64,000 bases of DNA. It comes from a virus. The notes under the pieces were generated by a model. The model searched no databases. It was not told where the DNA came from and worked only from the letters and a program-made list of their open reading frames with translations. Made by a program: the position numbers and the translations under genes. This document shows positions 1-64,000 of the stretch, piece after piece. Positions within the stretch are counted from its first letter, which is position 1. Each line of letters starts with the position of its first letter. The DNA lies in the IMG/VR virus record IMGVR_UViG_3300025617_000909, positions 1 to 64,000 of that record. One strand, given 5' to 3'.

Positions 1-47
1 CCACTATGGAAAAGGTCAAAAGATGAGAATGTAATTCCGACTTTCAT
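1..47 (-). CDS. Nucleotidyltransferase (cytidylyltransferase-like), 5' end only
   Basis: Only the first 15 codons lie in the window; the gene continues past the left edge. The visible start reads MKVGITFSSFDLFHSG, which matches the N-terminal TF-x-x-FDLFH-x-G motif of the RfaE/TagD-type nucleotidyltransferases that activate sugar phosphates or glycerol phosphate. The ATG lies exactly 6 nt after a perfect TATAAT box with no ribosome-binding site, so the mRNA is predicted to be leaderless. A glycan role fits the sugar genes at 22-26 kb. Substrate cannot be told from this fragment. Confidence 0.6.
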   Translation of the reverse strand, partial: MKVGITFSSFDLFHS

Positions 48-53
48 ATAGAT

Positions 54-82
54 ATTATACAGAAAATAATAGGGTCTGTCAA
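54..82 (-). promoter_or_regulatory. Consensus sigma70 promoter
   Basis: On the minus strand TTGACA (77-82) is followed after 17 nt by TATAAT (54-59), a perfect consensus. The predicted start is the A of the ATG at 47. The -35 element lies inside the terminator hairpin of the upstream gene. Confidence 0.85.
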
Positions 83-90
83 GACCCTAT
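69..90. terminator. Hairpin terminator
   Basis: ATAGGGTCT and AGACCCTAT form a 9-bp stem around the loop GTCA. It sits just past the stop codon of the Bax-inhibitor gene; the flanks are TTTT on the plus side and A/T-rich on the other. It overlaps the -35 box of the next promoter. Confidence 0.7.
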
Positions 91-100
91 TTTAAGATTT

Positions 101-784
101 TTATTCTCTATTGCCCAAAAGCGATAGTAACATTTGGAATAGATTAATAAAGTTTAGATACAGTCCTATCACAGTTCGCATAGCAAATTTTGCTAATTCG
201 TCTGTTGGTTGATTTGCGTTCAAGAAGGTATTCTTGGCATTCTGTGTATCGTAAGCTGTTAGACCTGTGAAAATTAATACACCAATAATACTGATAGTGA
301 ACTGTAGTGCTGAACTTGCCAGGAAAATATTTACTAGACTAGCAATAATAATTCCAATCAATCCAACAAATAAGAATCCGCCCAGGCCAGACAGATCTCG
401 CTTAGTGGTGTAACCCACAAGGCTTGCTCCAGCAAAAGTTGCCGCAGTAATAAAGAAAACTTGCGTAATGCTTGCGGCTGTGTATACGGCAAAAATTGTG
501 CTTAGACTAACACCCAATACTGCCGCAAAAATATAATAAAAAGTTCGAATGGATTCAAAACTCCAATTTTGACTTGCGAAACTGTAGTAAAGAATCATCC
601 CCAGGGGTGCGAAAACAAACAACCACATCATGGATCCCATGGCGAACATCAATCCCGATGCGTATGTTAGGTATGCTACGACACCACTGATAACCAAACC
701 AATTGCTGTTTGGTTATAAATTGCCAACATAAATTGGCGTAAATATTCATCATACTGTGTACGTGTTTGTGTAATTGCACTCAT
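101..784 (-). CDS. Bax inhibitor-1/YccA family membrane protein
   Basis: The 227-residue protein has about seven hydrophobic segments and the BI-1 signature near the C-terminus (LTAYDTQNAK, around residues 178-187, where the family has the di-aspartyl pH-sensor region). Family members are inner-membrane proteins that modulate ion leak or interact with the FtsH protease, so a role in host membrane or lysis timing is possible but inferred. The start is supported by AGGAG 7 nt upstream. It directly follows mazG and is the last gene before a hairpin terminator. Confidence 0.85.
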   Translation of the reverse strand: MSAITQTRTQYDEYLRQFMLAIYNQTAIGLVISGVVAYLTYASGLMFAMGSMMWLFVFAPLGMILYYSFASQNWSFESIRTFYYIFAAVLGVSLSTIFAVYTAASITQVFFITAATFAGASLVGYTTKRDLSGLGGFLFVGLIGIIIASLVNIFLASSALQFTISIIGVLIFTGLTAYDTQNAKNTFLNANQPTDELAKFAMRTVIGLYLNFINLFQMLLSLLGNRE

Positions 785-785
785 A

Positions 786-1145
786 TTAATCTCCTATAAA
801 CTGTGAAAGTTCTGGAGCCTTCCATCCTTCTGGCTTCAGTACCTTGCCGTCTTCACGTTTAATAACTTTGCCCGTTTCTGGATTGATCTTAGCAAAGTTT
901 GTATTCATTACTTCTTTCCATGCCGCTTCACCATCCCAGCCTGCGGCACGAATAGCACCCATAGTAACAACAAGAATATCAACAAGTGCGTCTAGTTGTT
1001 CTACTTTATCGTTGTCTAGGATAGCTTCTTCTAGCTCGTCTGTTTCCTCACGGATTAGATCGAGATACATTTTGTAGTTTGCTTCACTAGGCTCTTGATC
1101 ACACGCTGTATGAAACGTGTCGATATCTTTAAACGGATTTGTCAT
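786..1145 (-). CDS. mazG: MazG-like nucleotide pyrophosphohydrolase
   Basis: The 119-residue protein shows the all-alpha NTP-PPase motif: REETDELEEA with Glu33, Glu34 and Glu37, then Asp52 and Asp56 in LDALVDILVV, the expected Mg2+ ligands. MazG-type enzymes hydrolyse (d)NTPs to monophosphates; marine phage versions are often proposed to alter the host nucleotide pool or starvation signalling. The stop codon abuts the start of the membrane protein downstream and the start is next to the GroES stop, so the genes are probably co-transcribed. Confidence 0.85.
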   Translation of the reverse strand: MTNPFKDIDTFHTACDQEPSEANYKMYLDLIREETDELEEAILDNDKVEQLDALVDILVVTMGAIRAAGWDGEAAWKEVMNTNFAKINPETGKVIKREDGKVLKPEGWKAPELSQFIGD

Positions 1146-1546
1146 TATCTTGCTCCAAACTCTTCTGGACGAATCTCTGCTGGACCGTCACTAAACTCTT
1201 TACCGATATAAGTTGTGTTAGGTTTTTCATCAGAAATACAAAGCATTGCTTTTGTTTCGACCATTCTGATAATAGTTTTTACTTCTTCGCCGTCTGCTTC
1301 ATCGATAAGTTCTATGCCACGTGTCCACCGCCCGTGTTCTACCAAAACCCATTGACCTACTTCTACATCTTTTTGTTCTGGTCCGACAGCAAATACTTTA
1401 CCCCAACGTGGTTTTACACCATGTGCTTTACCGTCATCGGAAGTAATGATAAGACCACTTTTTGTTTTCATCTCACCAAATTCCATGTCTGATACAAGAA
1501 CATTGTCTCTAATTGGTCTAATGTTTACGTTTTTTAGGGTAGGCAT
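1145..1546 (-). CDS. groES: GroES-like co-chaperonin
   Basis: The N-terminus (NIRPIRDNVLV) and the following strands match the GroES/Cpn10 fold, with the mobile loop expected around residues 20-35 (EFGEMKTKSGLII). At 133 residues it is longer than bacterial GroES (about 95). It is analogous to T4 gp31, which replaces host GroES to fold the major capsid protein with GroEL. Overlaps the mazG start by one base. Confidence 0.85.
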   Translation of the reverse strand: MPTLKNVNIRPIRDNVLVSDMEFGEMKTKSGLIITSDDGKAHGVKPRWGKVFAVGPEQKDVEVGQWVLVEHGRWTRGIELIDEADGEEVKTIIRMVETKAMLCISDEKPNTTYIGKEFSDGPAEIRPEEFGAR

Positions 1547-1548
1547 TT

Positions 1549-1788
1549 TTACTCCTCTGTATCGGTATTAACCATTTTATTGTCTGGTTCAACTGAGTTT
1601 TTATTTCTCTTGGTGTAAAAATCTTTCATGATTTCTTCACGGGTTTTAATAATTTGTCCACCAGGTCCTAATTGATCTCCTCGGGCATTCACTTTAGCAT
1701 TGCCTACAGCAGGAGTCATTTCATTTGCTAACTGAAGTTTCTCCATATCAATTTCTTTACCTTGCATAGTTCTAACGGTCTTTGCCAT
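1549..1788 (-). CDS. Conserved small phage protein
   Basis: A 79-residue hydrophilic protein with a motif GNAKVNARGDQLGPGG in its centre. Its look and position next to the chaperonin resemble a short conserved protein of T4-like marine phages; no function is known to me. AAGGAG lies 8 nt before the start and the gene is packed 2-3 nt from both neighbours. Confidence 0.75.
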   Translation of the reverse strand: MAKTVRTMQGKEIDMEKLQLANEMTPAVGNAKVNARGDQLGPGGQIIKTREEIMKDFYTKRNKNSVEPDNKMVNTDTEE

Positions 1789-1789
1789 A

Positions 1790-2266
1790 TTATTCTCCTT
1801 TAAAGAATTCGTTTATTGGTAGCTCATATTTAATACTGTTTACTTTATGTATCCCAATGAGGTATAGGCAATAGCAAGAAACGGAACTACCTCTGCCAAC
1901 TCCCCAAACTACATTTTGACTACGAAGTGTATCAACGATGTATTTCATTACAGACAAGACATCATAAAGATTGTGTTTTTTAAAAAGCTCAATCTCTTGT
2001 GTAACACGTTCAAGTTCTTGATCAGTAGCACATTGCTCAATCAACCACTTTTCCATGTCCATATTTTTGTATTCATTAGGAATAAACCAATCTCTAGAAG
2101 TTGGTAGATCTACCATTGGCATGGGATAGTTAAGGTGTTCTTGAACACAACGATCCACATACTTTTGTATGTTTTCGCTGATACTGTCAGTATACGCTGT
2201 TTCCAGAATATCTGGACCGTGCGTTAAGATACCTTCTATTAAATCTTTGTCTTTATTTGTCAACAT
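1790..2266 (-). CDS. Stand-alone DNA polymerase III alpha (DnaE-like) fragment
   Basis: Residues 95-157 align with the palm entry of DnaE/PolC: a helix (LSVMKYIVDTLRSQN) followed by WGVGRGSSVSCYCLYLIGI, equivalent to the G-x-GRGS-x-x-G-x-L-x-x-Y-x-L-G-I motif, then a KYELPINEFF segment matching KYGLLFERFLNPER. The protein stops there, before the catalytic aspartates, at 158 residues against about 1160 for full DnaE. It cannot polymerise on its own. It could be a conserved remnant with a structural or regulatory role. Confidence 0.7.
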   Translation of the reverse strand: MLTNKDKDLIEGILTHGPDILETAYTDSISENIQKYVDRCVQEHLNYPMPMVDLPTSRDWFIPNEYKNMDMEKWLIEQCATDQELERVTQEIELFKKHNLYDVLSVMKYIVDTLRSQNVVWGVGRGSSVSCYCLYLIGIHKVNSIKYELPINEFFKGE

Positions 2267-2501
2267 TAACTAATTGATCCAAGTCGCCTTTTTCCAATTC
2301 CTGAGATGAATTCATCATTGTTCTTCTATAACGATTACTCATTTCTTCTCTGTATATTGTAACAAAAGTTTGTACTTGTGTCAATAGTTCTTGATTGCCA
2401 ATTCGTTGAGCTACTACCATTTTTTTGGTTAACTCATTGAGCTTTTCTTCAATTTCGTTATCCTTTAAATTGGATAGATTTTCTTGAAGAGGATGTATCA
2501 T
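2253..2501 (-). CDS. Hypothetical coiled-coil phage protein
   Basis: An 82-residue charged, helical protein (LKDNEIEEKLNELTKKM) without a recognised domain. It overlaps its neighbours by 4 and 14 bases, typical of translationally coupled phage genes, and lies between structural genes and the polymerase fragment. Confidence 0.65.
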   Translation of the reverse strand: MIHPLQENLSNLKDNEIEEKLNELTKKMVVAQRIGNQELLTQVQTFVTIYREEMSNRYRRTMMNSSQELEKGDLDQLVNVDK

Positions 2502-3106
2502 ACAGAATATGACCCTTCATATTTTAGTAAGATTGTTGCTGGAAGAGGAAACGCTGTTCCGTCTTGTCTTTGTCTAAACTTTACTTTGATAATATGGATT
2601 GTATCTGTTTGCTGTACAGTTAGTGGTGATGGAAAGTTTGATTCATATAGCAAAGCATAATCGCCATCGGTGGAGAATGAAACAGTTCTTTGTGTACCGT
2701 CGCCTCTTAATTCGATTTCGAATTCTTGTAGGTTACCACCGTCTGGAAAATACGTTTCATTAAAACTAAAAGTTACGTTATTTTGTAATTGGAAAACTTG
2801 ATAGTCTCCATTACGATAATCTAATTCAACAGTTGCTTGAGTTACGCCGCCTCCGTTAACAATTAGTCGACTGTTTTCTTTGAATACAGCATTACTAACA
2901 ATTTGTCCATTAAAGTCGCCGCCATCTGTTACAGCACTAACTTTTAGACCTGCTGTATTAGTTTGAAGGGCTGTGATTTCACTAGCCGCTGTTACTAAAC
3001 CGGTTTTGATATAGTTAAAATTGTCTCTAAAACCTTGTGTATCATTATCCTGTCCTGCGATAGGATATGTTTCATCAATTGGTGTTGCGTTTATATTACT
3101 TGCCAT
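2498..3106 (-). CDS. Virion structural protein
   Basis: 202 residues. The N-terminus ends in DNDTQGFRDNFNYIKTGL, a form of the GFRDNF/KVNENF attachment module found at the start of other fibre genes here. The rest is rich in beta-strand and Asn/Thr. It overlaps the downstream gene by ATGA and the upstream gene by one base, placing it in the structural operon. Confidence 0.7.
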   Translation of the reverse strand: MASNINATPIDETYPIAGQDNDTQGFRDNFNYIKTGLVTAASEITALQTNTAGLKVSAVTDGGDFNGQIVSNAVFKENSRLIVNGGGVTQATVELDYRNGDYQVFQLQNNVTFSFNETYFPDGGNLQEFEIELRGDGTQRTVSFSTDGDYALLYESNFPSPLTVQQTDTIHIIKVKFRQRQDGTAFPLPATILLKYEGSYSV

Positions 3107-5670
3107 TATACTTTTTCTCCACGTTGCGGAAATGCTAGGTATTTATCGCCAGCAACTCCGTCTATATTATCAATGTGATATCTATCTACTACAAAGTCAA
3201 TGGTTTTAAAATCAAATCCACTGTTTTTTATATTTAATATAATATCATCAGCTTGCCCAGGTTTACAGTAACATATTGGCATAGCACTAACGAAACCTGG
3301 CTCTACAAAGTTATTTTCTTGAATACTACGCATCCAAAGAGGAAGGAATGTTCTGTCTCTTACTCCAATATCTTTAATCCTAGATCTCATATTTTTAATA
3401 CTATTAGGCCAAATTCTCTGATGATCTCTATCGCTTACTAATGGTATATTGCTATCAACATTAATTTTATCATAACTTACTAAGACAGGTGAATTAATCT
3501 TTTCTGGTAAATTAATTAGTTTGCTAATAGACTTTCCATTCTTTTCTAAACTGTCTACAATATTAACATAAACAACTTCATACTCTACTTCTTGTGTCGT
3601 AGTATTCTTTGCCAACGCTTTATTTACACTACCAAATTTTAATCTTTTATTGTAGTGATTTTGAGTCATAGCATTAACAAATGTATAAGCATCTTTTGAT
3701 TCTATGCCTGCGAACATTAACATTTTAAGTTCGTTCTGTACTCCGAACAACGGATCACCGTAGCGATATATTTTTGCTGGAGGAAATATATCTATATCGT
3801 TGATAAAGTTATTGTATTTTACACGTTTACTTTGTTTTTGTAATACCTTAAACGATAAGTTACTATAACTGATGTCAGCTGCACTGTCAACTCTAATTTG
3901 GAAAGTTTTAGAACTTTCGGTGTAATTAAAGATATCTCTAGCCGCAATAACGAATGTATATACTCTGTCAAATGTAGTTAGATTGCTATCGTAAGTTGTA
4001 CTGCTGTAATCCAGAGCACTGCTACCATCGTTGTTGTAAAACCTTGTAATACCATCTAAACTACTAGTACCAATTTGATTTACCTTGCCAACAATTTCAC
4101 CGCTTGTTAAAAGTGTTAGACCTGGAGGAAGTTCTCCTTGCTGAAGAATGAATACTGTAGTACCGCCTCTTAATTTGCTAACAGCATCAACATAAAGGTT
4201 ACTGCTAATGTTCGGTGTAATGCTACCGAGGAAAATATCGCTAATCCATTCAATGCCACTTTCGATTTCGCCAATAATTTTAATGGTAAATGTTCTAGGT
4301 GTAGATGCTTTTACTTCGCCGTTGTATAATGCTTTGGCAGTTACCGTAAATTTATATTCTTCTGTAATTCTTGGTTGATATGGTATCTGTCCAAACACTT
4401 CGCCGTTAATAGTATCCACAGTCATACCAGGAGGCAATTCGCTAGTATTACCAATAACTACTTCTACGTCTTTACTAATCTTTTCAACTAGTTGTGGATC
4501 TAAATGAATTCTAAATTGTCTTTTCGCTTCGTTAAGAGTTTCAACATTATTAATGGTGTATGTGCCTAGTGTACTATCAACAAAATCATATACATCTCTA
4601 ATAGCAAGTTTTTGATTTCTTACTGGAAAACTCCAATTGCCTTTAGCATCTGGAATAATTTCAATATCTAAGAATGTTCTATCAACTAAACTAATTGCGA
4701 TAGTCTTTGCGTAAATTTCTGGATTTACAGTTTCAAATTGGTATGTGATTAATCCTTCAAGTGTAGGCGGATCGTATACGTCTAAGAACAAAGTAACATA
4801 ATTGTTTGCTCTTTTAATACCTAAATCAGGATCAGTTATCCAAACAGGATTTCTATAATGAGTATTATCAGCACGGAATATACCAGTACCAACTTGCATT
4901 ATTGTGTTGTCGGATTTTAAGAAAGTTTCGCTAACAACATATATTTGAAACGTTCTACGGATTTCGTGTATACCGTCAGAAGCGGCAATAGTAAATTGAT
5001 AGTATCTCGTTAATCTTTTTGGAAAATTAGTTTCTTCAAAAAAGTCAAATGTTTCTGAGTCAAAATCAAATGTATCAAATCCGTTAGAAGGACGAATACC
5101 TAAGTCATATGGGTCAGTATCGTACAGGTTTAGATCAAAATTACCACTGTATATTTTATACTCTAAACTAAAGATAGGATCAGTGAAGCCACTGATTCTT
5201 CCTGTCTTGGATAGTGATAATCCTGGAGGAAGTTGACCTCCGTTGAATGGAATATAATATTCAATTGTGTCGCCTGCTGGAATATCTGGATCAAGCACTT
5301 GTAGCTGAAAATCAACTTTGTCATTATCTAAAACAAAGTATGTGTCGTTAGGACCAACTGGTAACAAGCCTTCTGGAGTAACCCAAGTTGGTTCGTCAGC
5401 ACCGACTACAGTTATACTGAATGTTCTATCAGCAACGTCATTTGCGTCTGTGGCTCTAATTACAAATTTACTAGTTGTTTCTTTTGCAACTTCTAGAGGA
5501 GTACCTACTATATTCGAACCTTCGATTCTTAAGCCTCTTGGAATACTGCCGGCAATTAATTCTAGATCGTAAGTTCCTGTATCAGAACTAACATCTAAAA
5601 GTATTTGCTGTTTTTCACGTTCGTTTATTGTTCCTAGCGAACCTGAAGATAAATTCCAAGTTAATGCCAT
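3106..5670 (-). CDS. Structural protein with putative Ig-like (He_PIG) repeats
   Basis: 854 residues. Several copies of the motif LPPGL-x-L-x-x-G-x-I-x-G (for example GQLPPGLSLSKTGRISG and GELPPGLTLLTSGEIVG) mark putative Ig/cadherin-like domains known in phage and bacterial surface proteins. Repeats of FxI/VxxxD segments separate them. The C-terminal 200 residues are different and contain PICYCKPGQADDI. Probably a tail-fibre or baseplate-attached adhesin; partners are unknown. Confidence 0.75.
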   Translation of the reverse strand: MALTWNLSSGSLGTINEREKQQILLDVSSDTGTYDLELIAGSIPRGLRIEGSNIVGTPLEVAKETTSKFVIRATDANDVADRTFSITVVGADEPTWVTPEGLLPVGPNDTYFVLDNDKVDFQLQVLDPDIPAGDTIEYYIPFNGGQLPPGLSLSKTGRISGFTDPIFSLEYKIYSGNFDLNLYDTDPYDLGIRPSNGFDTFDFDSETFDFFEETNFPKRLTRYYQFTIAASDGIHEIRRTFQIYVVSETFLKSDNTIMQVGTGIFRADNTHYRNPVWITDPDLGIKRANNYVTLFLDVYDPPTLEGLITYQFETVNPEIYAKTIAISLVDRTFLDIEIIPDAKGNWSFPVRNQKLAIRDVYDFVDSTLGTYTINNVETLNEAKRQFRIHLDPQLVEKISKDVEVVIGNTSELPPGMTVDTINGEVFGQIPYQPRITEEYKFTVTAKALYNGEVKASTPRTFTIKIIGEIESGIEWISDIFLGSITPNISSNLYVDAVSKLRGGTTVFILQQGELPPGLTLLTSGEIVGKVNQIGTSSLDGITRFYNNDGSSALDYSSTTYDSNLTTFDRVYTFVIAARDIFNYTESSKTFQIRVDSAADISYSNLSFKVLQKQSKRVKYNNFINDIDIFPPAKIYRYGDPLFGVQNELKMLMFAGIESKDAYTFVNAMTQNHYNKRLKFGSVNKALAKNTTTQEVEYEVVYVNIVDSLEKNGKSISKLINLPEKINSPVLVSYDKINVDSNIPLVSDRDHQRIWPNSIKNMRSRIKDIGVRDRTFLPLWMRSIQENNFVEPGFVSAMPICYCKPGQADDIILNIKNSGFDFKTIDFVVDRYHIDNIDGVAGDKYLAFPQRGEKV

Positions 5671-5681
5671 TAATCAAATCC

Positions 5682-7103
5682 TTACCAAGACACATGAGCC
5701 GATCTAGTCCAAATCTCTGTAACACCGTCGTAATCACCTCTACATACATAGATGTAACTACCATCAGCAAACATCAAACCGGCTGTATCACCTGGACGTC
5801 CAACACCTGTTGCTGGAGCAGAGTCTGTATAAATCGCATTAGGTCTTGGCGGATTATAAAACGATATTGTGTCTCCGTCAGTTCCGCCCGATGCTGTCCA
5901 AGATGTTGTAGTTGTTACAACTCCTGAGCTTACGTTATCGACCACTAGTTCTGATGTACCAGGTAATCTAACAATAGCACCTGCTTGAATATTTGTATCA
6001 TTATTAACAGCGAATGTTGTTCTCGAAACACCAGTTTGTACATTACCGTTTAATGTTGTTGTGACTGCTGGTCGAGCAACTGCTCCGCCTTTTACGCTAA
6101 ATCTATCTAACCCAGTACCACCAATTTTCTCAGTTCTCAAGTTTACATTGTCATATTCGCCAATGTAAATTTTGCTTCTGATATGAGCATCTGAGAAACC
6201 ATTTAGTGAACCGCCTAATTCAATACTGTTATCAGTATTTGGTCTAATGTTGTTTTTAATAGTTCCGTCTAAATTAATTGATGATTCAGTTTGATCAACT
6301 AGTATAGTTGAATCGTCACCTGAGATTGATCCACGTACATCACCTGCGAATGTACCAAAGAATAATGTACTACCGCCTGCAGCAGGAGAATCAATTTCTA
6401 CAACCTTAATGCCGTTGCCGTCATACATATCACCAGTTAAGTCGCCTGTTACATCGCCTGTAACATTACCAGTAACATTACCAGTTAAGTCGCCTGTAAT
6501 ATCACCTGTAACAGTAGCACCTGTTAAATCGACGTTACCTGTGAATACAGCATTTTGACTTGTTTGAATAGGACCTACAATTCTGCTAGCAATGGCATCG
6601 ACTAACGGAGTAGAGTCTTCGCCGAATACAGAACCTTTAATGTCACCATCTAGAGTACCTGCCAAGTTGTCCGCTGTAACAGATGTGGCCAAAACACTGT
6701 TAATATGGGCAACGTTCCATCTTTTTGTAGATGATCCTAAATTATAATTGTCTGTTTGATCTGGAAGTAAGTTTGAAGTAAAGTCAGCATTAATAGTAAT
6801 GCTGTCAGTGTTGGCATCACCAAGTGTTAAATTACCATCTGCTGTAATGCTTCCTGTAGCATGAATATTTCCTGTAACATCAATGTTACCAGTTATATCA
6901 ATATTACCAGTTCCTGTAATATCATTGCTGTTTAGTACAATATCACTGATAATTGTGCTACCACTAGCAAGTAATTTTCCGCCTGCTGTTGAGCCGTCTC
7001 CGACATACAGAGCTTTTGTATCTGTTGTGTAAATGAGTTCGCCATTGCCAGGAGTAATCGTTAGTCTCTCAGCGTCGGTTCCTCTTCTAATTCTTAAGGC
7101 CAT
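5682..7103 (-). CDS. Tail-fibre protein with TGNVTGD repeats
   Basis: 473 residues. The N-terminus (RRGTDAERLTITPGNGELIYTTDTKALYVGDG) is a widely shared phage-fibre module for attachment. The centre has collagen-like, trimer-forming short repeats (DITGDLTGNVTGNV around residues 200-225). The C-terminus resembles a cap domain. The coding sequence shows the repeat directly at about 6429-6518. Confidence 0.8.
   Translation of the reverse strand: MALRIRRGTDAERLTITPGNGELIYTTDTKALYVGDGSTAGGKLLASGSTIISDIVLNSNDITGTGNIDITGNIDVTGNIHATGSITADGNLTLGDANTDSITINADFTSNLLPDQTDNYNLGSSTKRWNVAHINSVLATSVTADNLAGTLDGDIKGSVFGEDSTPLVDAIASRIVGPIQTSQNAVFTGNVDLTGATVTGDITGDLTGNVTGNVTGDVTGDLTGDMYDGNGIKVVEIDSPAAGGSTLFFGTFAGDVRGSISGDDSTILVDQTESSINLDGTIKNNIRPNTDNSIELGGSLNGFSDAHIRSKIYIGEYDNVNLRTEKIGGTGLDRFSVKGGAVARPAVTTTLNGNVQTGVSRTTFAVNNDTNIQAGAIVRLPGTSELVVDNVSSGVVTTTTSWTASGGTDGDTISFYNPPRPNAIYTDSAPATGVGRPGDTAGLMFADGSYIYVCRGDYDGVTEIWTRSAHVSW
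6429..6518 (-). repeat. Tandem short repeats coding (D/N)(I/V)TG
   Basis: Successive variants of ACATTACC(A/T)GT and ACATCGCCTGT code for a run of G-N-V-T-G-D units within the fibre gene. It is a coding repeat, not an array. Confidence 0.7.
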
Positions 7104-7124
7104 TTGTTTTTTATCTCCGTTTGT

Positions 7125-7805
7125 TTATACTATACTTCCAAGGTCGACTTCGTTTTCAGATGGTGCTAGTACTGTTCCGAAATCGTAATCAGCGATCTGA
7201 TAAAGTCCTTGTATGGCATTGTTTGTTTGGACTACAACACCCCCAAAGTCTTGTACAAATAATGCGTCAGTAATACTGGTTTGCGAGAACCCACCGTATG
7301 AACCAATGAAGTTACTAGCAGTAACATTACCTGTAATATTAATATTGCCTGATCCTGTAATGCTATATCCGTTTAAGTTTAACGGACCATTTAATTGAGC
7401 ATTTACAATGTCAGCATCAATAGTAATTGTGTTTCCAGAGTTTTCAACTCTTACATTGCTTCCGCCTAATATCTGTACTGTGTCTGTTGTGCTGGCCGCA
7501 TTTACTGTTCCTGTGTCTGTTACAATAGTATTGAACAGATTTTGCAAGCTAGTACTGATATTAATATCTGTTGCGTTTTGTGTGACAGTAATATTATCGC
7601 CGCCAACTAATTTTCTAAACTGTAATTTAAACGCATCTTTTTGTACAAATACATCAGCATCTCCAGTTCCAACGTTTTCGCCTGTGACTGCGAGCTCGTT
7701 ATTGAGAGATGTAAAGTTTTCGTTTACTTTTTGAAATGCCGTGCGAAGATCATCGCCTGTGCCGTCATTTACTAAGTTCCCGATATTGATTTGTTGTATT
7801 GCCAT
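7125..7805 (-). CDS. Fibre-like structural protein with GTGD/KVNENF head
   Basis: 226 residues, starting with INIGNLVNDGTGDDLRTAF and then QKVNENFTSL, the same head as the 2450-residue fibre. The remainder is Asn/Thr-rich beta structure with SGNINITGNV segments. A late promoter (GATAAATA, 7823-7830) and GTAGGAG precede the start, so it opens a transcription unit for 7.8-2.5 kb. Confidence 0.75.
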   Translation of the reverse strand: MAIQQINIGNLVNDGTGDDLRTAFQKVNENFTSLNNELAVTGENVGTGDADVFVQKDAFKLQFRKLVGGDNITVTQNATDINISTSLQNLFNTIVTDTGTVNAASTTDTVQILGGSNVRVENSGNTITIDADIVNAQLNGPLNLNGYSITGSGNINITGNVTASNFIGSYGGFSQTSITDALFVQDFGGVVVQTNNAIQGLYQIADYDFGTVLAPSENEVDLGSIV

Positions 7806-7810
7806 TCGAT

Positions 7811-7830
7811 GCTCCTACTAACTATTTATC
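7811..7830 (-). promoter_or_regulatory. T4-type late promoter and RBS
   Basis: GATAAATA at 7823-7830 followed by TAGGAGC about 7 nt before the ATG at 7805. A normal leader with a ribosome-binding site, unlike the leaderless genes further right. Confidence 0.65.
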
Positions 7831-10800
7831 CTAACGCCTGATCTGCGGTCTTGGGTATGTAACACCAGACGACGGTCTTGCTTTAAAATTCCGTTTGGGA
7901 AATGTATTTCCTTGTGCTTTTCTTTGTTGAATGTAACGCAACATTAAATTTGGTGCTCCTAACAGAGCTCCAATATCCTCATAATTTCCAGAATCAGTAT
8001 CACTTAAAGAATCCTTTTCTGCTAAATTTACAATAAGAGCTCTTGCTTCTTCGCAAGTCATTTCAGGATAAGTTTCACACAGACAAGCAATAACTCCTGC
8101 TACTTGGGGACTAGCCATTGATGTTCCGGAAATCTTAGCCACTCTATATGTGCCATTTCTAGGATCAGCGTAAGAACTCGCTGAAGTATAACCACTTTGA
8201 ATATAAGTGCCCGGCGCCCAAATAGTTACACCCGGTCCTCTATCACTATAGGAAGCAGGCGAATCACCTAATGTATCATAATCACCTACTGCTCCAACTA
8301 CAATAGTTGGTAGATCAAATCCTCCAGTTGCTGTTGTATCGTATCGTCCTGGCGAGCTACCTCTCATGTAATAGTAAGGAAAATCTACCGAATCAGGATA
8401 TCTGTTGCCCATTTCAAAAGTATTATCCCAATCTTGATCACCAGGCAGAGCATGATACCATTGTCCGTTACCTGCTGAACTTACGTTAATAATGCCTTCA
8501 TCAATAGCATCTTCAATGTCTCCGTCTAGAGCATCTACAGGAACTGGAATTCTCTTGTTGGCAATAAAACCAAAGTCATTAAGTTCTGCCGTTGTAAAAG
8601 GTACAATCGATGTATGGATGTTATTATTCTGTTCAATAGTAACTCTAAAATCATCTAAGTTACTTTCATCAAACCTTACTTCCCATCGTATTCCCGGTGA
8701 ACCTAGTGTGCCACTACTTGAAGCATCGCCTTCAAATACAATTCTATAATAATCTGTAGTAGTATTTTCTCCTACTATTATCTGGCCGTTCATGCTTGAA
8801 TGACTGCCGCATTGATAGTAATATGTTCCAGCCGCGGTAGGCGTCCAGCTAATTACTGTTCCCCCATACCCTCCTTGATTAGTAGCACCCGACACTTGGT
8901 TACTTGTTCCGTTGCCTTGAACTGTCTTTATATAAAGAGGATGAGCAAAGTTTGCGTTATTAGTAAATTGAATAGTATCACCGACAATACAATTAACTGT
9001 CGCGGAATCACCACTAACTGCTCCAGATCGGTCAGTACCATTTATTGCCCATGTTGTGTTACTGTTATTAATAGCAGTAAAACTATATGTGTTAACTGGA
9101 GTGCTGTATACTCCTGAAGATTCAGTTCCATAATAAATTCTTTGACAACTTGTATCACTACTTGCTCCATTTGTGCTAGCATTACCACTAGCTATCATAA
9201 TTTTAGGATACGGTATGTTAGAAGCAAAATATATAGGTTCATCAGTTGATCCCCCACCAAATGTTATATATCCGTTAGTTCCTACATATATTGTAGAGTA
9301 AGATTCGCTTAAAAAGTTTACATTAAATGGTAAATTTAAAGTCCAATACCCGTCATCGTTAGTACCTGTAGTAGGAGATGTGCTAGCAGTTAAATCACTA
9401 ACGCTGGCAATGCTGACATTGCTTTGCCCATTCGCAGTACGTGTAGCAGTTGCTGCCGGAGTAGTATCTTGTGTGACATTTAGAGTAACATCAATTAAAC
9501 TATCAAAAGTACAATTAGGGTTAGGCTCAATGCTGTAATTGGTAGTAATAGTTACAGTATAGGTGCCATCTTTGTTTACTGTAAAACTTTCTTCAATTCG
9601 AGCATTCACTGAAACACCTGTATATATACCATCTGTGTAAGTTGCTACAAGTATATTATCAGGATCTCTAATTTCGACTTTAATATCAAGAGATACTGTA
9701 TCAGTTGGAGTAGCATATGAAATGTCTTGAATAATATCTACAGTAAAGTCTCCATATCTTGTACCACCTTGTGGCAGTGTTTGTACACGAACTATGTTAG
9801 TGGTTGCAACTTTGCGTGAATCGTTGAGATATGCTCTAGTCCCACCCGACACCGTCCAGCCAGACCCGCCATCCCAACCTCCTGATGGAAACGGGTTAAG
9901 TGTTCCTTCTCTATTGCCGGGGGTTTCAGTTCCTGAAGTTGAACAATCAAAACTTACCCAATCAGCCTCGAGACCGTTGCCAGCATTATAGTTAAAGCCA
10001 GCTAACGAAGAATCACTAGACGAATCATATATTCCATTAAAACCTTTAAAACTACTAGCTCCTAGAGTACTTGTGTATCTTGTACCTCTGTATGTAACTG
10101 CGGTAATATCACTAAAACTCCATCGGTTTGGAAAAATACTCATACCCCAACTACTGTTAACTATTGTAGGATTTTTTACTCCTGTATCTGGATTGATATT
10201 TTTTTGTTTATGAAATTCTCTCACATAATCGTATACATACGGAAAAGTAGTGTCGCCAACATCGCCAGCGTAGTAAAACAAGTTATATAGGTTAGCATCT
10301 CTTGCCCATCCTTGGGTATTACCACCAACAGTTCCCATAACGTGTATAGCATGATAGTTACCGCTGGTATATTGACCGTACACATAATTACTACCTGCTT
10401 GGCCTTGTACTACATCATTATATAAAGCATACCAATCAATTAAGTTAACTCTTGATCCCCCAGTACCATCAGTGTTCACAGCGAACTCTGGATGTCCGAC
10501 TGCTTGCCCGTCTGAATCCATAATAATACAGTCTACATTTTTTCCGGTTTCTGTTAAGGTGATGGTTTGTGTGTTATCGCCAGACCACTCTCCTGCATTG
10601 CCGCCTTCGACACATCTTAGTAGACCCCAATTCTTATGATTTGAATTCTGTGTTCTTGTTCTATTGAAGTTTGCTGTTTGTGACACAGCATGGCTTTCTG
10701 GTTGTATTCCCATATCTTTAGGAAGTGGTTGAACTGATCTTACATCTGGATGTTGTTTTAAAGATATTGCTTCTTTTCTAGTTAGATAATATATTGTTGA

Positions 10801-10959
10801 TCTACTAGCAGGTCTTTTATCAAAAATCATTACTGATCGTTCTATTGAGGTGCCTTCGGGAATTGTTCCTGCTGTACCTAACTCATCATAAAGACGCTGA
10901 GTACCCTCGATGGTCTTAGCGGTTACGACATAACGTTTTTGTGTAACATCTCTTCCCAT
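7831..10959 (-). CDS. Subtilisin-like protease (S8) with embedded cupredoxin domain
   Basis: 1042 residues. The S8 catalytic set is visible: Asp148 (IIMDSD), His206 (HAIHVMGT), oxyanion Asn831 (SSAGN) and Ser947 (SGTSMASPQVAG). Between Asn-loop segments IVNSSWG (266-272) and SSAGN is an insertion of over 500 residues. It holds beta domains and, at about 630-732, a cupredoxin-like domain with complete type-1 copper ligands His673, Cys717, His720 and Met723 (C-x2-H-x2-M). Lies among fibre genes, so it is probably virion-borne and may cleave host surface or fibre proteins. Copper binding is inferred from the motif. Confidence 0.85.
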   Translation of the reverse strand: MGRDVTQKRYVVTAKTIEGTQRLYDELGTAGTIPEGTSIERSVMIFDKRPASRSTIYYLTRKEAISLKQHPDVRSVQPLPKDMGIQPESHAVSQTANFNRTRTQNSNHKNWGLLRCVEGGNAGEWSGDNTQTITLTETGKNVDCIIMDSDGQAVGHPEFAVNTDGTGGSRVNLIDWYALYNDVVQGQAGSNYVYGQYTSGNYHAIHVMGTVGGNTQGWARDANLYNLFYYAGDVGDTTFPYVYDYVREFHKQKNINPDTGVKNPTIVNSSWGMSIFPNRWSFSDITAVTYRGTRYTSTLGASSFKGFNGIYDSSSDSSLAGFNYNAGNGLEADWVSFDCSTSGTETPGNREGTLNPFPSGGWDGGSGWTVSGGTRAYLNDSRKVATTNIVRVQTLPQGGTRYGDFTVDIIQDISYATPTDTVSLDIKVEIRDPDNILVATYTDGIYTGVSVNARIEESFTVNKDGTYTVTITTNYSIEPNPNCTFDSLIDVTLNVTQDTTPAATATRTANGQSNVSIASVSDLTASTSPTTGTNDDGYWTLNLPFNVNFLSESYSTIYVGTNGYITFGGGSTDEPIYFASNIPYPKIMIASGNASTNGASSDTSCQRIYYGTESSGVYSTPVNTYSFTAINNSNTTWAINGTDRSGAVSGDSATVNCIVGDTIQFTNNANFAHPLYIKTVQGNGTSNQVSGATNQGGYGGTVISWTPTAAGTYYYQCGSHSSMNGQIIVGENTTTDYYRIVFEGDASSSGTLGSPGIRWEVRFDESNLDDFRVTIEQNNNIHTSIVPFTTAELNDFGFIANKRIPVPVDALDGDIEDAIDEGIINVSSAGNGQWYHALPGDQDWDNTFEMGNRYPDSVDFPYYYMRGSSPGRYDTTATGGFDLPTIVVGAVGDYDTLGDSPASYSDRGPGVTIWAPGTYIQSGYTSASSYADPRNGTYRVAKISGTSMASPQVAGVIACLCETYPEMTCEEARALIVNLAEKDSLSDTDSGNYEDIGALLGAPNLMLRYIQQRKAQGNTFPKRNFKARPSSGVTYPRPQIRR

Positions 10960-10963
10960 GCTA

Positions 10964-12220
10964 CTACGCCTCCATTTGAATTAATGTAAGAGTAACAGTG
11001 ATTGTTGTTGTGCTTCCTGATTTATTCTTTACTGCTATTGGTATATCTGTTGTAACTGGACTTTCATTATTGAATCCCATAACTGCCGGACTGATCAATA
11101 TTGTGTCTGCTCCTGTTGTAATAATTTCTGCCACAACACCTGCTCCTGGCGCAGGATCTGTTGTTTCTCCTCTAGAAGCATCTGCTGTTCTACTTGCTTG
11201 ATCTGTATAAATTCTAACCCATGACGCAGTGTCTACTTGAATTTTTAATAACATGTAGGCACTAAATGCTCCTTGTACAGTTGTATTTCCAACAACACCA
11301 TCAGCAATACTTGATGTAGATGCTGACTTGGTAGTTCTTGTTCCGAGTCCTGTACCAGACCCTCCGCCAGATACAACACCTGGTTCCCATTGTCCATTTG
11401 AATCGCTCCAAACAAGAGCCTCACCGTCTTGCGCACCAATTCGATCTAGTTTACTTGTGTTTAATACACCGTGTAATCCATCTACTAATACACCCGAGCT
11501 GTCGTCTGAATAAACACTACCTACTACATCGCCGTCTAAGTTACCAATAACATTACCAGTTAAATCACCAGTTACATCGCCGTCAACATTACCTGTTACA
11601 TTACCTGTTACATTACCTGTAAGTGTAGCATTAAGTGTTCCATTAATTGTAGTAGTATTTCCTGCCTTGCCGATAGTAACATTACCGGTTGTGGCACCAG
11701 TGCCAATGTCTACGGTTCCGCCAACAGCGCCGTCTATATCTACACCCGCAGTTGAAGTTATATTGATCCCACTATCGTTTACAGTTACAGATCCTGACGA
11801 GTCATCACCTAACACTACACTGCCGCTTGTGCCTCTATAGATGTTTAGTGCTGTACTTGCTCTGCCTTGTACAGTAGTTGTAACAACTTCTGTGTTTTCA
11901 ACATCTCCAACAATTTTACCTTCAGTTCCGTCAACCATCATTGCTGATGTTTGAGCAAAAACAGAACCTGTGAGGTCTGTTTCAATTGCTCCGACTGACA
12001 TGTTATTTGCGTAAATGTTATCCCATCTCTGTGTTGGAGTACCTAAGTCAAAAGTACCAACAATGTTAGGAGTAATATCTTGAGATATGTTTTGTAATAC
12101 ACCAGTTGTTGCCTGAGAACTAACAAAAGTAAAGTTATCATCAACTACCTTCAATGTTTCGTTTACTTTATCCCAGGTTAGTGGGTGGTTAGTTGAATTG
12201 TAAAGTGTTGTTAATGCCAT
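10964..12220 (-). CDS. Tail-fibre protein
   Basis: 418 residues. The head (WDKVNETLKVVDDNFTFV) is a divergent copy of the shared fibre attachment module. Residues about 190-235 are GNVTGNVTGNVDGDVTGDLTG-type repeats. A Ser/Gly-rich linker precedes a compact C-terminal beta domain. Its start codon overlaps the stop of the upstream fibre by one base. Confidence 0.75.
   Translation of the reverse strand: MALTTLYNSTNHPLTWDKVNETLKVVDDNFTFVSSQATTGVLQNISQDITPNIVGTFDLGTPTQRWDNIYANNMSVGAIETDLTGSVFAQTSAMMVDGTEGKIVGDVENTEVVTTTVQGRASTALNIYRGTSGSVVLGDDSSGSVTVNDSGINITSTAGVDIDGAVGGTVDIGTGATTGNVTIGKAGNTTTINGTLNATLTGNVTGNVTGNVDGDVTGDLTGNVIGNLDGDVVGSVYSDDSSGVLVDGLHGVLNTSKLDRIGAQDGEALVWSDSNGQWEPGVVSGGGSGTGLGTRTTKSASTSSIADGVVGNTTVQGAFSAYMLLKIQVDTASWVRIYTDQASRTADASRGETTDPAPGAGVVAEIITTGADTILISPAVMGFNNESPVTTDIPIAVKNKSGSTTTITVTLTLIQMEA
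11531..11622 (-). repeat. Tandem 12-base coding repeats
   Basis: Repeated units of ACATTACCTGTT within the fibre gene code for G-N-V-T. The most regular stretch is 11586-11622. Confidence 0.7.
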
Positions 12221-15200
12221 TATAGTCTCCCCACCGCTACTTCAATTAATCCTATCCTATCATCATTGTAAGGTTCAATAGCCTTACCGATGATTGTTCC
12301 AGGAGTTGCTGTGTCTTTCACACTCATAGCAACACCAGGTATTGAACTTGACACAATCAAATCTCCCTTTTCAATTTTTCCTACAACTTTACATGGTACA
12401 CGACCTTGTAATGCTATACAAACTTTTTCTCCAGGACAATCATTGTTCATAATGTATGCCGCTTGTTCACTAACTACGCCTGCTACTTTAGTAGTTGCTT
12501 CTGCGTTTGAAACAGTAACTTCTTTGTCACCACCAAACATCATTACAGTACCTCTATCGTATTGCTTGTCACCTTCGTAGTATTCTGCTAAGTCAGCCCA
12601 TGTTGCTTTAAATTGGCTAGAACCTCTCAAGCTCCATACACCTTGTACTTCGCCTGAGTTTGTTTCTGAACCTGTTGTTAAAAGGCCGCCATCGCCTACG
12701 TCGATAATACCAGCACTACCACCAGCTGATCTAAATTCGTGTGTTCTCGCTAGATACTGTGTGAAGTTGTCTGCCGCTACATCGCTGTATTGCATTTTAA
12801 TTGATACAGCACCGGATCCATCTTTAACAACAGTGTAATACGAATTATCTGCCGCGGAGTTTTCGTGCTTGCTTATAACTGTAGTTGTGGAAGCACCGTA
12901 GGTCATTCTTAAACCTTCTTGTGGAGTTCCACTTAATACACCATCACTAACATTAATAGTAATACTACCGTCTGCTGTAATATTTTCAAATCCTGATGTG
13001 CCAGCAAAAGACGCCGCACCATTAGTGTCTCTTCTCACAAATGTTTCTGCTGTATCAGCACTAGTAAACTCAATTGTGCCAAAAGCCGCCGCTGTGTTGC
13101 CAGCACTTTGTCTTACCATTACACCTACGGTTGGGAAGTCTGGGCGACGACAGCCTAAGCCATCATCAACGATTGTACTAGCATCAATTGGAACTGGAGG
13201 TCCGTCAATTGATTGACCTGGAGTACCTGGAGTATCTCGTCTAGCAAGTACTCTAGTATTTGTTGTAGCCAGCGCCTGGTTGTCTGTTAGATCGATTGCT
13301 GTAACATCAATGTGTTTTAGTTTTTCAAATCCAATACCATCATAGTACGCACCAGATCTCTTGTTATTGGTTGAACTCTTAAGATCTAAGTAACCGTTGT
13401 TTAATGTAAACACTAGATCATTTGCGCCGCCTAGTAATCCATAATGTCTCATGACAGCATTAACACTTAATGATCCGCCTCCGGAAGTGTCTGCTGGAAT
13501 TCTAAATGTATTGTTTGTTACATTTGTTGCTTTCCAATCGCCATTGATTGCTGTAACAACAGTTTCGCCTGAAATAACAACAGCATCGCCTTCGGTAATG
13601 CCATGATTAATATCTGTAGTGATTGTTGTATAATCGTCTCCGGCACCAGGTGATGTTTCTGCTGTGTACACATAAGCAGTAATTGTAATTCCATCTGGTT
13701 CAATAGCTCTAGCATTGTTCATTTTTAATTTGTGTTGTTCAATGCCAGCATCATAGTTAACGTCTGCGTTAACAATAACATTATCGTTAATTGTAGCAAC
13801 AATTTGCGGATCAGGATAGTTAGTTACTGTCGGAGTAATTGGATCTTGTACTCCAGCCGCATTTTGTTGGAATGTAAATGTCAATGCTCCGACAACAGTT
13901 GCGTTTGAAAACTCACTAGATCCATTAGATGTAAATGCTAAAATATCAGCACTTTCGATATAACTGTAATCTGGTTGTCTTCTAAGAGTATCACTGTCTG
14001 GTCTTGCTTCATACATCCAGCCTTCTGGAGCATCTTGAAGATTACCCATCTTCATATATGCTTTTCTAACAGCATCAGCTTCTCCCTCGATACCTACTTC
14101 AGGATCAGGAAGGTTCTTGATGCGTTCATCCCTCATTGTGATAGGACCTTTCATTTCCAAAGATCCATCAAGTGGTAAGTAGCCTGGGCCAATTAGTACA
14201 GTTTGTTCTCCACCTTCGTGTGTTAAACCTAATCGTCTATCAATATATCCTCTAATAGCCGCTTCGGTTGGAAGTGCTTGGTTACTTGCTTCACCAGCAC
14301 CGCCCATTGTAACATCGCCGGTAAATTCACTTACTGTTTCACCAGCCGCAAGTCTTAAACTTGTAATACCTTGTAAGTCAATCTTAGCATCAAGTGTAAC
14401 CTTACCAGTACCTTGGTCAACAGCAAAGAAGTTACCTACTCTGAAGTTACCTGACTGATCTGATGAAACCCAAAATACTCGTCCAGTTCCTTTTTCAACT
14501 GCTTCGTTTGATTGTAATGGAACATTATTTGGAGGTCCAAAGATGTTTGATGGATAGTTAGTATCTGCGTATGATCCAGTACCAATGTCTAAGAAATCAT
14601 GTCCTGTTGCTCTCATAGTTGAGATATTAACAGTAACTTCACCTACTGCTCCTGCTCTCAAACCTGCTTTGAGCTGTAGGAATTCTATACTATCTTCAAA
14701 TGCTTGAGTAGATCCGCCAAACAATTCAACAGTACCACTTGTAGCGGCCGCACCAAACGCACTACCGTCTGCTTTAGTAGTTAATGACTCGTCAGTATAT
14801 AATACAAATGTGTTTGATGTAACATCACCTGCGTAATACAAACCATTAAAGTTTGAATTGTCAGCACTAGTAATTCTAATTTGTCTACCTGGACGCAAGT
14901 CAAGTGTGCCTGAAACAGTTACAGTGATTGTAGTTGCCGCAGTAGCACCTGTTATTGTGTAGCTTCTGTTTACTAGTGTTTCATTTGAATCTGTTACGTT
15001 TCTAAATTTAACAACACCGTAACCTGAAACTCGTGTGCCGCCATCTAAAATATCAACTTCGTCGTAGCCTGTAATTTCATAAATGCTGTCTTTGTAACCA
15101 AAGATCATGCCGCCTGTGCTTACAGAACTACCGTCATAGATTACATAGCCTGTAGATCTTTTTGTAAGTCTTGCCGCATCAACTGGATCAAGTGACTGAA

Positions 15201-18200
15201 CTGTTATAGAATCATCACCTAAACCGTTAGCCCATGTTGGCGGAGTAAATCCTGACGTGTCTGCTAGTTTTAAGTTTAGGTTAACATACGGAAAACCGTC
15301 TTTGGTAGTAATTACTTGATCGTATTGTACAGCATCTGTTCCTGTAAAGCCATTGAATGACAATACACGAATAACTGCGTCATCAATACCAGCACTTTCA
15401 TCAAATACTAGTGCTGTTGAAGGTCTTGTACTTACTACTTGAACTTTGTCAGCAATTACATATTCTTCAAATACTCGAACAACAACTTCTTTACCCGCAG
15501 GAATGTCAGCGGCTAGTCCGCCTTCATTAAAGTCTTGGTCGATATTACATTCATACACACCGTCTGGTAATCCTGAATCTGAAACTGCTGAGATTTTGTA
15601 GAATCTATTACCAACAGTTGTGTTTGTACCGCCTGCTACTTTTGGATCATTAGAGTGATCTACTTCAATGAAGCATCCTGGGAATGGAGGATAACTTACT
15701 GAATCGATGAATATTCTTGTACCGGCTTTATCGTTAACAAATTCAATCGGACGATCTTCATATACTCTAGCAATCTGAATAGTTGGAAACTTTAGGCTTA
15801 CTCTATCAGGTACTTCGTTTGGATCAGCACCTTCTGATCGTAAACCATAAACACCATGTGCTGACGATCCGTTTAATGATCTAATCTGCGCACCATTGAG
15901 AGCATAATAAGCATTATAACAATAGTACGTAAACATTGATACTGATTCTACCAAGCCGTTGTTTGTAGCAAATACACCGTAACCCATATCGTTTACCTGT
16001 GTAAAGTCATTGCCCAACATTGACTTGTTACCTGGAGTTGTTAATGTAATTTTTCCTCCTGGTAGTTCATTATACGGCGTATCGAGAACACACTCATACA
16101 ACGGATAAATGTTTGGAATACCTGTTGAGTCTCCAAGTGCTTGATATGATTGTCCTGCTTGTGCTTCGTCGCCTGCCACTAGTGATTTAATATAACCAGT
16201 TGCTGTGTTAATTGAAGCAGTAATACCAGCATTAGTGAGATCTTGTGATGTTAAACTTAAATCTTGTTCAATGTGATAATTTAATGTATGAGTTGATCCA
16301 GTACCGGTGTCAACACCAAAGTCAATTTCAAACTCACTGCCTGGATCTCTTTCTTGTGCTCTAACAAGGTCTAATGTATCATAAAGTTTGAATCGATTTG
16401 CGTCTACAACAAAAGCATAATAGATTCCATCGTTGACTAATCTAGTACCACCTGACAGTCCAATGGAAGTTCCACCGCCATTTGAATATTGTAATCTATT
16501 ACCAGTTTTAAACCCGTGGTTTGTAATTGTAAATTCATTTGATACAAGATCAAGTACAGATGTTGGGTCAAAAGTCTGTCCAACAAACACACCACTTGGT
16601 GTTTGGTTGCTGATAATTTCAATTGCTCTAGATCTAATATGTTCGATAGCATCAATAGTTGCCGGCAATTGATTCACTAACTGTGGATCGCCTTCTGATG
16701 GAATAAGTTTTTTACCTGCTCTGTAATAACTATAACCTGCTCTGATTGAGTTGTTATAATACCCTTGTTCTAGATCACTAACGCCAGCATTAGGAGCGAT
16801 ACCAAACAAGTCGATACTCAATCCATCGATAATAAATCCTGAATCTCTAAAACAAGTGTCAACATTATAATCCAAATTAGGATAGTTTACGGCAAGATAA
16901 CCTATAGTATCTGCTTGAATAAATTCTTTGTTGGCTTGTAGCAATGCTTTAGCAGTGTACATTTTTTCACCGTAGCGAATAATATTTGCTACGATATCAA
17001 ACGCATTAATAACTACCTGCTCAGCACCGTTTAATTCGGCACCAGTAATTGATTGTATTTTTGTTTGAGCAACAGTACCTAATGCGTTCCATGTATTTTG
17101 TCTAACAACAGTGATAGCAATTTCTTTGGCTTTATCAATACTTGTAGCAGTTTCTGTTACTTGTCCTGCTACAACAGTTAATCCGCCTGAGAAGTATAAT
17201 CTACCTGCTCTTGTTGATTCCTCATAACCGCCATATAACACATCATGTACAACGGCGTCAACAATCAATCCAACATCACGTCTACATTTGTCTTCATCAA
17301 ACTGTGTAAAGTTCTGTGTTGCGATCCATTGTAAAACTTCTTCTTGGATGAATGATCTGTTCTGTTCAAGAAGTACTTTAGCATCAAAGAATGCTGTTTC
17401 AATTCTGTTGGTTAATGTAATCCTGTAGATGTTTTCACCGATATTAAACGATGTTGGAAGCTGTGGTTCACGTTGTAAGCCACCAATAATAACTTTATTT
17501 GGATTACCGCCTTCTGGATTTCTTGTTAATGGATTAGTTTCTTCGTCTCTGTAAAGTAAGATACCGTCTAGGTTACCCACAAAGCCATCAACAAACTGTC
17601 CACCGTGGAATGCTTTTGCGTTAATACTCTTAGCAAAAGAAGAACCTGTTTGACAATAAGGCGATTTTGAATTAATTTGGTTGTTTGGATCTAACACCAT
17701 CATAAAGCCGCCGTGTCCTTGAACACTGACGTTTCTCACAATAGTGGCATCGCCACACAAGAACACATCCATTTCGTCGTTGTTCTTAGGTTGACTTGAG
17801 AAGTCTAATGGGTCAGTTAGGTAATGATAACCGAAATCGTAAGGTGTAACTGTTAGACCATCAATAACTGTATCTCTACGGAAGAATACTCTTGACCAAA
17901 TACTTTCTGATACGCCTTGTTTTGGACGTATAATAGAACGTCTAAATTCATCACCACGTAATGAAACATTTGGTGCTAGCCTAATTGGAAAATGTTCGTA
18001 GTAGATACCAGTCTCTACCTGGATTGTTATCTGAACATCTTGCGCAGGATCGCCATACTGAATAACTTCTCCAGTTTGGAAAGTACCTTGTAATAGTTCT
18101 ACTTCAAAAATCTCTCTACCTTGAGCATCTATATCAGCATCATGTGAAATAATCTTAGCAATAGCGTTAGAATCAAAACCTCTTAGTAGCTGACCTTCTC

Positions 18201-19572
18201 TTAAATCATCAGTAAAATCAGTTCCAAGCCCGCTAGTTTCTAACAACATTCGTGGTAAGAAGATAGTAACGGTTGGAATACCGGTATATCCGGTGCCTTC
18301 TCTGAGAACATTAATTTCTTTAATCTCTCCAGCAATCTCAACAGTGCTTGCTTCTGCGCCAGCGCCACCACCACCAGCAAAAATAACTGATGCGCTACCA
18401 TAATTACTACCACCAGCAGTTACAAGAACTCTGGCAACCGCATACTTTATATTAAATGTAGCAGTACCACTGCCGCTTGTTGAAACAATGTGTGCAACTT
18501 GTGTAATGTCTGCTGGAAGTGTGCTGTAAATACCTGGATTTACAATAGCAACTTGTGTAATAGATCCAGCAAAGTCTTTAGCAACAACTCTGATAACTGC
18601 CGGTTCAACAGCAATACCACCAGTGAGTGTTAGTTCTGTGCCAATTTCATAAGCAGTACCGCCTGAAACAATTTCAATATCAATTGTTTCGTCAAGTTTC
18701 ATCTCAACAGTACCAGTAGCACCTGATCCTGACAATGGTGATTGAATTAATGCTTCGAGAGTACAATCTTGTGTACCATTGTTATAAGTTAAAGTTTTCT
18801 GATAAGGTCCTAGTTCTACAGGAGCAGAAGTTACAAGTTGTTCAGCAATGGCAGCCGCTTTAGCGATTGACCTAAATGCTGTAGATGGTGAACGTCCTTG
18901 TTGGCTTACTGGAATATCTGTTCGATCATCGGAACCATTTGTAGCAACATATAAGTTATTGGCAGAGATAAACGTTTTACTGTCAACGTATGATTTTGTA
19001 GAAGCAATTAATCCGCCGTAGTTTACATCATCTGAGTCAATTGGGTTACGTGAAAGAATGAGTGGGCCACTCATTGTACCCCAATCTGGTTCAATATTAC
19101 CGTTTTCGTCAAGTGCGTCAACACCTGCTAAGGAGATTTTACCATCAACGTAGCCTTTTGTTGCCGCATCATCATCTAATTGTGCTTCTGCTAGCGAAGT
19201 AATACGTTTATTGTTCGCATCCATATCGTTAGCAAGAGTTGGGTCTGGATCGTTAATAAGTGCTGATGCTAATGAACTGAATTTAATAACACCTGGGACA
19301 CTTTGATCGATAATGATTGTTTCGTTACTATCAAGTTTAGCGAATTTAATCTGTTCGCTATCAGCATCAACAAACAGAATTTTGTTATCATCTTCAGTTC
19401 TGTATGAATTTTGCTCAACATCGTCGAGCCCGATAAAACTTAGGGCACCGCCTAAGCCTAAAACTGCGTATAATTCACCAAAGTTATCATTAACTTTGGA
19501 AAACGAATCGCGTATGCTATCACCGGTGCCGTCGTTGCCCTCAACACCGATATTAATCTCTTTTCTTGCCAT
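12220..19572 (-). CDS. Giant tail-fibre protein (2450 aa)
   Basis: Begins with INIGVEGNDGTGDSIRDSF and then SKVNDNFGEL, the shared attachment head. Residues about 480-640 resemble a parallel beta-helix (NVSLRGDEF, TVIDGLTVTP, ATIVRNVSVQGHGGFMMV). Large internal Gly/Thr/Asp-rich beta regions follow. The C-terminus (from about 2290: WADLAEYYEGD, YDRGTVMMFGG, then a VVSE/GVAMSV/IGKAIE core) resembles the cap/autoprocessing-type domain seen at the end of long phage fibres. GGAG lies before the ATG, and a late promoter is about 45 nt upstream. Likely a long receptor-binding or whisker-like fibre. Confidence 0.85.
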   Translation of the reverse strand: MARKEINIGVEGNDGTGDSIRDSFSKVNDNFGELYAVLGLGGALSFIGLDDVEQNSYRTEDDNKILFVDADSEQIKFAKLDSNETIIIDQSVPGVIKFSSLASALINDPDPTLANDMDANNKRITSLAEAQLDDDAATKGYVDGKISLAGVDALDENGNIEPDWGTMSGPLILSRNPIDSDDVNYGGLIASTKSYVDSKTFISANNLYVATNGSDDRTDIPVSQQGRSPSTAFRSIAKAAAIAEQLVTSAPVELGPYQKTLTYNNGTQDCTLEALIQSPLSGSGATGTVEMKLDETIDIEIVSGGTAYEIGTELTLTGGIAVEPAVIRVVAKDFAGSITQVAIVNPGIYSTLPADITQVAHIVSTSGSGTATFNIKYAVARVLVTAGGSNYGSASVIFAGGGGAGAEASTVEIAGEIKEINVLREGTGYTGIPTVTIFLPRMLLETSGLGTDFTDDLREGQLLRGFDSNAIAKIISHDADIDAQGREIFEVELLQGTFQTGEVIQYGDPAQDVQITIQVETGIYYEHFPIRLAPNVSLRGDEFRRSIIRPKQGVSESIWSRVFFRRDTVIDGLTVTPYDFGYHYLTDPLDFSSQPKNNDEMDVFLCGDATIVRNVSVQGHGGFMMVLDPNNQINSKSPYCQTGSSFAKSINAKAFHGGQFVDGFVGNLDGILLYRDEETNPLTRNPEGGNPNKVIIGGLQREPQLPTSFNIGENIYRITLTNRIETAFFDAKVLLEQNRSFIQEEVLQWIATQNFTQFDEDKCRRDVGLIVDAVVHDVLYGGYEESTRAGRLYFSGGLTVVAGQVTETATSIDKAKEIAITVVRQNTWNALGTVAQTKIQSITGAELNGAEQVVINAFDIVANIIRYGEKMYTAKALLQANKEFIQADTIGYLAVNYPNLDYNVDTCFRDSGFIIDGLSIDLFGIAPNAGVSDLEQGYYNNSIRAGYSYYRAGKKLIPSEGDPQLVNQLPATIDAIEHIRSRAIEIISNQTPSGVFVGQTFDPTSVLDLVSNEFTITNHGFKTGNRLQYSNGGGTSIGLSGGTRLVNDGIYYAFVVDANRFKLYDTLDLVRAQERDPGSEFEIDFGVDTGTGSTHTLNYHIEQDLSLTSQDLTNAGITASINTATGYIKSLVAGDEAQAGQSYQALGDSTGIPNIYPLYECVLDTPYNELPGGKITLTTPGNKSMLGNDFTQVNDMGYGVFATNNGLVESVSMFTYYCYNAYYALNGAQIRSLNGSSAHGVYGLRSEGADPNEVPDRVSLKFPTIQIARVYEDRPIEFVNDKAGTRIFIDSVSYPPFPGCFIEVDHSNDPKVAGGTNTTVGNRFYKISAVSDSGLPDGVYECNIDQDFNEGGLAADIPAGKEVVVRVFEEYVIADKVQVVSTRPSTALVFDESAGIDDAVIRVLSFNGFTGTDAVQYDQVITTKDGFPYVNLNLKLADTSGFTPPTWANGLGDDSITVQSLDPVDAARLTKRSTGYVIYDGSSVSTGGMIFGYKDSIYEITGYDEVDILDGGTRVSGYGVVKFRNVTDSNETLVNRSYTITGATAATTITVTVSGTLDLRPGRQIRITSADNSNFNGLYYAGDVTSNTFVLYTDESLTTKADGSAFGAAATSGTVELFGGSTQAFEDSIEFLQLKAGLRAGAVGEVTVNISTMRATGHDFLDIGTGSYADTNYPSNIFGPPNNVPLQSNEAVEKGTGRVFWVSSDQSGNFRVGNFFAVDQGTGKVTLDAKIDLQGITSLRLAAGETVSEFTGDVTMGGAGEASNQALPTEAAIRGYIDRRLGLTHEGGEQTVLIGPGYLPLDGSLEMKGPITMRDERIKNLPDPEVGIEGEADAVRKAYMKMGNLQDAPEGWMYEARPDSDTLRRQPDYSYIESADILAFTSNGSSEFSNATVVGALTFTFQQNAAGVQDPITPTVTNYPDPQIVATINDNVIVNADVNYDAGIEQHKLKMNNARAIEPDGITITAYVYTAETSPGAGDDYTTITTDINHGITEGDAVVISGETVVTAINGDWKATNVTNNTFRIPADTSGGGSLSVNAVMRHYGLLGGANDLVFTLNNGYLDLKSSTNNKRSGAYYDGIGFEKLKHIDVTAIDLTDNQALATTNTRVLARRDTPGTPGQSIDGPPVPIDASTIVDDGLGCRRPDFPTVGVMVRQSAGNTAAAFGTIEFTSADTAETFVRRDTNGAASFAGTSGFENITADGSITINVSDGVLSGTPQEGLRMTYGASTTTVISKHENSAADNSYYTVVKDGSGAVSIKMQYSDVAADNFTQYLARTHEFRSAGGSAGIIDVGDGGLLTTGSETNSGEVQGVWSLRGSSQFKATWADLAEYYEGDKQYDRGTVMMFGGDKEVTVSNAEATTKVAGVVSEQAAYIMNNDCPGEKVCIALQGRVPCKVVGKIEKGDLIVSSSIPGVAMSVKDTATPGTIIGKAIEPYNDDRIGLIEVAVGRL

Positions 19573-19613
19573 GTATAAACTCCAAATCTAGGATATAATG
19601 CTTCTTGTAATGA

Positions 19614-19621
19614 TATTTATC
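19614..19621 (-). promoter_or_regulatory. Late promoter of the giant fibre operon
   Basis: GATAAATA on the minus strand, followed by a leader of about 40 nt that ends in GGAGTTTATAC before the ATG at 19572. Confidence 0.65.
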
Positions 19622-19641
19622 AGAAAGTTTTATAAGCCGAA

Positions 19642-19649
19642 TGTAAATA
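19642..19649 (+). promoter_or_regulatory. Late -10 box giving a leaderless start
   Basis: TGTAAATA, then 4 nt, then the ATG at 19654. No Shine-Dalgarno sequence is present. Confidence 0.6.
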
Positions 19650-19653
19650 CTAT

Positions 19654-19941
19654 ATGTTCATTAAAGAATACATTCTAAAGAAGTTATACGAAAGACGCAG
19701 TAAACTTGGTAACATTCATCAATATTACCGTGATGTTACTATGGTTGTACTTCGATGCGATAATTGTGATCTAGAATTTGAAAGATCTAGAGGAAAAATG
19801 GATCATAGGAGGCTTAGTAACAACTATTTCCACGTGTGTAGTAACTGCGATGCTAAGAAATTTGCCCAGAGGAAAGGTGTAGAACAGAAAAAGATCTGGG
19901 ATATGCCGGCTAGTTCGGATTTACCGGTGTCTAAGTACTAG
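19654..19941 (+). CDS. Small zinc-finger-like phage protein
   Basis: 95 residues with two CxxC pairs (CDNC at about 35-38, CSNC at about 62-65) spaced as in a treble-clef or zinc-ribbon, with basic residues between (ERSRGKMDHRR). It may bind nucleic acid; no HNH catalytic motif is clear. It lies head-to-head with the giant fibre and tail-to-tail, overlapping by 4 bases, with the Fe-S carrier gene. Start predicted leaderless. Confidence 0.7.
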   Translation: MFIKEYILKKLYERRSKLGNIHQYYRDVTMVVLRCDNCDLEFERSRGKMDHRRLSNNYFHVCSNCDAKKFAQRKGVEQKKIWDMPASSDLPVSKY

Positions 19942-20288
19942 ACAAATATTGAATCGTCGAAGTTAACGCTAACTCCACACCCGCAACTGCTCTTTGCATT
20001 AGGGTTATGAATGTCAAACATTGCTCCCATTATGTCTTTTTTGTAGTCGAGAACTGATCCGAACAAAAACATAATGCTTGCAGCACCAATAATTAATCTA
20101 CCATTGCCACATTCAATGACTTCGTCGCCGCTTTCTACAAGGTCTTGGGTTTGAACTAGATTCCATTCGTATTCAAAACCAGCACAGCCGCCACCTTTGA
20201 CATTTAATGAAACAGCAAATGCTTCATTTTCTTCACATAGTTTATTGATTTGATCCATACCGGATTCTGTGATATCACATACTGACAT
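19938..20288 (-). CDS. A-type Fe-S carrier (IscA/ErpA/HesB-like)
   Basis: 116 residues with the three conserved cysteines of A-type carriers: Cys35 (GGGCAGFEY) and Cys102/Cys104 (SCGCG) near the C-terminus. These proteins pass [2Fe-2S] or [4Fe-4S] clusters to apo-enzymes. In this phage a likely client set is the six radical SAM enzymes at 48-58 kb, but that is inference. The start overlaps the stop of the next upstream small gene. Confidence 0.9.
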   Translation of the reverse strand: MSVCDITESGMDQINKLCEENEAFAVSLNVKGGGCAGFEYEWNLVQTQDLVESGDEVIECGNGRLIIGAASIMFLFGSVLDYKKDIMGAMFDIHNPNAKSSCGCGVSVNFDDSIFV

Positions 20289-20452
20289 TATGATTCCAAT
20301 TTCTTTAGTTCGCTCATGGCATCGTTGAGTTCTTTCATTCTATCAACGACCCATGAATCAGGAACTTTTTCCGCTTCTCCGCACTCAATTAGTTTTTCAA
20401 GATGTTCAATTCTTTCTTTGATATTCTTAACTTTTTCATCGAGGACGGTCAT
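20288..20452 (-). CDS. Small coiled-coil protein (54 aa)
   Basis: A continuous ORF begins MTVLDEKVKNIKERIEHLEK and ends at TAA overlapping the iscA-like ATG (TAATG). Heptad-like Leu/Ile/Val spacing suggests a short coiled coil. Not recognised further. Confidence 0.6.
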   Translation of the reverse strand: MTVLDEKVKNIKERIEHLEKLIECGEAEKVPDSWVVDRMKELNDAMSELKKLES

Positions 20453-20455
20453 AAC

Positions 20456-20620
20456 TTATTCGCCTTTCCAGAGTGTCCAGGCACCGTACGCAATAGCACC
20501 ATAGGCTACTAAACTTGCGATAGGTTTAAAAATTAAAAACGCAATACCAGCACCGATTAAAATAGCACCGTCTAGTGTAGTACGTTCTTTGATTCTAGCA
20601 TTAATCCATTTTTGTAACAT
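20456..20620 (-). CDS. Small membrane protein (54 aa)
   Basis: Reads MLQKWINARIKERTTLDGA and continues with an uninterrupted hydrophobic region (GAGIAFLIFKPIASLVAYGA) forming one or two membrane segments, ending in WTLWKGE. TTGGAG lies about 8 nt upstream. Separated by 3 bases from the coiled-coil gene, so they are likely co-transcribed with the Fe-S carrier. Confidence 0.65.
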   Translation of the reverse strand: MLQKWINARIKERTTLDGAILIGAGIAFLIFKPIASLVAYGAIAYGAWTLWKGE

Positions 20621-20653
20621 ATTATTCTCCAAAAAATTATCTTGCTGTAAGGA

Positions 20654-20666
20654 TATTTAGTAAATA
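20654..20666. promoter_or_regulatory. Overlapping divergent late promoters
   Basis: ACTAAATA on the minus strand (20654-20661) and AGTAAATA on the plus strand (20659-20666) overlap by 3 bases and face the small membrane protein and the AT-hook protein respectively. Confidence 0.55.
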
Positions 20667-20685
20667 AAGCCACAGGAGGAAAATT

Positions 20686-20910
20686 ATGTTTAATTGGTTA
20701 AAAACACTTTTTGGTTTTGATACACCGGATACCCCGGTTATTGCGCAACCTACAGCAGAGCAACCCAAAGAGGAAGCAACGCCTAAGGCACAGGCTAAAA
20801 AGCCTGCGGCAAAGCGTACAACTACTAAAAAGAAAACAACAACACAGGCTAAGAAGCCAACGTCAACTGCTCCAAAGAAGCGTGGACGTCCTGCGAAGAA
20901 AGCCGAGTAA
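20686..20910 (+). CDS. Lys/Ala/Thr-rich AT-hook, histone-like protein
   Basis: 74 residues. A short hydrophobic head (MFNWLKTLFGF) is followed by a tail of Lys/Ala/Pro/Thr repeats similar to histone H1 tails and a final KKRGRPAKK, the AT-hook core (RGRP). It would bind the minor groove of A/T-rich DNA. AGGAGG lies 7 nt before the ATG. The last 62 bases overlap the 3' end of uvsE on the other strand. Role in DNA packing or host takeover is inferred. Confidence 0.75.
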   Translation: MFNWLKTLFGFDTPDTPVIAQPTAEQPKEEATPKAQAKKPAAKRTTTKKKTTTQAKKPTSTAPKKRGRPAKKAE

Positions 20911-21922
20911 GGTACTCTTTGTATAAACCTATGCTGGCTAGGTTTTTCGCTTTAGATTCAACCATAATGTCAGCACTTCCCAAGAAACTAAGAGCCCATT
21001 CGTTAACTGCTTCATTCCACATGAAGTCTGAATGAGCTCTTAGTTTCGCTTTTTTGTATCCTTGTCCAAGTAGCGTTTGGAAATCGGGTCGAACATTTCG
21101 TGGTAAGTGTCCGAGTAACTCTTCGCGACTGACGGAATAATGAATAACAGGACGTACACCACGCCAACTGTCAATAATACGTCTAAAACGGTCATCATTT
21201 GCATTTATATATTCTCCTCCTGAGTGGCACCAATGGTGATGAATATCTAGCACCAAAGCGAGATCGTTACATAATTCGAGACTGGCGTCGATGCCCCAGG
21301 CGTTTTCGTCGTTCTCGATAGTAATACAGTTTCTTGCCTCCGGTGAGAGACGCCTAAGTGCGTCTTTGATACCGGCTGGACCTTTGCGGCCTGAGATGTG
21401 TACGTTACACTTGAAGTCCTGGAACTGTCTACCGTACCCCATCCACCTGATGCAATTAACATGATATTCAAACTCCTCTATACTTCTATTTACTATATCT
21501 GGGCTATCACTAGCAAGCACAGTAAACTGCCCAGGATGCATAGACAACCTAACATCAAGCGACCGGGCAAGATCGCCGACCCTTGCGAAATGGCTTTCAC
21601 AATATCGGACCACATCAGGACGTTGCCAAAAATAGCACCAGTCAGGCTGAGTGTATACAGGAAGGACATCACTGCCAAGTCTAACCATTCGTAATTCATG
21701 TGGTAAACTCCCAACATATTCTATAAGGTTGTAGTACGACTGAATATTGTGTACCATGATGTCCCACAGTCGTTGTTCAGCAACATCACGTGTCTGCCTA
21801 TTGAGCCAAGCAACCGTTGTGCTCTTTGTATTCAACGGTCGTTGAATTTCTTCAAGCAGTTTCTTTTTTTGTGTTTGATCTGGGTACATGTACTTACATG
21901 CGAATCCTATACGTTTAGCCAT
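20849..21922 (-). CDS. uvsE: UV-damage endonuclease (UvdE/UvsE)
   Basis: 357 residues. The N-terminal RIGFACKYMYP resembles the RIGYVS/A-type first strand of the UvdE TIM barrel. Expected metal-site motifs follow (SMHPGQFTVLASD at about 147-159, ITIENDENAW at about 210, LVLDIHHHWCH at about 235-245, HYSVSREE at about 275). The enzyme nicks 5' to UV photoproducts and abasic sites. It may protect virion DNA in sunlit water. Its 5' end overlaps the downstream HAD gene stop by 8 bases. Confidence 0.85.
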   Translation of the reverse strand: MAKRIGFACKYMYPDQTQKKKLLEEIQRPLNTKSTTVAWLNRQTRDVAEQRLWDIMVHNIQSYYNLIEYVGSLPHELRMVRLGSDVLPVYTQPDWCYFWQRPDVVRYCESHFARVGDLARSLDVRLSMHPGQFTVLASDSPDIVNRSIEEFEYHVNCIRWMGYGRQFQDFKCNVHISGRKGPAGIKDALRRLSPEARNCITIENDENAWGIDASLELCNDLALVLDIHHHWCHSGGEYINANDDRFRRIIDSWRGVRPVIHYSVSREELLGHLPRNVRPDFQTLLGQGYKKAKLRAHSDFMWNEAVNEWALSFLGSADIMVESKAKNLASIGLYKEYLTRLSSQDVHASLEQLTLAS

Positions 21923-22619
21923 AATGTCTTAGTAAATCCCACGTTTCGTTATAATCCTTTACATTATAGCACATTCCTTTGTTGTTGTCAATAATAGCCT
22001 GCGCAAGCGACCAATCATTGCCCAAAGGATCAATCCTATCTCCAAAAAATACCAAATCATTTTCACCCTCAAACCATTTGAGAATTTGAGCTTTGTCTCT
22101 GCCCTTTTCAAAAATATCAATACCAGTTTCGCCGCCAACACTTGCTGTAATGTTTGGCCAATTTTTATTAATATATTCAGCAAGTTTGTCACGTTCTCGG
22201 TTAATCAAATCCCATTCGTAATAATCTTTACGTTGTTCGCCAATAGCCGCACGTCCAACAACACTAAAATTCAACATTCCTGTGCGTTGCTCAAAGTTTT
22301 TTCCGTATTTGTTTGGATACGAACTTTGATATAAGCGATCCTCTAACCATAGCCAAAGGTCTTCTGGACATTCCCAGGGGTTTTTGTAAACAACACTTCC
22401 TAATTGATATACTTCGTTGCCACTACAGTTAAAACTATATTGTGCCTTGCGGAAAATATCTTCACCGACTTGTTCAATAGTTTTTTCAGCATCACTGCCT
22501 GTTACGAAATAGACATCGTTATGTCGCATGAAATCGTAAAACCATTTACTAAATGATTCGTCTATGATTCCTCTGCTAGGAGTAAGTGTGCCATCTACAT
22601 CAAATATAAATTTTTTCAT
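21915..22619 (-). CDS. HAD phosphatase, phosphomannomutase (PMM2-like)
   Basis: Using the internal ATG at 22619 gives 234 residues. The start MKKFIFDVDGT has the HAD Asp7/Asp9 nucleophile pair. Further motifs match eukaryotic-type PMM: EQRTGMLNFSVVGR and FFGDRIDPLGNDW. PMM converts mannose-6-P and mannose-1-P. An alternative start 36 bases further upstream would overlap the neighbouring gene and has no support. Fits a GDP-mannose or surface-glycan pathway with the adjacent glycosyltransferases. Confidence 0.8.
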   Translation of the reverse strand: MKKFIFDVDGTLTPSRGIIDESFSKWFYDFMRHNDVYFVTGSDAEKTIEQVGEDIFRKAQYSFNCSGNEVYQLGSVVYKNPWECPEDLWLWLEDRLYQSSYPNKYGKNFEQRTGMLNFSVVGRAAIGEQRKDYYEWDLINRERDKLAEYINKNWPNITASVGGETGIDIFEKGRDKAQILKWFEGENDLVFFGDRIDPLGNDWSLAQAIIDNNKGMCYNVKDYNETWDLLRHYG

Positions 22620-22768
22620 CGTAATGCCGGTTGATTCTCTAGTAGCCAAACACACTCAGCAATGTTCTCAGGACCTACATACATACGTTCACATTTTTCA
22701 TAAGGATGTAAGTAAATTCCTAAAGCCCATCCTCCGATAAATGCTATTGTTAGATAAACATATTTCAT
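22616..22768 (-). CDS. Small single-span membrane protein (50 aa)
   Basis: Starting at the ATG at 22768, the protein is a hydrophobic helix (YVYLTIAFIGGWALGIYL) followed by a short tail with two cysteines. It overlaps the PMM-like start by ATGA. A sigma70-like promoter (22799-22827) lies upstream. Function unknown. Confidence 0.55.
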   Translation of the reverse strand: MKYVYLTIAFIGGWALGIYLHPYEKCERMYVGPENIAECVWLLENQPALR

Positions 22769-22798
22769 CTTGTGTTTCACTTTCTTTATTACTAACTC

Positions 22799-22827
22799 AG
22801 TATACACTCTCTTGCTCCAAAGATCAA
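22799..22827 (-). promoter_or_regulatory. Sigma70-like promoter
   Basis: TTGATC (22822-22827), 17 nt, TATACT (22799-22804). Reads toward the small membrane protein, PMM-like and uvsE genes. The -35 lies inside an inverted repeat (22818-22849). Confidence 0.65.
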
Positions 22828-22849
22828 CATATATATTGTATGATCTTTG
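22818..22849. promoter_or_regulatory. Inverted repeat, possible operator
   Basis: CAAAGATCA (22818-22826) and TGATCTTTG (22841-22849) form a perfect 9-bp dyad with a 14-nt centre. It covers a -35 box on one side and the start codon of the divergent gene at 22840 on the other. Confidence 0.55.
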
Positions 22850-23685
22850 ATTTTTATAACCAATTTGGTGCTCTTAACAGCAAGAACGTTTTTAATAGTT
22901 TTGCCGCCGGATTGAAAACTCTAGGACACACTGTAGAATATCACTCAGGAAAAGGCGATGTTGCTGTAATCTGGAGTGTACTATGGCATGGACGAATGAG
23001 ATCAAATCAAACTATTATGAATCGTTATCGAGAAAGAGGAAAATCTGTAATCGTTATAGAAATTGGATCATTAAGAAGAGACATTTCTCCTGCTGGTACA
23101 GATTTATTATCAACATGGAAGATAGGAATTAACGGAATTAATCTTCCTCACTTCTTTGTTAGTGGAAAGTCTTCTGAAAGATTTGAAAAATTAGGATTAA
23201 AATTAGATCCTTGGAAAAACAACGGTACTAATATTTTAATATGTTCACAACACGAACGCAGTGAACAATGGGCAAACATGCCAAAAACTGATGTTTGGGT
23301 ATTAGAAAAAATAAAGCAAATTAGAGAACATACAGACCGCCCAATTAGAATAAGAAGTCATCCAAGATTTCCTATAAGACGTAGTTTTAATGAATACAAT
23401 GCTGTTCCTAGTACAGGAAACTTTAAAGCAGAGTTAAACAATGCTTGGGCAGTTGTAAATCATTGTAGTGGTCCTGGTATAGAAGCAATATTAGCAGGTG
23501 TACCAGCATTTGTAGGAAATGTTAGTTTAGCCGCACCAGTTGCCAATCTCAGTATGACCACAATAAACAGTCCTTTGATGCCAGACAGAACCCAATGGGC
23601 TAACGACTTAGCATGGACAGAATGGACTCAACAAGAAATGGTTCAGGGAATTCCACAAAAACTAATTTGTGACAAATTAATGTAA
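22840..23685 (+). CDS. GT-B glycosyltransferase-like (capsule-synthesis type)
   Basis: From the ATG at 22840 the protein is 281 residues (MIFDFYNQFGALNSKNVF). The C-terminal part has HCSGPGIEAILAGVPAFVG, the nucleotide-sugar-binding signature of Capsule_synth/Kdo-transferase-like GT-B proteins. No strong ribosome-binding site is present. It runs convergent with a small minus-strand gene, overlapping by 9 bases. Exact sugar unknown. Confidence 0.6.
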   Translation: MIFDFYNQFGALNSKNVFNSFAAGLKTLGHTVEYHSGKGDVAVIWSVLWHGRMRSNQTIMNRYRERGKSVIVIEIGSLRRDISPAGTDLLSTWKIGINGINLPHFFVSGKSSERFEKLGLKLDPWKNNGTNILICSQHERSEQWANMPKTDVWVLEKIKQIREHTDRPIRIRSHPRFPIRRSFNEYNAVPSTGNFKAELNNAWAVVNHCSGPGIEAILAGVPAFVGNVSLAAPVANLSMTTINSPLMPDRTQWANDLAWTEWTQQEMVQGIPQKLICDKLM

Positions 23686-23865
23686 ATCTGGATCTCTTCC
23701 GAACCCAGGTCTAACTGAACTCTGTTGATAAGATTCTATTTCGAAACGACATTCGGGATATTGTAACTGATATATTTGTAGAGTTTCTTGTGCTTGTCTA
23801 CCATCCATACCATTCGCTACTGTTTCGCCTGAGTCTATATCGTATACTCTAAACAACGTTACCAT
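23677..23865 (-). CDS. Hypothetical small protein (62 aa)
   Basis: Compact protein starting MVTLFRVYDIDSGETVANG, no recognised domain. It has its own late -10 box 7 nt upstream of the ATG with no Shine-Dalgarno sequence, which supports it as a real leaderless gene. Confidence 0.6.
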   Translation of the reverse strand: MVTLFRVYDIDSGETVANGMDGRQAQETLQIYQLQYPECRFEIESYQQSSVRPGFGRDPDLH

Positions 23866-23872
23866 AGTAGAT

Positions 23873-23880
23873 TATTTAAT
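23873..23880 (-). promoter_or_regulatory. Late -10 box giving a leaderless start
   Basis: ATTAAATA on the minus strand, 7-nt spacer, then the ATG at 23865. Confidence 0.55.
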
Positions 23881-23914
23881 ACCTCAGTTTAGAAGTATTA
23901 AAACTGTATATTAA

Positions 23915-24616
23915 TTATTTCCAGTTTTCTACAATAACAGGATCGCGAACATCATGAATATCGGGATATCCGTGAAATGCTAGTACAGCGGTTTCTTCAG
24001 GAATTCGCGGATCCCTAATTTCTTTGAAGGTACTATTTTTTCCAAAACCATTTAATTCGTTACGACTACGTATCTCCCATTTATAACTTCTAATCCATTC
24101 GTCTGGATAAAAATTAATATGTGGATTATTGATGTGCCATACCCAATCTTGATCACCGTGAAACTTTTTAATCAATCCTGGATTCTTTTCAAACTCTGTC
24201 CAGATATTAGCGTATTCTCCGGCAGGCCATTTCATAACAGCACTGCCTAATTTTTTATATGTTGGCCTAAATACACGACCTACATCACGAAGTCCTACAA
24301 ATTTTCCTGGAAGAAAGTTTACAAGTTTATCAATATTTTCTACAATAACCATATCGAGATCCATGTAGAAATTAATGTCACCTTTTGGAAAATGATCTTC
24401 TTTGAAAATATAAGGTTTAAACCACCAACCTGTTAGATGAGGATTATCTAAAGGAAGTGCTCTAATTTCAACATTGGGATTTATGCCTTCTGGATATTCT
24501 GTAAAACATACAAAACGATGAGGTACCGTTAGATGTCTTTGTACCATGTTGTAAAGTTTGTTTACATACTCTGGAGAATATTTGGTACCTGATTTAAGGC
24601 ATATAAAGTTGAGCAT
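23915..24616 (-). CDS. GT-A glycosyltransferase-like (DxD)
   Basis: 233 residues. NFYMDLDMVIVENID around residue 82-96 contains the Asp86-x-Asp88 metal/nucleotide-sugar motif of GT-A enzymes. FHGDQDWVW resembles the second acidic loop of GT8-like family members. It follows the QueD-like gene by 14 bases and is likely in the same unit. Confidence 0.7.
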   Translation of the reverse strand: MLNFICLKSGTKYSPEYVNKLYNMVQRHLTVPHRFVCFTEYPEGINPNVEIRALPLDNPHLTGWWFKPYIFKEDHFPKGDINFYMDLDMVIVENIDKLVNFLPGKFVGLRDVGRVFRPTYKKLGSAVMKWPAGEYANIWTEFEKNPGLIKKFHGDQDWVWHINNPHINFYPDEWIRSYKWEIRSRNELNGFGKNSTFKEIRDPRIPEETAVLAFHGYPDIHDVRDPVIVENWK

Positions 24617-24630
24617 TACTACTGTTCTCG

Positions 24631-25215
24631 TTACTTCTCTAACCGTGCTATTAAGTCTTTAGGTGATTCCCAATCCCAGCGAGGTTTCTTAGGAAGAAGT
24701 TCGCCTGATGAATTTTTACGTTGGGCATCTGCTCTTGCTGTTTCTTCATCTACAGTACACATAGCATCGTTACGTTCGTGTTCATACACACGTACCTGCT
24801 CTACATAACAGCGTCCTTGCGTGGTTTGATAAACGTAATGATTAACATGTTCCCAGATAAACACTGAACTCATTTCCATTGATACACCGCTTGGCAGTAC
24901 ACGAAGTGTACCTAGTAATCCGCCAGTGTCTACCATGTGATCTGGAATATCGCCAATGCGTGGATCATCCGCTGGTAGTACAGTCACATGATCGAAATAA
25001 TATTCCAAGAAATCTTTTACAGGCTTTAGTTGTCCAAATGGAACAATCCACCCATGTTCGTCTGGTTCGCCTGCGAATGTAAATTCTACTGAACGATCAT
25101 AACCATGAACCTGTGCGCAGTGTCCTGGTGTACCGTCTGGATTTGTATCAAACCATTGTGCGTGTCCACATGGTAAGTTTTTGTATACTTTTGTTGCTTT
25201 AATTTTTATAGCCAT
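24631..25215 (-). CDS. 6-pyruvoyl-tetrahydropterin synthase/QueD-like
   Basis: 194 residues. The T-fold family motifs are visible: His18 (PCGHAQ), C33-x3-H37-G (CAQVHGYD) and VPFGQLKPVKDFLEYYFDHVTVL with His76. The usual CxxxHGH is CxxxHGY here, so one of the three zinc ligands is replaced by Tyr39. Either activity is altered or another residue substitutes. A 65-residue C-terminal extension is unusual. TAGGAGG lies before the start. Would supply the 7-deazaguanine pathway if active. Confidence 0.75.
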   Translation of the reverse strand: MAIKIKATKVYKNLPCGHAQWFDTNPDGTPGHCAQVHGYDRSVEFTFAGEPDEHGWIVPFGQLKPVKDFLEYYFDHVTVLPADDPRIGDIPDHMVDTGGLLGTLRVLPSGVSMEMSSVFIWEHVNHYVYQTTQGRCYVEQVRVYEHERNDAMCTVDEETARADAQRKNSSGELLPKKPRWDWESPKDLIARLEK

Positions 25216-25318
25216 CTCTTGCCTCCTATAATGCTCGAGTAAGTTTGATGCGCAGAGTGTTTATAGTGGGGTGAGCATATAAGACCACTTGTAACATTAT
25301 GTATATGTTACAGGATAT
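25216..25318 (-). promoter_or_regulatory. Leader of the QueD-like operon
   Basis: About 90 nt between the predicted start site and the ATG. I see no preQ1 riboswitch consensus. The region contains an upstream dyad and ends in TATAGGAGG. Confidence 0.4.
25290..25312. promoter_or_regulatory. Inverted repeat over a -10 box
   Basis: TGTAACAT (25290-25297) and ATGTTACA (25305-25312) form a perfect 8-bp dyad around TATGTAT. The minus-strand -10 (TAACAT) lies in the right arm, so a repressor site or start-site hairpin is possible. Confidence 0.5.
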
Positions 25319-25333
25319 TTATGAACTTGTCAA
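25305..25333 (-). promoter_or_regulatory. Sigma70-like promoter for the QueD-like operon
   Basis: TTGACA (25328-25333), 17 nt, TAACAT (25305-25310; 4 of 6). A CATAAATA late-type box lies inside the spacer. Confidence 0.55.
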
Positions 25334-25909
25334 GTCTAAAATGTTTTTTTTGAACACATTTGAAAAACACCATTCGTCTGGCAATTCCCAATCAATATTA
25401 TTATAGATATAAAATTTTACACTTGGGTATAGCTCGAATATTTTGGCTACTTGTTTGATCCAATAACTAGGATCAATTGATCTGTGGTGTTTGTCAACAT
25501 AGTTTTCTGTTCCTTTATAAACATTGTTGACCTTTTGTGTTTCACTGTAAAGATCGAAACCTATTATGTGACAGTTTTGTGGATTCATAGTAACGCTTAA
25601 TAACAATGCGTAAGGACCACTACCCCAATGAAATGGATTGTCCCATCTCTTATCTCCTTCGTATGGAAGATCGGGAACTGTTTGTACATCAGGCCCTGGA
25701 AAATACTTTTTCCAATCCTGTCGAGTGTAAATGTTTTGGACTTTGTGTGCTAGTGCTTCTTTGACCATTCGTCGGTCAACACACACAAGATGATCTATTT
25801 GAAAGTCACGACAGATAGCATTACAACCAAATGTTGTAAAGTTATTTTTTAGCAGGTTTAGATTTATTTTCTTCCTGCTCTCTCCGTTTCCTATTATTAG
25901 GTGATCCAT
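25319..25909 (-). CDS. GT42/DUF115-like Rossmann protein
   Basis: From the ATG at 25909 (MDHLIIGNGESRKKINL) 196 residues. The N-terminal IIGNGES loop, TFGCNAICRDF and the later GSGPYALLL and HIIGFDLYS segments resemble sialyltransferase-like GT42 and DUF115 proteins that bind a nucleotide sugar. It overlaps the 3' end of the next gene by 68 bases in another frame. Another in-frame ATG exists 15 bases upstream. Confidence 0.55.
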   Translation of the reverse strand: MDHLIIGNGESRKKINLNLLKNNFTTFGCNAICRDFQIDHLVCVDRRMVKEALAHKVQNIYTRQDWKKYFPGPDVQTVPDLPYEGDKRWDNPFHWGSGPYALLLSVTMNPQNCHIIGFDLYSETQKVNNVYKGTENYVDKHHRSIDPSYWIKQVAKIFELYPSVKFYIYNNIDWELPDEWCFSNVFKKNILDLTSS

Positions 25910-26192
25910 CTTTAACTGCGGCATTTAAATCTTTTACAATGTTTACCAATTCTAAAAATTGTTCTACATTTCTAGTTAGCGTATTATTGAGTTTGAGTAT
26001 AGTAAAAAGAGTCCACCACCACCAAACGACAGCAGTAACTGAAAACACAGTTCCGGCAACAATCATCCATCTATCAAAATGAAAAAGTTCTAGGAAGTAA
26101 GACACTATGAAGCCCACCGCAAATACCAGCGGAGCATACGTGCCATACTTTATCCAAGTTTTGACCTGCTTTTCGACTTTGTTATGTGGCAA
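25842..26192 (-). CDS. Two-span membrane protein
   Basis: 116 residues, starting at TTG with AGGAT about 7 nt upstream. Two hydrophobic helices (APLVFAVGFIVSYFLELF and WMIVAGTVFSVTAVVWWWW) are followed by a charged helical tail. Unknown function; could be holin-like, but the length and tail are not diagnostic. Confidence 0.6.
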   Translation of the reverse strand: MPHNKVEKQVKTWIKYGTYAPLVFAVGFIVSYFLELFHFDRWMIVAGTVFSVTAVVWWWWTLFTILKLNNTLTRNVEQFLELVNIVKDLNAAVKDGSPNNRKRREQEENKSKPAKK

Positions 26193-26196
26193 TTCA

Positions 26197-27639
26197 CTAT
26201 CCTATAATACCAAATGGTCGCCATTCGCCAGGTGTTCCATTTACGATACATACCCAACCAATTGGATGACCTGTTCTTGGTTCAACGTTCCAACAAATAT
26301 CACCCTTGTTATAGGATCCTGCTGAAGGAGCACTTGTACCATGAGTCTGAAGTTTATTGTTAAATCTCACCGGACCGTTAACGTGTAGATCTACGTTTGG
26401 ATCAGGGTTGTTAACACCAATAGCCATGCTACCATGTACATGAACTTTTGTAGGAGGACTATTCTTGTTACCAATTGTGATGCTTCCTGAAGCATCAACA
26501 GTGAGTCGTTCTGTATCGTCAGTAATTAAGGATAAAGAGTTGTAACCATGCGTTCCGATTACTGATTTGCTGTCACGAGTGTCAACCTTGAATTCAACTT
26601 CACTATCATAAATGCTCAATTTACCATGAGGTTCATCGTGACCAAATGCGAGTCTTTGTGACTCGTTAAAGAAAAATATCTGATTATCAAAATTTACATC
26701 GCCTAGTACTGTGAGATTTTTAAGATTGCCTACTTCTTTAAGCCTACTTTTTACAACTGTTGCGCCAAGTGAATCAAAACTAATAACAGGAATGTTATCA
26801 ATTTGATATGTTCTTTCTCTGTTTAGATTCATATGCTCTGTTGAGAACAAAGCATCGTTTTCTCTTAAAATAAACTGTTTGGTGTATCCGCCATTGGTCC
26901 ATAATAGTCCTTTTCCGATGTTAGGATTTCCAGCAGTTTGTACAAATTCTAAAGGTGACGTTCTTTCAATTCTTATATCGGCAAATAGTTCATCAGTTCT
27001 AATTCGTTTAGCAGTAATTTCTCCAGCAACATTAATGTTTTCTGCAGTTACTGTATTCTCAAATGTTACTTCGCCTTTAACTTTTGAAACATATAAATCA
27101 TCAACGTGAACACCATCTTCTTTTACTAGAAGTTTAGTTGACAATTCAGTAGATTCATCTTTAATACCTGGAGTAACAAAATTACGAATCACGCCGCCGT
27201 TGATCTTGTCTCCTGAGATACTTCTGTTTGGAATAGTTCTCAAAAGTTTTTGCGTATCAACCTCAACATTTGCCCTTAGTGTACCAGATACAGTTAAGTC
27301 TCCAGCAATAACAGCAGACCCTGCTGTAAGTTCATTTTCAACATTAACACTTCCCTTGATTGTGTTGATATTAGCAAACCGTACGCTAATACCGTCATCA
27401 CTAATAGTAAGCATAGTATTACCAGCATTGTCGCTAATGCCAGTGCTACTAAAATTAGTAATTTTTCCTCCACTAACTTGGTCACCTGTAAGGCCACCAT
27501 ATGGGATTTGCCTGATAATCTGGTTCATCTGCTTGGGTGTTAGGTCAACTTTACCAGCAGATTTTGCTTTTTCATCAAGTGTTTTGAGTGCTACGCTCAG
27601 TGATGCTGTTAATTGGTCAATATTGTCATGTGTGCTCAT
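26197..27639 (-). CDS. Tail-fibre or baseplate-type structural protein
   Basis: From the ATG at 27639 (MSTHDNIDQLTASLSVAL) 480 residues. It has two related modules starting LTPKQMNQIIRQIPYGGLTGDQVSGG and IPNRSISGDKINGG, then long beta repeats of the type VNVENELTAGSAVIAGDLTVSGTL found in long tail fibres. The ATG lies exactly 5 nt after TATAAATA. A longer N-terminal reading exists, but the late -10 box lies inside it, so it is unlikely to be expressed. Confidence 0.75.
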   Translation of the reverse strand: MSTHDNIDQLTASLSVALKTLDEKAKSAGKVDLTPKQMNQIIRQIPYGGLTGDQVSGGKITNFSSTGISDNAGNTMLTISDDGISVRFANINTIKGSVNVENELTAGSAVIAGDLTVSGTLRANVEVDTQKLLRTIPNRSISGDKINGGVIRNFVTPGIKDESTELSTKLLVKEDGVHVDDLYVSKVKGEVTFENTVTAENINVAGEITAKRIRTDELFADIRIERTSPLEFVQTAGNPNIGKGLLWTNGGYTKQFILRENDALFSTEHMNLNRERTYQIDNIPVISFDSLGATVVKSRLKEVGNLKNLTVLGDVNFDNQIFFFNESQRLAFGHDEPHGKLSIYDSEVEFKVDTRDSKSVIGTHGYNSLSLITDDTERLTVDASGSITIGNKNSPPTKVHVHGSMAIGVNNPDPNVDLHVNGPVRFNNKLQTHGTSAPSAGSYNKGDICWNVEPRTGHPIGWVCIVNGTPGEWRPFGIIG

Positions 27640-27644
27640 ACTCA

Positions 27645-27652
27645 TATTTATA
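27645..27652 (-). promoter_or_regulatory. Consensus late -10 box, leaderless start
   Basis: A perfect TATAAATA on the minus strand with a 5-nt spacer to the ATG at 27639. Confidence 0.7.
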
Positions 27653-27666
27653 CAAATTGGAAAAAC

Positions 27667-27674
27667 AATAAATA
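27667..27674 (+). promoter_or_regulatory. Late promoter of the plus-strand fibre
   Basis: AATAAATA, followed by a 26-nt leader with AAGGAAC before the ATG at 27701. Divergent from the TATAAATA at 27645. Confidence 0.6.
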
Positions 27675-27700
27675 CATCGTATAAGGAACGAATAGAAAAT

Positions 27701-30700
27701 ATGCCACTAATTAAATCATTTGACCCGTCAACGGACGTCAATACCAATACAGATACAATTAATATTCCTAGTCATGGATTTGGATCTTTAGACGGAGTAA
27801 TTTATCGTAATGGTGGTGGCTCGAGTGTAGGCGGACTAGTACATAACACAAAATATTATGTGATTGTTATCGATAACAACAATATCAAACTAGGAACAAC
27901 AGAAGTTCTTGCTAGGAACAGTACTGCGGTTAACCTCATAAGCACAGGCGCAGGAACTGTACATACATTAGAATTTACAACTATTTTTCCTAAGGAAACA
28001 TCAGTACATAATATATTCCAAAAAGTTAGACTTACTGGCGGCGGCCTATCTGCTGATGGTGAAACTATTACTGCTGAAACTGTCGACGACACACTTAATA
28101 TTGTAGGCGGCGCTGGTGTTAGTTTTACTAGTATAAATGACGACAGCAAGAGCTTTACACTACAGGCAACACAGTATGACTTTGAAGTACCTGTAGGAAC
28201 AACCAATTTAAGACTGTTTAGTGATAGTGGCGATGACCAGAGTATTATTCTAACGCCAGCACGTGGCATTGCTATTACTAGAATAGGATCACAGGAAGTT
28301 GAATTTGAGAGTTTTGGTGTAACGGAAACAGACACATTACAAAGCATTTCAGAGCGTGGTAATATAACCAACAACAAACTTATTATGGATAACTTGTTGG
28401 TTGCTAAAATTGAATCAACACCAGGCATTGACGGTGTTGTAAATTACACAACAACAGGCACCACAGGAACAGCGATTGCTCTCACTGGTAATGGTACACT
28501 TGACAATGAATTATTGTTTTCACCTGATTATGCTACCAGCACAGAAACAGCAAAGGATGTTTATGTTAATTTTCAAAGTCCTGCGGCACAAGGTACACTG
28601 AGTTACACAGCAGTTTACACTTCAGAATCAACACTCACAACAGGCAGTGTTATCCTACAGAGAAATGACGGCGGTGGCTGGGTAACCATTGATAATGTTA
28701 GCGGAACAACAGTTGACCAATCCTATGAAATCAATGGTAACTATGCTGAAATACTAAGCAGTACTGTTGATTACAGAATTATATTTTCTTGGACAGGAAG
28801 TTCAGATATTGTAACCTATAGAATTAGGGTAAATTTTGAAGTTGAAAATGTTCCAGGCACAGAAATTATTCTAACTGACACAGATGCCGAAGTACTTACG
28901 TTGGGTACACTTGGCGGCTCTGTTGTTATTCGCGGCAACGTAACACTTGCTGATGATATTAGCACCGACGGTATAAGAATATTCAACAACAATATTACTA
29001 GCATCAATAGTGACGACAATATTGTTTTAGAACCAAGTGGTGTGGGCGGCATTGAGTTACGCACAGAAACCATGTACAACACGGAAACAACATTTAACTT
29101 GTTTCCTGATACAGTTACAGAACTAAACATTGGCTGGAGAGATTATCCAGGCGATTCAACTATTCCTGATGCTAATTTAAACAATACAAATATTAGAACA
29201 AATTTACACGTTGATGGTTATTTGGACATTAAGAATAACGGTAACGAAGTAGCAGAAATCACAACCAGCACAATGGAAACGGTACATGTCTTTACAGGTG
29301 CGTCAACTATTGTAATTGGTAACGGTACCACAGATATTAATCTTGGTAATATTGACGTCAATGGAAATATAATCGACACCAATGATAGCACAGGTATCAC
29401 TGTAACACCGATACTAACAACACAAAGCGATTTAGTTGTAGAAAATGATCTAAATGTAGCACACAAAATTACTGCTACAGATTTAGAATTATCAGCAAAT
29501 GCTCTTATCACACAAAACTTAACAGTTTCTGGTAATACAGCAATTACGGGTAACACAACAATTACGGGTGATCTACTAGCCGGCACTTCATCTTTTAATT
29601 TACTACAAAATGCTACAACAATTAACATTGGAGCAACTACCGGTACTACTACACTAGGACATAATTTAGTTACAGTAGGCGATATTCAAATTCAAGGAGG
29701 TGATTTAACTACAGATCAAACCACCTTTAATTTGCTGAATACCACAGCAACAACCGTAAATGCTTTTGGTGACGCAACTACTATTAACTTTGGTAGTTTA
29801 ATTTTTACAGGTAACACACTAACAACTGATGATTCGAGTGGTATTACATTTACACCAGCCGTAACTTTTGAAAGTGATATTACAGTTGGAAATGACATCA
29901 CGGTTCCGACGGTTGTTGTTACATCAGGATTATCATCACCCAAGGCAACAATTACAGAGTTAACAACTAGTTCTATAACAAACAGCGGAACATTTGGTAC
30001 AGGTAGTTTGGGTGTTACAAATAACGCTACAATTGGAAACGATTTAAATGTCGGTGGAGATGCTGTAATTACAGGCAACCTTACTGTACAAGGTACACAA
30101 ACTATTCTTAATACTTCAACACTAGATGTTGAAGATCTTAACATTACTGTGGCAAAAGGAGCCGCTGATGCTACAGCCGCTAATGGAGCAGGCCTAACCA
30201 TAGACGGTGCTAATGCTACATTAACTTATGATAATACCACTGATAGATTTATCACAAATAAAGGCTTAACGGTAACTGCTCTAACAGCGTCAAACGGTAT
30301 TGATAGTACAGCAATTGGTGATAATACTCGTTCATCAGGTAAATTTACAACACTTGATGCTGATAATACAGTTACACTGAGTCCGGCAAATACCTCAGTT
30401 ACTATTTCACCAAGCGGAACTGGTACTGTTGTTATAAATCCAAATACTGCAAGTAGTATAGATAATGTTGTTATTGGTGGAACAACAGCGGTGGCCGGAA
30501 CATTTACTGATCTAGCATCCACTGGTTGGTTAACCACTGCAGGCGTTACAGAACAAATTGACACCAAGACATCAGCAACAGGAACAGTCGCACACGATTT
30601 AGATGTTGCCACAGTATTTTATCATAGCTCTATTAGCGGTGATTTTGTGACCAACTTTACAAACGTACCCACAACGAACAATAGAACCGTATCCGTTGCC

Positions 30701-30892
30701 CTAGTGCTTGAACAAGGAGCAATAGGTCGAGACGTCACTGGTGTTGAAGTTAATGGTAGCAGTGTTACTGTCAAATGGTTGGGAGGCATTACACATACAG
30801 GAACTGCCAACGAAGTTGAAATACTATCTTTCACTATTGTGAGGGTTAACAGCACATATCAAGTGCTGGGTTCGATTAGTATATTTGGATAA
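27701..30892 (+). CDS. Tail-fibre protein (1063 aa)
   Basis: Starts at the ATG with AAGGAAC upstream (MPLIKSFDPSTDVN). An N-terminal domain (PSHGFGSLDGVIYRNGGG, NTKYYVIVIDNNNIKL) resembles a unit also seen in the giant fibre (ITNHGFKTGNRLQYSNGGG). The rest has repeated DLTVSGN, NLTVQGT and VGGDAVITGN beta motifs. The C-terminal cap ends TYQVLGSISIFG. Opposite-strand ORFs within it are shadows of its repetitive composition. Confidence 0.8.
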   Translation: MPLIKSFDPSTDVNTNTDTINIPSHGFGSLDGVIYRNGGGSSVGGLVHNTKYYVIVIDNNNIKLGTTEVLARNSTAVNLISTGAGTVHTLEFTTIFPKETSVHNIFQKVRLTGGGLSADGETITAETVDDTLNIVGGAGVSFTSINDDSKSFTLQATQYDFEVPVGTTNLRLFSDSGDDQSIILTPARGIAITRIGSQEVEFESFGVTETDTLQSISERGNITNNKLIMDNLLVAKIESTPGIDGVVNYTTTGTTGTAIALTGNGTLDNELLFSPDYATSTETAKDVYVNFQSPAAQGTLSYTAVYTSESTLTTGSVILQRNDGGGWVTIDNVSGTTVDQSYEINGNYAEILSSTVDYRIIFSWTGSSDIVTYRIRVNFEVENVPGTEIILTDTDAEVLTLGTLGGSVVIRGNVTLADDISTDGIRIFNNNITSINSDDNIVLEPSGVGGIELRTETMYNTETTFNLFPDTVTELNIGWRDYPGDSTIPDANLNNTNIRTNLHVDGYLDIKNNGNEVAEITTSTMETVHVFTGASTIVIGNGTTDINLGNIDVNGNIIDTNDSTGITVTPILTTQSDLVVENDLNVAHKITATDLELSANALITQNLTVSGNTAITGNTTITGDLLAGTSSFNLLQNATTINIGATTGTTTLGHNLVTVGDIQIQGGDLTTDQTTFNLLNTTATTVNAFGDATTINFGSLIFTGNTLTTDDSSGITFTPAVTFESDITVGNDITVPTVVVTSGLSSPKATITELTTSSITNSGTFGTGSLGVTNNATIGNDLNVGGDAVITGNLTVQGTQTILNTSTLDVEDLNITVAKGAADATAANGAGLTIDGANATLTYDNTTDRFITNKGLTVTALTASNGIDSTAIGDNTRSSGKFTTLDADNTVTLSPANTSVTISPSGTGTVVINPNTASSIDNVVIGGTTAVAGTFTDLASTGWLTTAGVTEQIDTKTSATGTVAHDLDVATVFYHSSISGDFVTNFTNVPTTNNRTVSVALVLEQGAIGRDVTGVEVNGSSVTVKWLGGITHTGTANEVEILSFTIVRVNSTYQVLGSISIFG

Positions 30893-30897
30893 TATAG

Positions 30898-32349
30898 ATG
30901 CCGTTTATCAATAGAGCTTCAAAAGATCTACTTACTACAGGACAAAAAGTCAACTACTTTGTGGATTGGACCTTGGGCAATCCCGGCGGGCTCAATGGCA
31001 GATTACAAAGAATTGCCGTTAAGGGAGACGGTACAACTGTGTATGCTGGAAATCCTACACGTGGAATTGGCTCTACTTTTCAATCTGGAGCAGTGTACGC
31101 AATAACAAATAGTTCTTCTGAAACGATCGCAAATGGCACAAGTGACTATCAACGAGTAGGAGAGAGTGTAGCGGTGCTGGATGACGGACAAAGCACAGGT
31201 GGTTGGTATTATGTGGCTAACGGTCGACCTGGCGCCGGCACAAATGCGTCAGGCCAAGTCCGGGTAAACAATTTTTATGGCGGTTTTGATAATTTCTCAA
31301 CAATTGATAACCCAGATACTTCGGGAACATCAGGATATGATTATGATACTGATACAGCCGGTGTACCAGACGGATTCGGCACATACATCATGATGTTTGA
31401 TGGCTCGGGCGATGTTGGTGGACAATTAGAATTATTCATTGCCGCGCCCTTTTACGGAAATGCCACAACAGGTGCTGTCGGTAGAATCTATCACTATAGA
31501 AGAACAGCGAACTCGTTTTCCGCCAATTGGACTTTATTAGCCACCATTGATGGCCCAGCCAATCCCAGTTACATTACCGGAACCAAAAGATTAGGCGTTG
31601 GAAGTTTTGGTCACAGTATGGCCATACAATGGAATTTTGATATTGTGCTTGGCTTCATATATCAATTAGCAGTTGGAGATCCCTATCAAGGCAATAACGA
31701 TAATCGAGGAAGAATTAGTTTACATAGATTTGACGTTTCGGCTAGTTCTTGGGCCCAAGGTCTCGTACAAGAAGGCACACAGTCTAATGGTTACTGGGGA
31801 TGGGACATGGATCTAAAAAATGGCATATTTGCTGTTTCTAGCCCTGCTATCACAGGCACCGGAAGAACTGAATTTGTCAGGGTCTGGGATAACTTTGATA
31901 ATTTGTACACTAACTTAAACCCAACAGCGTACATTCAATTTGAAAAAAGCGATCTAGGTGTATCACCAACAAAGGACGATCAAGGATGGTTTGGACATTC
32001 ACTGGCTATTGATAGTCGGGATTCATCAGTTCTCTATATTGGATCACCTACATATGACCCGCCGTTTAATCCAAACACTATTGTTACTGAAGGTCAAGGA
32101 AGAGTGTATGTAGTAAACCCTCTGACCGGAGAGCTCAGGTCAATTATAGAAGCACCCGATCCTGTTTCGGGAGGTGGTATGAATGATAGATTTGGTTTTG
32201 CTATTGCTGTTCCTAATAGAAATGAATTTTTATCCTACAGCAATGATAATCCGCCCCAACTAGTAGTACTTGCTGAAAAAGGTGATAAAGGAACCGGACC
32301 GATTTTTAGTTCAGTAGGAAGAATTTACAATTTATATGTTCGCTATTGA
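30898..32349 (+). CDS. Beta-propeller-like structural protein
   Basis: 483 residues. Repeated blocks such as VAVLDDGQSTGGWYYVANG, RIYHYRRTANSFSANW, LAVGDPYQGNNDNRGRISLHRF and RVYVVNPLTGELRSII resemble FG-GAP/kelch-like propeller blades. It follows the fibre gene by 5 bases and is likely its partner or tip adhesin. It converges with the next gene, overlapping by 7 bases. Confidence 0.6.
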   Translation: MPFINRASKDLLTTGQKVNYFVDWTLGNPGGLNGRLQRIAVKGDGTTVYAGNPTRGIGSTFQSGAVYAITNSSSETIANGTSDYQRVGESVAVLDDGQSTGGWYYVANGRPGAGTNASGQVRVNNFYGGFDNFSTIDNPDTSGTSGYDYDTDTAGVPDGFGTYIMMFDGSGDVGGQLELFIAAPFYGNATTGAVGRIYHYRRTANSFSANWTLLATIDGPANPSYITGTKRLGVGSFGHSMAIQWNFDIVLGFIYQLAVGDPYQGNNDNRGRISLHRFDVSASSWAQGLVQEGTQSNGYWGWDMDLKNGIFAVSSPAITGTGRTEFVRVWDNFDNLYTNLNPTAYIQFEKSDLGVSPTKDDQGWFGHSLAIDSRDSSVLYIGSPTYDPPFNPNTIVTEGQGRVYVVNPLTGELRSIIEAPDPVSGGGMNDRFGFAIAVPNRNEFLSYSNDNPPQLVVLAEKGDKGTGPIFSSVGRIYNLYVRY

Positions 32350-33638
32350 ATCTTAAGCAATACAGTATCCAGGTTAATACGACCGTTGAGCTTGATATCT
32401 GTAGTCTTAATTTCATCTAGATACTTACGAAGTTTTACCTTGCCACAAGCATAGAATTCAGCAAGTTGTTCTTTAGGTTTACGCAGTGTCTTTTGAATAC
32501 TTTCTTCTTCGTTAAATCCAATAACCGTAGTACCTTTAACATTTAACCCACTACCAGGGCGGCCAGCGCCTGTTGGATCAATGTTGGCTGCCACATATTT
32601 GCCAATTTTACGTGTTTTAATATTGTAAACCCAAAGCTCATTAGCACCAATAATATCTACTGGATCAATCGAAACCATTTTTAAATCTTCATCTGTACGT
32701 TTGTACTTCATTTTAGCAACAAGTTTTTCTTTATTGATTGCTTTAGGTTTGCGCGGCTTGCGGGTTACTTTGCCTTCCTGCATAATCATGTCACAAGCAC
32801 CAATAGCATCCTGTAAGAATGTCATGATATTTTTGATGCTCTTCTTGCTGAGATGTGCGTAACCTTCTTTTAGCTGATTCCACAAATCTTGCTCTAAGTC
32901 ACTCATTTTATCTAACTTTGCTTTTGTTGGAAAGTTAGTGAGTTCTGTGTATTCTTTATAAATTGGTTCTAGATGATTCTTGATGATGCGAGCATGTGCT
33001 GGCTTTACTTGATTTGTACGAAAATCTTTAAGTACGTCTAATGCTTTAGGATCAAATTTTTCATGATCTTCAACAAATAATTCAATCTGATCATCAATAG
33101 GACCCATCAGACTCATTGCGGCTTCACGAAGTCTTTCTTGGATAGTAGGAACATAAACGTTCTCATTGGCTTTTTCTTCTTTTTTCTTTACTTCAACAAC
33201 TTTCGAGCCTGCTAAAATTGCTTCTTCAACCCGCTTTTTAATAAAGTCTGTTAGTGGCTTTTTACTACCCATTGTGCCAGTAAGACTTTCCCAATACTCG
33301 TTTTCTTTTTCGTTGTAATTTGGAGCACCGTCCATTAATTGCTTACAACTGATACCAGCACTAATGCTTAAAATATAACTTGGAGCGGCTTTTGCTTGCT
33401 TAATCTGTTCTTTAGTATATTCCTTTGATTCAGTCATCCATTGGAAAATAAATTCGTAAAGGTCAGTAGATTTAAAATTTTCGTAATAGAAACTACGACA
33501 TACTTCTCTATGTCGATGGATTTCTTGTCCAGTCCATTCTTCCCAACCGTCCCAACTTGGGCCACTTAGTTTGCCGCCTCTCTTTACTCGAGGTGCCGCA
33601 CGAACCTTCTTCTTACGGGTAGTCTTTGGTAATGCCAT
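32343..33638 (-). CDS. Conserved T4-like phage protein, unknown function
   Basis: 431 residues, with a basic N-terminus (ALPKTTRKKKVRAAPRVKRGGK), a charged helical middle and a compact C-terminal domain (NELWVYNIKTRKIGKYVAANI). The style resembles a conserved uncharacterised protein of marine T4-like phages. AGGAGC lies upstream, and a strong early promoter at 33673-33701 suggests early expression. Possibly DNA-binding. Confidence 0.65.
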   Translation of the reverse strand: MALPKTTRKKKVRAAPRVKRGGKLSGPSWDGWEEWTGQEIHRHREVCRSFYYENFKSTDLYEFIFQWMTESKEYTKEQIKQAKAAPSYILSISAGISCKQLMDGAPNYNEKENEYWESLTGTMGSKKPLTDFIKKRVEEAILAGSKVVEVKKKEEKANENVYVPTIQERLREAAMSLMGPIDDQIELFVEDHEKFDPKALDVLKDFRTNQVKPAHARIIKNHLEPIYKEYTELTNFPTKAKLDKMSDLEQDLWNQLKEGYAHLSKKSIKNIMTFLQDAIGACDMIMQEGKVTRKPRKPKAINKEKLVAKMKYKRTDEDLKMVSIDPVDIIGANELWVYNIKTRKIGKYVAANIDPTGAGRPGSGLNVKGTTVIGFNEEESIQKTLRKPKEQLAEFYACGKVKLRKYLDEIKTTDIKLNGRINLDTVLLKIQ

Positions 33639-33672
33639 GATTTAGGGCTCCTAAAAAATCTAACTATGAATA

Positions 33673-33701
33673 ATTGTACGATATTTTTATATATATGTCA
33701 A
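33673..33701 (-). promoter_or_regulatory. Sigma70 early promoter
   Basis: TTGACA (33696-33701), 17 nt, TACAAT (33673-33678). Transcribes the 431-residue protein with a leader of about 30 nt. Confidence 0.75.
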
Positions 33702-33709
33702 GAGCTAAC

Positions 33710-33717
33710 TATAAATA
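33710..33717 (+). promoter_or_regulatory. Consensus late -10 box, leaderless start
   Basis: TATAAATA followed by TTTTT and the ATG at 33723, with no ribosome-binding site. Confidence 0.7.
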
Positions 33718-33722
33718 TTTTT

Positions 33723-35288
33723 ATGAATAAATCACTCAAAATAGTAATCGTCGGCGGAGGATCCGCAGGATGGTTAACTGCCGGATGGTTAAGCGTCTTT
33801 CAAAAAGATTGTGAAATCGAAGTAATAGAATCTGATACAATATCCACAATAGGTGTAGGTGAAAGTGTTACACCTCACGTTGATTTATTTTTATCAGACA
33901 TGGGAATTGATAGACATCATTGGATGAGAACCACAAATAGTGTTTATAAATTAGCAAATAAATTTACTAATTGGGTTAGTAATTCGGGAGAAACTGAATA
34001 TTTTAGTTTTAATTACACGTTACCTGCTGACAGTTTATATCAAGATATTACAAAATATTTTAATAAGACTCAATTATCTGAAAGTATTGATTTAAGAAAT
34101 ACAGATATTTTGTATTCTCTAATTAAAAATAATAAATTAGAAAAATTTGACAAGTATTTTAATCCGCAGTACTGTTATATGGAAAACAATACTTGTCATA
34201 TAAAAGATCAAATTAATTGTTTAAATCAATTAGGTTCAATTAGTCAACATATCAACGCCGAACAATTAGGAACATATATCAAAGATCACATTGCTATTCC
34301 TAACGGTGTAAAGTCTACCATAGCAACAATTAAAAAAGTAATAAGAGTTCCAGGAAACATACAATTAGTTAATCATTTAGTAACTGAAAAGGATGAGTTG
34401 ATTGCTGGAGATCTTTTTATAGATTGTTCAGGATTCAAAAGAGTTTTAATGAACTCTTATCCTTTAGAAGTACACAAATACAAAGATCATCCTATCAACA
34501 GTAGTATAGTTGCGCAAACTGAATATCAAGATCCTACCAACGAATTAGTTAACTATACACAAAGTATTGCTAGAGAGAATGGGTGGCAGTTTAAAATTGG
34601 ACTTTACAACAGAATGGGCAACGGCTATTGTTTCAGCGATGCTCACGAAACTCAAGCAGATAAAAAATTTAGTTCGTTTGTAACTAATTTAAAAAACGAA
34701 CCTAGACTGATAAAATGGACTCCAGAAAGACTTGTAGCACCTGGAAAAGAAAATGTAGCCGCTATTGGTTTGAGTTCTGGATTTGTAGAACCCTTAGAAG
34801 CCAATGCTCTTTATACAATTATTACTGGTATTAAATTGCTTGATACAACTATTAACAAATACAAAATTACCAGCAGGTTTGATTGGTCTGATTACAATAA
34901 AAAACTTACACATACTATAGATGATATTGCTGATTTTCTAATAGTTCATTATACTCTTAGTCAAAGACAAGATACTGAATTTTGGAAAGATATGCGAGAG
35001 ATTGGCAAGACCGACAATCACGAACAATTGATTAAAGACAAGTATTATGATATACGAAACACAATGGGTTATGCGAGTCATAACCATACTATGTTTCCTG
35101 ACTATATGTGGATACAATTAGCAACTCATTATAACATAGACATGGATATTCAAGTTGATAATGAGTTGCTAGAGCTAGGACTACTAGAATTTAAACACAA
35201 TTATAAAAAGCATTCACTAATTAGTAAAAGTACTTTAAATAATTATGAATGGATTAACAAAGTAATTTTCGGATCTTCCGGTTCGTGA
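33723..35288 (+). CDS. Tryptophan-halogenase-like flavoprotein
   Basis: 521 residues from the ATG at 33723. Visible motifs: FAD-binding GGGSAGWLTA (residues 11-20), IGVGES, the catalytic-lysine region VYKLANKFTNW (Lys76, equivalent to Lys79 of PrnA/RebH), and SSGFVEPLEANALY with the conserved Glu. The usual WxWxIP motif is replaced by GWQFKIGLYNRMG. Flavin-dependent halogenases oxidise halide with FADH2 to chlorinate or brominate an indole; substrate here is unknown. A flavin reductase was not seen. Confidence 0.85.
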   Translation: MNKSLKIVIVGGGSAGWLTAGWLSVFQKDCEIEVIESDTISTIGVGESVTPHVDLFLSDMGIDRHHWMRTTNSVYKLANKFTNWVSNSGETEYFSFNYTLPADSLYQDITKYFNKTQLSESIDLRNTDILYSLIKNNKLEKFDKYFNPQYCYMENNTCHIKDQINCLNQLGSISQHINAEQLGTYIKDHIAIPNGVKSTIATIKKVIRVPGNIQLVNHLVTEKDELIAGDLFIDCSGFKRVLMNSYPLEVHKYKDHPINSSIVAQTEYQDPTNELVNYTQSIARENGWQFKIGLYNRMGNGYCFSDAHETQADKKFSSFVTNLKNEPRLIKWTPERLVAPGKENVAAIGLSSGFVEPLEANALYTIITGIKLLDTTINKYKITSRFDWSDYNKKLTHTIDDIADFLIVHYTLSQRQDTEFWKDMREIGKTDNHEQLIKDKYYDIRNTMGYASHNHTMFPDYMWIQLATHYNIDMDIQVDNELLELGLLEFKHNYKKHSLISKSTLNNYEWINKVIFGSSGS

Positions 35289-35566
35289 TATTGTACTGTC
35301 GCTTTAAAGTTTTCTAGATCAGGTATCCCTGCTAATTCTAGTTCTATAGTTAAGTTATCGCTCATATACGGATCATCTTCACCCGAACCGTCGATCACAA
35401 ATACAATTTCTACATCACTAAAATCGTTAAACTTAGCAGGATCAACAATATCTCCTACAAGATACATTCCTAATAGATTTTCTCCTATTAGCGTATCCTC
35501 TGCTACGTGTTTAATATCTTTTCTACGAGCAACGAATCGCTCGATCATAACTTCTCTATAATCCAT
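35243..35566 (-). CDS. Possible minimal nucleotidyltransferase-like protein
   Basis: 107 residues from the ATG at 35566, two bases after the preceding stop (TAATATG). The segment YLVGDIVDP followed by DFSDVEIVFVID resembles the G(S)x10-DxD pattern of nucleotidyltransferases, but the motif is imperfect, so the call is weak. The 3' end overlaps the halogenase 3' end by 46 bases on the other strand. Confidence 0.45.
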   Translation of the reverse strand: MDYREVMIERFVARRKDIKHVAEDTLIGENLLGMYLVGDIVDPAKFNDFSDVEIVFVIDGSGEDDPYMSDNLTIELELAGIPDLENFKATVQYHEPEDPKITLLIHS

Positions 35567-35567
35567 A

Positions 35568-36182
35568 TTACATTCTATATTTTTGAAAATATTCTTTGGT
35601 AAACTTAATTTCAGCTTCTCTGTTTTCCCAAATAATATTGTTAGTATTCCTATGATTACGCCTAGCCTCCCAACTGCATAATCCCATCTCGCCGAAGTCT
35701 TGTTCTTTACCGAAGTCTTCTCCGCCATAATTTTTTGCTATAAATCCGATTGGTGCCCTAACACCGTATCTATGATGAATAGCATCTCTAACAGACCAGT
35801 CAAGTATGTAATCTTTAGTTACTACAACACAATGACTATCAACTACACCATTGTGTGTAACGTTCATTGGTTCTCCAATGATTTGTTTCCAACCTTTTTC
35901 AAGATGGGTGTAGTAAGAGATTACTTGTTTACAATGAGCTTCAATGCCATGTAGTCTTAAAACTCTTCGTAAAAAATAACTAGTAAAGAAACACTTATCG
36001 CCGTTAGCATGAAGATGTCCATTGCTCCAGAAACGATAATATATTTCTAATATTTTGTGATTCATTGTAGAAAAATCAAGTTCTGTTGATAATGCTAGTC
36101 CAAGATCTAATGGATCATAAAGTACCCGATGAGAAAATTCTTCTCTATCAAAGTAAGGTGGTGATTTTGAGTTTTCATCCAT
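35568..36182 (-). CDS. Transglutaminase-like cysteine-protease-fold protein
   Basis: 204 residues. GDKCFFTSYFLRRVLRLHGIEA, then VVDSHCVVV and DYILDWS give Cys64, His117 and Asp128 in the order and context of transglutaminase-like proteins (Cys at a helix start, His and Asp on following strands). It could cleave or cross-link amide bonds. The start directly follows the stop of the neighbouring gene. Confidence 0.6.
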   Translation of the reverse strand: MDENSKSPPYFDREEFSHRVLYDPLDLGLALSTELDFSTMNHKILEIYYRFWSNGHLHANGDKCFFTSYFLRRVLRLHGIEAHCKQVISYYTHLEKGWKQIIGEPMNVTHNGVVDSHCVVVTKDYILDWSVRDAIHHRYGVRAPIGFIAKNYGGEDFGKEQDFGEMGLCSWEARRNHRNTNNIIWENREAEIKFTKEYFQKYRM

Positions 36183-36185
36183 ATA

Positions 36186-36899
36186 TTAACTATTTTCCCA
36201 TAAATGAATAGAGTATCCTTTGCCGTTGCCGTCACCACCATTGTTATCGATTTCTACTCCATCGTAGTGTAATTCAGTAACAATGTCCTCACCGTTAGGA
36301 TATTCTGTTGTAAAAATTTTTAATTTAGCAGGGTCAAACTCTCCGTGAGTTTCAATCATGCCATCGAAGAATGTGCCTTTTTCTGAACTATAAAACTGTA
36401 ATACATATTTGTCGCCGTAGTTATCAACACAACCCATCTCAACAATGTCGAGATAATCTTCTCGACCTTCGTTTAAAGTTTCAATCCATTCACTGATGTC
36501 TTTGGCGTCAACAACAGATTTGATAACGCCACTGCTCCATTCAGCATTTTTTACTTCGTCTATACTTAGGTTACCGTGATCGTATGAAACACCGTATTGA
36601 TGTTCAAACTCATCATGATGTTCGTACCAAGGCCGAGCATCGCCCTCTTCATCGTACATAAAGTGAGCTTCGTCAGGAATATTAGTCCATTCAGACTTTT
36701 CTTTTTCTTCTGCTTCTAGCATATATTCCATGATATTTTCTTCGCCGTTTTCATCCATTTCGGCTTTCCAGTAATCGTACTGTGCTTTATTCAAATTGAT
36801 GTAAGCTGATTCTCCACCATAACCCCAAAGGGTCACACTGTAAAATCGAGGATCTTTTAGATGATCAATCAGCTCTTGTTTTTCTTGCGGCGATGCCAT
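36186..36899 (-). CDS. Hypothetical acidic protein
   Basis: 237 residues, very acidic (many Glu/Asp), with a possible fold in the C-terminal 120 residues (EWIETLNEGREDYLDIVEMG). No recognised domain. GGAGAAAG before the ATG. Overlaps the upstream 73-residue gene by 35 bases. Confidence 0.65.
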   Translation of the reverse strand: MASPQEKQELIDHLKDPRFYSVTLWGYGGESAYINLNKAQYDYWKAEMDENGEENIMEYMLEAEEKEKSEWTNIPDEAHFMYDEEGDARPWYEHHDEFEHQYGVSYDHGNLSIDEVKNAEWSSGVIKSVVDAKDISEWIETLNEGREDYLDIVEMGCVDNYGDKYVLQFYSSEKGTFFDGMIETHGEFDPAKLKIFTTEYPNGEDIVTELHYDGVEIDNNGGDGNGKGYSIHLWENS

Positions 36900-37086
36900 G
36901 GTCTTTCTCCTTAAACAGTTTTTTCAAGTACCATTTATTTTTACGAATATACTGTTCCAATGTTAATTCGTTGTCTTTCCAAAAATAACGTTCTTCTTGG
37001 TTCTTATAAAACATTTCATTACAAAACCATCTAAACGTGTTTGGATCAGGTAATCTAAATATCGGTTCAATGTTTTCATCGTTCAT
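36865..37086 (-). CDS. Small hypothetical protein, leaderless early gene
   Basis: 73 residues (MNDENIEPIFRLPDP, later WFCNEMFYKNQEERYFWKDNE). No known domain. Its ATG lies 6 nt after CATAAT of a TTGACT-17-CATAAT promoter and overlaps the preceding stop, so it can be read through or expressed leaderless. Confidence 0.6.
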   Translation of the reverse strand: MNDENIEPIFRLPDPNTFRWFCNEMFYKNQEERYFWKDNELTLEQYIRKNKWYLKKLFKEKDHGIAARKTRAD

Positions 37087-37517
37087 GTTACAATTATGCT
37101 ATCATTGTTGAATAAAGTCAAGTCTTTATCTTCAGTCCAGAACACATTTTTTATTCCAAAATCATCAATAACACATTGACAACCGGCACAGGGTTTAGCA
37201 AGCCCGTGTATCCACTTCTTAGACTTAATATAAGGGCGTTTAACACGCACTACGTATAAGTCGCACTCTTTGAGCTGTTGCTTGTCAATTAACCGCAGAG
37301 CGTTGCGTATAGCGTCTACTTCAGCATGCATATACAACTGGTCGTGGCGATACCCTTGACCCATCATCATAGGATGTGTTTTCTGTTGATTAACACCAGT
37401 AGCTATCAAGTTTTTTCGATAAATGATACCTGCGGCCATAGGTACTCTTCGGTTATCTACATAGCCGCCTGTTTCGATCGCAAGGCGTGTAAGTACTTTA
37501 GTAATCTTGCTGTTCAT
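37083..37517 (-). CDS. Cytidine/dCMP deaminase-like protein
   Basis: 144 residues with the zinc-deaminase motifs HAEVDAIRNAL (His-Ala-Glu) and PCAGCQCVI (PCxxC). This is a second, divergent deaminase beside the dCMP deaminase at 60.8 kb. Substrate (nucleotide or RNA base) is not clear. Confidence 0.8.
   Translation of the reverse strand: MNSKITKVLTRLAIETGGYVDNRRVPMAAGIIYRKNLIATGVNQQKTHPMMMGQGYRHDQLYMHAEVDAIRNALRLIDKQQLKECDLYVVRVKRPYIKSKKWIHGLAKPCAGCQCVIDDFGIKNVFWTEDKDLTLFNNDSIIVT
37093..37121 (-). promoter_or_regulatory. Sigma70 promoter, leaderless start
   Basis: TTGACT (37116-37121), 17 nt, CATAAT (37093-37098), 6 nt, then the ATG at 37086. Confidence 0.6.
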
Positions 37518-37518
37518 G

Positions 37519-38082
37519 CTAAACGTAGATATCGTAGTTGACTATACATCGCGGCCCTTTTTTCGGTATGCCGCCACCGTGTTTTATAGACCCGTCAAAA
37601 AGAACTGCTCTGCCTTTTTTAGGTTCTACAGATTCTATAATGTTTCCAAAGTCATCAAAAAAGACAGTTGGTCCATCAGCATCGTTTACATAATAAATTA
37701 CAACCATGTGCTTGCCTTGTAGGTCGACATGGGGAGCATAGTGATCTAAATCAGTTTCGTGAGGAACTGTGATATAGATTCTTCCAACTAAAATTTCTTT
37801 TAATTCTAAATTATGTGTGTTACAAACTGCCTGCGGAACCATGGCAAAGTTTTCTAAATGTTCGCTTAATGCTGTATGCGATTTAAGAACATGTACAAAA
37901 CTAAGCGGCGACTGTCCTTGTTCTTGTGCTGTAGTTTCATACTTACATTTAAAAGGAACTGTAGGATAAATGAACTCCTCTCCTTTTAAACCCAAGGTGG
38001 CTAGTTCATAATAGTCTTGTAGGTAAGATGGGATAAGATCATCATAAACTTTAATTAGCGGTTTTGTCGTCTTCAACATCAT
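37519..38082 (-). CDS. 2OG-Fe(II) oxygenase (prolyl-4-hydroxylase-like)
   Basis: 187 residues with the iron triad His118-x-Asp120 (HYAPHVDL) and His168 (SIKHGGG), plus Arg178 for 2-oxoglutarate. Such enzymes are common in marine phages. Substrate unknown. Overlaps the upstream gene by 32 bases. Confidence 0.8.
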   Translation of the reverse strand: MMLKTTKPLIKVYDDLIPSYLQDYYELATLGLKGEEFIYPTVPFKCKYETTAQEQGQSPLSFVHVLKSHTALSEHLENFAMVPQAVCNTHNLELKEILVGRIYITVPHETDLDHYAPHVDLQGKHMVVIYYVNDADGPTVFFDDFGNIIESVEPKKGRAVLFDGSIKHGGGIPKKGPRCIVNYDIYV

Positions 38083-38464
38083 CGTGGCACAATGCTTCTA
38101 CTGTTTTATAATGTTCGTATGCTTTACGAAGGGCTTCAAATTTTTCTAGTTTATCTGGATCTGGTTGTAGAATAGCCAAACGCTTTTCCATTGTGTCCAT
38201 GAATGTTTTTAAACTACGATTTCCAATCTTAACATCGCCCTTGTCATTGATATTAAGATCACCTTCGGCAATGGTAATACCGCTATCAAAGTCATTAATA
38301 GTATCGAAGGTAAATGATGTAGGATATGTATCCGTTGTAGTATATGTAGTGGCATAACTGCCAGTGGAATCAATAGTTCCACCGACAGTCAATCCATCGA
38401 TGCTACCAGCTACATGATAGTCTGGTATGTTAATCGTGTAAGTCTTGGTATCATCGTTTTCCAT
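38051..38464 (-). CDS. Hypothetical phage protein, beta N-terminus and coiled-coil C-terminus
   Basis: 137 residues. Residues 10-65 are Thr/Gly-rich beta (HVAGSIDGLTVGGTIDS), then GDLNINDKGDVKIGNRSL, and the last 45 are helical. Could be a structural or regulatory protein; no domain recognised. Confidence 0.6.
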   Translation of the reverse strand: MENDDTKTYTINIPDYHVAGSIDGLTVGGTIDSTGSYATTYTTTDTYPTSFTFDTINDFDSGITIAEGDLNINDKGDVKIGNRSLKTFMDTMEKRLAILQPDPDKLEKFEALRKAYEHYKTVEALCHDDVEDDKTAN

Positions 38465-38466
38465 AA

Positions 38467-38658
38467 TTAGGCCTTGGCTTCTTTACGTGAGTTTTTTTCT
38501 TCGGTAATCTCTGCTCTGCGTGTTTTTGCGAGCTTGGTTACTTCTTGAAGAGCCTTACGAGCTCTTGTACCAGCGGCTGCATTACCGCTGTCGAACTTTT
38601 CGTTTTCAGCTAAGAATGCTTCAAACTGTTCTCTGATTTGTTCTACTGTCTGTGACAT
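38467..38658 (-). CDS. Histone H1-like (Hc1-type) small protein
   Basis: 63 residues. The stretch NAAAGTRARKALQEVTKLAK matches the short GNKAAGTRARKAL-type motif found in bacterial histone-H1-like proteins and in marine T4-like phages. Basic helical, likely DNA binding or a nucleoid role. GAGG before the ATG. Confidence 0.65.
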   Translation of the reverse strand: MSQTVEQIREQFEAFLAENEKFDSGNAAAGTRARKALQEVTKLAKTRRAEITEEKNSRKEAKA

Positions 38659-38702
38659 GTTTTTTCCTCTTTATTAAAGTTATAATACTTATGACTGTAT
38701 TA

Positions 38703-38817
38703 TGGTGCGGCTGGTAGGATTCGAACCTACAAAGGACAATCTGACTACGTCATATCCCCATCCCCTTTCTAGCCTATGGGACTAGCGGGAGGTCTGCCAT
38801 GTTCCACTCACAGCCAC
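38703..38817 (-). ncRNA. Atypical tRNA-like RNA
   Basis: Minus strand. A 7-bp acceptor stem (GTGGCTG with CAGCCGC), encoded ACCA and a normal T arm (GTAGG-TTCGAAT-CCTAC) are clear. A D-arm-like segment (GTGGAACATGGCAGAC) resembles tRNA-Leu. The RNA is about 115 nt, much longer than the 85-90 of class II tRNAs. The anticodon arm is ambiguous: CTAGT/GCTAG can close a 7-nt loop reading CAT but without U33. AAAGG and CCTTT flank a very long variable region with an inner TGAC-GTA-GTCA hairpin. The promoter at 38824-38852 would start transcription exactly at the 5' end. Confidence 0.65.
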
Positions 38818-38823
38818 TTTCAT

Positions 38824-38852
38824 AGTATAGCACAAGTTATATTTAAGATCAA
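38824..38852 (-). promoter_or_regulatory. Sigma70 promoter of the tRNA-like RNA
   Basis: TTGATC (38847-38852), 17 nt, TATACT (38824-38829). Six nt further is the first base of the RNA at 38817. Confidence 0.7.
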
Positions 38853-38868
38853 GTCTTTTTTATCCATT

Positions 38869-39303
38869 CTAATTCCGACGCATATTAGCAATTTCTTTGG
38901 CTTGATCTGTCCCTCGCATTACAGGAACTGCGTTACTTTTGTGCATAGTAGCAATTCCTACAATTAGATCACCTGTGTATTTTACAGGTTCTTTCTTAGT
39001 CGCGACACCACCGACACCATTACCTAGACTTGGAATATTCGGTGTTTCTCTTCGATACCCATAGTCTGGAACAAACGGCTTTGTATCTACTGTTTTTTTA
39101 CGTGGCTTGTATTCCCCGCGAATATAAGAAATGTAATCTTCAAAATTTTTAAATTGTAAATCATGTAAATGTTTACGTCGCATACTTTTATTATGCTGTC
39201 TCCATTGTACTTCTAATTCTTGGAGACGTTTTTGTGTTAGTTTTTTATGCTTAGGTTTTTTGGTATTAATTGTAGATAAACCCTGGGCCAAGTGCATAGT
39301 CAT
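38869..39303 (-). CDS. Conserved phage protein, basic N-terminus
   Basis: 144 residues, with a basic helical segment (KKPKHKKLTQKRLQELEVQWRQ) and a later ordered part (KYTGDLIVGIATMHKSNAVPV). Similar small basic proteins are conserved in T4-like marine phages. AGGAG lies upstream, and a strong promoter with an inverted repeat precedes it. Confidence 0.65.
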   Translation of the reverse strand: MTMHLAQGLSTINTKKPKHKKLTQKRLQELEVQWRQHNKSMRRKHLHDLQFKNFEDYISYIRGEYKPRKKTVDTKPFVPDYGYRRETPNIPSLGNGVGGVATKKEPVKYTGDLIVGIATMHKSNAVPVMRGTDQAKEIANMRRN

Positions 39304-39307
39304 AAAA

Positions 39308-39350
39308 ATACTCCTGAGTAGTTACTAACATAATAACTATACAGGAGTAT
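39308..39350. promoter_or_regulatory. Nested inverted repeats around a promoter
   Basis: Outer arms ATACTCCTG (39308-39316) and CAGGAGTAT (39342-39350); inner arms AGTTA (39320-39324) and TAACT (39334-39338). The left outer arm holds the ribosome-binding site and the right arm lies in the promoter spacer. Could be an operator. Confidence 0.5.
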
Positions 39351-39364
39351 TAGTGGTTTGTCAA
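39336..39364 (-). promoter_or_regulatory. Sigma70 early promoter
   Basis: TTGACA (39359-39364), 17 nt, TATAGT (39336-39341), reading toward the 144-residue gene. Confidence 0.75.
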
Positions 39365-39380
39365 CGTTTAATTTGCCAAA

Positions 39381-39989
39381 TTAGGCGTCAGCAAGTTCCT
39401 TGATAAATTCAAAAGTTTCTTGCTTGGTATCATTATCTATTAGACAACTGATACAATTTTCCGGTGATGTTTCACCGTAAGGATCGCTGTCTTTGCCTTC
39501 ATCATTAATGCCAGGCTCTTCAAACCAATTTTCAATAACACCGTCATTGACGATCATAGCATAACGCCACGAACGCATACCAAACCCTAAATGCGACTTG
39601 TCAATCAACATCCCCATTCTGCGGGTAAAGTTACCAGAACCGTCTGGAATAAATTTAATATTTTTAATCTCTTGATCGATCATCCACTTGCGCATAACAA
39701 AGGTGTCGTTAACAGAAATAACATAAACTTCATCAATGCCAAGCTCTTTGATCTTTTCATAGTTTTCTTCGAAACCCGGAACTTGATAAGTCGAGCAAGT
39801 TGGTGTAAATGCTCCTGGTAGGGAGAATACTAAAACTCGCTTGCCTTTAAAAATGTCATCAGTTGTAACATCTTTCCATTCAAATGGATTTTCGCTACCG
39901 TTTGTTTTGTCAACATAGGTAATAGGTTGTCCGTCAGTACGAACACGATATTTAAAGGTAACCGATGGTACCTTAGCGCCTTTAATCAT
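39381..39989 (-). CDS. Peroxiredoxin (Prx5-like)
   Basis: 202 residues. The active-site segment LPGAFTPTCSTYQVPGF holds the peroxidatic Cys65 in PxxxTxxC. The core matches Prx5-type atypical peroxiredoxins. There is an extra C-terminal CxxC (Cys179-Cys182) that could serve as resolving or electron-accepting thiols. GGAGAAAG lies before the ATG and a late promoter about 55 nt upstream. May protect the infected cell or the oxygen-sensitive radical enzymes. Confidence 0.9.
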   Translation of the reverse strand: MIKGAKVPSVTFKYRVRTDGQPITYVDKTNGSENPFEWKDVTTDDIFKGKRVLVFSLPGAFTPTCSTYQVPGFEENYEKIKELGIDEVYVISVNDTFVMRKWMIDQEIKNIKFIPDGSGNFTRRMGMLIDKSHLGFGMRSWRYAMIVNDGVIENWFEEPGINDEGKDSDPYGETSPENCISCLIDNDTKQETFEFIKELADA

Positions 39990-40043
39990 AAACTTTCTCC
40001 GATTGTGTAAAATAGAACTGAATGTTCTCTGCGTTGTAGTTAG

Positions 40044-40051
40044 TATTTACA
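40044..40051 (-). promoter_or_regulatory. Late promoter of the peroxiredoxin
   Basis: TGTAAATA on the minus strand, about 55 nt before the ATG, followed by a ribosome-binding site. Confidence 0.5.
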
Positions 40052-40089
40052 ATATAAAATTACTATAAAACCGACTTTTTCCATTTTAT

Positions 40090-40112
40090 TTTTCTATGAT
40101 AAACATAGAAAA
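40090..40112. terminator. A/T-rich hairpin
   Basis: TTTTCTATG and CATAGAAAA form a perfect 9-bp stem with loop ATAAA between the tRNA-Arg and the peroxiredoxin gene. It could terminate in either direction. A further hairpin (GTAGTATC/GATACTAC, 40168-40189) sits just after the tRNA 3' end. The rest of this 200-base gap shows only promoter-like elements. Confidence 0.5.
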
Positions 40113-40167
40113 TTTAAATTAAGTGGGCCGTCTATCTTTTACAGGCGGACGACCCAAACGCTCTGTT

Positions 40168-40189
40168 GTAGTATCTTTCGCGATACTAC
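40168..40189 (-). terminator. Hairpin after tRNA-Arg
   Basis: GTAGTATC and GATACTAC pair perfectly around TTTCGC, 4 nt beyond the encoded CCA. It may act as a processing or termination structure; no long T-run follows. Confidence 0.45.
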
Positions 40190-40193
40190 GGTT

Positions 40194-40270
40194 TGGCCTG
40201 CCCTAGAGGATTCGAACCTCTGACCCACAGCTTAGAAGGCTGTTGCTCTATCCGGCTGAGCTAAGGGCAG
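40194..40270 (-). tRNA. tRNA-Arg(TCT)
   Basis: Cloverleaf with acceptor CTGCCCT/AGGGCAG, anticodon arm ACAGC-CTTCTAA-GCTGT (anticodon TCT), T arm AGAGG-TTCGAAT-CCTCT and encoded GCCA. Codes for AGA, which A/T-rich phages use heavily. Confidence 0.95.
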
Positions 40271-40275
40271 ATGCT

Positions 40276-40485
40276 TTACTGTAGAGTTATTACACCCTCC
40301 ACAGTTTGTTTTTTAGCAGTAATAAAATCAAATATATAATCCATTGCTGCACTAATTTCTTCTAACGTCATCCAGTCTTGGTTATCTAAGATACCCTGAA
40401 TAATATCTTGAATTTCTTCTTCACTTAGTTCTTGTCGTAACGGGTGTATGCCTTCTTTAAAAGGATCAATGTATTGTAGTGTCAT
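40276..40485 (-). CDS. Small acidic hypothetical protein
   Basis: 69 residues, with a helical acidic core (LSEEEIQDIIQGILDNQDW). No domain recognised. Directly upstream of the tRNA-Arg in the same orientation, so the tRNA may be processed from its mRNA. Confidence 0.6.
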   Translation of the reverse strand: MTLQYIDPFKEGIHPLRQELSEEEIQDIIQGILDNQDWMTLEEISAAMDYIFDFITAKKQTVEGVITLQ

Positions 40486-40488
40486 GAT

Positions 40489-40842
40489 TTAAACCAGCTC
40501 TAAAAGTCCAACTATATAAATTATTGTAAGGCCTAAGTTCAAAACAAGCAAGCTCTTTTCTTTCCAAAGGAAGCCTACTGCTACCCAAATTCCATTAGCA
40601 ACAGTAAACGCATAATGGTGTAGGTTACCAGGAAGGCCGAAAAACATTTTTACTTCAGGAACAAAACTAGCCATCATAGCGGCAATAATGAGAATAACTG
40701 TTCCGGCCCATGCTAATCGTTGATACGGTTTTGTATCAGCATCGACTGCTTCATCTTTTAGTTCGTATTCATACACACTATTGTAACCTTCTGCTGAACG
40801 CATACGATCGATGATGTCTAGTTCTTTCTCTGTAGTTGCCAT
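40489..40842 (-). CDS. Membrane protein with three hydrophobic segments
   Basis: 117 residues. After a polar head there are helices WAGTVILIIAAMMASFV, YAFTVANGIWVAVGFLW and LLVLNLGLTIIYIVGLLELV. Resembles a small conserved membrane protein of T4-like marine phages. Overlaps its upstream neighbour by one base. Confidence 0.65.
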   Translation of the reverse strand: MATTEKELDIIDRMRSAEGYNSVYEYELKDEAVDADTKPYQRLAWAGTVILIIAAMMASFVPEVKMFFGLPGNLHHYAFTVANGIWVAVGFLWKEKSLLVLNLGLTIIYIVGLLELV

Positions 40843-41423
40843 TATAGGATGCCTGCCTCTGTTAGGATTTTAACAACTTCTTCGCTGAGAGGAATTTCAG
40901 TTTTAACATTTAATTCAAGAATTTCGTCAGCATACTTTTGCTTTTGCTTTTGAATTGAACGAACTTCATCTTTAAAACTTTTAATTTCTGCTCGACTTAC
41001 AACACCAGTAGTAACTTCGTCCTCTGAGTATCGACCGAAGCCGTCAGACTTGGATTCTTGATTTTTAATTTTATTAAGTTTGCCCTCTAGAATCTTTAGA
41101 TCTACAGTCTCTTTAGCTCGGGTTAGATCTCCAAGTTGCTGTAGGCGTTTTTCTGCTAGAGCTGATTGCGTTAGCAACAAGTCAATACCAGAGTTATGAT
41201 TCGCGGCCGAAACTAGTCCGCGAATATTATACAGAGCAGTTAACAAGATTGCTCGTTTACGGTCATTATTCAAAAGCTCTACATTAGCATTTTTAATTTC
41301 GATTTCAGGATCCTGAAATTCGTTAATGCTGATAGTGGTCTTCATCTCAACTTCTTTGATTGCTTCGATGATAGAATTTTGAATTGCGTTTGCTTTGCGT
41401 AAATTAATATTCATTTTCTTCAT
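40842..41423 (-). CDS. Coiled-coil phage protein
   Basis: 193 residues, mostly helical with a central segment (LLLTQSALAEKRLQQLGDLTRAK) and a charged C-terminus. Its start overlaps the omega-like gene by 20 bases, indicating translational coupling. Function unknown; perhaps it works with omega. Confidence 0.65.
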   Translation of the reverse strand: MKKMNINLRKANAIQNSIIEAIKEVEMKTTISINEFQDPEIEIKNANVELLNNDRKRAILLTALYNIRGLVSAANHNSGIDLLLTQSALAEKRLQQLGDLTRAKETVDLKILEGKLNKIKNQESKSDGFGRYSEDEVTTGVVSRAEIKSFKDEVRSIQKQKQKYADEILELNVKTEIPLSEEVVKILTEAGIL

Positions 41424-41658
41424 TGCCTTCTAAAAAATCTTTAGTAATACCGTTGATATCATTGTAATAATCTTCTTCGGTGTACTTGCCTTCTTCAATT
41501 TCTCTAATTGCTATCACACCTGGTTTATTATCTTTTGGATCAACTCGAGGTGTCGCACCATGTGATAATTGTCTAGCTCTGTACGATGCTACTTTGATGA
41601 GCAAGAATTGATTGCCCCCTAATGCTTCTATTGCTTTTTGAGATGTAATTCTTGCCAT
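41404..41658 (-). CDS. rpoZ: RNA polymerase omega subunit (RpoZ-like)
   Basis: 84 residues from the ATG at 41658, preceded by AGGAAGG. MARITSQKAIEALGGNQFLL, VASYRARQLSHG and KPGVIAIREIEEGK match bacterial omega ([39 protein letters not shown]) along the full length. Omega helps assemble RNAP by clamping beta-prime and is the site where ppGpp binds. A phage copy could replace host omega and change promoter choice or the stringent response; that part is inference. Confidence 0.85.
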   Translation of the reverse strand: MARITSQKAIEALGGNQFLLIKVASYRARQLSHGATPRVDPKDNKPGVIAIREIEEGKYTEEDYYNDINGITKDFLEGNEENEY

Positions 41659-41711
41659 AATAATCCTTCCTGTTAACGGTTCCACAAAAGGTCAAGTAAT
41701 AAGCCAAACAA

Positions 41712-41909
41712 ATGACACTATACAAACTTCAAATCACAACGGACAAAAAGTTTGCTTTTACCCGACCAGCAAAGAACAAAGTTTCTAAAGCCGGATCACG
41801 CAACCATTTCATGAGCTTTTCAAGAGCTTATGTACTGGAGTTATTCGACATAAAGTCTGAACAACGATTGCCTATCCTCGTCTACCTTCTGCTTCGCCGG
41901 TTAAGTTAA
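41712..41909 (+). CDS. Doubtful small plus-strand ORF (65 aa)
   Basis: Reads plausible protein (TTDKKFAFTRPAKNKVSKAG) but lacks a ribosome-binding site and a late box, and its 5' end overlaps a minus-strand promoter. The stretch between 41659 and 41945 otherwise holds only that promoter and a weak hairpin near 41900-41930. Low confidence. Confidence 0.3.
   Translation: MTLYKLQITTDKKFAFTRPAKNKVSKAGSRNHFMSFSRAYVLELFDIKSEQRLPILVYLLLRRLS
41717..41746 (-). promoter_or_regulatory. Sigma70-like promoter for rpoZ
   Basis: TTGTCC (41741-41746), 18 nt, TATAGT (41717-41722), giving a leader of about 50 nt with AGGAAGG. Confidence 0.5.
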
Positions 41910-41945
41910 ACACAATGTCTAACTCAACAAACTAATAATAACATC

Positions 41946-42209
41946 TTACAGCGTTTTGTCAACACCTTCTTTATCCAAAATAGAAACTTTTTCTACTCTG
42001 TCGTAACGGAAACTGCGGAAACCTTTGCTTTCTAATGCCCAGACTGCTACCACCTTATCAGAGAGTTCGCGAACTTTCTTTTGGGTGATTGGTTCATCCT
42101 TTTTAGCAGGTGGTAGATACTCTGGAACAAGTGTACAAGGCATTACACGCTTCTCACCGTTTAGTTTGGTAAAGGTTACTTCAACTACGTTTTCCTTGAG
42201 CATTGTCAT
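41946..42209 (-). CDS. DUF2693/WYL_2 Sm-like SH3-fold protein
   Basis: 87 residues from the ATG at 42209, preceded by AAAGGA. The core (ENVVEVTFTKLNGEKRVMPCTLV, later VVAVWALESKGFRSFRYDRVEKV) is the small beta-barrel family frequent in T4-like phages. A longer frame from a GTG at 42320 exists, but its extra residues are the out-of-frame reading of the 55-residue gene upstream. Confidence 0.75.
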   Translation of the reverse strand: MTMLKENVVEVTFTKLNGEKRVMPCTLVPEYLPPAKKDEPITQKKVRELSDKVVAVWALESKGFRSFRYDRVEKVSILDKEGVDKTL

Positions 42210-42348
42210 TAGGTTTTCCTTTGTTGGAATCCCCTTCATCTCTGCGATTTTTGTTTCCAAAGATTCTGTCCCATCCGTCTTCGTATGCTTTTGTGTCTGA
42301 TTGTTTTCTTGATTTGTCACCTTTACCTCCGTGCCATTGGTTGCTCAT
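42181..42348 (-). CDS. Small WHGGKG protein (55 aa)
   Basis: Starts MSNQWHGGKGDKSR and continues KAYEDGWDRIFGNK. The head W-H-G-G-K-G followed by D-x-W-D-x-I-F is a familiar short protein of T4-like marine phages. It uses a different frame from the longer DUF2693 reading and overlaps the chosen start of that gene by 29 bases. Function unknown. Confidence 0.75.
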   Translation of the reverse strand: MSNQWHGGKGDKSRKQSDTKAYEDGWDRIFGNKNRRDEGDSNKGKPNDNAQGKRS

Positions 42349-42356
42349 AAAATTCC

Positions 42357-43472
42357 TTATAAAACTTTAAAAGTTTTTATTACATTTTCCATTTCGTCGT
42401 CAGTGATATCATAAAACGGCAAATGCCAAAGATAGTCCCAACTGTGAAACATATTGTTATATTGTAAATGATTTCTTATGGTTTTGTCAAGATCTTTTGA
42501 GTATAAAAGTGTACCAATTGCAGTAGCTCTATGTCCTTTTTGAGAAAGTATAGTTCTAAGCTGGCGCACATATGGTATGATCTTTTCGTTGATTCTATTT
42601 AATGACTGTTGTTCTTTGATTAGATCAATAGTGGCACATGCCGCTACTGCTCCTAGTGTATTTGTACTTCTAGAATTTCCCAAAGGTAACCATTCATCTT
42701 TTATCACATTGTTTACTTTGCTGTCTATCAGCGTAACAGAAAGATTCTCATGACCGGATGTTAGTGCTTTGCCTAGCGTTATCATATTAGGCTTTAGTCC
42801 AAGACTATGACTGTGTAGCCAATGGCCCATTCTTCCTAGTCCTGTTAATATCTCATCAACAATTAACAGCAATTGGTATTTGTCTACTGTGTGTTGTAAT
42901 GCTTGCCAATATTCATTAGTGTCGTTGTGTAATCCATTGACCCACGGAACTGTGTCTACAAGAACAGCCGCAATGTTATCACACCCTAGTTGATGGATTG
43001 TTGTTTCGAGATCATCGAAAAATTCTACAAACTCTATTTGCGGAAAAATAGATTTATCAAAATGATGATTCATTTGCCAGCCGGTAATGCTTCCGCTATG
43101 AAAACTTTTCTTACGGACAAGAATATATTTTTTATCCTTTCCGTGATACATCCATGCTAGTTTAATTGCGTTGTCAACACTATCGCTACCACTCAACGCT
43201 CCTATATAACTGGAATATTTGTTGTCTGTAATTTCGTCAAGTTTGTTTCCAAGCTCATCCCAAACATTGTTGTTTAGTCGCCAGAACCCTGTATTTGATG
43301 TTAGAGCCGCTTGAGATATTTTTTGTGTGATAATAGGATTAGCATAACCAAAGATATTTGTGCCAGCACTAGCATGAAGATCAAACATTCCATCAATGTA
43401 ATGACCTTTACATTCTGTGAAGGTGTAGGAGTTGTCTGATTTATTTGTATCGAAGGAGTTTAGACGCTTCAT
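42357..43472 (-). CDS. Class III PLP aminotransferase-like
   Basis: 371 residues. Family motifs: GYANPIITQKI, SGSDSVDNAIKLA (94-106), IVDEILTGLGRMG (Asp206 for the pyridine nitrogen) and LGKALTSGH with Lys235 as the Schiff-base lysine. Shorter than typical family members (about 430). It overlaps the amidinotransferase stop by 4 bases, so the two are probably coupled and act in one pathway. Amino donor and acceptor unknown. Confidence 0.85.
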   Translation of the reverse strand: MKRLNSFDTNKSDNSYTFTECKGHYIDGMFDLHASAGTNIFGYANPIITQKISQAALTSNTGFWRLNNNVWDELGNKLDEITDNKYSSYIGALSGSDSVDNAIKLAWMYHGKDKKYILVRKKSFHSGSITGWQMNHHFDKSIFPQIEFVEFFDDLETTIHQLGCDNIAAVLVDTVPWVNGLHNDTNEYWQALQHTVDKYQLLLIVDEILTGLGRMGHWLHSHSLGLKPNMITLGKALTSGHENLSVTLIDSKVNNVIKDEWLPLGNSRSTNTLGAVAACATIDLIKEQQSLNRINEKIIPYVRQLRTILSQKGHRATAIGTLLYSKDLDKTIRNHLQYNNMFHSWDYLWHLPFYDITDDEMENVIKTFKVL

Positions 43473-44476
43473 ACAACACTTCGTATCTTTCCTTCACGCT
43501 TGGTATCAAGTGTGAAACAGTGTGCTCCGCTTTCCCATAATAGTCCGTGTCTAGTAGTTGTTGATAACACTTCAATGTTATTTTGTTCAAGTACTCTTTG
43601 TACTCCAGAATGTGGATTTGTTAATAATACCTTTCTCGGTGCTAGTACTAGCACGTTAGTATCAAAACATTCATCAATGCTATGGCTTCTCCATCCGCCG
43701 AACCATTTGGATAACATTCCGTCTGTGTAAATTCCGCCAGTGTCGCTGATGTCTTTACTCCATTGTTTGAAATCAATTAATTTCATGTGTTCATAAAGTT
43801 CTATAATTTTTTTATTTTGTAGTTGTTGAGGAACAAAATCTTTTTGGTATGCTACTACAGTATCATCATCAACCATAAACCACAACATATCAATATGTCC
43901 AAACCCGTCGACTGGTAGTAACTTTGTACCTATAGGAATGTTTCTTTTCATCCAATCGTAACCAAGTTTTGATCCAGGACCTCTGCTGTTGTACAAAAGT
44001 GAATTTCCGACCTTTGTCATACTAGCCATATGGGTTAGTATTTTATCTTTGTATATGTCTGCATAAATAGTTTCGCCTTTGCCGTACCATGTTTCATTCT
44101 GATCTAATCTGTTAAGTTTAGCAGAAGGTTGCTCATACCAGTTGTAACCTTGTTCGAACATACTACGGAAAATATCATAGTAAGCAAGATGCTCTGTTTC
44201 TCTTCCGGGAACACTCATCTTACCTGTGTAAATGTTGTCCATGTATACAAGAAGATTGTCTCTTGGACGTATAGGTTGAGCCTTATATCCATCAACTTGA
44301 GATGCGTCAGGACGTAAAACTTTAATACCTTGTTGTTTGAGAATGTCTGCTAGTTTGTCTAAGTCTTCTTTTGTTTCCTCAAAGACTTGTTGTAGCATAG
44401 AACTATTCTTTTCGACGGCTGGATCACAATCGCCTACAATTATTTCTTCTAATGGATCCCACTCAGTACATATCAT
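43469..44476 (-). CDS. Glycine/inosamine-type amidinotransferase
   Basis: 335 residues. WDPLEEIIVGDC at the start, PVDGFGHIDMLWF with the active-site His, and GAHCFTLDTKR with Cys320 match the amidinotransferase (PF02274) pentein fold. These enzymes move an amidino group from arginine to an amine (glycine, scyllo-inosamine). Together with the adjacent aminotransferase it could make and guanidinylate an amine. Start is leaderless, 5 nt after AATAAATA. Confidence 0.85.
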   Translation of the reverse strand: MICTEWDPLEEIIVGDCDPAVEKNSSMLQQVFEETKEDLDKLADILKQQGIKVLRPDASQVDGYKAQPIRPRDNLLVYMDNIYTGKMSVPGRETEHLAYYDIFRSMFEQGYNWYEQPSAKLNRLDQNETWYGKGETIYADIYKDKILTHMASMTKVGNSLLYNSRGPGSKLGYDWMKRNIPIGTKLLPVDGFGHIDMLWFMVDDDTVVAYQKDFVPQQLQNKKIIELYEHMKLIDFKQWSKDISDTGGIYTDGMLSKWFGGWRSHSIDECFDTNVLVLAPRKVLLTNPHSGVQRVLEQNNIEVLSTTTRHGLLWESGAHCFTLDTKREGKIRSVV

Positions 44477-44481
44477 ACTGT

Positions 44482-44489
44482 TATTTATT
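44482..44489 (-). promoter_or_regulatory. Late -10 box, leaderless start
   Basis: AATAAATA on the minus strand, spacer ACAGT (5 nt), then the ATG at 44476. Confidence 0.6.
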
Positions 44490-44496
44490 TGTAAAA

Positions 44497-44569
44497 TGGA
44501 GCGGCATCCCGGATTCGAACCGAGTTCATTTGCTTGGAAGGCAAAGTCCTCTCCCAGGAGAAATGCCGC
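44497..44569 (-). tRNA. tRNA-Gly(TCC)
   Basis: Acceptor GCGGCAT/ATGCCGC, T73 and encoded CCA, anticodon arm TTTGC-CTTCCAA-GCAAA (anticodon TCC), T arm CTCGG-TTCGAAT-CCGGG. The D arm is short (CTC-CTGGGA-GAG), about 4 nt below normal. Confidence 0.9.
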
Positions 44570-44570
44570 T

Positions 44571-44682
44571 TAAAAAAATGTACTAACACAAAGAGTAGGT
44601 AAATTCCAATGTGTCGACCAAGCAAACACAGCTATGCTTGTGCTTCCTTCTTATCGCCGTCCCTTTCAGGCTAGTACTAACT
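44571..44682 (-). other. Intergenic spacer between tRNAs
   Basis: About 110 bases between tRNA-Gly and tRNA-Ser. I see no ORF or tRNA. The octamer GTACTAAC occurs near both ends (about 44580 and 44674), which may reflect loss of a tRNA between repeats. Confidence 0.3.
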
Positions 44683-44774
44683 TGGCGGTGAGACTGGGAT
44701 TCGAACCCAGGGTACCCATTTCTAGGTACGACAAGTTAGCAACCTGCTGCCTTAAGCCACTCGGCCACCTCACC
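44683..44774 (-). tRNA. tRNA-Ser(GCT)
   Basis: Class II tRNA: acceptor GGTGAGG/TCTCACC, anticodon loop TTGCTAA (GCT), long variable arm (GTACC-TAGAAATG-GGTAC), encoded GCCA. Confidence 0.95.
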
Positions 44775-44783
44775 AAAAAATAG

Positions 44784-45275
44784 TTACTTGTTAAATTTTA
44801 ATGTGTATTCTTTGTTGTTGTTCCAAAATGTTACAGTACTATGACTGTATACTTCTTTGGTTTTTTCTTTATAACGTGTTTCTTTTGAACACACTGTTTC
44901 TGTAGTGTAACCTTGTGGACCTTTGTCTTTGTTTCCACCGATGATAGCACCGGTCAAAGCACCAACACCTGTTGTCGCTTCTTTGCCACTGCCTTTACCA
45001 AATTGGTTGCCAATAACACCGCCGATGATACCGCCGATGATAGCTCCCTCTTGATCAAACTCTTTCTTTTGTCCGTAAGGTACTTTTACGTCTTTACATA
45101 CTTCTACAATATATGGTTCCTGCTTGATCACAATTTTGTAATGATCTTCTACAACTCCCATAACATTGTTGTTAACTTGAACTTTATCAGCATGTGCTAC
45201 ACCTGAGAACGCAACTAGAAAACTTGCGCCGCAAGCGATTGTTAGTGTATGAAAATATAGTTCTTTAAAGGTCAT
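44784..45275 (-). CDS. 17-kDa-antigen-like glycine-zipper protein
   Basis: 163 residues with a Sec signal peptide (ending in VAHA, residue 29). A glycine-zipper membrane segment (EGAIIGGIIGGVIGNQFG to ALTGAIIGG, about 76-113) is typical of Rick_17kDa_Anti/2TM outer-membrane proteins. The N-terminus lacks a clear lipobox. May alter the infected cell envelope. Lies within the tRNA cluster behind its own promoter. Confidence 0.8.
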   Translation of the reverse strand: MTFKELYFHTLTIACGASFLVAFSGVAHADKVQVNNNVMGVVEDHYKIVIKQEPYIVEVCKDVKVPYGQKKEFDQEGAIIGGIIGGVIGNQFGKGSGKEATTGVGALTGAIIGGNKDKGPQGYTTETVCSKETRYKEKTKEVYSHSTVTFWNNNKEYTLKFNK

Positions 45276-45304
45276 TGCCTTTTTTCCTTTTCTGTTTCTG
45301 TTTC

Positions 45305-45380
45305 TGGTGCCGGCACCAAGAATCGAACTCGGGACCTTTGCATTACAAGTGCACTGCTCTACCTGCTGAGCTATGCCGGC
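45305..45380 (-). tRNA. tRNA-Thr(TGT)
   Basis: Acceptor GCCGGCA/TGCCGGC, anticodon loop CTTGTAA (TGT), T arm CCGAG-TTCGATT-CTTGG, encoded ACCA. Confidence 0.95.
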
Positions 45381-45405
45381 ATAATTTTATTTACATTGTC
45401 TGTTT

Positions 45406-45434
45406 ATATTACAACATAAAACAGAGTATGTCAA
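45406..45434 (-). promoter_or_regulatory. Sigma70 promoter inside the tRNA cluster
   Basis: TTGACA (45429-45434), 17 nt, TAATAT (45406-45411). Transcribes tRNA-Thr and the glycine-zipper gene. Confidence 0.6.
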
Positions 45435-45443
45435 CCTAAAAAA

Positions 45444-45519
45444 TGGTGCGCCCGGTAGGATTCGAACCTACGATCTGCCCATTATGAGTGGGTAGCTTTA
45501 ACCTCTAAGCTACAGGCGC
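45444..45519 (-). tRNA. tRNA with CAT anticodon (Met or Ile2)
   Basis: Acceptor GCGCCTG/CGGGCGC, anticodon loop CTCATAA (CAT), T arm GTAGG-TTCGAAT-CCTAC, encoded ACCA. Elongator Met versus lysidine-modified Ile cannot be decided from sequence alone. Confidence 0.9.
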
Positions 45520-45525
45520 TATGTT

Positions 45526-45602
45526 TGGAGTGGATGATGGGAGTCGAACCCACATGAAACGGATTTGCAATCCGCGGCCTAACCATTCGGCGACACATCC
45601 AC
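45526..45602 (-). tRNA. tRNA-Cys(GCA)
   Basis: Acceptor GTGGATG/CATCCAC, anticodon arm GCGGA-TTGCAAA-TCCGT (GCA), T73 and encoded CCA. Notable because the nearby enzymes and candidate peptide are cysteine-rich. Confidence 0.92.
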
Positions 45603-45607
45603 ATAAC

Positions 45608-45685
45608 TGGTCGGGGATGTAGGATTCGAACCTACGGCTTTTCCGCCCCAAACGGAACACTCTGACCAGACTGAGCTAATCCCCG
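45608..45685 (-). tRNA. tRNA-Pro(TGG)
   Basis: Acceptor CGGGGAT/ATCCCCG, anticodon arm TTCCG-TTTGGGG-CGGAA (TGG), T arm GTAGG-TTCGAAT-CCTAC, encoded ACCA. Confidence 0.95.
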
Positions 45686-45689
45686 TAAT

Positions 45690-45765
45690 TGGCACCGGTG
45701 GAAGGAATCGAACCTCCGCTGTCGTGGTTTTGGAGACCACCGCTCTACCCCTGAGCTACACCGGC
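45690..45765 (-). tRNA. tRNA-Trp(CCA)
   Basis: Acceptor GCCGGTG/CACCGGT, anticodon arm GTGGT-CTCCAAA-ACCAC (CCA), encoded GCCA. First of the cluster in transcription order. Confidence 0.95.
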
Positions 45766-45789
45766 AAAACTAAATTGTCAAAGAGCAAT

Positions 45790-45819
45790 AAAAAACCCCG
45801 GAGTGTTTAGTTCCGGGGT
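45790..45819 (-). terminator. Intrinsic terminator
   Basis: Minus strand: ACCCCGGA and TCCGGGGT form an 8-bp G/C-rich stem with a 9-nt loop, followed directly by TTTTTT (45790-45795). It ends the short transcript from the promoter at 45937-45965. Confidence 0.85.
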
Positions 45820-45849
45820 CTTTCGTAAAATTTGTAAATAATTACAACA

Positions 45850-45930
45850 TCACGTAGACCCGCAGAAACATCCACACCATCTTGGTGTACTTGGTATTAC
45901 TATAAATGTGTTTGCGTTTCTATTCATCAT
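45850..45930 (-). CDS. Candidate 26-residue Trp/Cys-rich peptide
   Basis: Short ORF whose ATG is 6 nt after TATACT of a near-consensus promoter. The first 14 residues are polar/hydrophobic; the end reads TPRWCGCFCGST with three Cys and one Trp in 7 residues. The transcript would be about 140 nt, terminated at 45790. It may be a modified peptide (RiPP) precursor, a small Zn-binding peptide, or simply part of a small RNA. No homologue can be checked here. Confidence 0.4.
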   Translation of the reverse strand: MMNRNANTFIVIPSTPRWCGCFCGST

Positions 45931-45936
45931 GTTGTT

Positions 45937-45965
45937 AGTATATGTTCGTTGTTATCTATTGTCAA
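45937..45965 (-). promoter_or_regulatory. Strong sigma70 promoter of a short transcript
   Basis: TTGACA (45960-45965), 17 nt, TATACT (45937-45942). The predicted start is 45930. The -35 lies in the last codons of the upstream gene. Confidence 0.8.
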
Positions 45966-46411
45966 CCGTTATTTTCTTCCAAACTGTCAAAAACTTCTTG
46001 ACGTCTTGAAGGTCTAACCATATTTAAGGAAGCACGGGTAACTTCTGTTATCTTATTGGCGTCTCTAGTATCAACGGCTGTACCTCCGTGTGAGATATTA
46101 AATGTCCAGCCTTTATCAGCTAGAATTGCTTGTAATTCAATTGCGGCCCAATTTGTTGTATATGCTTCATTCATGTACTTCATATCTTCAGCTGTTTCAT
46201 GATAGAACACGTATCTGTGAGTCTTACTAATGTTATCAAAAGCAGTATAAGACTTGGCTGAAGCATGACCATCAAGTATCATGTCCATCCTTAAATAGTC
46301 AAGTTCTTTGATAACATCGTCTGGTACAACGGTTGCAAAGAATTGTTCATATCCAGAAGTATCATGGATGTCTGTATCTGGATTACGAATTGTAATTATT
46401 GTAGTAAACAT
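45962..46411 (-). CDS. Hypothetical protein
   Basis: 149 residues (MFTTIITIRNPDTDIHDTSGY) with a compact alpha/beta appearance and no known domain. A late promoter GATAAATA and GAGAGGA precede the start. First gene to the right of the tRNA cluster. Confidence 0.6.
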   Translation of the reverse strand: MFTTIITIRNPDTDIHDTSGYEQFFATVVPDDVIKELDYLRMDMILDGHASAKSYTAFDNISKTHRYVFYHETAEDMKYMNEAYTTNWAAIELQAILADKGWTFNISHGGTAVDTRDANKITEVTRASLNMVRPSRRQEVFDSLEENNG

Positions 46412-46426
46412 AGTATTCCTCTCAAA

Positions 46427-46996
46427 TTATTTATCTAAGATATATTCGAACTCTTTCATAGGCTTCATTATTGAATCAAAAACATCTACGTTTAGTTTCC
46501 AAAAATGTTGTTCATGGCCTCTGTATGTAGCAATAGTTTCTAATTGTATTGTATTGTTACTTACTAGCGCAGGCGCCCATACATTATGAACAGCTCTTTG
46601 AGTTCCGACTTCACTAGGGTGTGTACTTATATAGAAATTTTTATCTCGTCCATAATGATCAATCGTTACCGGTATAAAAATCTGTCCTGTGATATGGTGC
46701 TGATCAGCAATTTCTTTTCTTGTCCTAATGCTAGTTAATGGCATGAGATCTGTAAAAGCGCAAATTCTAGTACATATTCTGTATCCAGGTAAAAAGTCTA
46801 ATTTGTGTGCGGCAAAACTAGCCACTGGAAGATTGTTATAGTAAACAATCCATACCATCATTTCTTCTTCATTACTAAGACTTTGAACTAACATTTTTTC
46901 AGTAGCATTGTTTACAAATCCTCTCTTTTTAGATTCTTCATAAAAGAAAGTTAAATCTAATTCAGGTGTCCAAGGTTTAACTATAAATTTTGCCAT
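46427..46996 (-). CDS. Hypothetical protein of the modification island
   Basis: 189 residues; the pattern VWIVYYNNLPVASFAAHKLDFLPG in a mixed alpha/beta protein faintly resembles N-acetyltransferase folds, but I cannot assign it. Its start overlaps the hydroxylase gene by 20 bases, so it is probably translated with it. Confidence 0.55.
   Translation of the reverse strand: MAKFIVKPWTPELDLTFFYEESKKRGFVNNATEKMLVQSLSNEEEMMVWIVYYNNLPVASFAAHKLDFLPGYRICTRICAFTDLMPLTSIRTRKEIADQHHITGQIFIPVTIDHYGRDKNFYISTHPSEVGTQRAVHNVWAPALVSNNTIQLETIATYRGHEQHFWKLNVDVFDSIMKPMKEFEYILDK
46428..46435 (-). promoter_or_regulatory. Late promoter (with RBS)
   Basis: GATAAATA followed by GAGAGGAATACT and the ATG at 46411. 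Confidence 0.5.
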
Positions 46997-47690
46997 TTAA
47001 ATCTTCTTTAAATTTTCCTTCGATTTTTATAGTAAGCGAAGTATGTGTACTAGGATGTAGATTACCGTGCCAATCATAATGATTAAAGTAAACAGCATGG
47101 CCGTCAACAGGGTATGTTGCTAGTATGTTGCCGCTATCGGATATATCGTAAACGTAAAAAGGCCTAGTTTTTCTAAACCTAAACCATATTAGATTTTTAT
47201 CCTCGGCTGGTGGCTCTGGGTGATCACCTTGCTCAATTGGCCAATAGTTATAATCTCTATGATAACCTTGAGGCATATATTTTTCATTGTAAAATAAACT
47301 CACAGTATCTGTATACTCAAATGGAAGACTGTCAAACACGTCTTTTATGTGTTGCGGAACAAAATCTTTGTATCCATTTGTGTCTTTGAGATGTAAAATT
47401 CTATAAGGATCGAAACTATCATACTTTAATTTCAAGTATGTTGCTAATTTTGACGGGTCGTCTTGTGGATAATCATATTCCATTCTGTGCTTATGATAAT
47501 ACAATGTTCTATGATCTCTAAGATATTGCCAATTTGTATCCATTGGTATACTACCACTAGTCCATGTTGAGTTGGACAAGTGTTGATTATCAGCATATAG
47601 TTTATACAATTCGCTTTCTGCGTCTAGCAGTGTTGAAATGTCTAAATAACTATCTAAGTTAATGAATGGATTATTGTTTATTCCCAGCAT
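46977..47690 (-). CDS. 2OG-Fe(II)-type hydroxylase, NPFINLD paralogue A
   Basis: 237 residues from the ATG at 47690. GYHRDYNYW gives His144-x-Asp146 and HYDWHGN gives His208, the iron triad. The N-terminus LGINNNPFINLDSYLDI is shared with the protein at 55.4 kb (IGKNPFINLDPFLDI), so the two are paralogues. The ATG lies 6 nt after TATAAATA with no ribosome-binding site. Substrate unknown; likely an amino-acid side chain or small molecule. Confidence 0.7.
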   Translation of the reverse strand: MLGINNNPFINLDSYLDISTLLDAESELYKLYADNQHLSNSTWTSGSIPMDTNWQYLRDHRTLYYHKHRMEYDYPQDDPSKLATYLKLKYDSFDPYRILHLKDTNGYKDFVPQHIKDVFDSLPFEYTDTVSLFYNEKYMPQGYHRDYNYWPIEQGDHPEPPAEDKNLIWFRFRKTRPFYVYDISDSGNILATYPVDGHAVYFNHYDWHGNLHPSTHTSLTIKIEGKFKEDLNGKIYS

Positions 47691-47696
47691 CAAGGA

Positions 47697-47704
47697 TATT
47701 TATA
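47697..47704 (-). promoter_or_regulatory. Consensus late -10 box, leaderless start
   Basis: TATAAATA on the minus strand, 6-nt spacer, ATG at 47690. The box touches the ATG of the divergent SGNH gene at 47704. Confidence 0.7.
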
Positions 47705-48417
47705 TGTCATTGGTAACACCAAGTAAGATAAGTGAAAATTTTTTTACAAGCGGGTTCCCTCCAATTTATAAAATTGCCAAACATCATCCTCCAAATAAAG
47801 TTACTAACAAGTGGTTAAGTATTGATGATACTGGAGAAATTGATTATTATTTTAATAGTTTAGGATACAGGGACTATGAATTTAACGGTAGAGAAAATAA
47901 TTCAATATGGTGTTTGGGTCATAGCGATACAGCAGGAGTTGGCGTTTCTGTAAAAAGTATATGGCCATCGGTATTAAAAGAATTGTCAGGTATAGACTGT
48001 TTAAATCTTGGAGTAGCAGGAGCAGGTTGGGATACTATAACTAGAATTGCTATTTCGGGTCTTAGAAAATATACTCCAAAAGCAATAGTAGTTATTGAAC
48101 CGCCAGAAGCAAGAAGAGAATATGTACATCAACACAACTCTCAATTTGTGTTACCAAGTTTGCCTAACTCAATGATGCCTTATAAAGATTTTTACAAAGT
48201 TCGGGACCACATGAGCGATATGTACAATGTTGAAAGAAATTATTATTCGTTAAAAAATGCTTGCGATGCTAAGTCAGTTGCGTTATATGTACTTGACTTT
48301 CCCGAAAGAAATAATTTAAAAAAGATAGACAAGTCAGCAGAAGGTACGCATATCGGACCTAACACTCATCGTCAATTAGCAGAGGATATTTTTAATTGTT
48401 TAGATTTGAAGAATTAA
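47704..48417 (+). CDS. SGNH/GDSL-type hydrolase-like
   Basis: 237 residues from the ATG at 47704, preceded by AAGGA at 7 nt. Blocks fit SGNH hydrolases: WCLGHSDTAGVGV (Ser in a GHS motif where GDS is usual), LNLGVAGAGWDTITRI (block II Gly/third Asn region), and GTHIGPNTHRQLAEDI (catalytic His block). They act as esterases or acetylhydrolases. It is the first gene of the plus-strand run and overlaps the radical SAM gene by 22 bases. Confidence 0.65.
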   Translation: MSLVTPSKISENFFTSGFPPIYKIAKHHPPNKVTNKWLSIDDTGEIDYYFNSLGYRDYEFNGRENNSIWCLGHSDTAGVGVSVKSIWPSVLKELSGIDCLNLGVAGAGWDTITRIAISGLRKYTPKAIVVIEPPEARREYVHQHNSQFVLPSLPNSMMPYKDFYKVRDHMSDMYNVERNYYSLKNACDAKSVALYVLDFPERNNLKKIDKSAEGTHIGPNTHRQLAEDIFNCLDLKN

Positions 48418-49499
48418 AACAGTTACATTTAGAAATCAGTAACAACTGCCAGGCCTCCTGTCCTATGTGCGATCGCAACATAAGAGGCGGATTACCTAAC
48501 GAACTATTGAAAGTGCGTGACTGGACTATTGATGATTACAAAACTATTGTATCTCCTGAGGTAATAGAACAAATTGATAACTTGTATATGTGTGGTAATT
48601 ATGGCGATCCTGGTATGAACAACGACTTACCAGAAATGCTTGCCTACACTAGACAACTATCTGATATGCCTATTGGGATACACACTAATGGCGGAATGAG
48701 GAAACCAGAGTGGTGGGCTAATCTAGCACAATATTTAAATTCTGGAGAAAGTAAAATTGTGTTCGCTATTGATGGATTAGAAGATACGCACCATTTATAT
48801 AGAATAGGAACAACATATCAAAAAGTAATCGATAATGCCAAAGCATTTATTGATGCTGGAGGAAATGCCCAATGGGTGTTTATACGATTTAGACACAATG
48901 AACATCAAGTAGATGAAGCAAGACGTCGAGCAACAGAGTTAGGCTTTCAAGCATTTGTTGTAAAGGATAGTATTAGATTCCATGGCGGCAACGATTACGA
49001 AGTATGGGATAAAAATGGAAATGTAACTCACACACTACAACCGTCATCGACTAGCGAGATGAAATTTGTTCCCAAGGAAATGCTATCATACGATAACGCA
49101 AAACAGTTTGTTGACAGTGTAGAGATTAAGTGTAAAGTAAAAGAAATGAAGGAAGTATATATTGATGCTTTCGGACATCTTTATCCTTGTTGTTTTGTTG
49201 GCCACGCACCAACAAGCACACTAGATCCTGGTAATCCTGTAAGCAATCTAAAACCAATAGTAGCAGAGCAAGTATCAAATGCTGTTGAGTTAATGGGCGG
49301 TACGTCAGCTATAGACACACGACAGCGATCTATTAGAGATATTGTCAACAGCAACGAGTATCAAACAGTTTGGAGTGATCTTTGGGAACAAAGAAAACTT
49401 TGGATTTGTAGTAAAACTTGTGGTGTTACTAAAAAGATTTCAACTTGGGAAGATCAATTTAAAGAATATAACTTTATTGCTTCAGACAAGAAATCCTAA
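48396..49499 (+). CDS. Radical SAM/SPASM enzyme 1
   Basis: 367 residues, starting at TTG with GAGGA 9 nt upstream; the first ATG would remove part of the Fe-S motif. Cluster cysteines Cys18, Cys22 and Cys25 (NNCQASCPMC). A C-terminal SPASM-like region contains C-x-VKEM, YPCCFVG and ICSKTCG for auxiliary clusters. SPASM proteins typically modify ribosomal peptides or proteins. Converges with the AspH-like gene, overlapping by 26 bases. Confidence 0.85.
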   Translation: MFRFEELKQLHLEISNNCQASCPMCDRNIRGGLPNELLKVRDWTIDDYKTIVSPEVIEQIDNLYMCGNYGDPGMNNDLPEMLAYTRQLSDMPIGIHTNGGMRKPEWWANLAQYLNSGESKIVFAIDGLEDTHHLYRIGTTYQKVIDNAKAFIDAGGNAQWVFIRFRHNEHQVDEARRRATELGFQAFVVKDSIRFHGGNDYEVWDKNGNVTHTLQPSSTSEMKFVPKEMLSYDNAKQFVDSVEIKCKVKEMKEVYIDAFGHLYPCCFVGHAPTSTLDPGNPVSNLKPIVAEQVSNAVELMGGTSAIDTRQRSIRDIVNSNEYQTVWSDLWEQRKLWICSKTCGVTKKISTWEDQFKEYNFIASDKKS

Positions 49500-50151
49500 A
49501 GTTTCTTTTCTCAACTAATTCTTCAAGATCAGCAATTACACGAATAGGACAATCAATTAATAGTTCTCTATCATTGATCTTTTCAATTCCTCTTATCAGT
49601 CCTGCTTTGTTTGCTTTATTAAGATAGGACATAGTATCTATGTATAGTTGCTGTTTCCAGTCAATATCGCCACCTTCTATTTTTATTAGATATCCACCAC
49701 CTACATAGTTTGGCAATTTTGCTCTAACATTTAAGTGTATTCTAGGTGTGCCGCCGTAGTTACCTGCTAGATGTTTTCTACTAGTATCCATTTGCCAAAC
49801 TTTACCATCAGTGGGCAAGTTATACATTTTTTCATCATCTAGATCTATAATATATGCGTAAGGATTAGTTGTGATTGCTAGATGTATTCTATCATCAGGA
49901 TCTGTATGCGCAGTATAACTATCTCCTGATTCAAGTAGTAATAGACGTGCTTCGCCTATTTCTCCTAGTTCTTCTAAAAGTAAACCTAATGGTGTGTTCT
50001 GAAATTGCGGAAGTGTTTTGTAATTTCCTGAAAACAAACCTCCGTCTGATTCGTTCAAGGTTATTCTTTTTACAGACATGTCCCAAACTAGTCTCGAAAC
50101 TTGATACTGTATTTCTTCCAAATAGTCTATAGTAAACAGCTCTTTGAACAT
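49474..50151 (-). CDS. Aspartyl/asparaginyl hydroxylase-like (AspH fold)
   Basis: 225 residues from the ATG at 50151. AHTDPDDRIHLAI provides His82-x-Asp84, and DTSRKHLAGNYGGTPRIHL provides His127 and the 2OG-binding Arg, a close match to the AspH/PKHD arrangement. Predicted to hydroxylate Asp, Asn or a similar residue. The start is leaderless, 5 nt after GCTAAATA. Confidence 0.8.
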   Translation of the reverse strand: MFKELFTIDYLEEIQYQVSRLVWDMSVKRITLNESDGGLFSGNYKTLPQFQNTPLGLLLEELGEIGEARLLLLESGDSYTAHTDPDDRIHLAITTNPYAYIIDLDDEKMYNLPTDGKVWQMDTSRKHLAGNYGGTPRIHLNVRAKLPNYVGGGYLIKIEGGDIDWKQQLYIDTMSYLNKANKAGLIRGIEKINDRELLIDCPIRVIADLEELVEKRNFRISCLKQ

Positions 50152-50156
50152 AAAAA

Positions 50157-50164
50157 TATTTAGC
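50157..50164 (-). promoter_or_regulatory. Late -10 box, leaderless start
   Basis: GCTAAATA on the minus strand, spacer TTTTT, then the ATG at 50151. Confidence 0.6.
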
Positions 50165-50179
50165 TCCGCCGCCGGTCGC

Positions 50180-50187
50180 CATAAATA
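50180..50187 (+). promoter_or_regulatory. Late -10 box, leaderless start
   Basis: CATAAATA on the plus strand, spacer TTTCCGT (7 nt), then the ATG at 50195. The two divergent boxes are 15 bases apart. Confidence 0.6.
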
Positions 50188-50194
50188 TTTCCGT

Positions 50195-50941
50195 ATGTTA
50201 AAACAAATAGATATCGACGGTGTAAACATTCCATTTGATCCAGAATGGAAGAAAATAGCAATAAGTGTGAGTGGTGGAGCAGATAGTGCTTTATTAGCTA
50301 GCATCCTTTGTGACATTATTAGGTACGAAGGCAATCCTGCTTGTGAAGTACATGTTATACAACACGCACGATGTTGGAAAACAAAACCATGGCAACAATA
50401 TGACAGCATAAAAGTTTTAGAATGGTTACTACAAAATTATCCAGATATTACTTTTCAAAGACACACTAACTTTATTCCTCCTGAATTCGAATGGGGAGAT
50501 AAGGGTAGACAGTTTGTTGATGAGTATGGCAAACAAGTAAGTGGGGATAATATTGAGTTAAGATCCTTTGCTGAATTTATTTGTAATGGTTATGATATTC
50601 CAGTCTACTTTAATGCTGTTACACGCAATCCAAAGAATGTGGACTTTCAAGGTATGCCTACTAGAGACATTGATCCAACAGATGATAACCAACACCTATT
50701 GATGATGGAACATATGGGCGGACTTGCTTGTCATCCTTTTAGATTTGTACAGAAGGATTGGATCGTTAAGCAGTATCAAGAACAAAACAAAACAGAACTT
50801 TTTAATATCACAAGAAGTTGTGAAGGTGAGTTTGATGATTTAGATTATACAAATTATCAACCCAATCAAGAAGTTCCTGTTTGTGGTGAGTGTTTTTGGT
50901 GTAAAGAAAGAGAGTGGGCAATTGAGCAAAATCAAAAGTAA
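50195..50941 (+). CDS. PP-loop ATPase, QueC-like
   Basis: 248 residues. IAISVSGGADSALLAS holds the SGGxDS PP-loop (residues 26-31) that forms an adenylate. The C-terminus SCEGEFDD ... VCGECFWCKEREWA matches the zinc-binding tail of QueC (C-x-n-CGxCxxCxxR). QueC turns a carboxyl into a nitrile for preQ0. Here it may activate a carboxyl in another pathway, since QueE/FolE partners are not seen. Confidence 0.75.
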   Translation: MLKQIDIDGVNIPFDPEWKKIAISVSGGADSALLASILCDIIRYEGNPACEVHVIQHARCWKTKPWQQYDSIKVLEWLLQNYPDITFQRHTNFIPPEFEWGDKGRQFVDEYGKQVSGDNIELRSFAEFICNGYDIPVYFNAVTRNPKNVDFQGMPTRDIDPTDDNQHLLMMEHMGGLACHPFRFVQKDWIVKQYQEQNKTELFNITRSCEGEFDDLDYTNYQPNQEVPVCGECFWCKEREWAIEQNQK

Positions 50942-52190
50942 GACATTCTGTTTACACCCGTTTACGGGACTAGCAACAAGAGAAGATGGCGCAGTTAAAG
51001 TCTGTTGCCGTAGTGCTCCTGTTGGCAATATTAACGACAATACACTAGAAGAAATTTGGAACAATGAAACTATGTGTAAGGTACGCCAACAGGTTCTTAA
51101 TGGAGAGCGTCCTGATGTGTGTAAACCTTGCTTTGATTTAGAGGATCAGGGTGTTATGAGTTTGCGTCAGCGACACATAACTGATCACAGTCCAGAATCC
51201 AGAATTAATTTATATCCAGATGCTTTGGATAATCTAAACGATGATTATACGATGCCGTTTGAATTTCCCACGATGGAAATTAAATTAAACAATCTTTGTA
51301 ATCTAAAGTGTCGCATGTGTAATCCGTTAGATAGTACACAATGGAAAGATTGGGATCAAGTAACAGAATTTTATAAGAAAGAAAACAATTATCTTATACC
51401 GGTTGTAGAAAGTCTAGTGGCGACCCCTGGACAATACATAGGTGCGTTTGATAATACAGACAACTGGTGGAAGAGCTTTGAAAAACTTCTACCATACTTT
51501 CGTCGAGTAGAGTTTGCCGGAGGAGAGCCTTTGATGGATCCTCAGCATTATCGCATACTTGACATGCTCGCACCTTACGGTGAAAACATACAGATTAAGT
51601 ATGCTACAAATGGAACAACTTTAGGTATAAAAAATCGCAGTATTCATGACTATTGGCCCAAGTTCAAGAGTGTTGCTGTTAACGTAAGTATTGATGGTAT
51701 ACACGATGTTTACAATTATATCAGAGGCAACGGTGATTTCAAACAGATTGAAGAAAACATCAAAGTGTTTCAATCATTTCCAAATGTCAGTAGAGTAGTC
51801 GGTGCGTTTACAGCACAGGCAGGAAACATATTACAAGCCGCTGAGTGTATTGACTATTTCCTTGATACTATGGGTATTGTGTTTTACAGTCATAGAGTGA
51901 GCTATCCTAATTGTTTGTCAGCACAGGTGTTACCACAAGAACTAAAAGAACTTGCTATACAACGGTTAGGTGAAGTAGCACTAAAAGTACCCAATTATGA
52001 TATTGTCAAGAAGCATCCTGTGTTAAAGGATATCACACTTCAACAAATCAAGGACAACGTAAACTATCTTAGAGCAAAGGATCAAAATCATTTGTGGAAC
52101 GACTTTGTACAGTTTAACACACGATTAGATATTACACGCAATCAAGGTCCTCTTGAAACTGTGGTCAAGGAGTTTGCTCCGTATGTATAA
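50922..52190 (+). CDS. Radical SAM enzyme 2 (N-terminal twitch type)
   Basis: 422 residues if started at the TTG at 50922; a GTG at 50883 gives 13 more residues. The N-terminus has a twitch/SPASM-like Cys set (FCLHPF, KVCCRS, C-KPCF at about 67-70), followed by the core Cys126, Cys130, Cys133 (NNLCNLKCRMC) and FAGGEPLMD. This reversed order matches the twitch-domain-containing radical SAM family and its relative at 54-55 kb. Peptide or protein modification is likely. Confidence 0.8.
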   Translation: MSKIKSKTFCLHPFTGLATREDGAVKVCCRSAPVGNINDNTLEEIWNNETMCKVRQQVLNGERPDVCKPCFDLEDQGVMSLRQRHITDHSPESRINLYPDALDNLNDDYTMPFEFPTMEIKLNNLCNLKCRMCNPLDSTQWKDWDQVTEFYKKENNYLIPVVESLVATPGQYIGAFDNTDNWWKSFEKLLPYFRRVEFAGGEPLMDPQHYRILDMLAPYGENIQIKYATNGTTLGIKNRSIHDYWPKFKSVAVNVSIDGIHDVYNYIRGNGDFKQIEENIKVFQSFPNVSRVVGAFTAQAGNILQAAECIDYFLDTMGIVFYSHRVSYPNCLSAQVLPQELKELAIQRLGEVALKVPNYDIVKKHPVLKDITLQQIKDNVNYLRAKDQNHLWNDFVQFNTRLDITRNQGPLETVVKEFAPYV

Positions 52191-53073
52191 AGTTACCAGT
52201 CGCTGGCCTCATCAAGACAGCATTAAAGTGGAGTGGAATATTGGCAAGCGTTGTAACTATGACTGTAGTTACTGTCCTAGCATAATACACGATAATCATA
52301 GTCCTCACACTCCGATAGATCTTCTCGAAAAAACTGTTAATAAATTAGTGTCATTGGGCAAGCCAATACGTCTTAGTCTTACGGGCGGAGAACCACTAGT
52401 ACATCCTGATATCGAACAGTTCTTAGATTACATTCAGTACAAAGGAATACAATGGTTAAATGTTACAACCAATGGAACACGCAGTCCTAGTTGGTTTAGA
52501 ATTAATAGCATCTACTTTAACCATGTTGTGTTTAGTTTACACTTTGAACACGATTGGCAAAGAGTAGTGAATCATATTACTGAAATAAAATTAACAACCG
52601 AAGTTCCGTTCTTTGTTAATATAATGGCTCATCACGAATACATGAACGAAGTTCGAGAAGTTGTTGAAAACTTTAAAGCACGTGATATCAAGTATGCCGT
52701 TAGAAGGATACGCTGGACTGAAGGCGATCACAATGTGTTTGACGATATGAGATATGATGGTAAGGATCTATCTTGGTTATTAGAACAAGACGCAACTGCT
52801 GATGCCAACTGCCTAGTAGATGACCAAGAACTAATACATGCCAACGATATAATCAAAACAAAAAGAAACGGCTTTAAGGGTTGGAACTGTCACGCAGGAT
52901 TAGAAAGCCTAATGATCAACTGGGATGGTGATGTACATCGTGCTACTTGTAGGGTGGGTGGTAGTCTAGGAAACATATACAATGATACATTTATGCCTCC
53001 TGAAGATACAGTATCTTGTACACGTGATTGGTGTACATGCGCCGCAGATATTCCTTTAACTAAGACTCTTTGA
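52183..53073 (+). CDS. Radical SAM enzyme 3
   Basis: 296 residues from the ATG at 52183, preceded by AAGGAG. Core Cys24, Cys28, Cys31 (GKRCNYDCSYC), LSLTGGEPLVHP and TTNGTR. The C-terminus (GWNCHAG, INWDGDVHRATC, RDWCTCA) is shared with enzymes 4 and 6. Overlaps the previous stop (ATGTATAA). Converges with enzyme 4. Confidence 0.8.
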   Translation: MYKVTSRWPHQDSIKVEWNIGKRCNYDCSYCPSIIHDNHSPHTPIDLLEKTVNKLVSLGKPIRLSLTGGEPLVHPDIEQFLDYIQYKGIQWLNVTTNGTRSPSWFRINSIYFNHVVFSLHFEHDWQRVVNHITEIKLTTEVPFFVNIMAHHEYMNEVREVVENFKARDIKYAVRRIRWTEGDHNVFDDMRYDGKDLSWLLEQDATADANCLVDDQELIHANDIIKTKRNGFKGWNCHAGLESLMINWDGDVHRATCRVGGSLGNIYNDTFMPPEDTVSCTRDWCTCAADIPLTKTL

Positions 53074-54024
53074 AATGTGTGTCTCTGGTTGACACCAACA
53101 ACAATCTCTTTGACAAGTTAGAGTTTTAACAACTGGATTAAATTCTTTTATAAAGTTAGTATCGTAAATGTTATAGGGTTTATCAAATAAGCCTTGTCCA
53201 CAACTTCCTTGTAATACTCCATCCCAATGAATGTAGATATTTTCTTTTTCAATATCGCACTTCCAGCCCTTGAATGTATTGTAGTTTAAATTGTGATAGG
53301 TATAGTTTACTTTTTTAGTTTTGCCATTTTCAAATTCAACTACACTCCCATAGGGTTTTAGATTCTTCCAATTTTTTAAAAACCATCCTATACCTGGCAG
53401 GGCTTTTAAATCATTTTTCATATACTTCTTTTGTTCTTCTGTATACGTTACTGGAAATGTTTCGATTGGAAATACAGGACGTGATTCTATAAACCATTTG
53501 CGCTTTCTATTCTTCTTCATATAGTTTATACTATCTACGCACTTGTCAAACTCATTTGGATCCATTAGAACCAAGCAGTGTACATCAACACCCTTGGATA
53601 CTACTAAATCCACTACATTTATAAAATGATCAATGTCTGCTTGTTTGTGATGAAAACTAAAAACTACTTTGCTGAACTGTTTGGCGTACTTATTCCACCA
53701 ACGAAGTGTTCTACTGCCATTGGTGATCAGTTTCATATCAATGTCGTATAACTTGTTTATTGTTGTTACAAACATACCAAGTTCTGGCCATAGAGTCGGT
53801 TCGCCGCCACTTAGTTCTAGTTCAAAACGTTTTTTGCCTTGCTTACTATAAGTCTCTAATAGTTTATAAAAGTTATTATGAATCATGCCTACATTCTTAG
53901 GATAAGCATAATCTCCTTTATTAGACTCGCAGTACGCACACTTAAAGTTACAGACGTTGCCTACACACCATCTTATTTTAAGTAAGTCGTCTGAATCTAG
54001 TGATGTTATCTTTATTGGTTTCAT
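53056..54024 (-). CDS. Radical SAM enzyme 4
   Basis: 322 residues. Core Cys25, Cys29, Cys32 (GNVCNFKCAYC), LELSGGEPTLWP, TNGSRTL. The C-terminal GWKCDIEKENIYIHWDG and CQRDCCWCQ match enzyme 3. ATGA overlap with the upstream enzyme 5 gene. Confidence 0.8.
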   Translation of the reverse strand: MKPIKITSLDSDDLLKIRWCVGNVCNFKCAYCESNKGDYAYPKNVGMIHNNFYKLLETYSKQGKKRFELELSGGEPTLWPELGMFVTTINKLYDIDMKLITNGSRTLRWWNKYAKQFSKVVFSFHHKQADIDHFINVVDLVVSKGVDVHCLVLMDPNEFDKCVDSINYMKKNRKRKWFIESRPVFPIETFPVTYTEEQKKYMKNDLKALPGIGWFLKNWKNLKPYGSVVEFENGKTKKVNYTYHNLNYNTFKGWKCDIEKENIYIHWDGVLQGSCGQGLFDKPYNIYDTNFIKEFNPVVKTLTCQRDCCWCQPETHISKSLS

Positions 54025-55406
54025 AACAAATGTGCTAGTTCAGGAAACACTGCTTTGAAGTCCAAGCCTCGAACTTTATCCATTCGTTGAATATATTCTT
54101 TAAACGCTGGAAGTAGTTTGGTATGATCGTCACCGTCCATGAAGTCTAGCACTGCTTGCCAACGTTTCCAACCATAAGGATTGTGTTTCCAGAAGTCTTC
54201 GTCTTGTCTATAGTTCTCATGTAACCAGTTAGCAAGTTTGGCAAAGTTTTCTCGTACTTCTTGCTTGTCCTTTTCTGGTAAACACTTAATGCTTAAATAG
54301 GTTGGAATATACAGCAAGTGCATATTAACTATGCCACCTCCGGCTTGAACTCCACCGATGTTATTCTCGAAGTTAATCTTCTTGAATCCTTGCTGTATCT
54401 TCCATTTGGCAAGTTCAGGCAAGTGTTTGATGTTTAGTATTTGAATTGCTGTTGCTAGACTAACTTGAATATTCGAAGGAGTGTTGTCTAATAAATGTAG
54501 ATTGGAAACTAAAAGATCCCAATCAGTAGGATAACGAATGTAATGATTACGTTCGCCAACAGCATCAATACTAACAGCAAATTTAACTCGCCTAAACTTT
54601 TTCCAAAGCTCAATAATTTCTTCATCAACTAATAAACCATTAGAATTATATCTAACTAGAATTTTATCAGCATATCCTTGCCGGATAATTTCCTCTAGAA
54701 ATAACTTGTGTTCTTTGATCATTAGAGGCTCGCCTCCAGCAAAGTACACTTGTTTTAAATTAGGTATCTGTGCGTATATGTCTTTCCAGAATTCTGGATT
54801 TTCATGCCAGAAGTTATTAAACTCCTTGCGTCCCCAATTCATTTGATTTTTTAGTTCTTGGTGTTGGAACTGAGGATATACTTTTTTGTGATCTGCGACC
54901 CATTGACTACTATCATGCGGGCTACACATAATACATTTCAAATTACATGTATGTCCTAACCGCAAGTCTAGGTAGTATAAGTTTTCAGGAACGGTTCCAT
55001 CTTCAGCAGTTTGTTCCAGCAATTCTTTAAAGTCGATATCTTCTTCATTCCAAGTACCAGCTTCCCATAGTCGCTTACTTACAACACCCTTTGATTCCTC
55101 ATCAAAGCATTTTTGACAACTAGCAGGAATGTTACCTTCAAGAATTGTTTTTCTAACAGATCGCATGTATTCGTTGTTCCATGCCTCCATCGGAGTTTCC
55201 TTGCCAAAGTTAGCCGGCCTACCTGTTTCGTTTTTTACTAATCCTATTTCATGATCAGTACCTGCGCCGCTAGAGTTAGCATTACAGCATAGACGCATAT
55301 CACCGTTGGGTCTTGTGGCTAAATGTATCCATGGCAAAACACAGAAGGTGGGTGTTCCTGTTGCTTCTGTTAATTGCTTTTGATATTCTTTTATCTTATC
55401 GCTCAT
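54021..55406 (-). CDS. Radical SAM enzyme 5 (N-terminal twitch type)
   Basis: 461 residues. N-terminal Cys set FCVLPWIHLATRPNGD (Cys22), LCCNAN (Cys40, Cys41), SCQKCF (Cys97, Cys100), then core Cys154, Cys158, Cys161 (GHTCNLKCIMC) and YFAGGEPLM. Paralogue of enzyme 2. Its start overlaps the hydroxylase stop by one base. Confidence 0.85.
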   Translation of the reverse strand: MSDKIKEYQKQLTEATGTPTFCVLPWIHLATRPNGDMRLCCNANSSGAGTDHEIGLVKNETGRPANFGKETPMEAWNNEYMRSVRKTILEGNIPASCQKCFDEESKGVVSKRLWEAGTWNEEDIDFKELLEQTAEDGTVPENLYYLDLRLGHTCNLKCIMCSPHDSSQWVADHKKVYPQFQHQELKNQMNWGRKEFNNFWHENPEFWKDIYAQIPNLKQVYFAGGEPLMIKEHKLFLEEIIRQGYADKILVRYNSNGLLVDEEIIELWKKFRRVKFAVSIDAVGERNHYIRYPTDWDLLVSNLHLLDNTPSNIQVSLATAIQILNIKHLPELAKWKIQQGFKKINFENNIGGVQAGGGIVNMHLLYIPTYLSIKCLPEKDKQEVRENFAKLANWLHENYRQDEDFWKHNPYGWKRWQAVLDFMDGDDHTKLLPAFKEYIQRMDKVRGLDFKAVFPELAHLL

Positions 55407-56212
55407 TAATAATGTCTCAGATGACTGATGCCTATTAGTGTTTTAAAATATTCCGTAAATTTACAATCAATTCTAAGTCCGTATTCTTGTTCCATACTAT
55501 GTTCACCGCCATGCCAATCCTCATCATTAAAGAAACAAGCATGATGATTAACATAGTGTTTACGTTTAGTTTCTGGATCCCATAGATAAAACCCTCGTTT
55601 GATACAAGGTCTAATATGTATAAATTCAACGTTATGATCTGTGTAACTAGGATCTTCTGGATCAAGATCTCTGTGTTCAAATGGTTGCGAACTACTAGAA
55701 CTTACAAAGAAAATCACACGTCCAATGTGTTCAATAATATTTTGTTCTTTAAGATTTTCAACCCACTTAACAACACCAGGAAAATGTTCCTGTTCAGGAG
55801 TTGGTTTGCGTTCTACCTCTCCACGGTCTTTCATGTTATGACCTTCTTCCCACAATACATAATAAATGTAAGGGTCGTGAGCACCCATGGCCGATACAAG
55901 ATATCTCACAAATACATTTCTTTCTTTGTAGTCTCTCATATCTTGCGGAAAAATTTTCATACCCTCAATCTTGATTGGATCGTCGTCTGGTAATGCTTGA
56001 AACTCCTCGTATGCTTTGTATATGGGCTTCCAGTTAGCGATGTAACTCGACTCTCTCATATCAAAGCCTGGTTTCATCCAGGTGCCCTCTTTGGCATGCT
56101 CTCTAGCCAAAGCGAAGCCTTTACAAATTTCAGGGTGAAGTTTTTTAAATCCTTCAATATCTAAAAACGGGTCCAGATTTATAAAAGGATTCTTGCCTAT
56201 TCCTCTAATCAT
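55406..56212 (-). CDS. 2OG-Fe(II)-type hydroxylase, NPFINLD paralogue B
   Basis: 268 residues. FEHRDLD gives His180-x-Asp182 and DEDWHGG gives His234, with Arg247 as the likely 2OG ligand. N-terminus IGKNPFINLDPFLDI is shared with paralogue A at 46.98 kb. A late promoter TATAAATA (56230-56237) and GGAAGGAG lie upstream, so it heads the unit with radical SAM enzymes 5 and 4. Confidence 0.75.
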   Translation of the reverse strand: MIRGIGKNPFINLDPFLDIEGFKKLHPEICKGFALAREHAKEGTWMKPGFDMRESSYIANWKPIYKAYEEFQALPDDDPIKIEGMKIFPQDMRDYKERNVFVRYLVSAMGAHDPYIYYVLWEEGHNMKDRGEVERKPTPEQEHFPGVVKWVENLKEQNIIEHIGRVIFFVSSSSSQPFEHRDLDPEDPSYTDHNVEFIHIRPCIKRGFYLWDPETKRKHYVNHHACFFNDEDWHGGEHSMEQEYGLRIDCKFTEYFKTLIGISHLRHY

Positions 56213-56229
56213 TTATTTCTCCTTCCAGA

Positions 56230-56237
56230 TATTTATA
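56230..56237 (-). promoter_or_regulatory. Consensus late promoter (with RBS)
   Basis: TATAAATA, then TCTGGAAGGAG and the ATG at 56212. A normal leader, in contrast to the divergent gene at 56269. Confidence 0.65.
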
Positions 56238-56255
56238 GGAGCATGGGACTAAGAT

Positions 56256-56263
56256 ATTAAATA
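56256..56263 (+). promoter_or_regulatory. Late -10 box, leaderless start
   Basis: ATTAAATA, spacer CTGGC (5 nt), then the ATG at 56269. Confidence 0.6.
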
Positions 56264-56268
56264 CTGGC

Positions 56269-56970
56269 ATGCGCAACAACACATGGGATTTTTATTACAA
56301 TAAGAATAGTGATGGAAATATACGAGCAAACCTTGTATATACTCCATACATAAACAAAGATCGTACAATACTGTGTATGAGCTTTAATAGAGATACACGT
56401 TATCATTTTGATGAAGAACAAAATAAACTTTGGACAGAAAACGACCTAATTGATAGGTTTAATAAAGAACTGACGTTTCATGAGAAAGTAAGATCCGTTA
56501 TCCCTACATTAAAAATTCTAGAAGTTGATTACGATAACAGAGAAATATACATCGAGTGGCCGGGCGATGATTTTTACATGCTAGGTTTAGATACTCCGTA
56601 TGATGAATTGTTACCGAGTTGGAAAGAACAATGGTTACACATTATACAAACATTAAAACACATAGGCGTCAGTAAATTTAGTTTACACCCAAACAGTTTT
56701 GTAATTAAGGATCATAAACTAGTTCCATTCAATTGGTTCTTCTGCTATGATAGGAATGAAACTGGTATTACTATTGCCAATGTATTGAAACAAATAAGCA
56801 CACAACGATTAGATAAATTACTTCATATACTAGCAAGTCAAAATATCTATGTAGATAAGGGTTATACAGCCCAAGAATTGGAAGATGTTTGTTTCAATAG
56901 TTTTAGATCAAACTATCCACAAGAGTTAATAGAGAAAGTTTTAAATGACAATAGCATACGTTCCAATTGA
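56269..56970 (+). CDS. Kinase-fold-like protein, probably degenerate
   Basis: 233 residues. The segment FSLHPNSFVIKDHKLVPFNWFF resembles the catalytic loop of small-molecule kinases (HxDLHPGNxLV-x-KLYLIDF), but the catalytic and metal-binding aspartates appear replaced (HPNS, FNWF). It may be a pseudokinase or binding protein. Overlaps the next gene by 26 bases. Confidence 0.5.
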   Translation: MRNNTWDFYYNKNSDGNIRANLVYTPYINKDRTILCMSFNRDTRYHFDEEQNKLWTENDLIDRFNKELTFHEKVRSVIPTLKILEVDYDNREIYIEWPGDDFYMLGLDTPYDELLPSWKEQWLHIIQTLKHIGVSKFSLHPNSFVIKDHKLVPFNWFFCYDRNETGITIANVLKQISTQRLDKLLHILASQNIYVDKGYTAQELEDVCFNSFRSNYPQELIEKVLNDNSIRSN

Positions 56971-57628
56971 TATTGATGTACAGTTACCCGACGAACAATC
57001 TTTGATTGACTTCTGTCAACAAACAAAAATACCAGACATCACAGACAGCAATGTTAACCAAATCAAATTCTGGGATAAAGTTCCTGTTATTGGCAGACTT
57101 GAAAAAAATGAAGATTGGTACGATTTAGATAAAATGCGTCATGCTTTGTTTAATAGATATACACCAGGTCTCGGTGAGTGTAGATACGCTAATAATATTG
57201 ATAAAATATTTCCAGAGATTCCATATATGTTAGAACAACTTCCTTTTAAAGAACTGAGTATGGTAACAATGTTGGTTCAAAGAGAACCTGTTGATACACA
57301 CATTGATAGTCAGGTTTATGATAACATTGTAGATCCATCAGAGATTGCTATAGAAATGGAACCAAGACGTTATAACATATTAATGACCAAACACAATTAT
57401 AGAAGTTTCTATGTAAGAGAACAACAAGACAGCGAAAAGATTTATCCAGAGTTTACACCCGAGTTACCTTGTCATGCTATTTGCGAAAGTCATCACTGGC
57501 ATGGCGCAGATTGGGACGGACCTGATAAAATTATGCTATGTGTATTTGGAATTTTAGATAGGCCCAAGCATCTTCAAATGATCAAGGATAATTTAGAAAA
57601 ACATAGAGATAAAGCTATTGTGTTTTAG
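56945..57628 (+). CDS. 2OG-Fe(II)-type hydroxylase 4
   Basis: 227 residues. VDTHIDSQVYD gives His119-x-Asp121 and SHHWHGADW gives His186. The W-H-G context around the distal His matches paralogues A and B (DWHG), placing it in the same family. Coupled to the kinase-like gene. Converges with radical SAM enzyme 6. Confidence 0.65.
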   Translation: MTIAYVPIDIDVQLPDEQSLIDFCQQTKIPDITDSNVNQIKFWDKVPVIGRLEKNEDWYDLDKMRHALFNRYTPGLGECRYANNIDKIFPEIPYMLEQLPFKELSMVTMLVQREPVDTHIDSQVYDNIVDPSEIAIEMEPRRYNILMTKHNYRSFYVREQQDSEKIYPEFTPELPCHAICESHHWHGADWDGPDKIMLCVFGILDRPKHLQMIKDNLEKHRDKAIVF

Positions 57629-58610
57629 GAATCTTATTATCTGCTGAACTTATACAAGTATCAGTAATACACTTAGATGGTGTCTTAAACAGCGTAAAAC
57701 CGTCATACAGCGTGCCTAAAGGTTCTTCCTTACAACTGTATGCCCTCTTAACTTCGTTACCTCGTATAACACAACTTTGATAGCCTGCGTTACAGTTCCA
57801 ATTTTTAAAACGGTTAAACCCTAATGAATTTAACCGTTCTGCCTGATCAATATAATACTTCTTGCCTTCATAATCTTCAAGTTCTACTTGAAGTAGCGGT
57901 ACTACTTCTTGGTACTCTTTCGGGATGGTTTGCGGGAAACCTTCTTGTAAGATTTTGATTTGCTCATCTGTGTAGCCTCCAACCACTGCTGTGGCGGTAT
58001 CATTGGACTGGGGCTTGAGAGTGACATTAATACCTCTGGCGGCAAATCGTTCAAGACGTTGATATAGTTCGTCAAACATTTCCGGCACCATGACTTGATT
58101 AATTGTAACATAGACGCCTCCTTTCATTAACTGCAAACATTTATCCCCAAACTCCTGTTCGTGAGCAAATTCAGCATGAAAACTAGCGGTTATGCTACGC
58201 CTATCGATATTAGCTGTTGCCTCTATCCATCTACCCCACCATATACTACCGGGTGACAAGTTAGTTGTCATATGTAGGCTTTGATACTCTGCTTCACTAT
58301 CATTGGCATAGTGTTCAATTACTTCGCCGAACTGTTTGTAAGCAGTCGGCTCTCCACCACTAAAACTAAAATGAAAGCGATTAAATCCGTTAGCTCTTGC
58401 TTGTCTTTTTATTTCATCAATGCCATTTGTGTACACTTCCAAGTTTAAATGATCTGGCTTATCGCTATGAGCATAAGGCCAACAGTAACTACAACTGTAA
58501 TTGCAGAAACGTCCAAGTATCCAACTGACATTGAATACTCCTTCGTCTAACATCGTTCGTTGTCCGATTTTTGTTATATCTTCAAATGGTATTTTGTTAA
58601 AATTAAGCAT
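57615..58610 (-). CDS. Radical SAM enzyme 6
   Basis: 331 residues. Core Cys36, Cys40, Cys43 (GRFCNYSCSYC), FSFSGGEPTAYK, MTTNLSPG. C-terminal NWNCNAGYQSCV and ITDTCIS match the tails of enzymes 3 and 4. Its start overlaps the metallopeptidase-like gene by 8 bases. Confidence 0.8.
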   Translation of the reverse strand: MLNFNKIPFEDITKIGQRTMLDEGVFNVSWILGRFCNYSCSYCWPYAHSDKPDHLNLEVYTNGIDEIKRQARANGFNRFHFSFSGGEPTAYKQFGEVIEHYANDSEAEYQSLHMTTNLSPGSIWWGRWIEATANIDRRSITASFHAEFAHEQEFGDKCLQLMKGGVYVTINQVMVPEMFDELYQRLERFAARGINVTLKPQSNDTATAVVGGYTDEQIKILQEGFPQTIPKEYQEVVPLLQVELEDYEGKKYYIDQAERLNSLGFNRFKNWNCNAGYQSCVIRGNEVKRAYSCKEEPLGTLYDGFTLFKTPSKCITDTCISSADNKIPKTQ

Positions 58611-59277
58611 TAAGATTCGTTCGATGGCATACTGAACCTTGCTGTATTGCCAACACGTTTAGGTAGATCATTTTTAATAATTTGTTTAGGATTTTTTTAT
58701 TGTTGAAAATAAGACAGTAGTCACTGAAGTAAGGATCCATGTCGATGATGCTTTTGTAATCCGAGAGATGTAGCAATAAGTCATCGCCATATGTTCTATA
58801 CAAATTATGTGCTATATTAACACTATAAGCAAATAATTCATCAGGATCACTATAATACTTTTCTTGTTCATCAACTGAAAAACCTTCAAAATAATCCTCG
58901 TATAGTCTTACCTTATGTTGATATCTATGTATACTTTCGTGACATAAAGTATCTGCTACATCATATATAAATCTGTTATAATAAGATTCGTTCAGTTGAA
59001 ATTTCTTTTCATATGCTTCGTTGAATATTTCTAGATGTATGCTTGTTTTTGTTTCGGTATCATATACACCCGAAACAGCAAAGCATCCTTTTACTGTAGG
59101 AGCTTTTCTAAATGTAATCTTCACATCGTCGAGGTGCGTTAGCATTTTTTTAACAATGCGCATAACCTCCTTACTGGAAACTCTTCCAGGCGACATGTGA
59201 TTTAGAAGATACCTAATTACCCAATTTGGATCAATTATACTATCTTCTGAAAACAATTCTTCCTTTAGATAAGTCAT
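58603..59277 (-). CDS. HExxH metallopeptidase-like protein
   Basis: 224 residues. [13 protein letters not shown] carries His113-Glu114 and His117, the zinc-peptidase HExxH motif. The third ligand may be in [14 protein letters not shown], a Glu-rich helix. It could cleave a leader peptide for the neighbouring radical SAM enzymes, or be unrelated. AGAGG about 9 nt before the ATG supports the start, which overlaps infA by 38 bases. Confidence 0.65.
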
Positions 59278-59458
59278 ACACAGTAACCTCTACGTCAACA
59301 TCGTCACCAACAATACATCGTATTTTATTTTTACGCATTCTGCCACTCAAGTGTGCCAAAATAACATGTTCATATTCATCAACTTTAACACGATAAGTTG
59401 TATTTGGTAACACCTCTACTACTTTCCCTGATACTTCTAATAAATCTTCTTTAGCCAT
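59240..59458 (-). CDS. infA: Translation initiation factor IF-1
   Basis: 72 residues, the standard length. [34 protein letters not shown] and [12 protein letters not shown] match bacterial IF-1 along its whole OB fold, including basic residues that contact 16S helix 44. IF-1 binds the A site and aids IF-2/IF-3 in start selection. The ATG overlaps the clpP stop by one base. A phage IF-1 could bias initiation towards its own, partly leaderless, mRNAs; that is inference. Confidence 0.93.
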
Positions 59459-60036
59459 TAAAGTCCTTCAAGAACATAATCTGCCGCATTATAGCCGATC
59501 ATGTCTTCTGCTGTCATGTAAACATCACTAGCAGGTAATAATTTTTGTTTAATAATTTTATCTTCTAAATCTGTTGCTTCTTTTAATACATCAAACATTG
59601 CTTTGTTCAATCTATCTGTTTCTTTCCTAGTAGCCTTGATATCATGATATTTTCCTACATCTTCTGTAGAACTAAATTGATGACACATTATGCCGGCGTT
59701 CTTGGAAATCCATCGCTCGCCTTTGGAGCCTGAAGCAAATATCATAAAGGCCGCACTCATGATACTACCATAGCCAATTGTACGAATAGTTAAGTTACTA
59801 CACTTCATGACATCAATTAAACCCAATGCTTCGTATAAATCTCCGCCTTGCGAATTGATATAAATTGTTAATATCTTATCATTTTTTGATGTAAGATTTT
59901 CTGATACAATCCACTTTACACAATTATTGATATTTTCTTCAGCAATTTCTCCCACAAGAAAATGTGTGGATTCGTCAAGAAGTTTGACACCAATGCGATC
60001 GTCTGCTCCAAAATATTCAAGTTTTTTAGTGGTCAT
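59458..60036 (-). CDS. clpP: ClpP-like serine protease
   Basis: 192 residues. [20 protein letters not shown] and [22 protein letters not shown] place the catalytic Ser94; NAGIMCHQ places His119. It is close to bacterial ClpP length. ClpP needs a Clp ATPase, which would come from the host. T4-like marine phages sometimes carry ClpP-like proteases, perhaps for prohead maturation or host proteolysis. No clear ribosome-binding site. Confidence 0.85.
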
Positions 60037-60044
60037 ATATTTAC

Positions 60045-60806
60045 TTAGTCAGTTCTAATTGTTTTATTATACTGCCTTATTGACTCTAAGTAAACATTAG
60101 AATTGTCCAATTTGGCTAGAGCGTTGCTGTCTTTTGGAAAACATTTTCCGCCAAATCCTCTTTTTCCATCTGGACCAGGAACTGCTGTGTGAGCTCGCCC
60201 AATTCGTTCATCACTAGTGATTGCCCAACGAACTGATTCCCAGTCGCAATCGTGTTTTTCACAAATATCATATAAACTGTTAAACATAGATACTTTAGCT
60301 GAGAGAGCTGTGTTAATACCTAATTTAATTAATCCAGCACTTTTAATATCAGTAACATGCCATGTCATATTTTGAGCATGGTCATAATCTAATAGCAACC
60401 TTCCGATATGATCCATTAAAGATTTATCCTCAGTTCCAAAAACAACCAGTCTTGGTTTTAGCGCATCGTTGATAGAATTTGCTTCTGTTAAAAACTCTGG
60501 CCAGAAAATTGTTCGTTGATACACTTCAGAAATTTTCTTTAAGAATATTGGATCGCAAGTTGATCGAATTAGAACAATGCCATTGAATCCGCCTCGAAGT
60601 AATTTCTCGTAGCAGTGTTCAACATCTGTATAATCTAAACCTTCTTCAATACCATTTGTTGGTACTGAAATGATGGCGTAACAGTAATTTGAAAAATCTT
60701 CAATTATCAAACCCTTAGGCGGATCATAGTAATCCACATCATTATTAAAGATGGCGGCTGTTGCTGTGCCGCACACTCCTTGCCCAAATATTACAATTGA
60801 ATTCAT
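60045..60806 (-). CDS. UDP-glucose/GDP-mannose dehydrogenase-like (short)
   Basis: 253 residues. The N-terminal Rossmann motif is IVIFGQGVCGTATA; FWPEFLTEANSINDAL and KLGINTALSAKVSMFN match the family; FGGKCFPKD holds the catalytic Cys. It lacks the C-terminal UDP-binding domain of full enzymes (about 390-430 residues), so it may be specialised or work with a partner. GAGAAGG before the ATG. Confidence 0.8.
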   Translation of the reverse strand: MNSIVIFGQGVCGTATAAIFNNDVDYYDPPKGLIIEDFSNYCYAIISVPTNGIEEGLDYTDVEHCYEKLLRGGFNGIVLIRSTCDPIFLKKISEVYQRTIFWPEFLTEANSINDALKPRLVVFGTEDKSLMDHIGRLLLDYDHAQNMTWHVTDIKSAGLIKLGINTALSAKVSMFNSLYDICEKHDCDWESVRWAITSDERIGRAHTAVPGPDGKRGFGGKCFPKDSNALAKLDNSNVYLESIRQYNKTIRTD

Positions 60807-61250
60807 TTATACCTTCTCGACGTTAGTGCCGGACCTTGTTAGAAAATCTATACCGTCTGTGCTACGATAATCGTTCTTGTAGTATACATTCTTTATACCG
60901 CTTTGATAGATTAGTTTAGCACAATCAATACAGGGAGAGTGTGTGATGAAAATACTAGCACTGTCCCCACTCTCATTGGAACGTGCTAGTTTAGCAATAG
61001 CATTGCTTTCTGCGTGAAGTACTTCCGGTTTAGTTTTTAGTTCTCGATAACCAAGTTCTCTAGCATTTACTTCAAACTCGCAACAGTTATCCCATCCACT
61101 GGGCATACCATTATACCCAATAGAGATAATGCGATCATCCTTTACAACAATAGCACCTACATTCAAACGTTTTGCTGAACTTAGTTGCGCAAAGCGTTCC
61201 GCAACATCCATGTACGCTTCTATAAACTTTTGTTTCATTGTCTTTCCCAT
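60807..61250 (-). CDS. dCMP deaminase
   Basis: 147 residues. HAESNAIAKLAR (zinc His, catalytic Glu) and SPCIDCAKLIYQSGI (PCxxC) are the ComE/dCMP deaminase motifs. Converts dCMP to dUMP for dTMP synthesis, with SHMT at 63.2 kb able to supply the one-carbon unit. Overlaps the DUF2452 gene by 16 bases. Confidence 0.9.
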   Translation of the reverse strand: MGKTMKQKFIEAYMDVAERFAQLSSAKRLNVGAIVVKDDRIISIGYNGMPSGWDNCCEFEVNARELGYRELKTKPEVLHAESNAIAKLARSNESGDSASIFITHSPCIDCAKLIYQSGIKNVYYKNDYRSTDGIDFLTRSGTNVEKV

Positions 61251-61621
61251 GTATTGTCGTAGGTATATCTAAAACTTCCTTTAGACTCCCAATTTGCTCT
61301 TTCTGGTTCAATGAGGCTTAAAAATAATTTTCCAGTTGGGCTAATATATAGATGATATACTTTTCCGACAACAGGAATAAAATTATATTCTGCGTTATAC
61401 ACTAAACTAGTATCTTCTGCTAGTTGTACTAATTTAAAATAATCTTTTTTAAGTTCTTCAAATCTAGTTTCTAGTGCGTGTGTAGCATTTACACCTCGTT
61501 CATTTTTATGCTTTATTACGTCTGGTACAGTAAAGGCAGGTGCTCCTACATTAGTAGGATAAGGCATTGCGTTTGGGTAATCAACTACGTTGTCTGGTTT
61601 CTTTTTAATAGCCTGCTCCAT
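61235..61621 (-). CDS. DUF2452-like protein
   Basis: 128 residues. VGAPAFTVPDVIKHKNERG and LIEPERANW followed by GSFRYTYDNTWE match the uncharacterised DUF2452 family found in T4-like phages and some bacteria. Function unknown. Confidence 0.7.
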   Translation of the reverse strand: MEQAIKKKPDNVVDYPNAMPYPTNVGAPAFTVPDVIKHKNERGVNATHALETRFEELKKDYFKLVQLAEDTSLVYNAEYNFIPVVGKVYHLYISPTGKLFLSLIEPERANWESKGSFRYTYDNTWERQ

Positions 61622-61654
61622 GTCTTCTTAATCCAATATACGCACTTAAAGGCT

Positions 61655-61900
61655 TCACTTTTTACCTAACAATTTTAAATTCAATACAAAGTTTTCAACC
61701 AGTAACTTTGTAATGATAGCCTTGTCAATCATAGGGTCATGTTCCATCTCTAGTACATGTGCCGCCATCATTACATAGGCTTCTTTTTCTGTGATGTTTA
61801 GTTCGCCCCAATCAATAGGATCGACCACTTCAGTTTCCATAGCAATATCTACAAGTAGTTTTACTTCTGGATTATCAATATCAAACATGTTCTCTGTCAT
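61655..61900 (-). CDS. Small conserved acidic phage protein
   Basis: 81 residues, helical and acidic (LLVDIAMETEVVDPIDWGEL). No domain known. Overlaps its upstream neighbour by ATGA. Confidence 0.65.
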   Translation of the reverse strand: MTENMFDIDNPEVKLLVDIAMETEVVDPIDWGELNITEKEAYVMMAAHVLEMEHDPMIDKAIITKLLVENFVLNLKLLGKK

Positions 61901-62340
61901 ATACTCACCATTTGTGTTACTAAATTCATTGCGACCGCAGTACCACTAATACTCGATCCAATCATAATTGCTCGGTCACCCCAAGCCATGCCTACATATA
62001 CCCATCCCATGCTACTTAAAATATATGCTACCTGTCCATAGGTAACAAGATTAGCACTGATCATGAATACACCGATAACTGCTAGTATCATTGCTGTCCA
62101 CTTTACATACCAATCAGGTGTGCCAGTTGGTGTAGTAGGAGTTAGATCTTCTACTTCATTTTGTAGTTCAGCAAGTTCTTGCTTGAGTCGCTTGCGTTCC
62201 TTAGACAATTCCATCGCAAGATTACGAGCCCTTGTCTGTGAGGAAATCTCTTTGTATTCTTCTTGCGTAGTTGTATCGTCTATGTCCAAATCATCAATCC
62301 CAGAGCGATTCGTAGTACTTGCCAAAGAGTCTAAACCCAT
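61897..62340 (-). CDS. Two-span membrane protein with coiled coil
   Basis: 147 residues. A coiled-coil segment (ARNLAMELSKERKRLKQELAEL) precedes two or three hydrophobic helices (WTAMILAVIGVFMISANLVTYG and VAYILSSMGWVYVGMAWG). Similar in layout to the membrane protein at 40.5 kb. Its N-terminus overlaps the next gene by 47 bases. Confidence 0.6.
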   Translation of the reverse strand: MGLDSLASTTNRSGIDDLDIDDTTTQEEYKEISSQTRARNLAMELSKERKRLKQELAELQNEVEDLTPTTPTGTPDWYVKWTAMILAVIGVFMISANLVTYGQVAYILSSMGWVYVGMAWGDRAIMIGSSISGTAVAMNLVTQMVSI

Positions 62341-63013
62341 TGCTTATTCTTTCTTGATATTTTTTACGACCTTCCCAGTCGTACTCTCTAGTATCGTTAG
62401 GTCCGCGAATCATTTCGCTGTTACCGTTCTCAAGTTTCTTCCACTGAATGTCGCTAGTACCAGTTTCAAACTGTTCTTCCCAACGTCCGTCGTCTACCTT
62501 AGTTTCAAACGCAAAGATCATTTCGTCAAGAACCCAATCCCAGCGTTCAAAATGTTTGTCATCTACTTCGCCGTTGTCTTTCTGCTTCTTAGTAAGTTTC
62601 TTACCGTGTAGCTCTTTGGGCACATCCTTTAGATCCACATAAGGAGCACCGTGTTTGGTAGCCTTCAGTTGCTTGAGCATAGGAAGGACAATGTATGCTA
62701 GGGTATGATCCATACTCCAAGTATCCCAGCGATCGATATGTACCCTAAGAGTACGCTTCTGCTTGCTGTGAATCCAACTTAGCAAACGATACAACCAAGT
62801 ATGATGACGCTCACGATCCCACGATGTAACTTCGCCTACTTCTGGTTCTGGCTCAATGCTACCGTGAGCAAGCCATTCACCAAAACGATGTACACGTTCT
62901 GCTGTATGCGGGAAGCCAAACTCGTCTTTTTCTTTTGGCACCCAAAACATAATTTTTTCAGCTAACTGATAAGGGCCAAACCAATCTGTGTAAGGTCCTA
63001 TTTTGATTTTCAT
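62294..63013 (-). CDS. Conserved T4-like phage protein
   Basis: 239 residues from the ATG at 63013 (MKIKIGPYTDWFGPYQLAEKI), which overlaps the previous stop by ATGA. Trp-rich, with WDRERHHTWLYRLLSWIHSK and a central HIDRWDTWSMDHTLAYIVLPML. Proteins of this kind recur in marine T4-like phages; function unknown. Confidence 0.7.
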   Translation of the reverse strand: MKIKIGPYTDWFGPYQLAEKIMFWVPKEKDEFGFPHTAERVHRFGEWLAHGSIEPEPEVGEVTSWDRERHHTWLYRLLSWIHSKQKRTLRVHIDRWDTWSMDHTLAYIVLPMLKQLKATKHGAPYVDLKDVPKELHGKKLTKKQKDNGEVDDKHFERWDWVLDEMIFAFETKVDDGRWEEQFETGTSDIQWKKLENGNSEMIRGPNDTREYDWEGRKKYQERISNGFRLFGKYYESLWD

Positions 63014-63177
63014 TTCTTGTTCCTCGTTGTACACTTACCGCTCATACACATAGGGCAGTAGTGCTTTCTATCCTCATGCTCGGTGCCATATGCTATTATA
63101 ACACTACATCCGTCGCAGAGCAAGGCTCCTCGGCCGCCATTAAACTTAACTTGTGCGACCTTATATTTGCTTGTCAT
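63010..63177 (-). CDS. Small zinc-ribbon protein (55 aa)
   Basis: Starts MTSKYKVAQVKFNGGRGALL, then CDGC and, 20 residues later, CPMC, giving a two-knuckle zinc ribbon. The stop overlaps the next ATG (ATGA). Possibly a nucleic-acid or polymerase-binding adaptor. Confidence 0.65.
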   Translation of the reverse strand: MTSKYKVAQVKFNGGRGALLCDGCSVIIAYGTEHEDRKHYCPMCMSGKCTTRNKK

Positions 63178-63187
63178 AAATCTTCTT

Positions 63188-64000
63188 TCACTTTAATATC
63201 TCTACGATACGTTCTGCTAATTGTTTAAACCATTCAGCATCATGCCCTCGAGTAGTCTCTGCGGCTGTGCCAATACGGATACCACTTGTTTCTACAAAAG
63301 AACGTGGATCATTTGGTACACCGTTCTTGTTTACTGTGATGCCATTCTCTTCCAATAAGTCTGCGGCTTCACGACCCGAATACTTGCTTTCACTCAAGTC
63401 CAACAACAGTATATGACTATCTGTGCCACCTGTCAAGAGTTTAAAGCCGTTATCTACGAATACTCTTGCCATTTCGTTTGCGTTAACCACTACTTGTTTT
63501 GCGTATTCCTTGAATTCGTATGTATTGGCTTCTACAAAGCATTGTGCCTTTGCCGCAATAATGTGCATTAACGGTCCGCCCTGTGTACCCGGAAAGATAG
63601 CTGAGTTAATCTTACGAGTGTAATCCGGATTGTTCCATAGGATAATACCGCCGCGTGGACCACGTAATGTTTTGTGTGTAGTACTTGTAACAAAGTCAGC
63701 ATATTGTACAGGCGACGGATAAATTCTTCCTGCGATCAGGCCTGAATAGTGTGCCATGTCTACAAGCAGGTATGCTCCTACACTGTCAGCAATCTCTCTA
63801 AACATATTAAAGTCAATTGAACGTGGATAAGCACTGGCACCAGCCACAATCATTTTTGGCATAACTTCTTTTGCTTGTGCTTGTATTGCCGCATAATCTA
63901 ACCAACCGTTAGCATCTACACCATAGTGATGTGCTTGGTAAATCTTACCTGAGATGTTTACGGGAGCACCATGGCTCAAGTGTCCACCACTTGCCAGATC
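63188..64000 (-). CDS. glyA: Serine hydroxymethyltransferase, 3' part
   Basis: 271 codons are present; the 5' end lies beyond the right edge. Motifs GGHLSHGAPVNISGK, LLVDMAHYSGLIA, STTHKTLRGPRGG with the PLP lysine, and IRIGTAAETTRG identify SHMT, which makes glycine and 5,10-methylene-THF from serine. In phages this supports thymidylate synthesis, and matches the dCMP deaminase nearby. Confidence 0.93.
   Translation of the reverse strand, partial: DLASGGHLSHGAPVNISGKIYQAHHYGVDANGWLDYAAIQAQAKEVMPKMIVAGASAYPRSIDFNMFREIADSVGAYLLVDMAHYSGLIAGRIYPSPVQYADFVTSTTHKTLRGPRGGIILWNNPDYTRKINSAIFPGTQGGPLMHIIAAKAQCFVEANTYEFKEYAKQVVVNANEMARVFVDNGFKLLTGGTDSHILLLDLSESKYSGREAADLLEENGITVNKNGVPNDPRSFVETSGIRIGTAAETTRGHDAEWFKQLAERIVEILK

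Follow-up and report, generated by a model that had tools for sequence, protein, structure and literature searches.

A putative ribosome-mediated attenuator with a multi-codon leader peptide ahead of a phage tRNA array

Introduction

For 50 years there has been debate about the presence of tRNA genes in phages. The DNA analysed here, a stretch of 64,000 nucleotides from a virus record that is itself a 64,346-base fragment (henceforth the window), poses a question at positions 45790-45965: what are a promoter, a very short reading frame rich in Trp and Cys and a terminator doing together? A sequence-only reading had described them as an independent mini-unit at the border of a radical SAM island and had found a RiPP-like precursor attractive, with a regulatory RNA as the equal alternative. 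The elements on which it was built (the TTGACA-17-TATACT promoter, the ATG, the 26 codons and the strong terminator) are all present on the minus strand (Table 1), and the window does encode a Trp halogenase and radical SAM proteins as well as the phage's own tRNA-Trp and tRNA-Cys.

Anatomy of the leader and its tRNA array

The promoter matches the consensus at 11 of 12 positions and is the top promoter-like site in a 3-kb scan; on its 5' side it is adjoined by a 149-codon gene on the minus strand, for whose product (149 aa) a search found no relatives. Only 6 nt separate the -10 box from the ATG, and leaders L025, L090, L172 and L164 of other phages have the same spacing. Exactly this distance in five leaders, that of the window included, implies leaderless translation, so that the window ORF probably is leaderless. 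A simple terminator scan did not list the terminator because of its 9-nt loop, but it was recovered by folding as a stem at 45822-45792 followed by a T run, and an intrinsic terminator thus precedes the first tRNA gene. The whole leader folds into a stable RNA of about 140 nt (-43.7 kcal/mol, z -4.1), in which an early 1:2 pause or protector hairpin can be folded as well.

Table 1. Leader elements and tRNA genes (positions in the window)
Feature	Position	Strand	Remarks
Promoter, sigma-70-type, TTGACA-17-TATACT	45937..45965	minus	-35 TTGACA 45965-45960, -10 TATACT 45942-45937
Leader ORF, 26 codons, MMNRNANTFIVIPSTPRWCGCFCGST	45850..45930	minus	ATG 45930, end 45850
Sensor codons CCA AGT ACA CCA AGA TGG TGT GGA TGT (P S T P R W C G C)	45868..45894	minus	Each decoded by a phage tRNA
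Antiterminator 5' arm GGGTCT	45856..45861	minus	Within the final ORF codons; pairs with AGACCC 45821-45816
Antiterminator hairpin region	45816..45861	minus	Composite hairpin, -16.5 kcal/mol; precluded by a ribosome at the stop codon
Intrinsic terminator	45790..45822	minus	-16.6 kcal/mol; AGACCC, on its 5' side, common to the antiterminator
BoxA-like element GCTCTTTGACAATTTA	45771..45786	minus	Between terminator and first tRNA; same in many other phage arrays
tRNA-Trp (cca)	45690..45765	minus	First gene of the array; starts 6 nt past the boxA-like element
tRNA-Pro (tgg)	45608..45685	minus	tRNA prediction
tRNA-Cys (gca)	45526..45602	minus	tRNA prediction
tRNA-Met (cat)	45444..45519	minus	tRNA prediction
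tRNA-Thr (tgt)	45305..45380	minus	Internal promoter-like site 45434-45406 upstream
tRNA-Ser (gct)	44683..44774	minus	tRNA prediction
tRNA-Gly (tcc)	44497..44569	minus	tRNA prediction
tRNA-Arg (tct)	40194..40270	minus	5.5 kb downstream; its codon AGA present in the leader

Promoter, short ORF and terminator thus form one set, as had been proposed, yet not an independent one: since a boxA-like element and then tRNA-Trp lie directly behind the terminator, the unit belongs to a tRNA array as its 5' leader. The array runs Trp-Pro-Cys-Met-Thr, followed by short genes, Ser-Gly and the distant Arg; an Rfam search of the window returned tRNAs only, with no other family and no T-box. A good second promoter-like site (TTGACA-17-TAATAT, minus strand) lies between tRNA-Met and tRNA-Thr, from which tRNA-Thr and the later genes may be transcribed separately. 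Given this site and the 5.5 kb between the leader and tRNA-Arg, not all eight tRNAs need depend on this leader.

Elsewhere in the window, the tryptophan halogenase homologue (33666-35288, plus strand; phrog_2928, E 2.5e-92) is about 30% identical to cyanophage halogenases, and an endonuclease (20849-21922, minus strand; phrog_8420) is about 47% identical to the putative UV-endonuclease of phage NCTB and to jumbo Erwinia phages. The nearest relatives of some window proteins are found in large myoviruses, including cyanophages.

Codon content of the leader ORF

All eight distinct anticodons of the phage tRNAs are represented in the leader ORF (8/8), and the readers of the sensor codons, tRNA-Pro(tgg), Ser(gct), Thr(tgt), Arg(tct), Trp(cca), Cys(gca) and Gly(tcc), make up the full non-Met set of the record. 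Such a stretch is rare: of the 80,462 stop-free 8-codon stretches in its six frames, the window has only 3 made up entirely of codons that a phage tRNA decodes, and all seven non-Met tRNAs are covered by just two overlapping stretches, both in the leader ORF. Synonymous codon choice fits the array anticodons 7/7, against 3.9 expected. The C-terminal part of the peptide is ..P S T P R W C G C F C G S T; the phage's tRNA-Trp and tRNA-Cys account for its Trp and Cys, and the Ser, Thr, Pro, Arg and Gly codons serve the other tRNAs. The ORF probably is a codon-testing strip rather than the source of a peptide product.

The same layout before other phage tRNA arrays

Since no close relatives of the window were found in the collections searched, viral contigs were scanned for the shared layout instead, using two patterns, boxA behind a T run and the start of a tRNA behind the end of a terminator, and a purpose-built detector for a terminator, a competing antiterminator and an ORF 5' of tRNA arrays. 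The same architecture precedes more than 20 phage tRNA arrays, in many unrelated phages and with unrelated leader sequences; the examples are metagenomic contigs whose hosts are not identified, and arrays at contig ends are possibly incomplete. The counterpart ORFs stand before tRNA genes, not before peptide-maturing enzymes, and the peptide follows the local array. LSYLSSSSLYS, for example, precedes a Tyr/Leu/Ser array. In the clear cases MTYFICKFEEYMTWEGSRD (L247) precedes Ile Tyr Phe Glu Lys Lys Met Cys, MKNTSLSYLSSSSLYSDGGFCMIG (L251) Tyr Tyr Leu Leu Leu Leu Ser plus one more Leu 6 kb further, MTLTNNFSNFCSWYDTGRGIV (L252) Phe Asp Trp Cys, and MKTMNLNTINNLNTLTVVNNTLCIRLTCYGGGIVV (L189) Val Leu Ile Leu Arg Asn Cys Thr. 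One genome of 329.8 kb (IMGVR_UViG_3300028840_008160) contains four arrays with four differing leaders, each having its best codon match to its own array: ..CNSNYFTSSFSNY.. before Phe Phe Asn Ser Cys Asn, ..HVHAAVMVLSSLSWLLEGEGYD.. before His Leu Asp Trp Gly Tyr Glu Val Met, ..MDMRQVTCAATTIR.. before Met Thr Ile Ala Asp Arg Val, and ..RRPQPQQPRR.. before Pro Gln Arg. On a contig of 156.7 kb two leaders complement each other: the first contains H K E Q R M W C F Y N V, the second, which starts with GTG, contains A L P S T D G I V, and both match their arrays.

A boxA-like GCTCTTTGACAA is also located immediately 5' of four phage arrays (L015, L022, L019, L014) that have a promoter or an upstream terminator but no leader-peptide attenuator, and boxA preceding phage tRNA genes seems to be common. 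Some tRNAs in or near attenuator-controlled arrays have the anticodon tta or cta (L245 15386 and 7941, L248 12035, L249 6394 on the minus strand) and are possible suppressors of stop codons.

In bacterial genomes the same pattern led to tRNAs at 53 of 119 loci and to a single convincing leader (1/53), compared with about 20 leaders in 70 tRNA-bearing viral loci. This one case (L263, 4367-4550) comes from a contig that binning placed in a planctomycete MAG, where an ORF that appears to be leaderless, MTLIHANAAFAKPQPRPGSAM, precedes tRNA Lys-Asn-Pro; the contig may be a phage or may represent cellular use of the same device. The detector scan gave no convincing attenuator in the tRNA-bearing cultured phages RcXuper, phiCbK, Motura, KVP40, S-SCSM1, Weasels2, Phendrix, StAugustine, Stubb and KP13-26, whereas cultured T4 and Mosig were looked at by annotation only. 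BLAST of the window region and the leaders against INPHARED produced matches to tRNA genes only, except for LR756502.1, an uncultured huge phage of 642 kb, whose DNA at 401158-401227 resembles the L189 leader and was uncalled by the detector. The codon pattern for STPRWCG had 11 chance matches in viral contigs, none of them beside tRNAs.

Statistics of the leader-array match

Across 22 leaders the codon match to the own array was 0.561, against 0.415 in shuffled pairings (0 of 200,000 shuffles, z 8.4), and 0.895 of the anticodons were represented, against 0.661 (0 of 200,000, z 7.0). The match depends on position: before the point at which a ribosome would mask the antiterminator, z is 8.6 (9.2 for the last 12 codons), and after it 0.8. 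Small arrays match their leaders as well as large ones. An amino-acid table of 21 leaders, whose entries are not fully independent, gave an odds ratio of 18 (p 1e-34), and across those four members of one leader family whose arrays are complete, the presence or absence of residues tracks the array with an odds ratio of 32 (p 7e-6). Within amino acids, too, codon choice favours the array anticodons (143 vs 120 expected, z 3.3).

As the ORFs of the discovery set had been picked by eye, the scan was rerun with two further patterns under rules that were fixed and automatic. Eight new non-redundant leaders were obtained, one of which (L565) is akin to a previously seen family in its first residues; one of the set, MKKFTLSSPSLYPSQLEGGAL, precedes Pro Leu Tyr Leu Ser. 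Their self-match was 0.539 vs 0.377, and before the masking point only 8 of 100,000 shuffles did as well (p ~8e-5, z 3.5), with z 1.7 after it. Permutation, positional control and replication rule out chance as the source of the match.

Antiterminator and ribosome position

In our fold model the ribosome masks the RNA up to 15 nt from the start of the A-site codon. For most leaders the model predicts an antiterminator near 0.9 when the ribosome stalls early and 0 when it has reached the stop codon; in most leaders the antiterminator also forms without any ribosome, so that termination seems to require completed translation. In the window leader the antiterminator stays free for stalls no later than codon W17/C18, and the responsive zone has the Gly codon at its border. 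The core of the window antiterminator is only 6 bp, equalled by 5 of 100 shuffles, and at equilibrium folding lets the full terminator prevail over it; the switch in the window must therefore be kinetic, as in trp. Taken over all leaders, antiterminators are stronger than those of dinucleotide shuffles (combined p 8e-15), although in L050, L100 and G011 the antiterminator was weak or undetectable by fold model and shuffles.

Discussion

We consider it very probable that the window leader controls the phage tRNA array by ribosome-mediated transcription attenuation, with a multi-codon leader peptide that turns on the tRNAs as soon as any one runs short. The polymerase would start at the leader promoter and a ribosome would load on the leaderless ATG, reading a short peptide composed of codons of the array's own tRNAs. 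With all sensed aminoacyl-tRNAs present, the ribosome would finish the ORF and cover GGGTCT, the terminator would form and no tRNAs would be made; with any of them scarce, an early stall would leave GGGTCT free to pair with AGACCC, the terminator would be blocked and the polymerase would pass boxA into the tRNA genes. The leader would thus act as an OR gate over seven to eight tRNAs, restoring supply on demand, and boxA past the terminator could shield the untranslated tRNA precursor from early termination. The anatomy, the codon-array match with its position dependence, the mutually exclusive foldings and the recurrence were computed; from them we infer translation of the leader ORF and the direction of switching in vivo, a stall giving more read-through. 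The natural trigger presumably is a tRNA-cleaving defence, the decay of host tRNAs or a host poor in those tRNAs.

The RiPP-like precursor, a Trp/Cys-rich peptide matured by the adjoining radical SAM enzymes, owes its appeal to these nearby genes and to a peptide ending in WCGCFCGST. We now regard it as extremely improbable: the residues track the tRNA array and not a peptide core, the final ORF codons serve the antiterminator, and the counterparts elsewhere (RRPQPQQPRR or LSYLSSSSLYS, for example) stand before tRNA genes and have no peptide sequence in common with it or with one another. The remark that the product could be a regulatory RNA was right in kind, and the stable fold of about 140 nt is in line with it; a non-coding RNA with an accidental ORF, however, is scarcely credible in view of a codon match that depends on frame and position, which also bears out that the reading frame matters.

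Two further explanations accept the leader as such. Trp/his-type attenuators sense charging, and the same anatomy would answer to charging as well as to the amount of tRNA, so that the leader might report amino-acid starvation instead of the amount of each tRNA species. This is unlikely, since the operon yields tRNAs and not amino acids, starvation is not cured by more tRNA, and codon choice favours the array anticodons beyond amino-acid identity. Alternatively, ORF and terminator could constitutively fix a low read-through, the codon match arising as a side effect where selection favours rapid translation or an even sampling of codons. Large arrays are indeed easily matched and some antiterminators are weak, but small arrays match equally well, the match is limited to codons before the masking point, and the four leaders of one genome differ by array, which makes a constitutive leader very unlikely.

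If the attenuator reading is correct, a leader that reads its array's own codons means that the phage monitors the shortage of those very tRNAs. The purpose of phage tRNAs would become directly testable by reporter, it could be computed from the leaders which tRNAs a phage expects to lose, and they would offer a natural design for a multi-input tRNA sensor. More broadly, we give about even chances to the idea that large environmental phages carry modular multi-input sensors of tRNA depletion, in which the own leader of each sub-array senses the destruction of its tRNAs, for example by a host anticodon nuclease, and only the missing group is replaced on demand.

Comparison with known systems

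In the parts consulted, two publications propose or show that phage tRNAs, replacing depleted host tRNAs, act against defences that deplete tRNAs (PMC10264068, PMC11555353); in these parts the subject is the tRNAs themselves, and the words leader, attenuat-, terminator and promoter are absent from PMC10264068. No description of leaders or attenuators of phage tRNA genes was found in the literature searched, which covered a minority of subscription papers and no preprints.

T-box riboswitches likewise let tRNA status control transcription ahead of an intrinsic terminator, but a T-box binds one uncharged tRNA directly in the RNA, whereas the phage leader would be a translated ORF with many codons. 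BoxA is known from the rRNA leaders of E. coli; in rrn leaders, too, a boxA-like GCTCTTTRACAATTTA is found right before stable-RNA genes, while the phage boxA is placed downstream of the attenuator terminator and ahead of phage tRNAs.

The closest likeness is to the attenuators of amino-acid operons (trpL, hisL, leuL, thrL, ilv type), which also have a short ORF with regulatory codons and overlapping antiterminator and terminator, the position of the ribosome deciding between them. In silico, the phage leaders share with the trp and his systems codons in the ORF that are tied to what follows (here the array), a terminator before the first gene and a maskable antiterminator of shared sequence. 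Attenuation itself is already known, and new here would be leader-peptide attenuation of phage tRNA arrays with many codons tested; we know of no other attenuator that controls tRNA genes via a poly-specific leader peptide. In contrast to the trpL/hisL type, which governs amino-acid biosynthesis and senses runs of one to three amino acids, the phage leaders would govern tRNA genes and sense 2 to about 25 anticodons, and they are phage-borne, often with a leaderless start and with boxA after the terminator.
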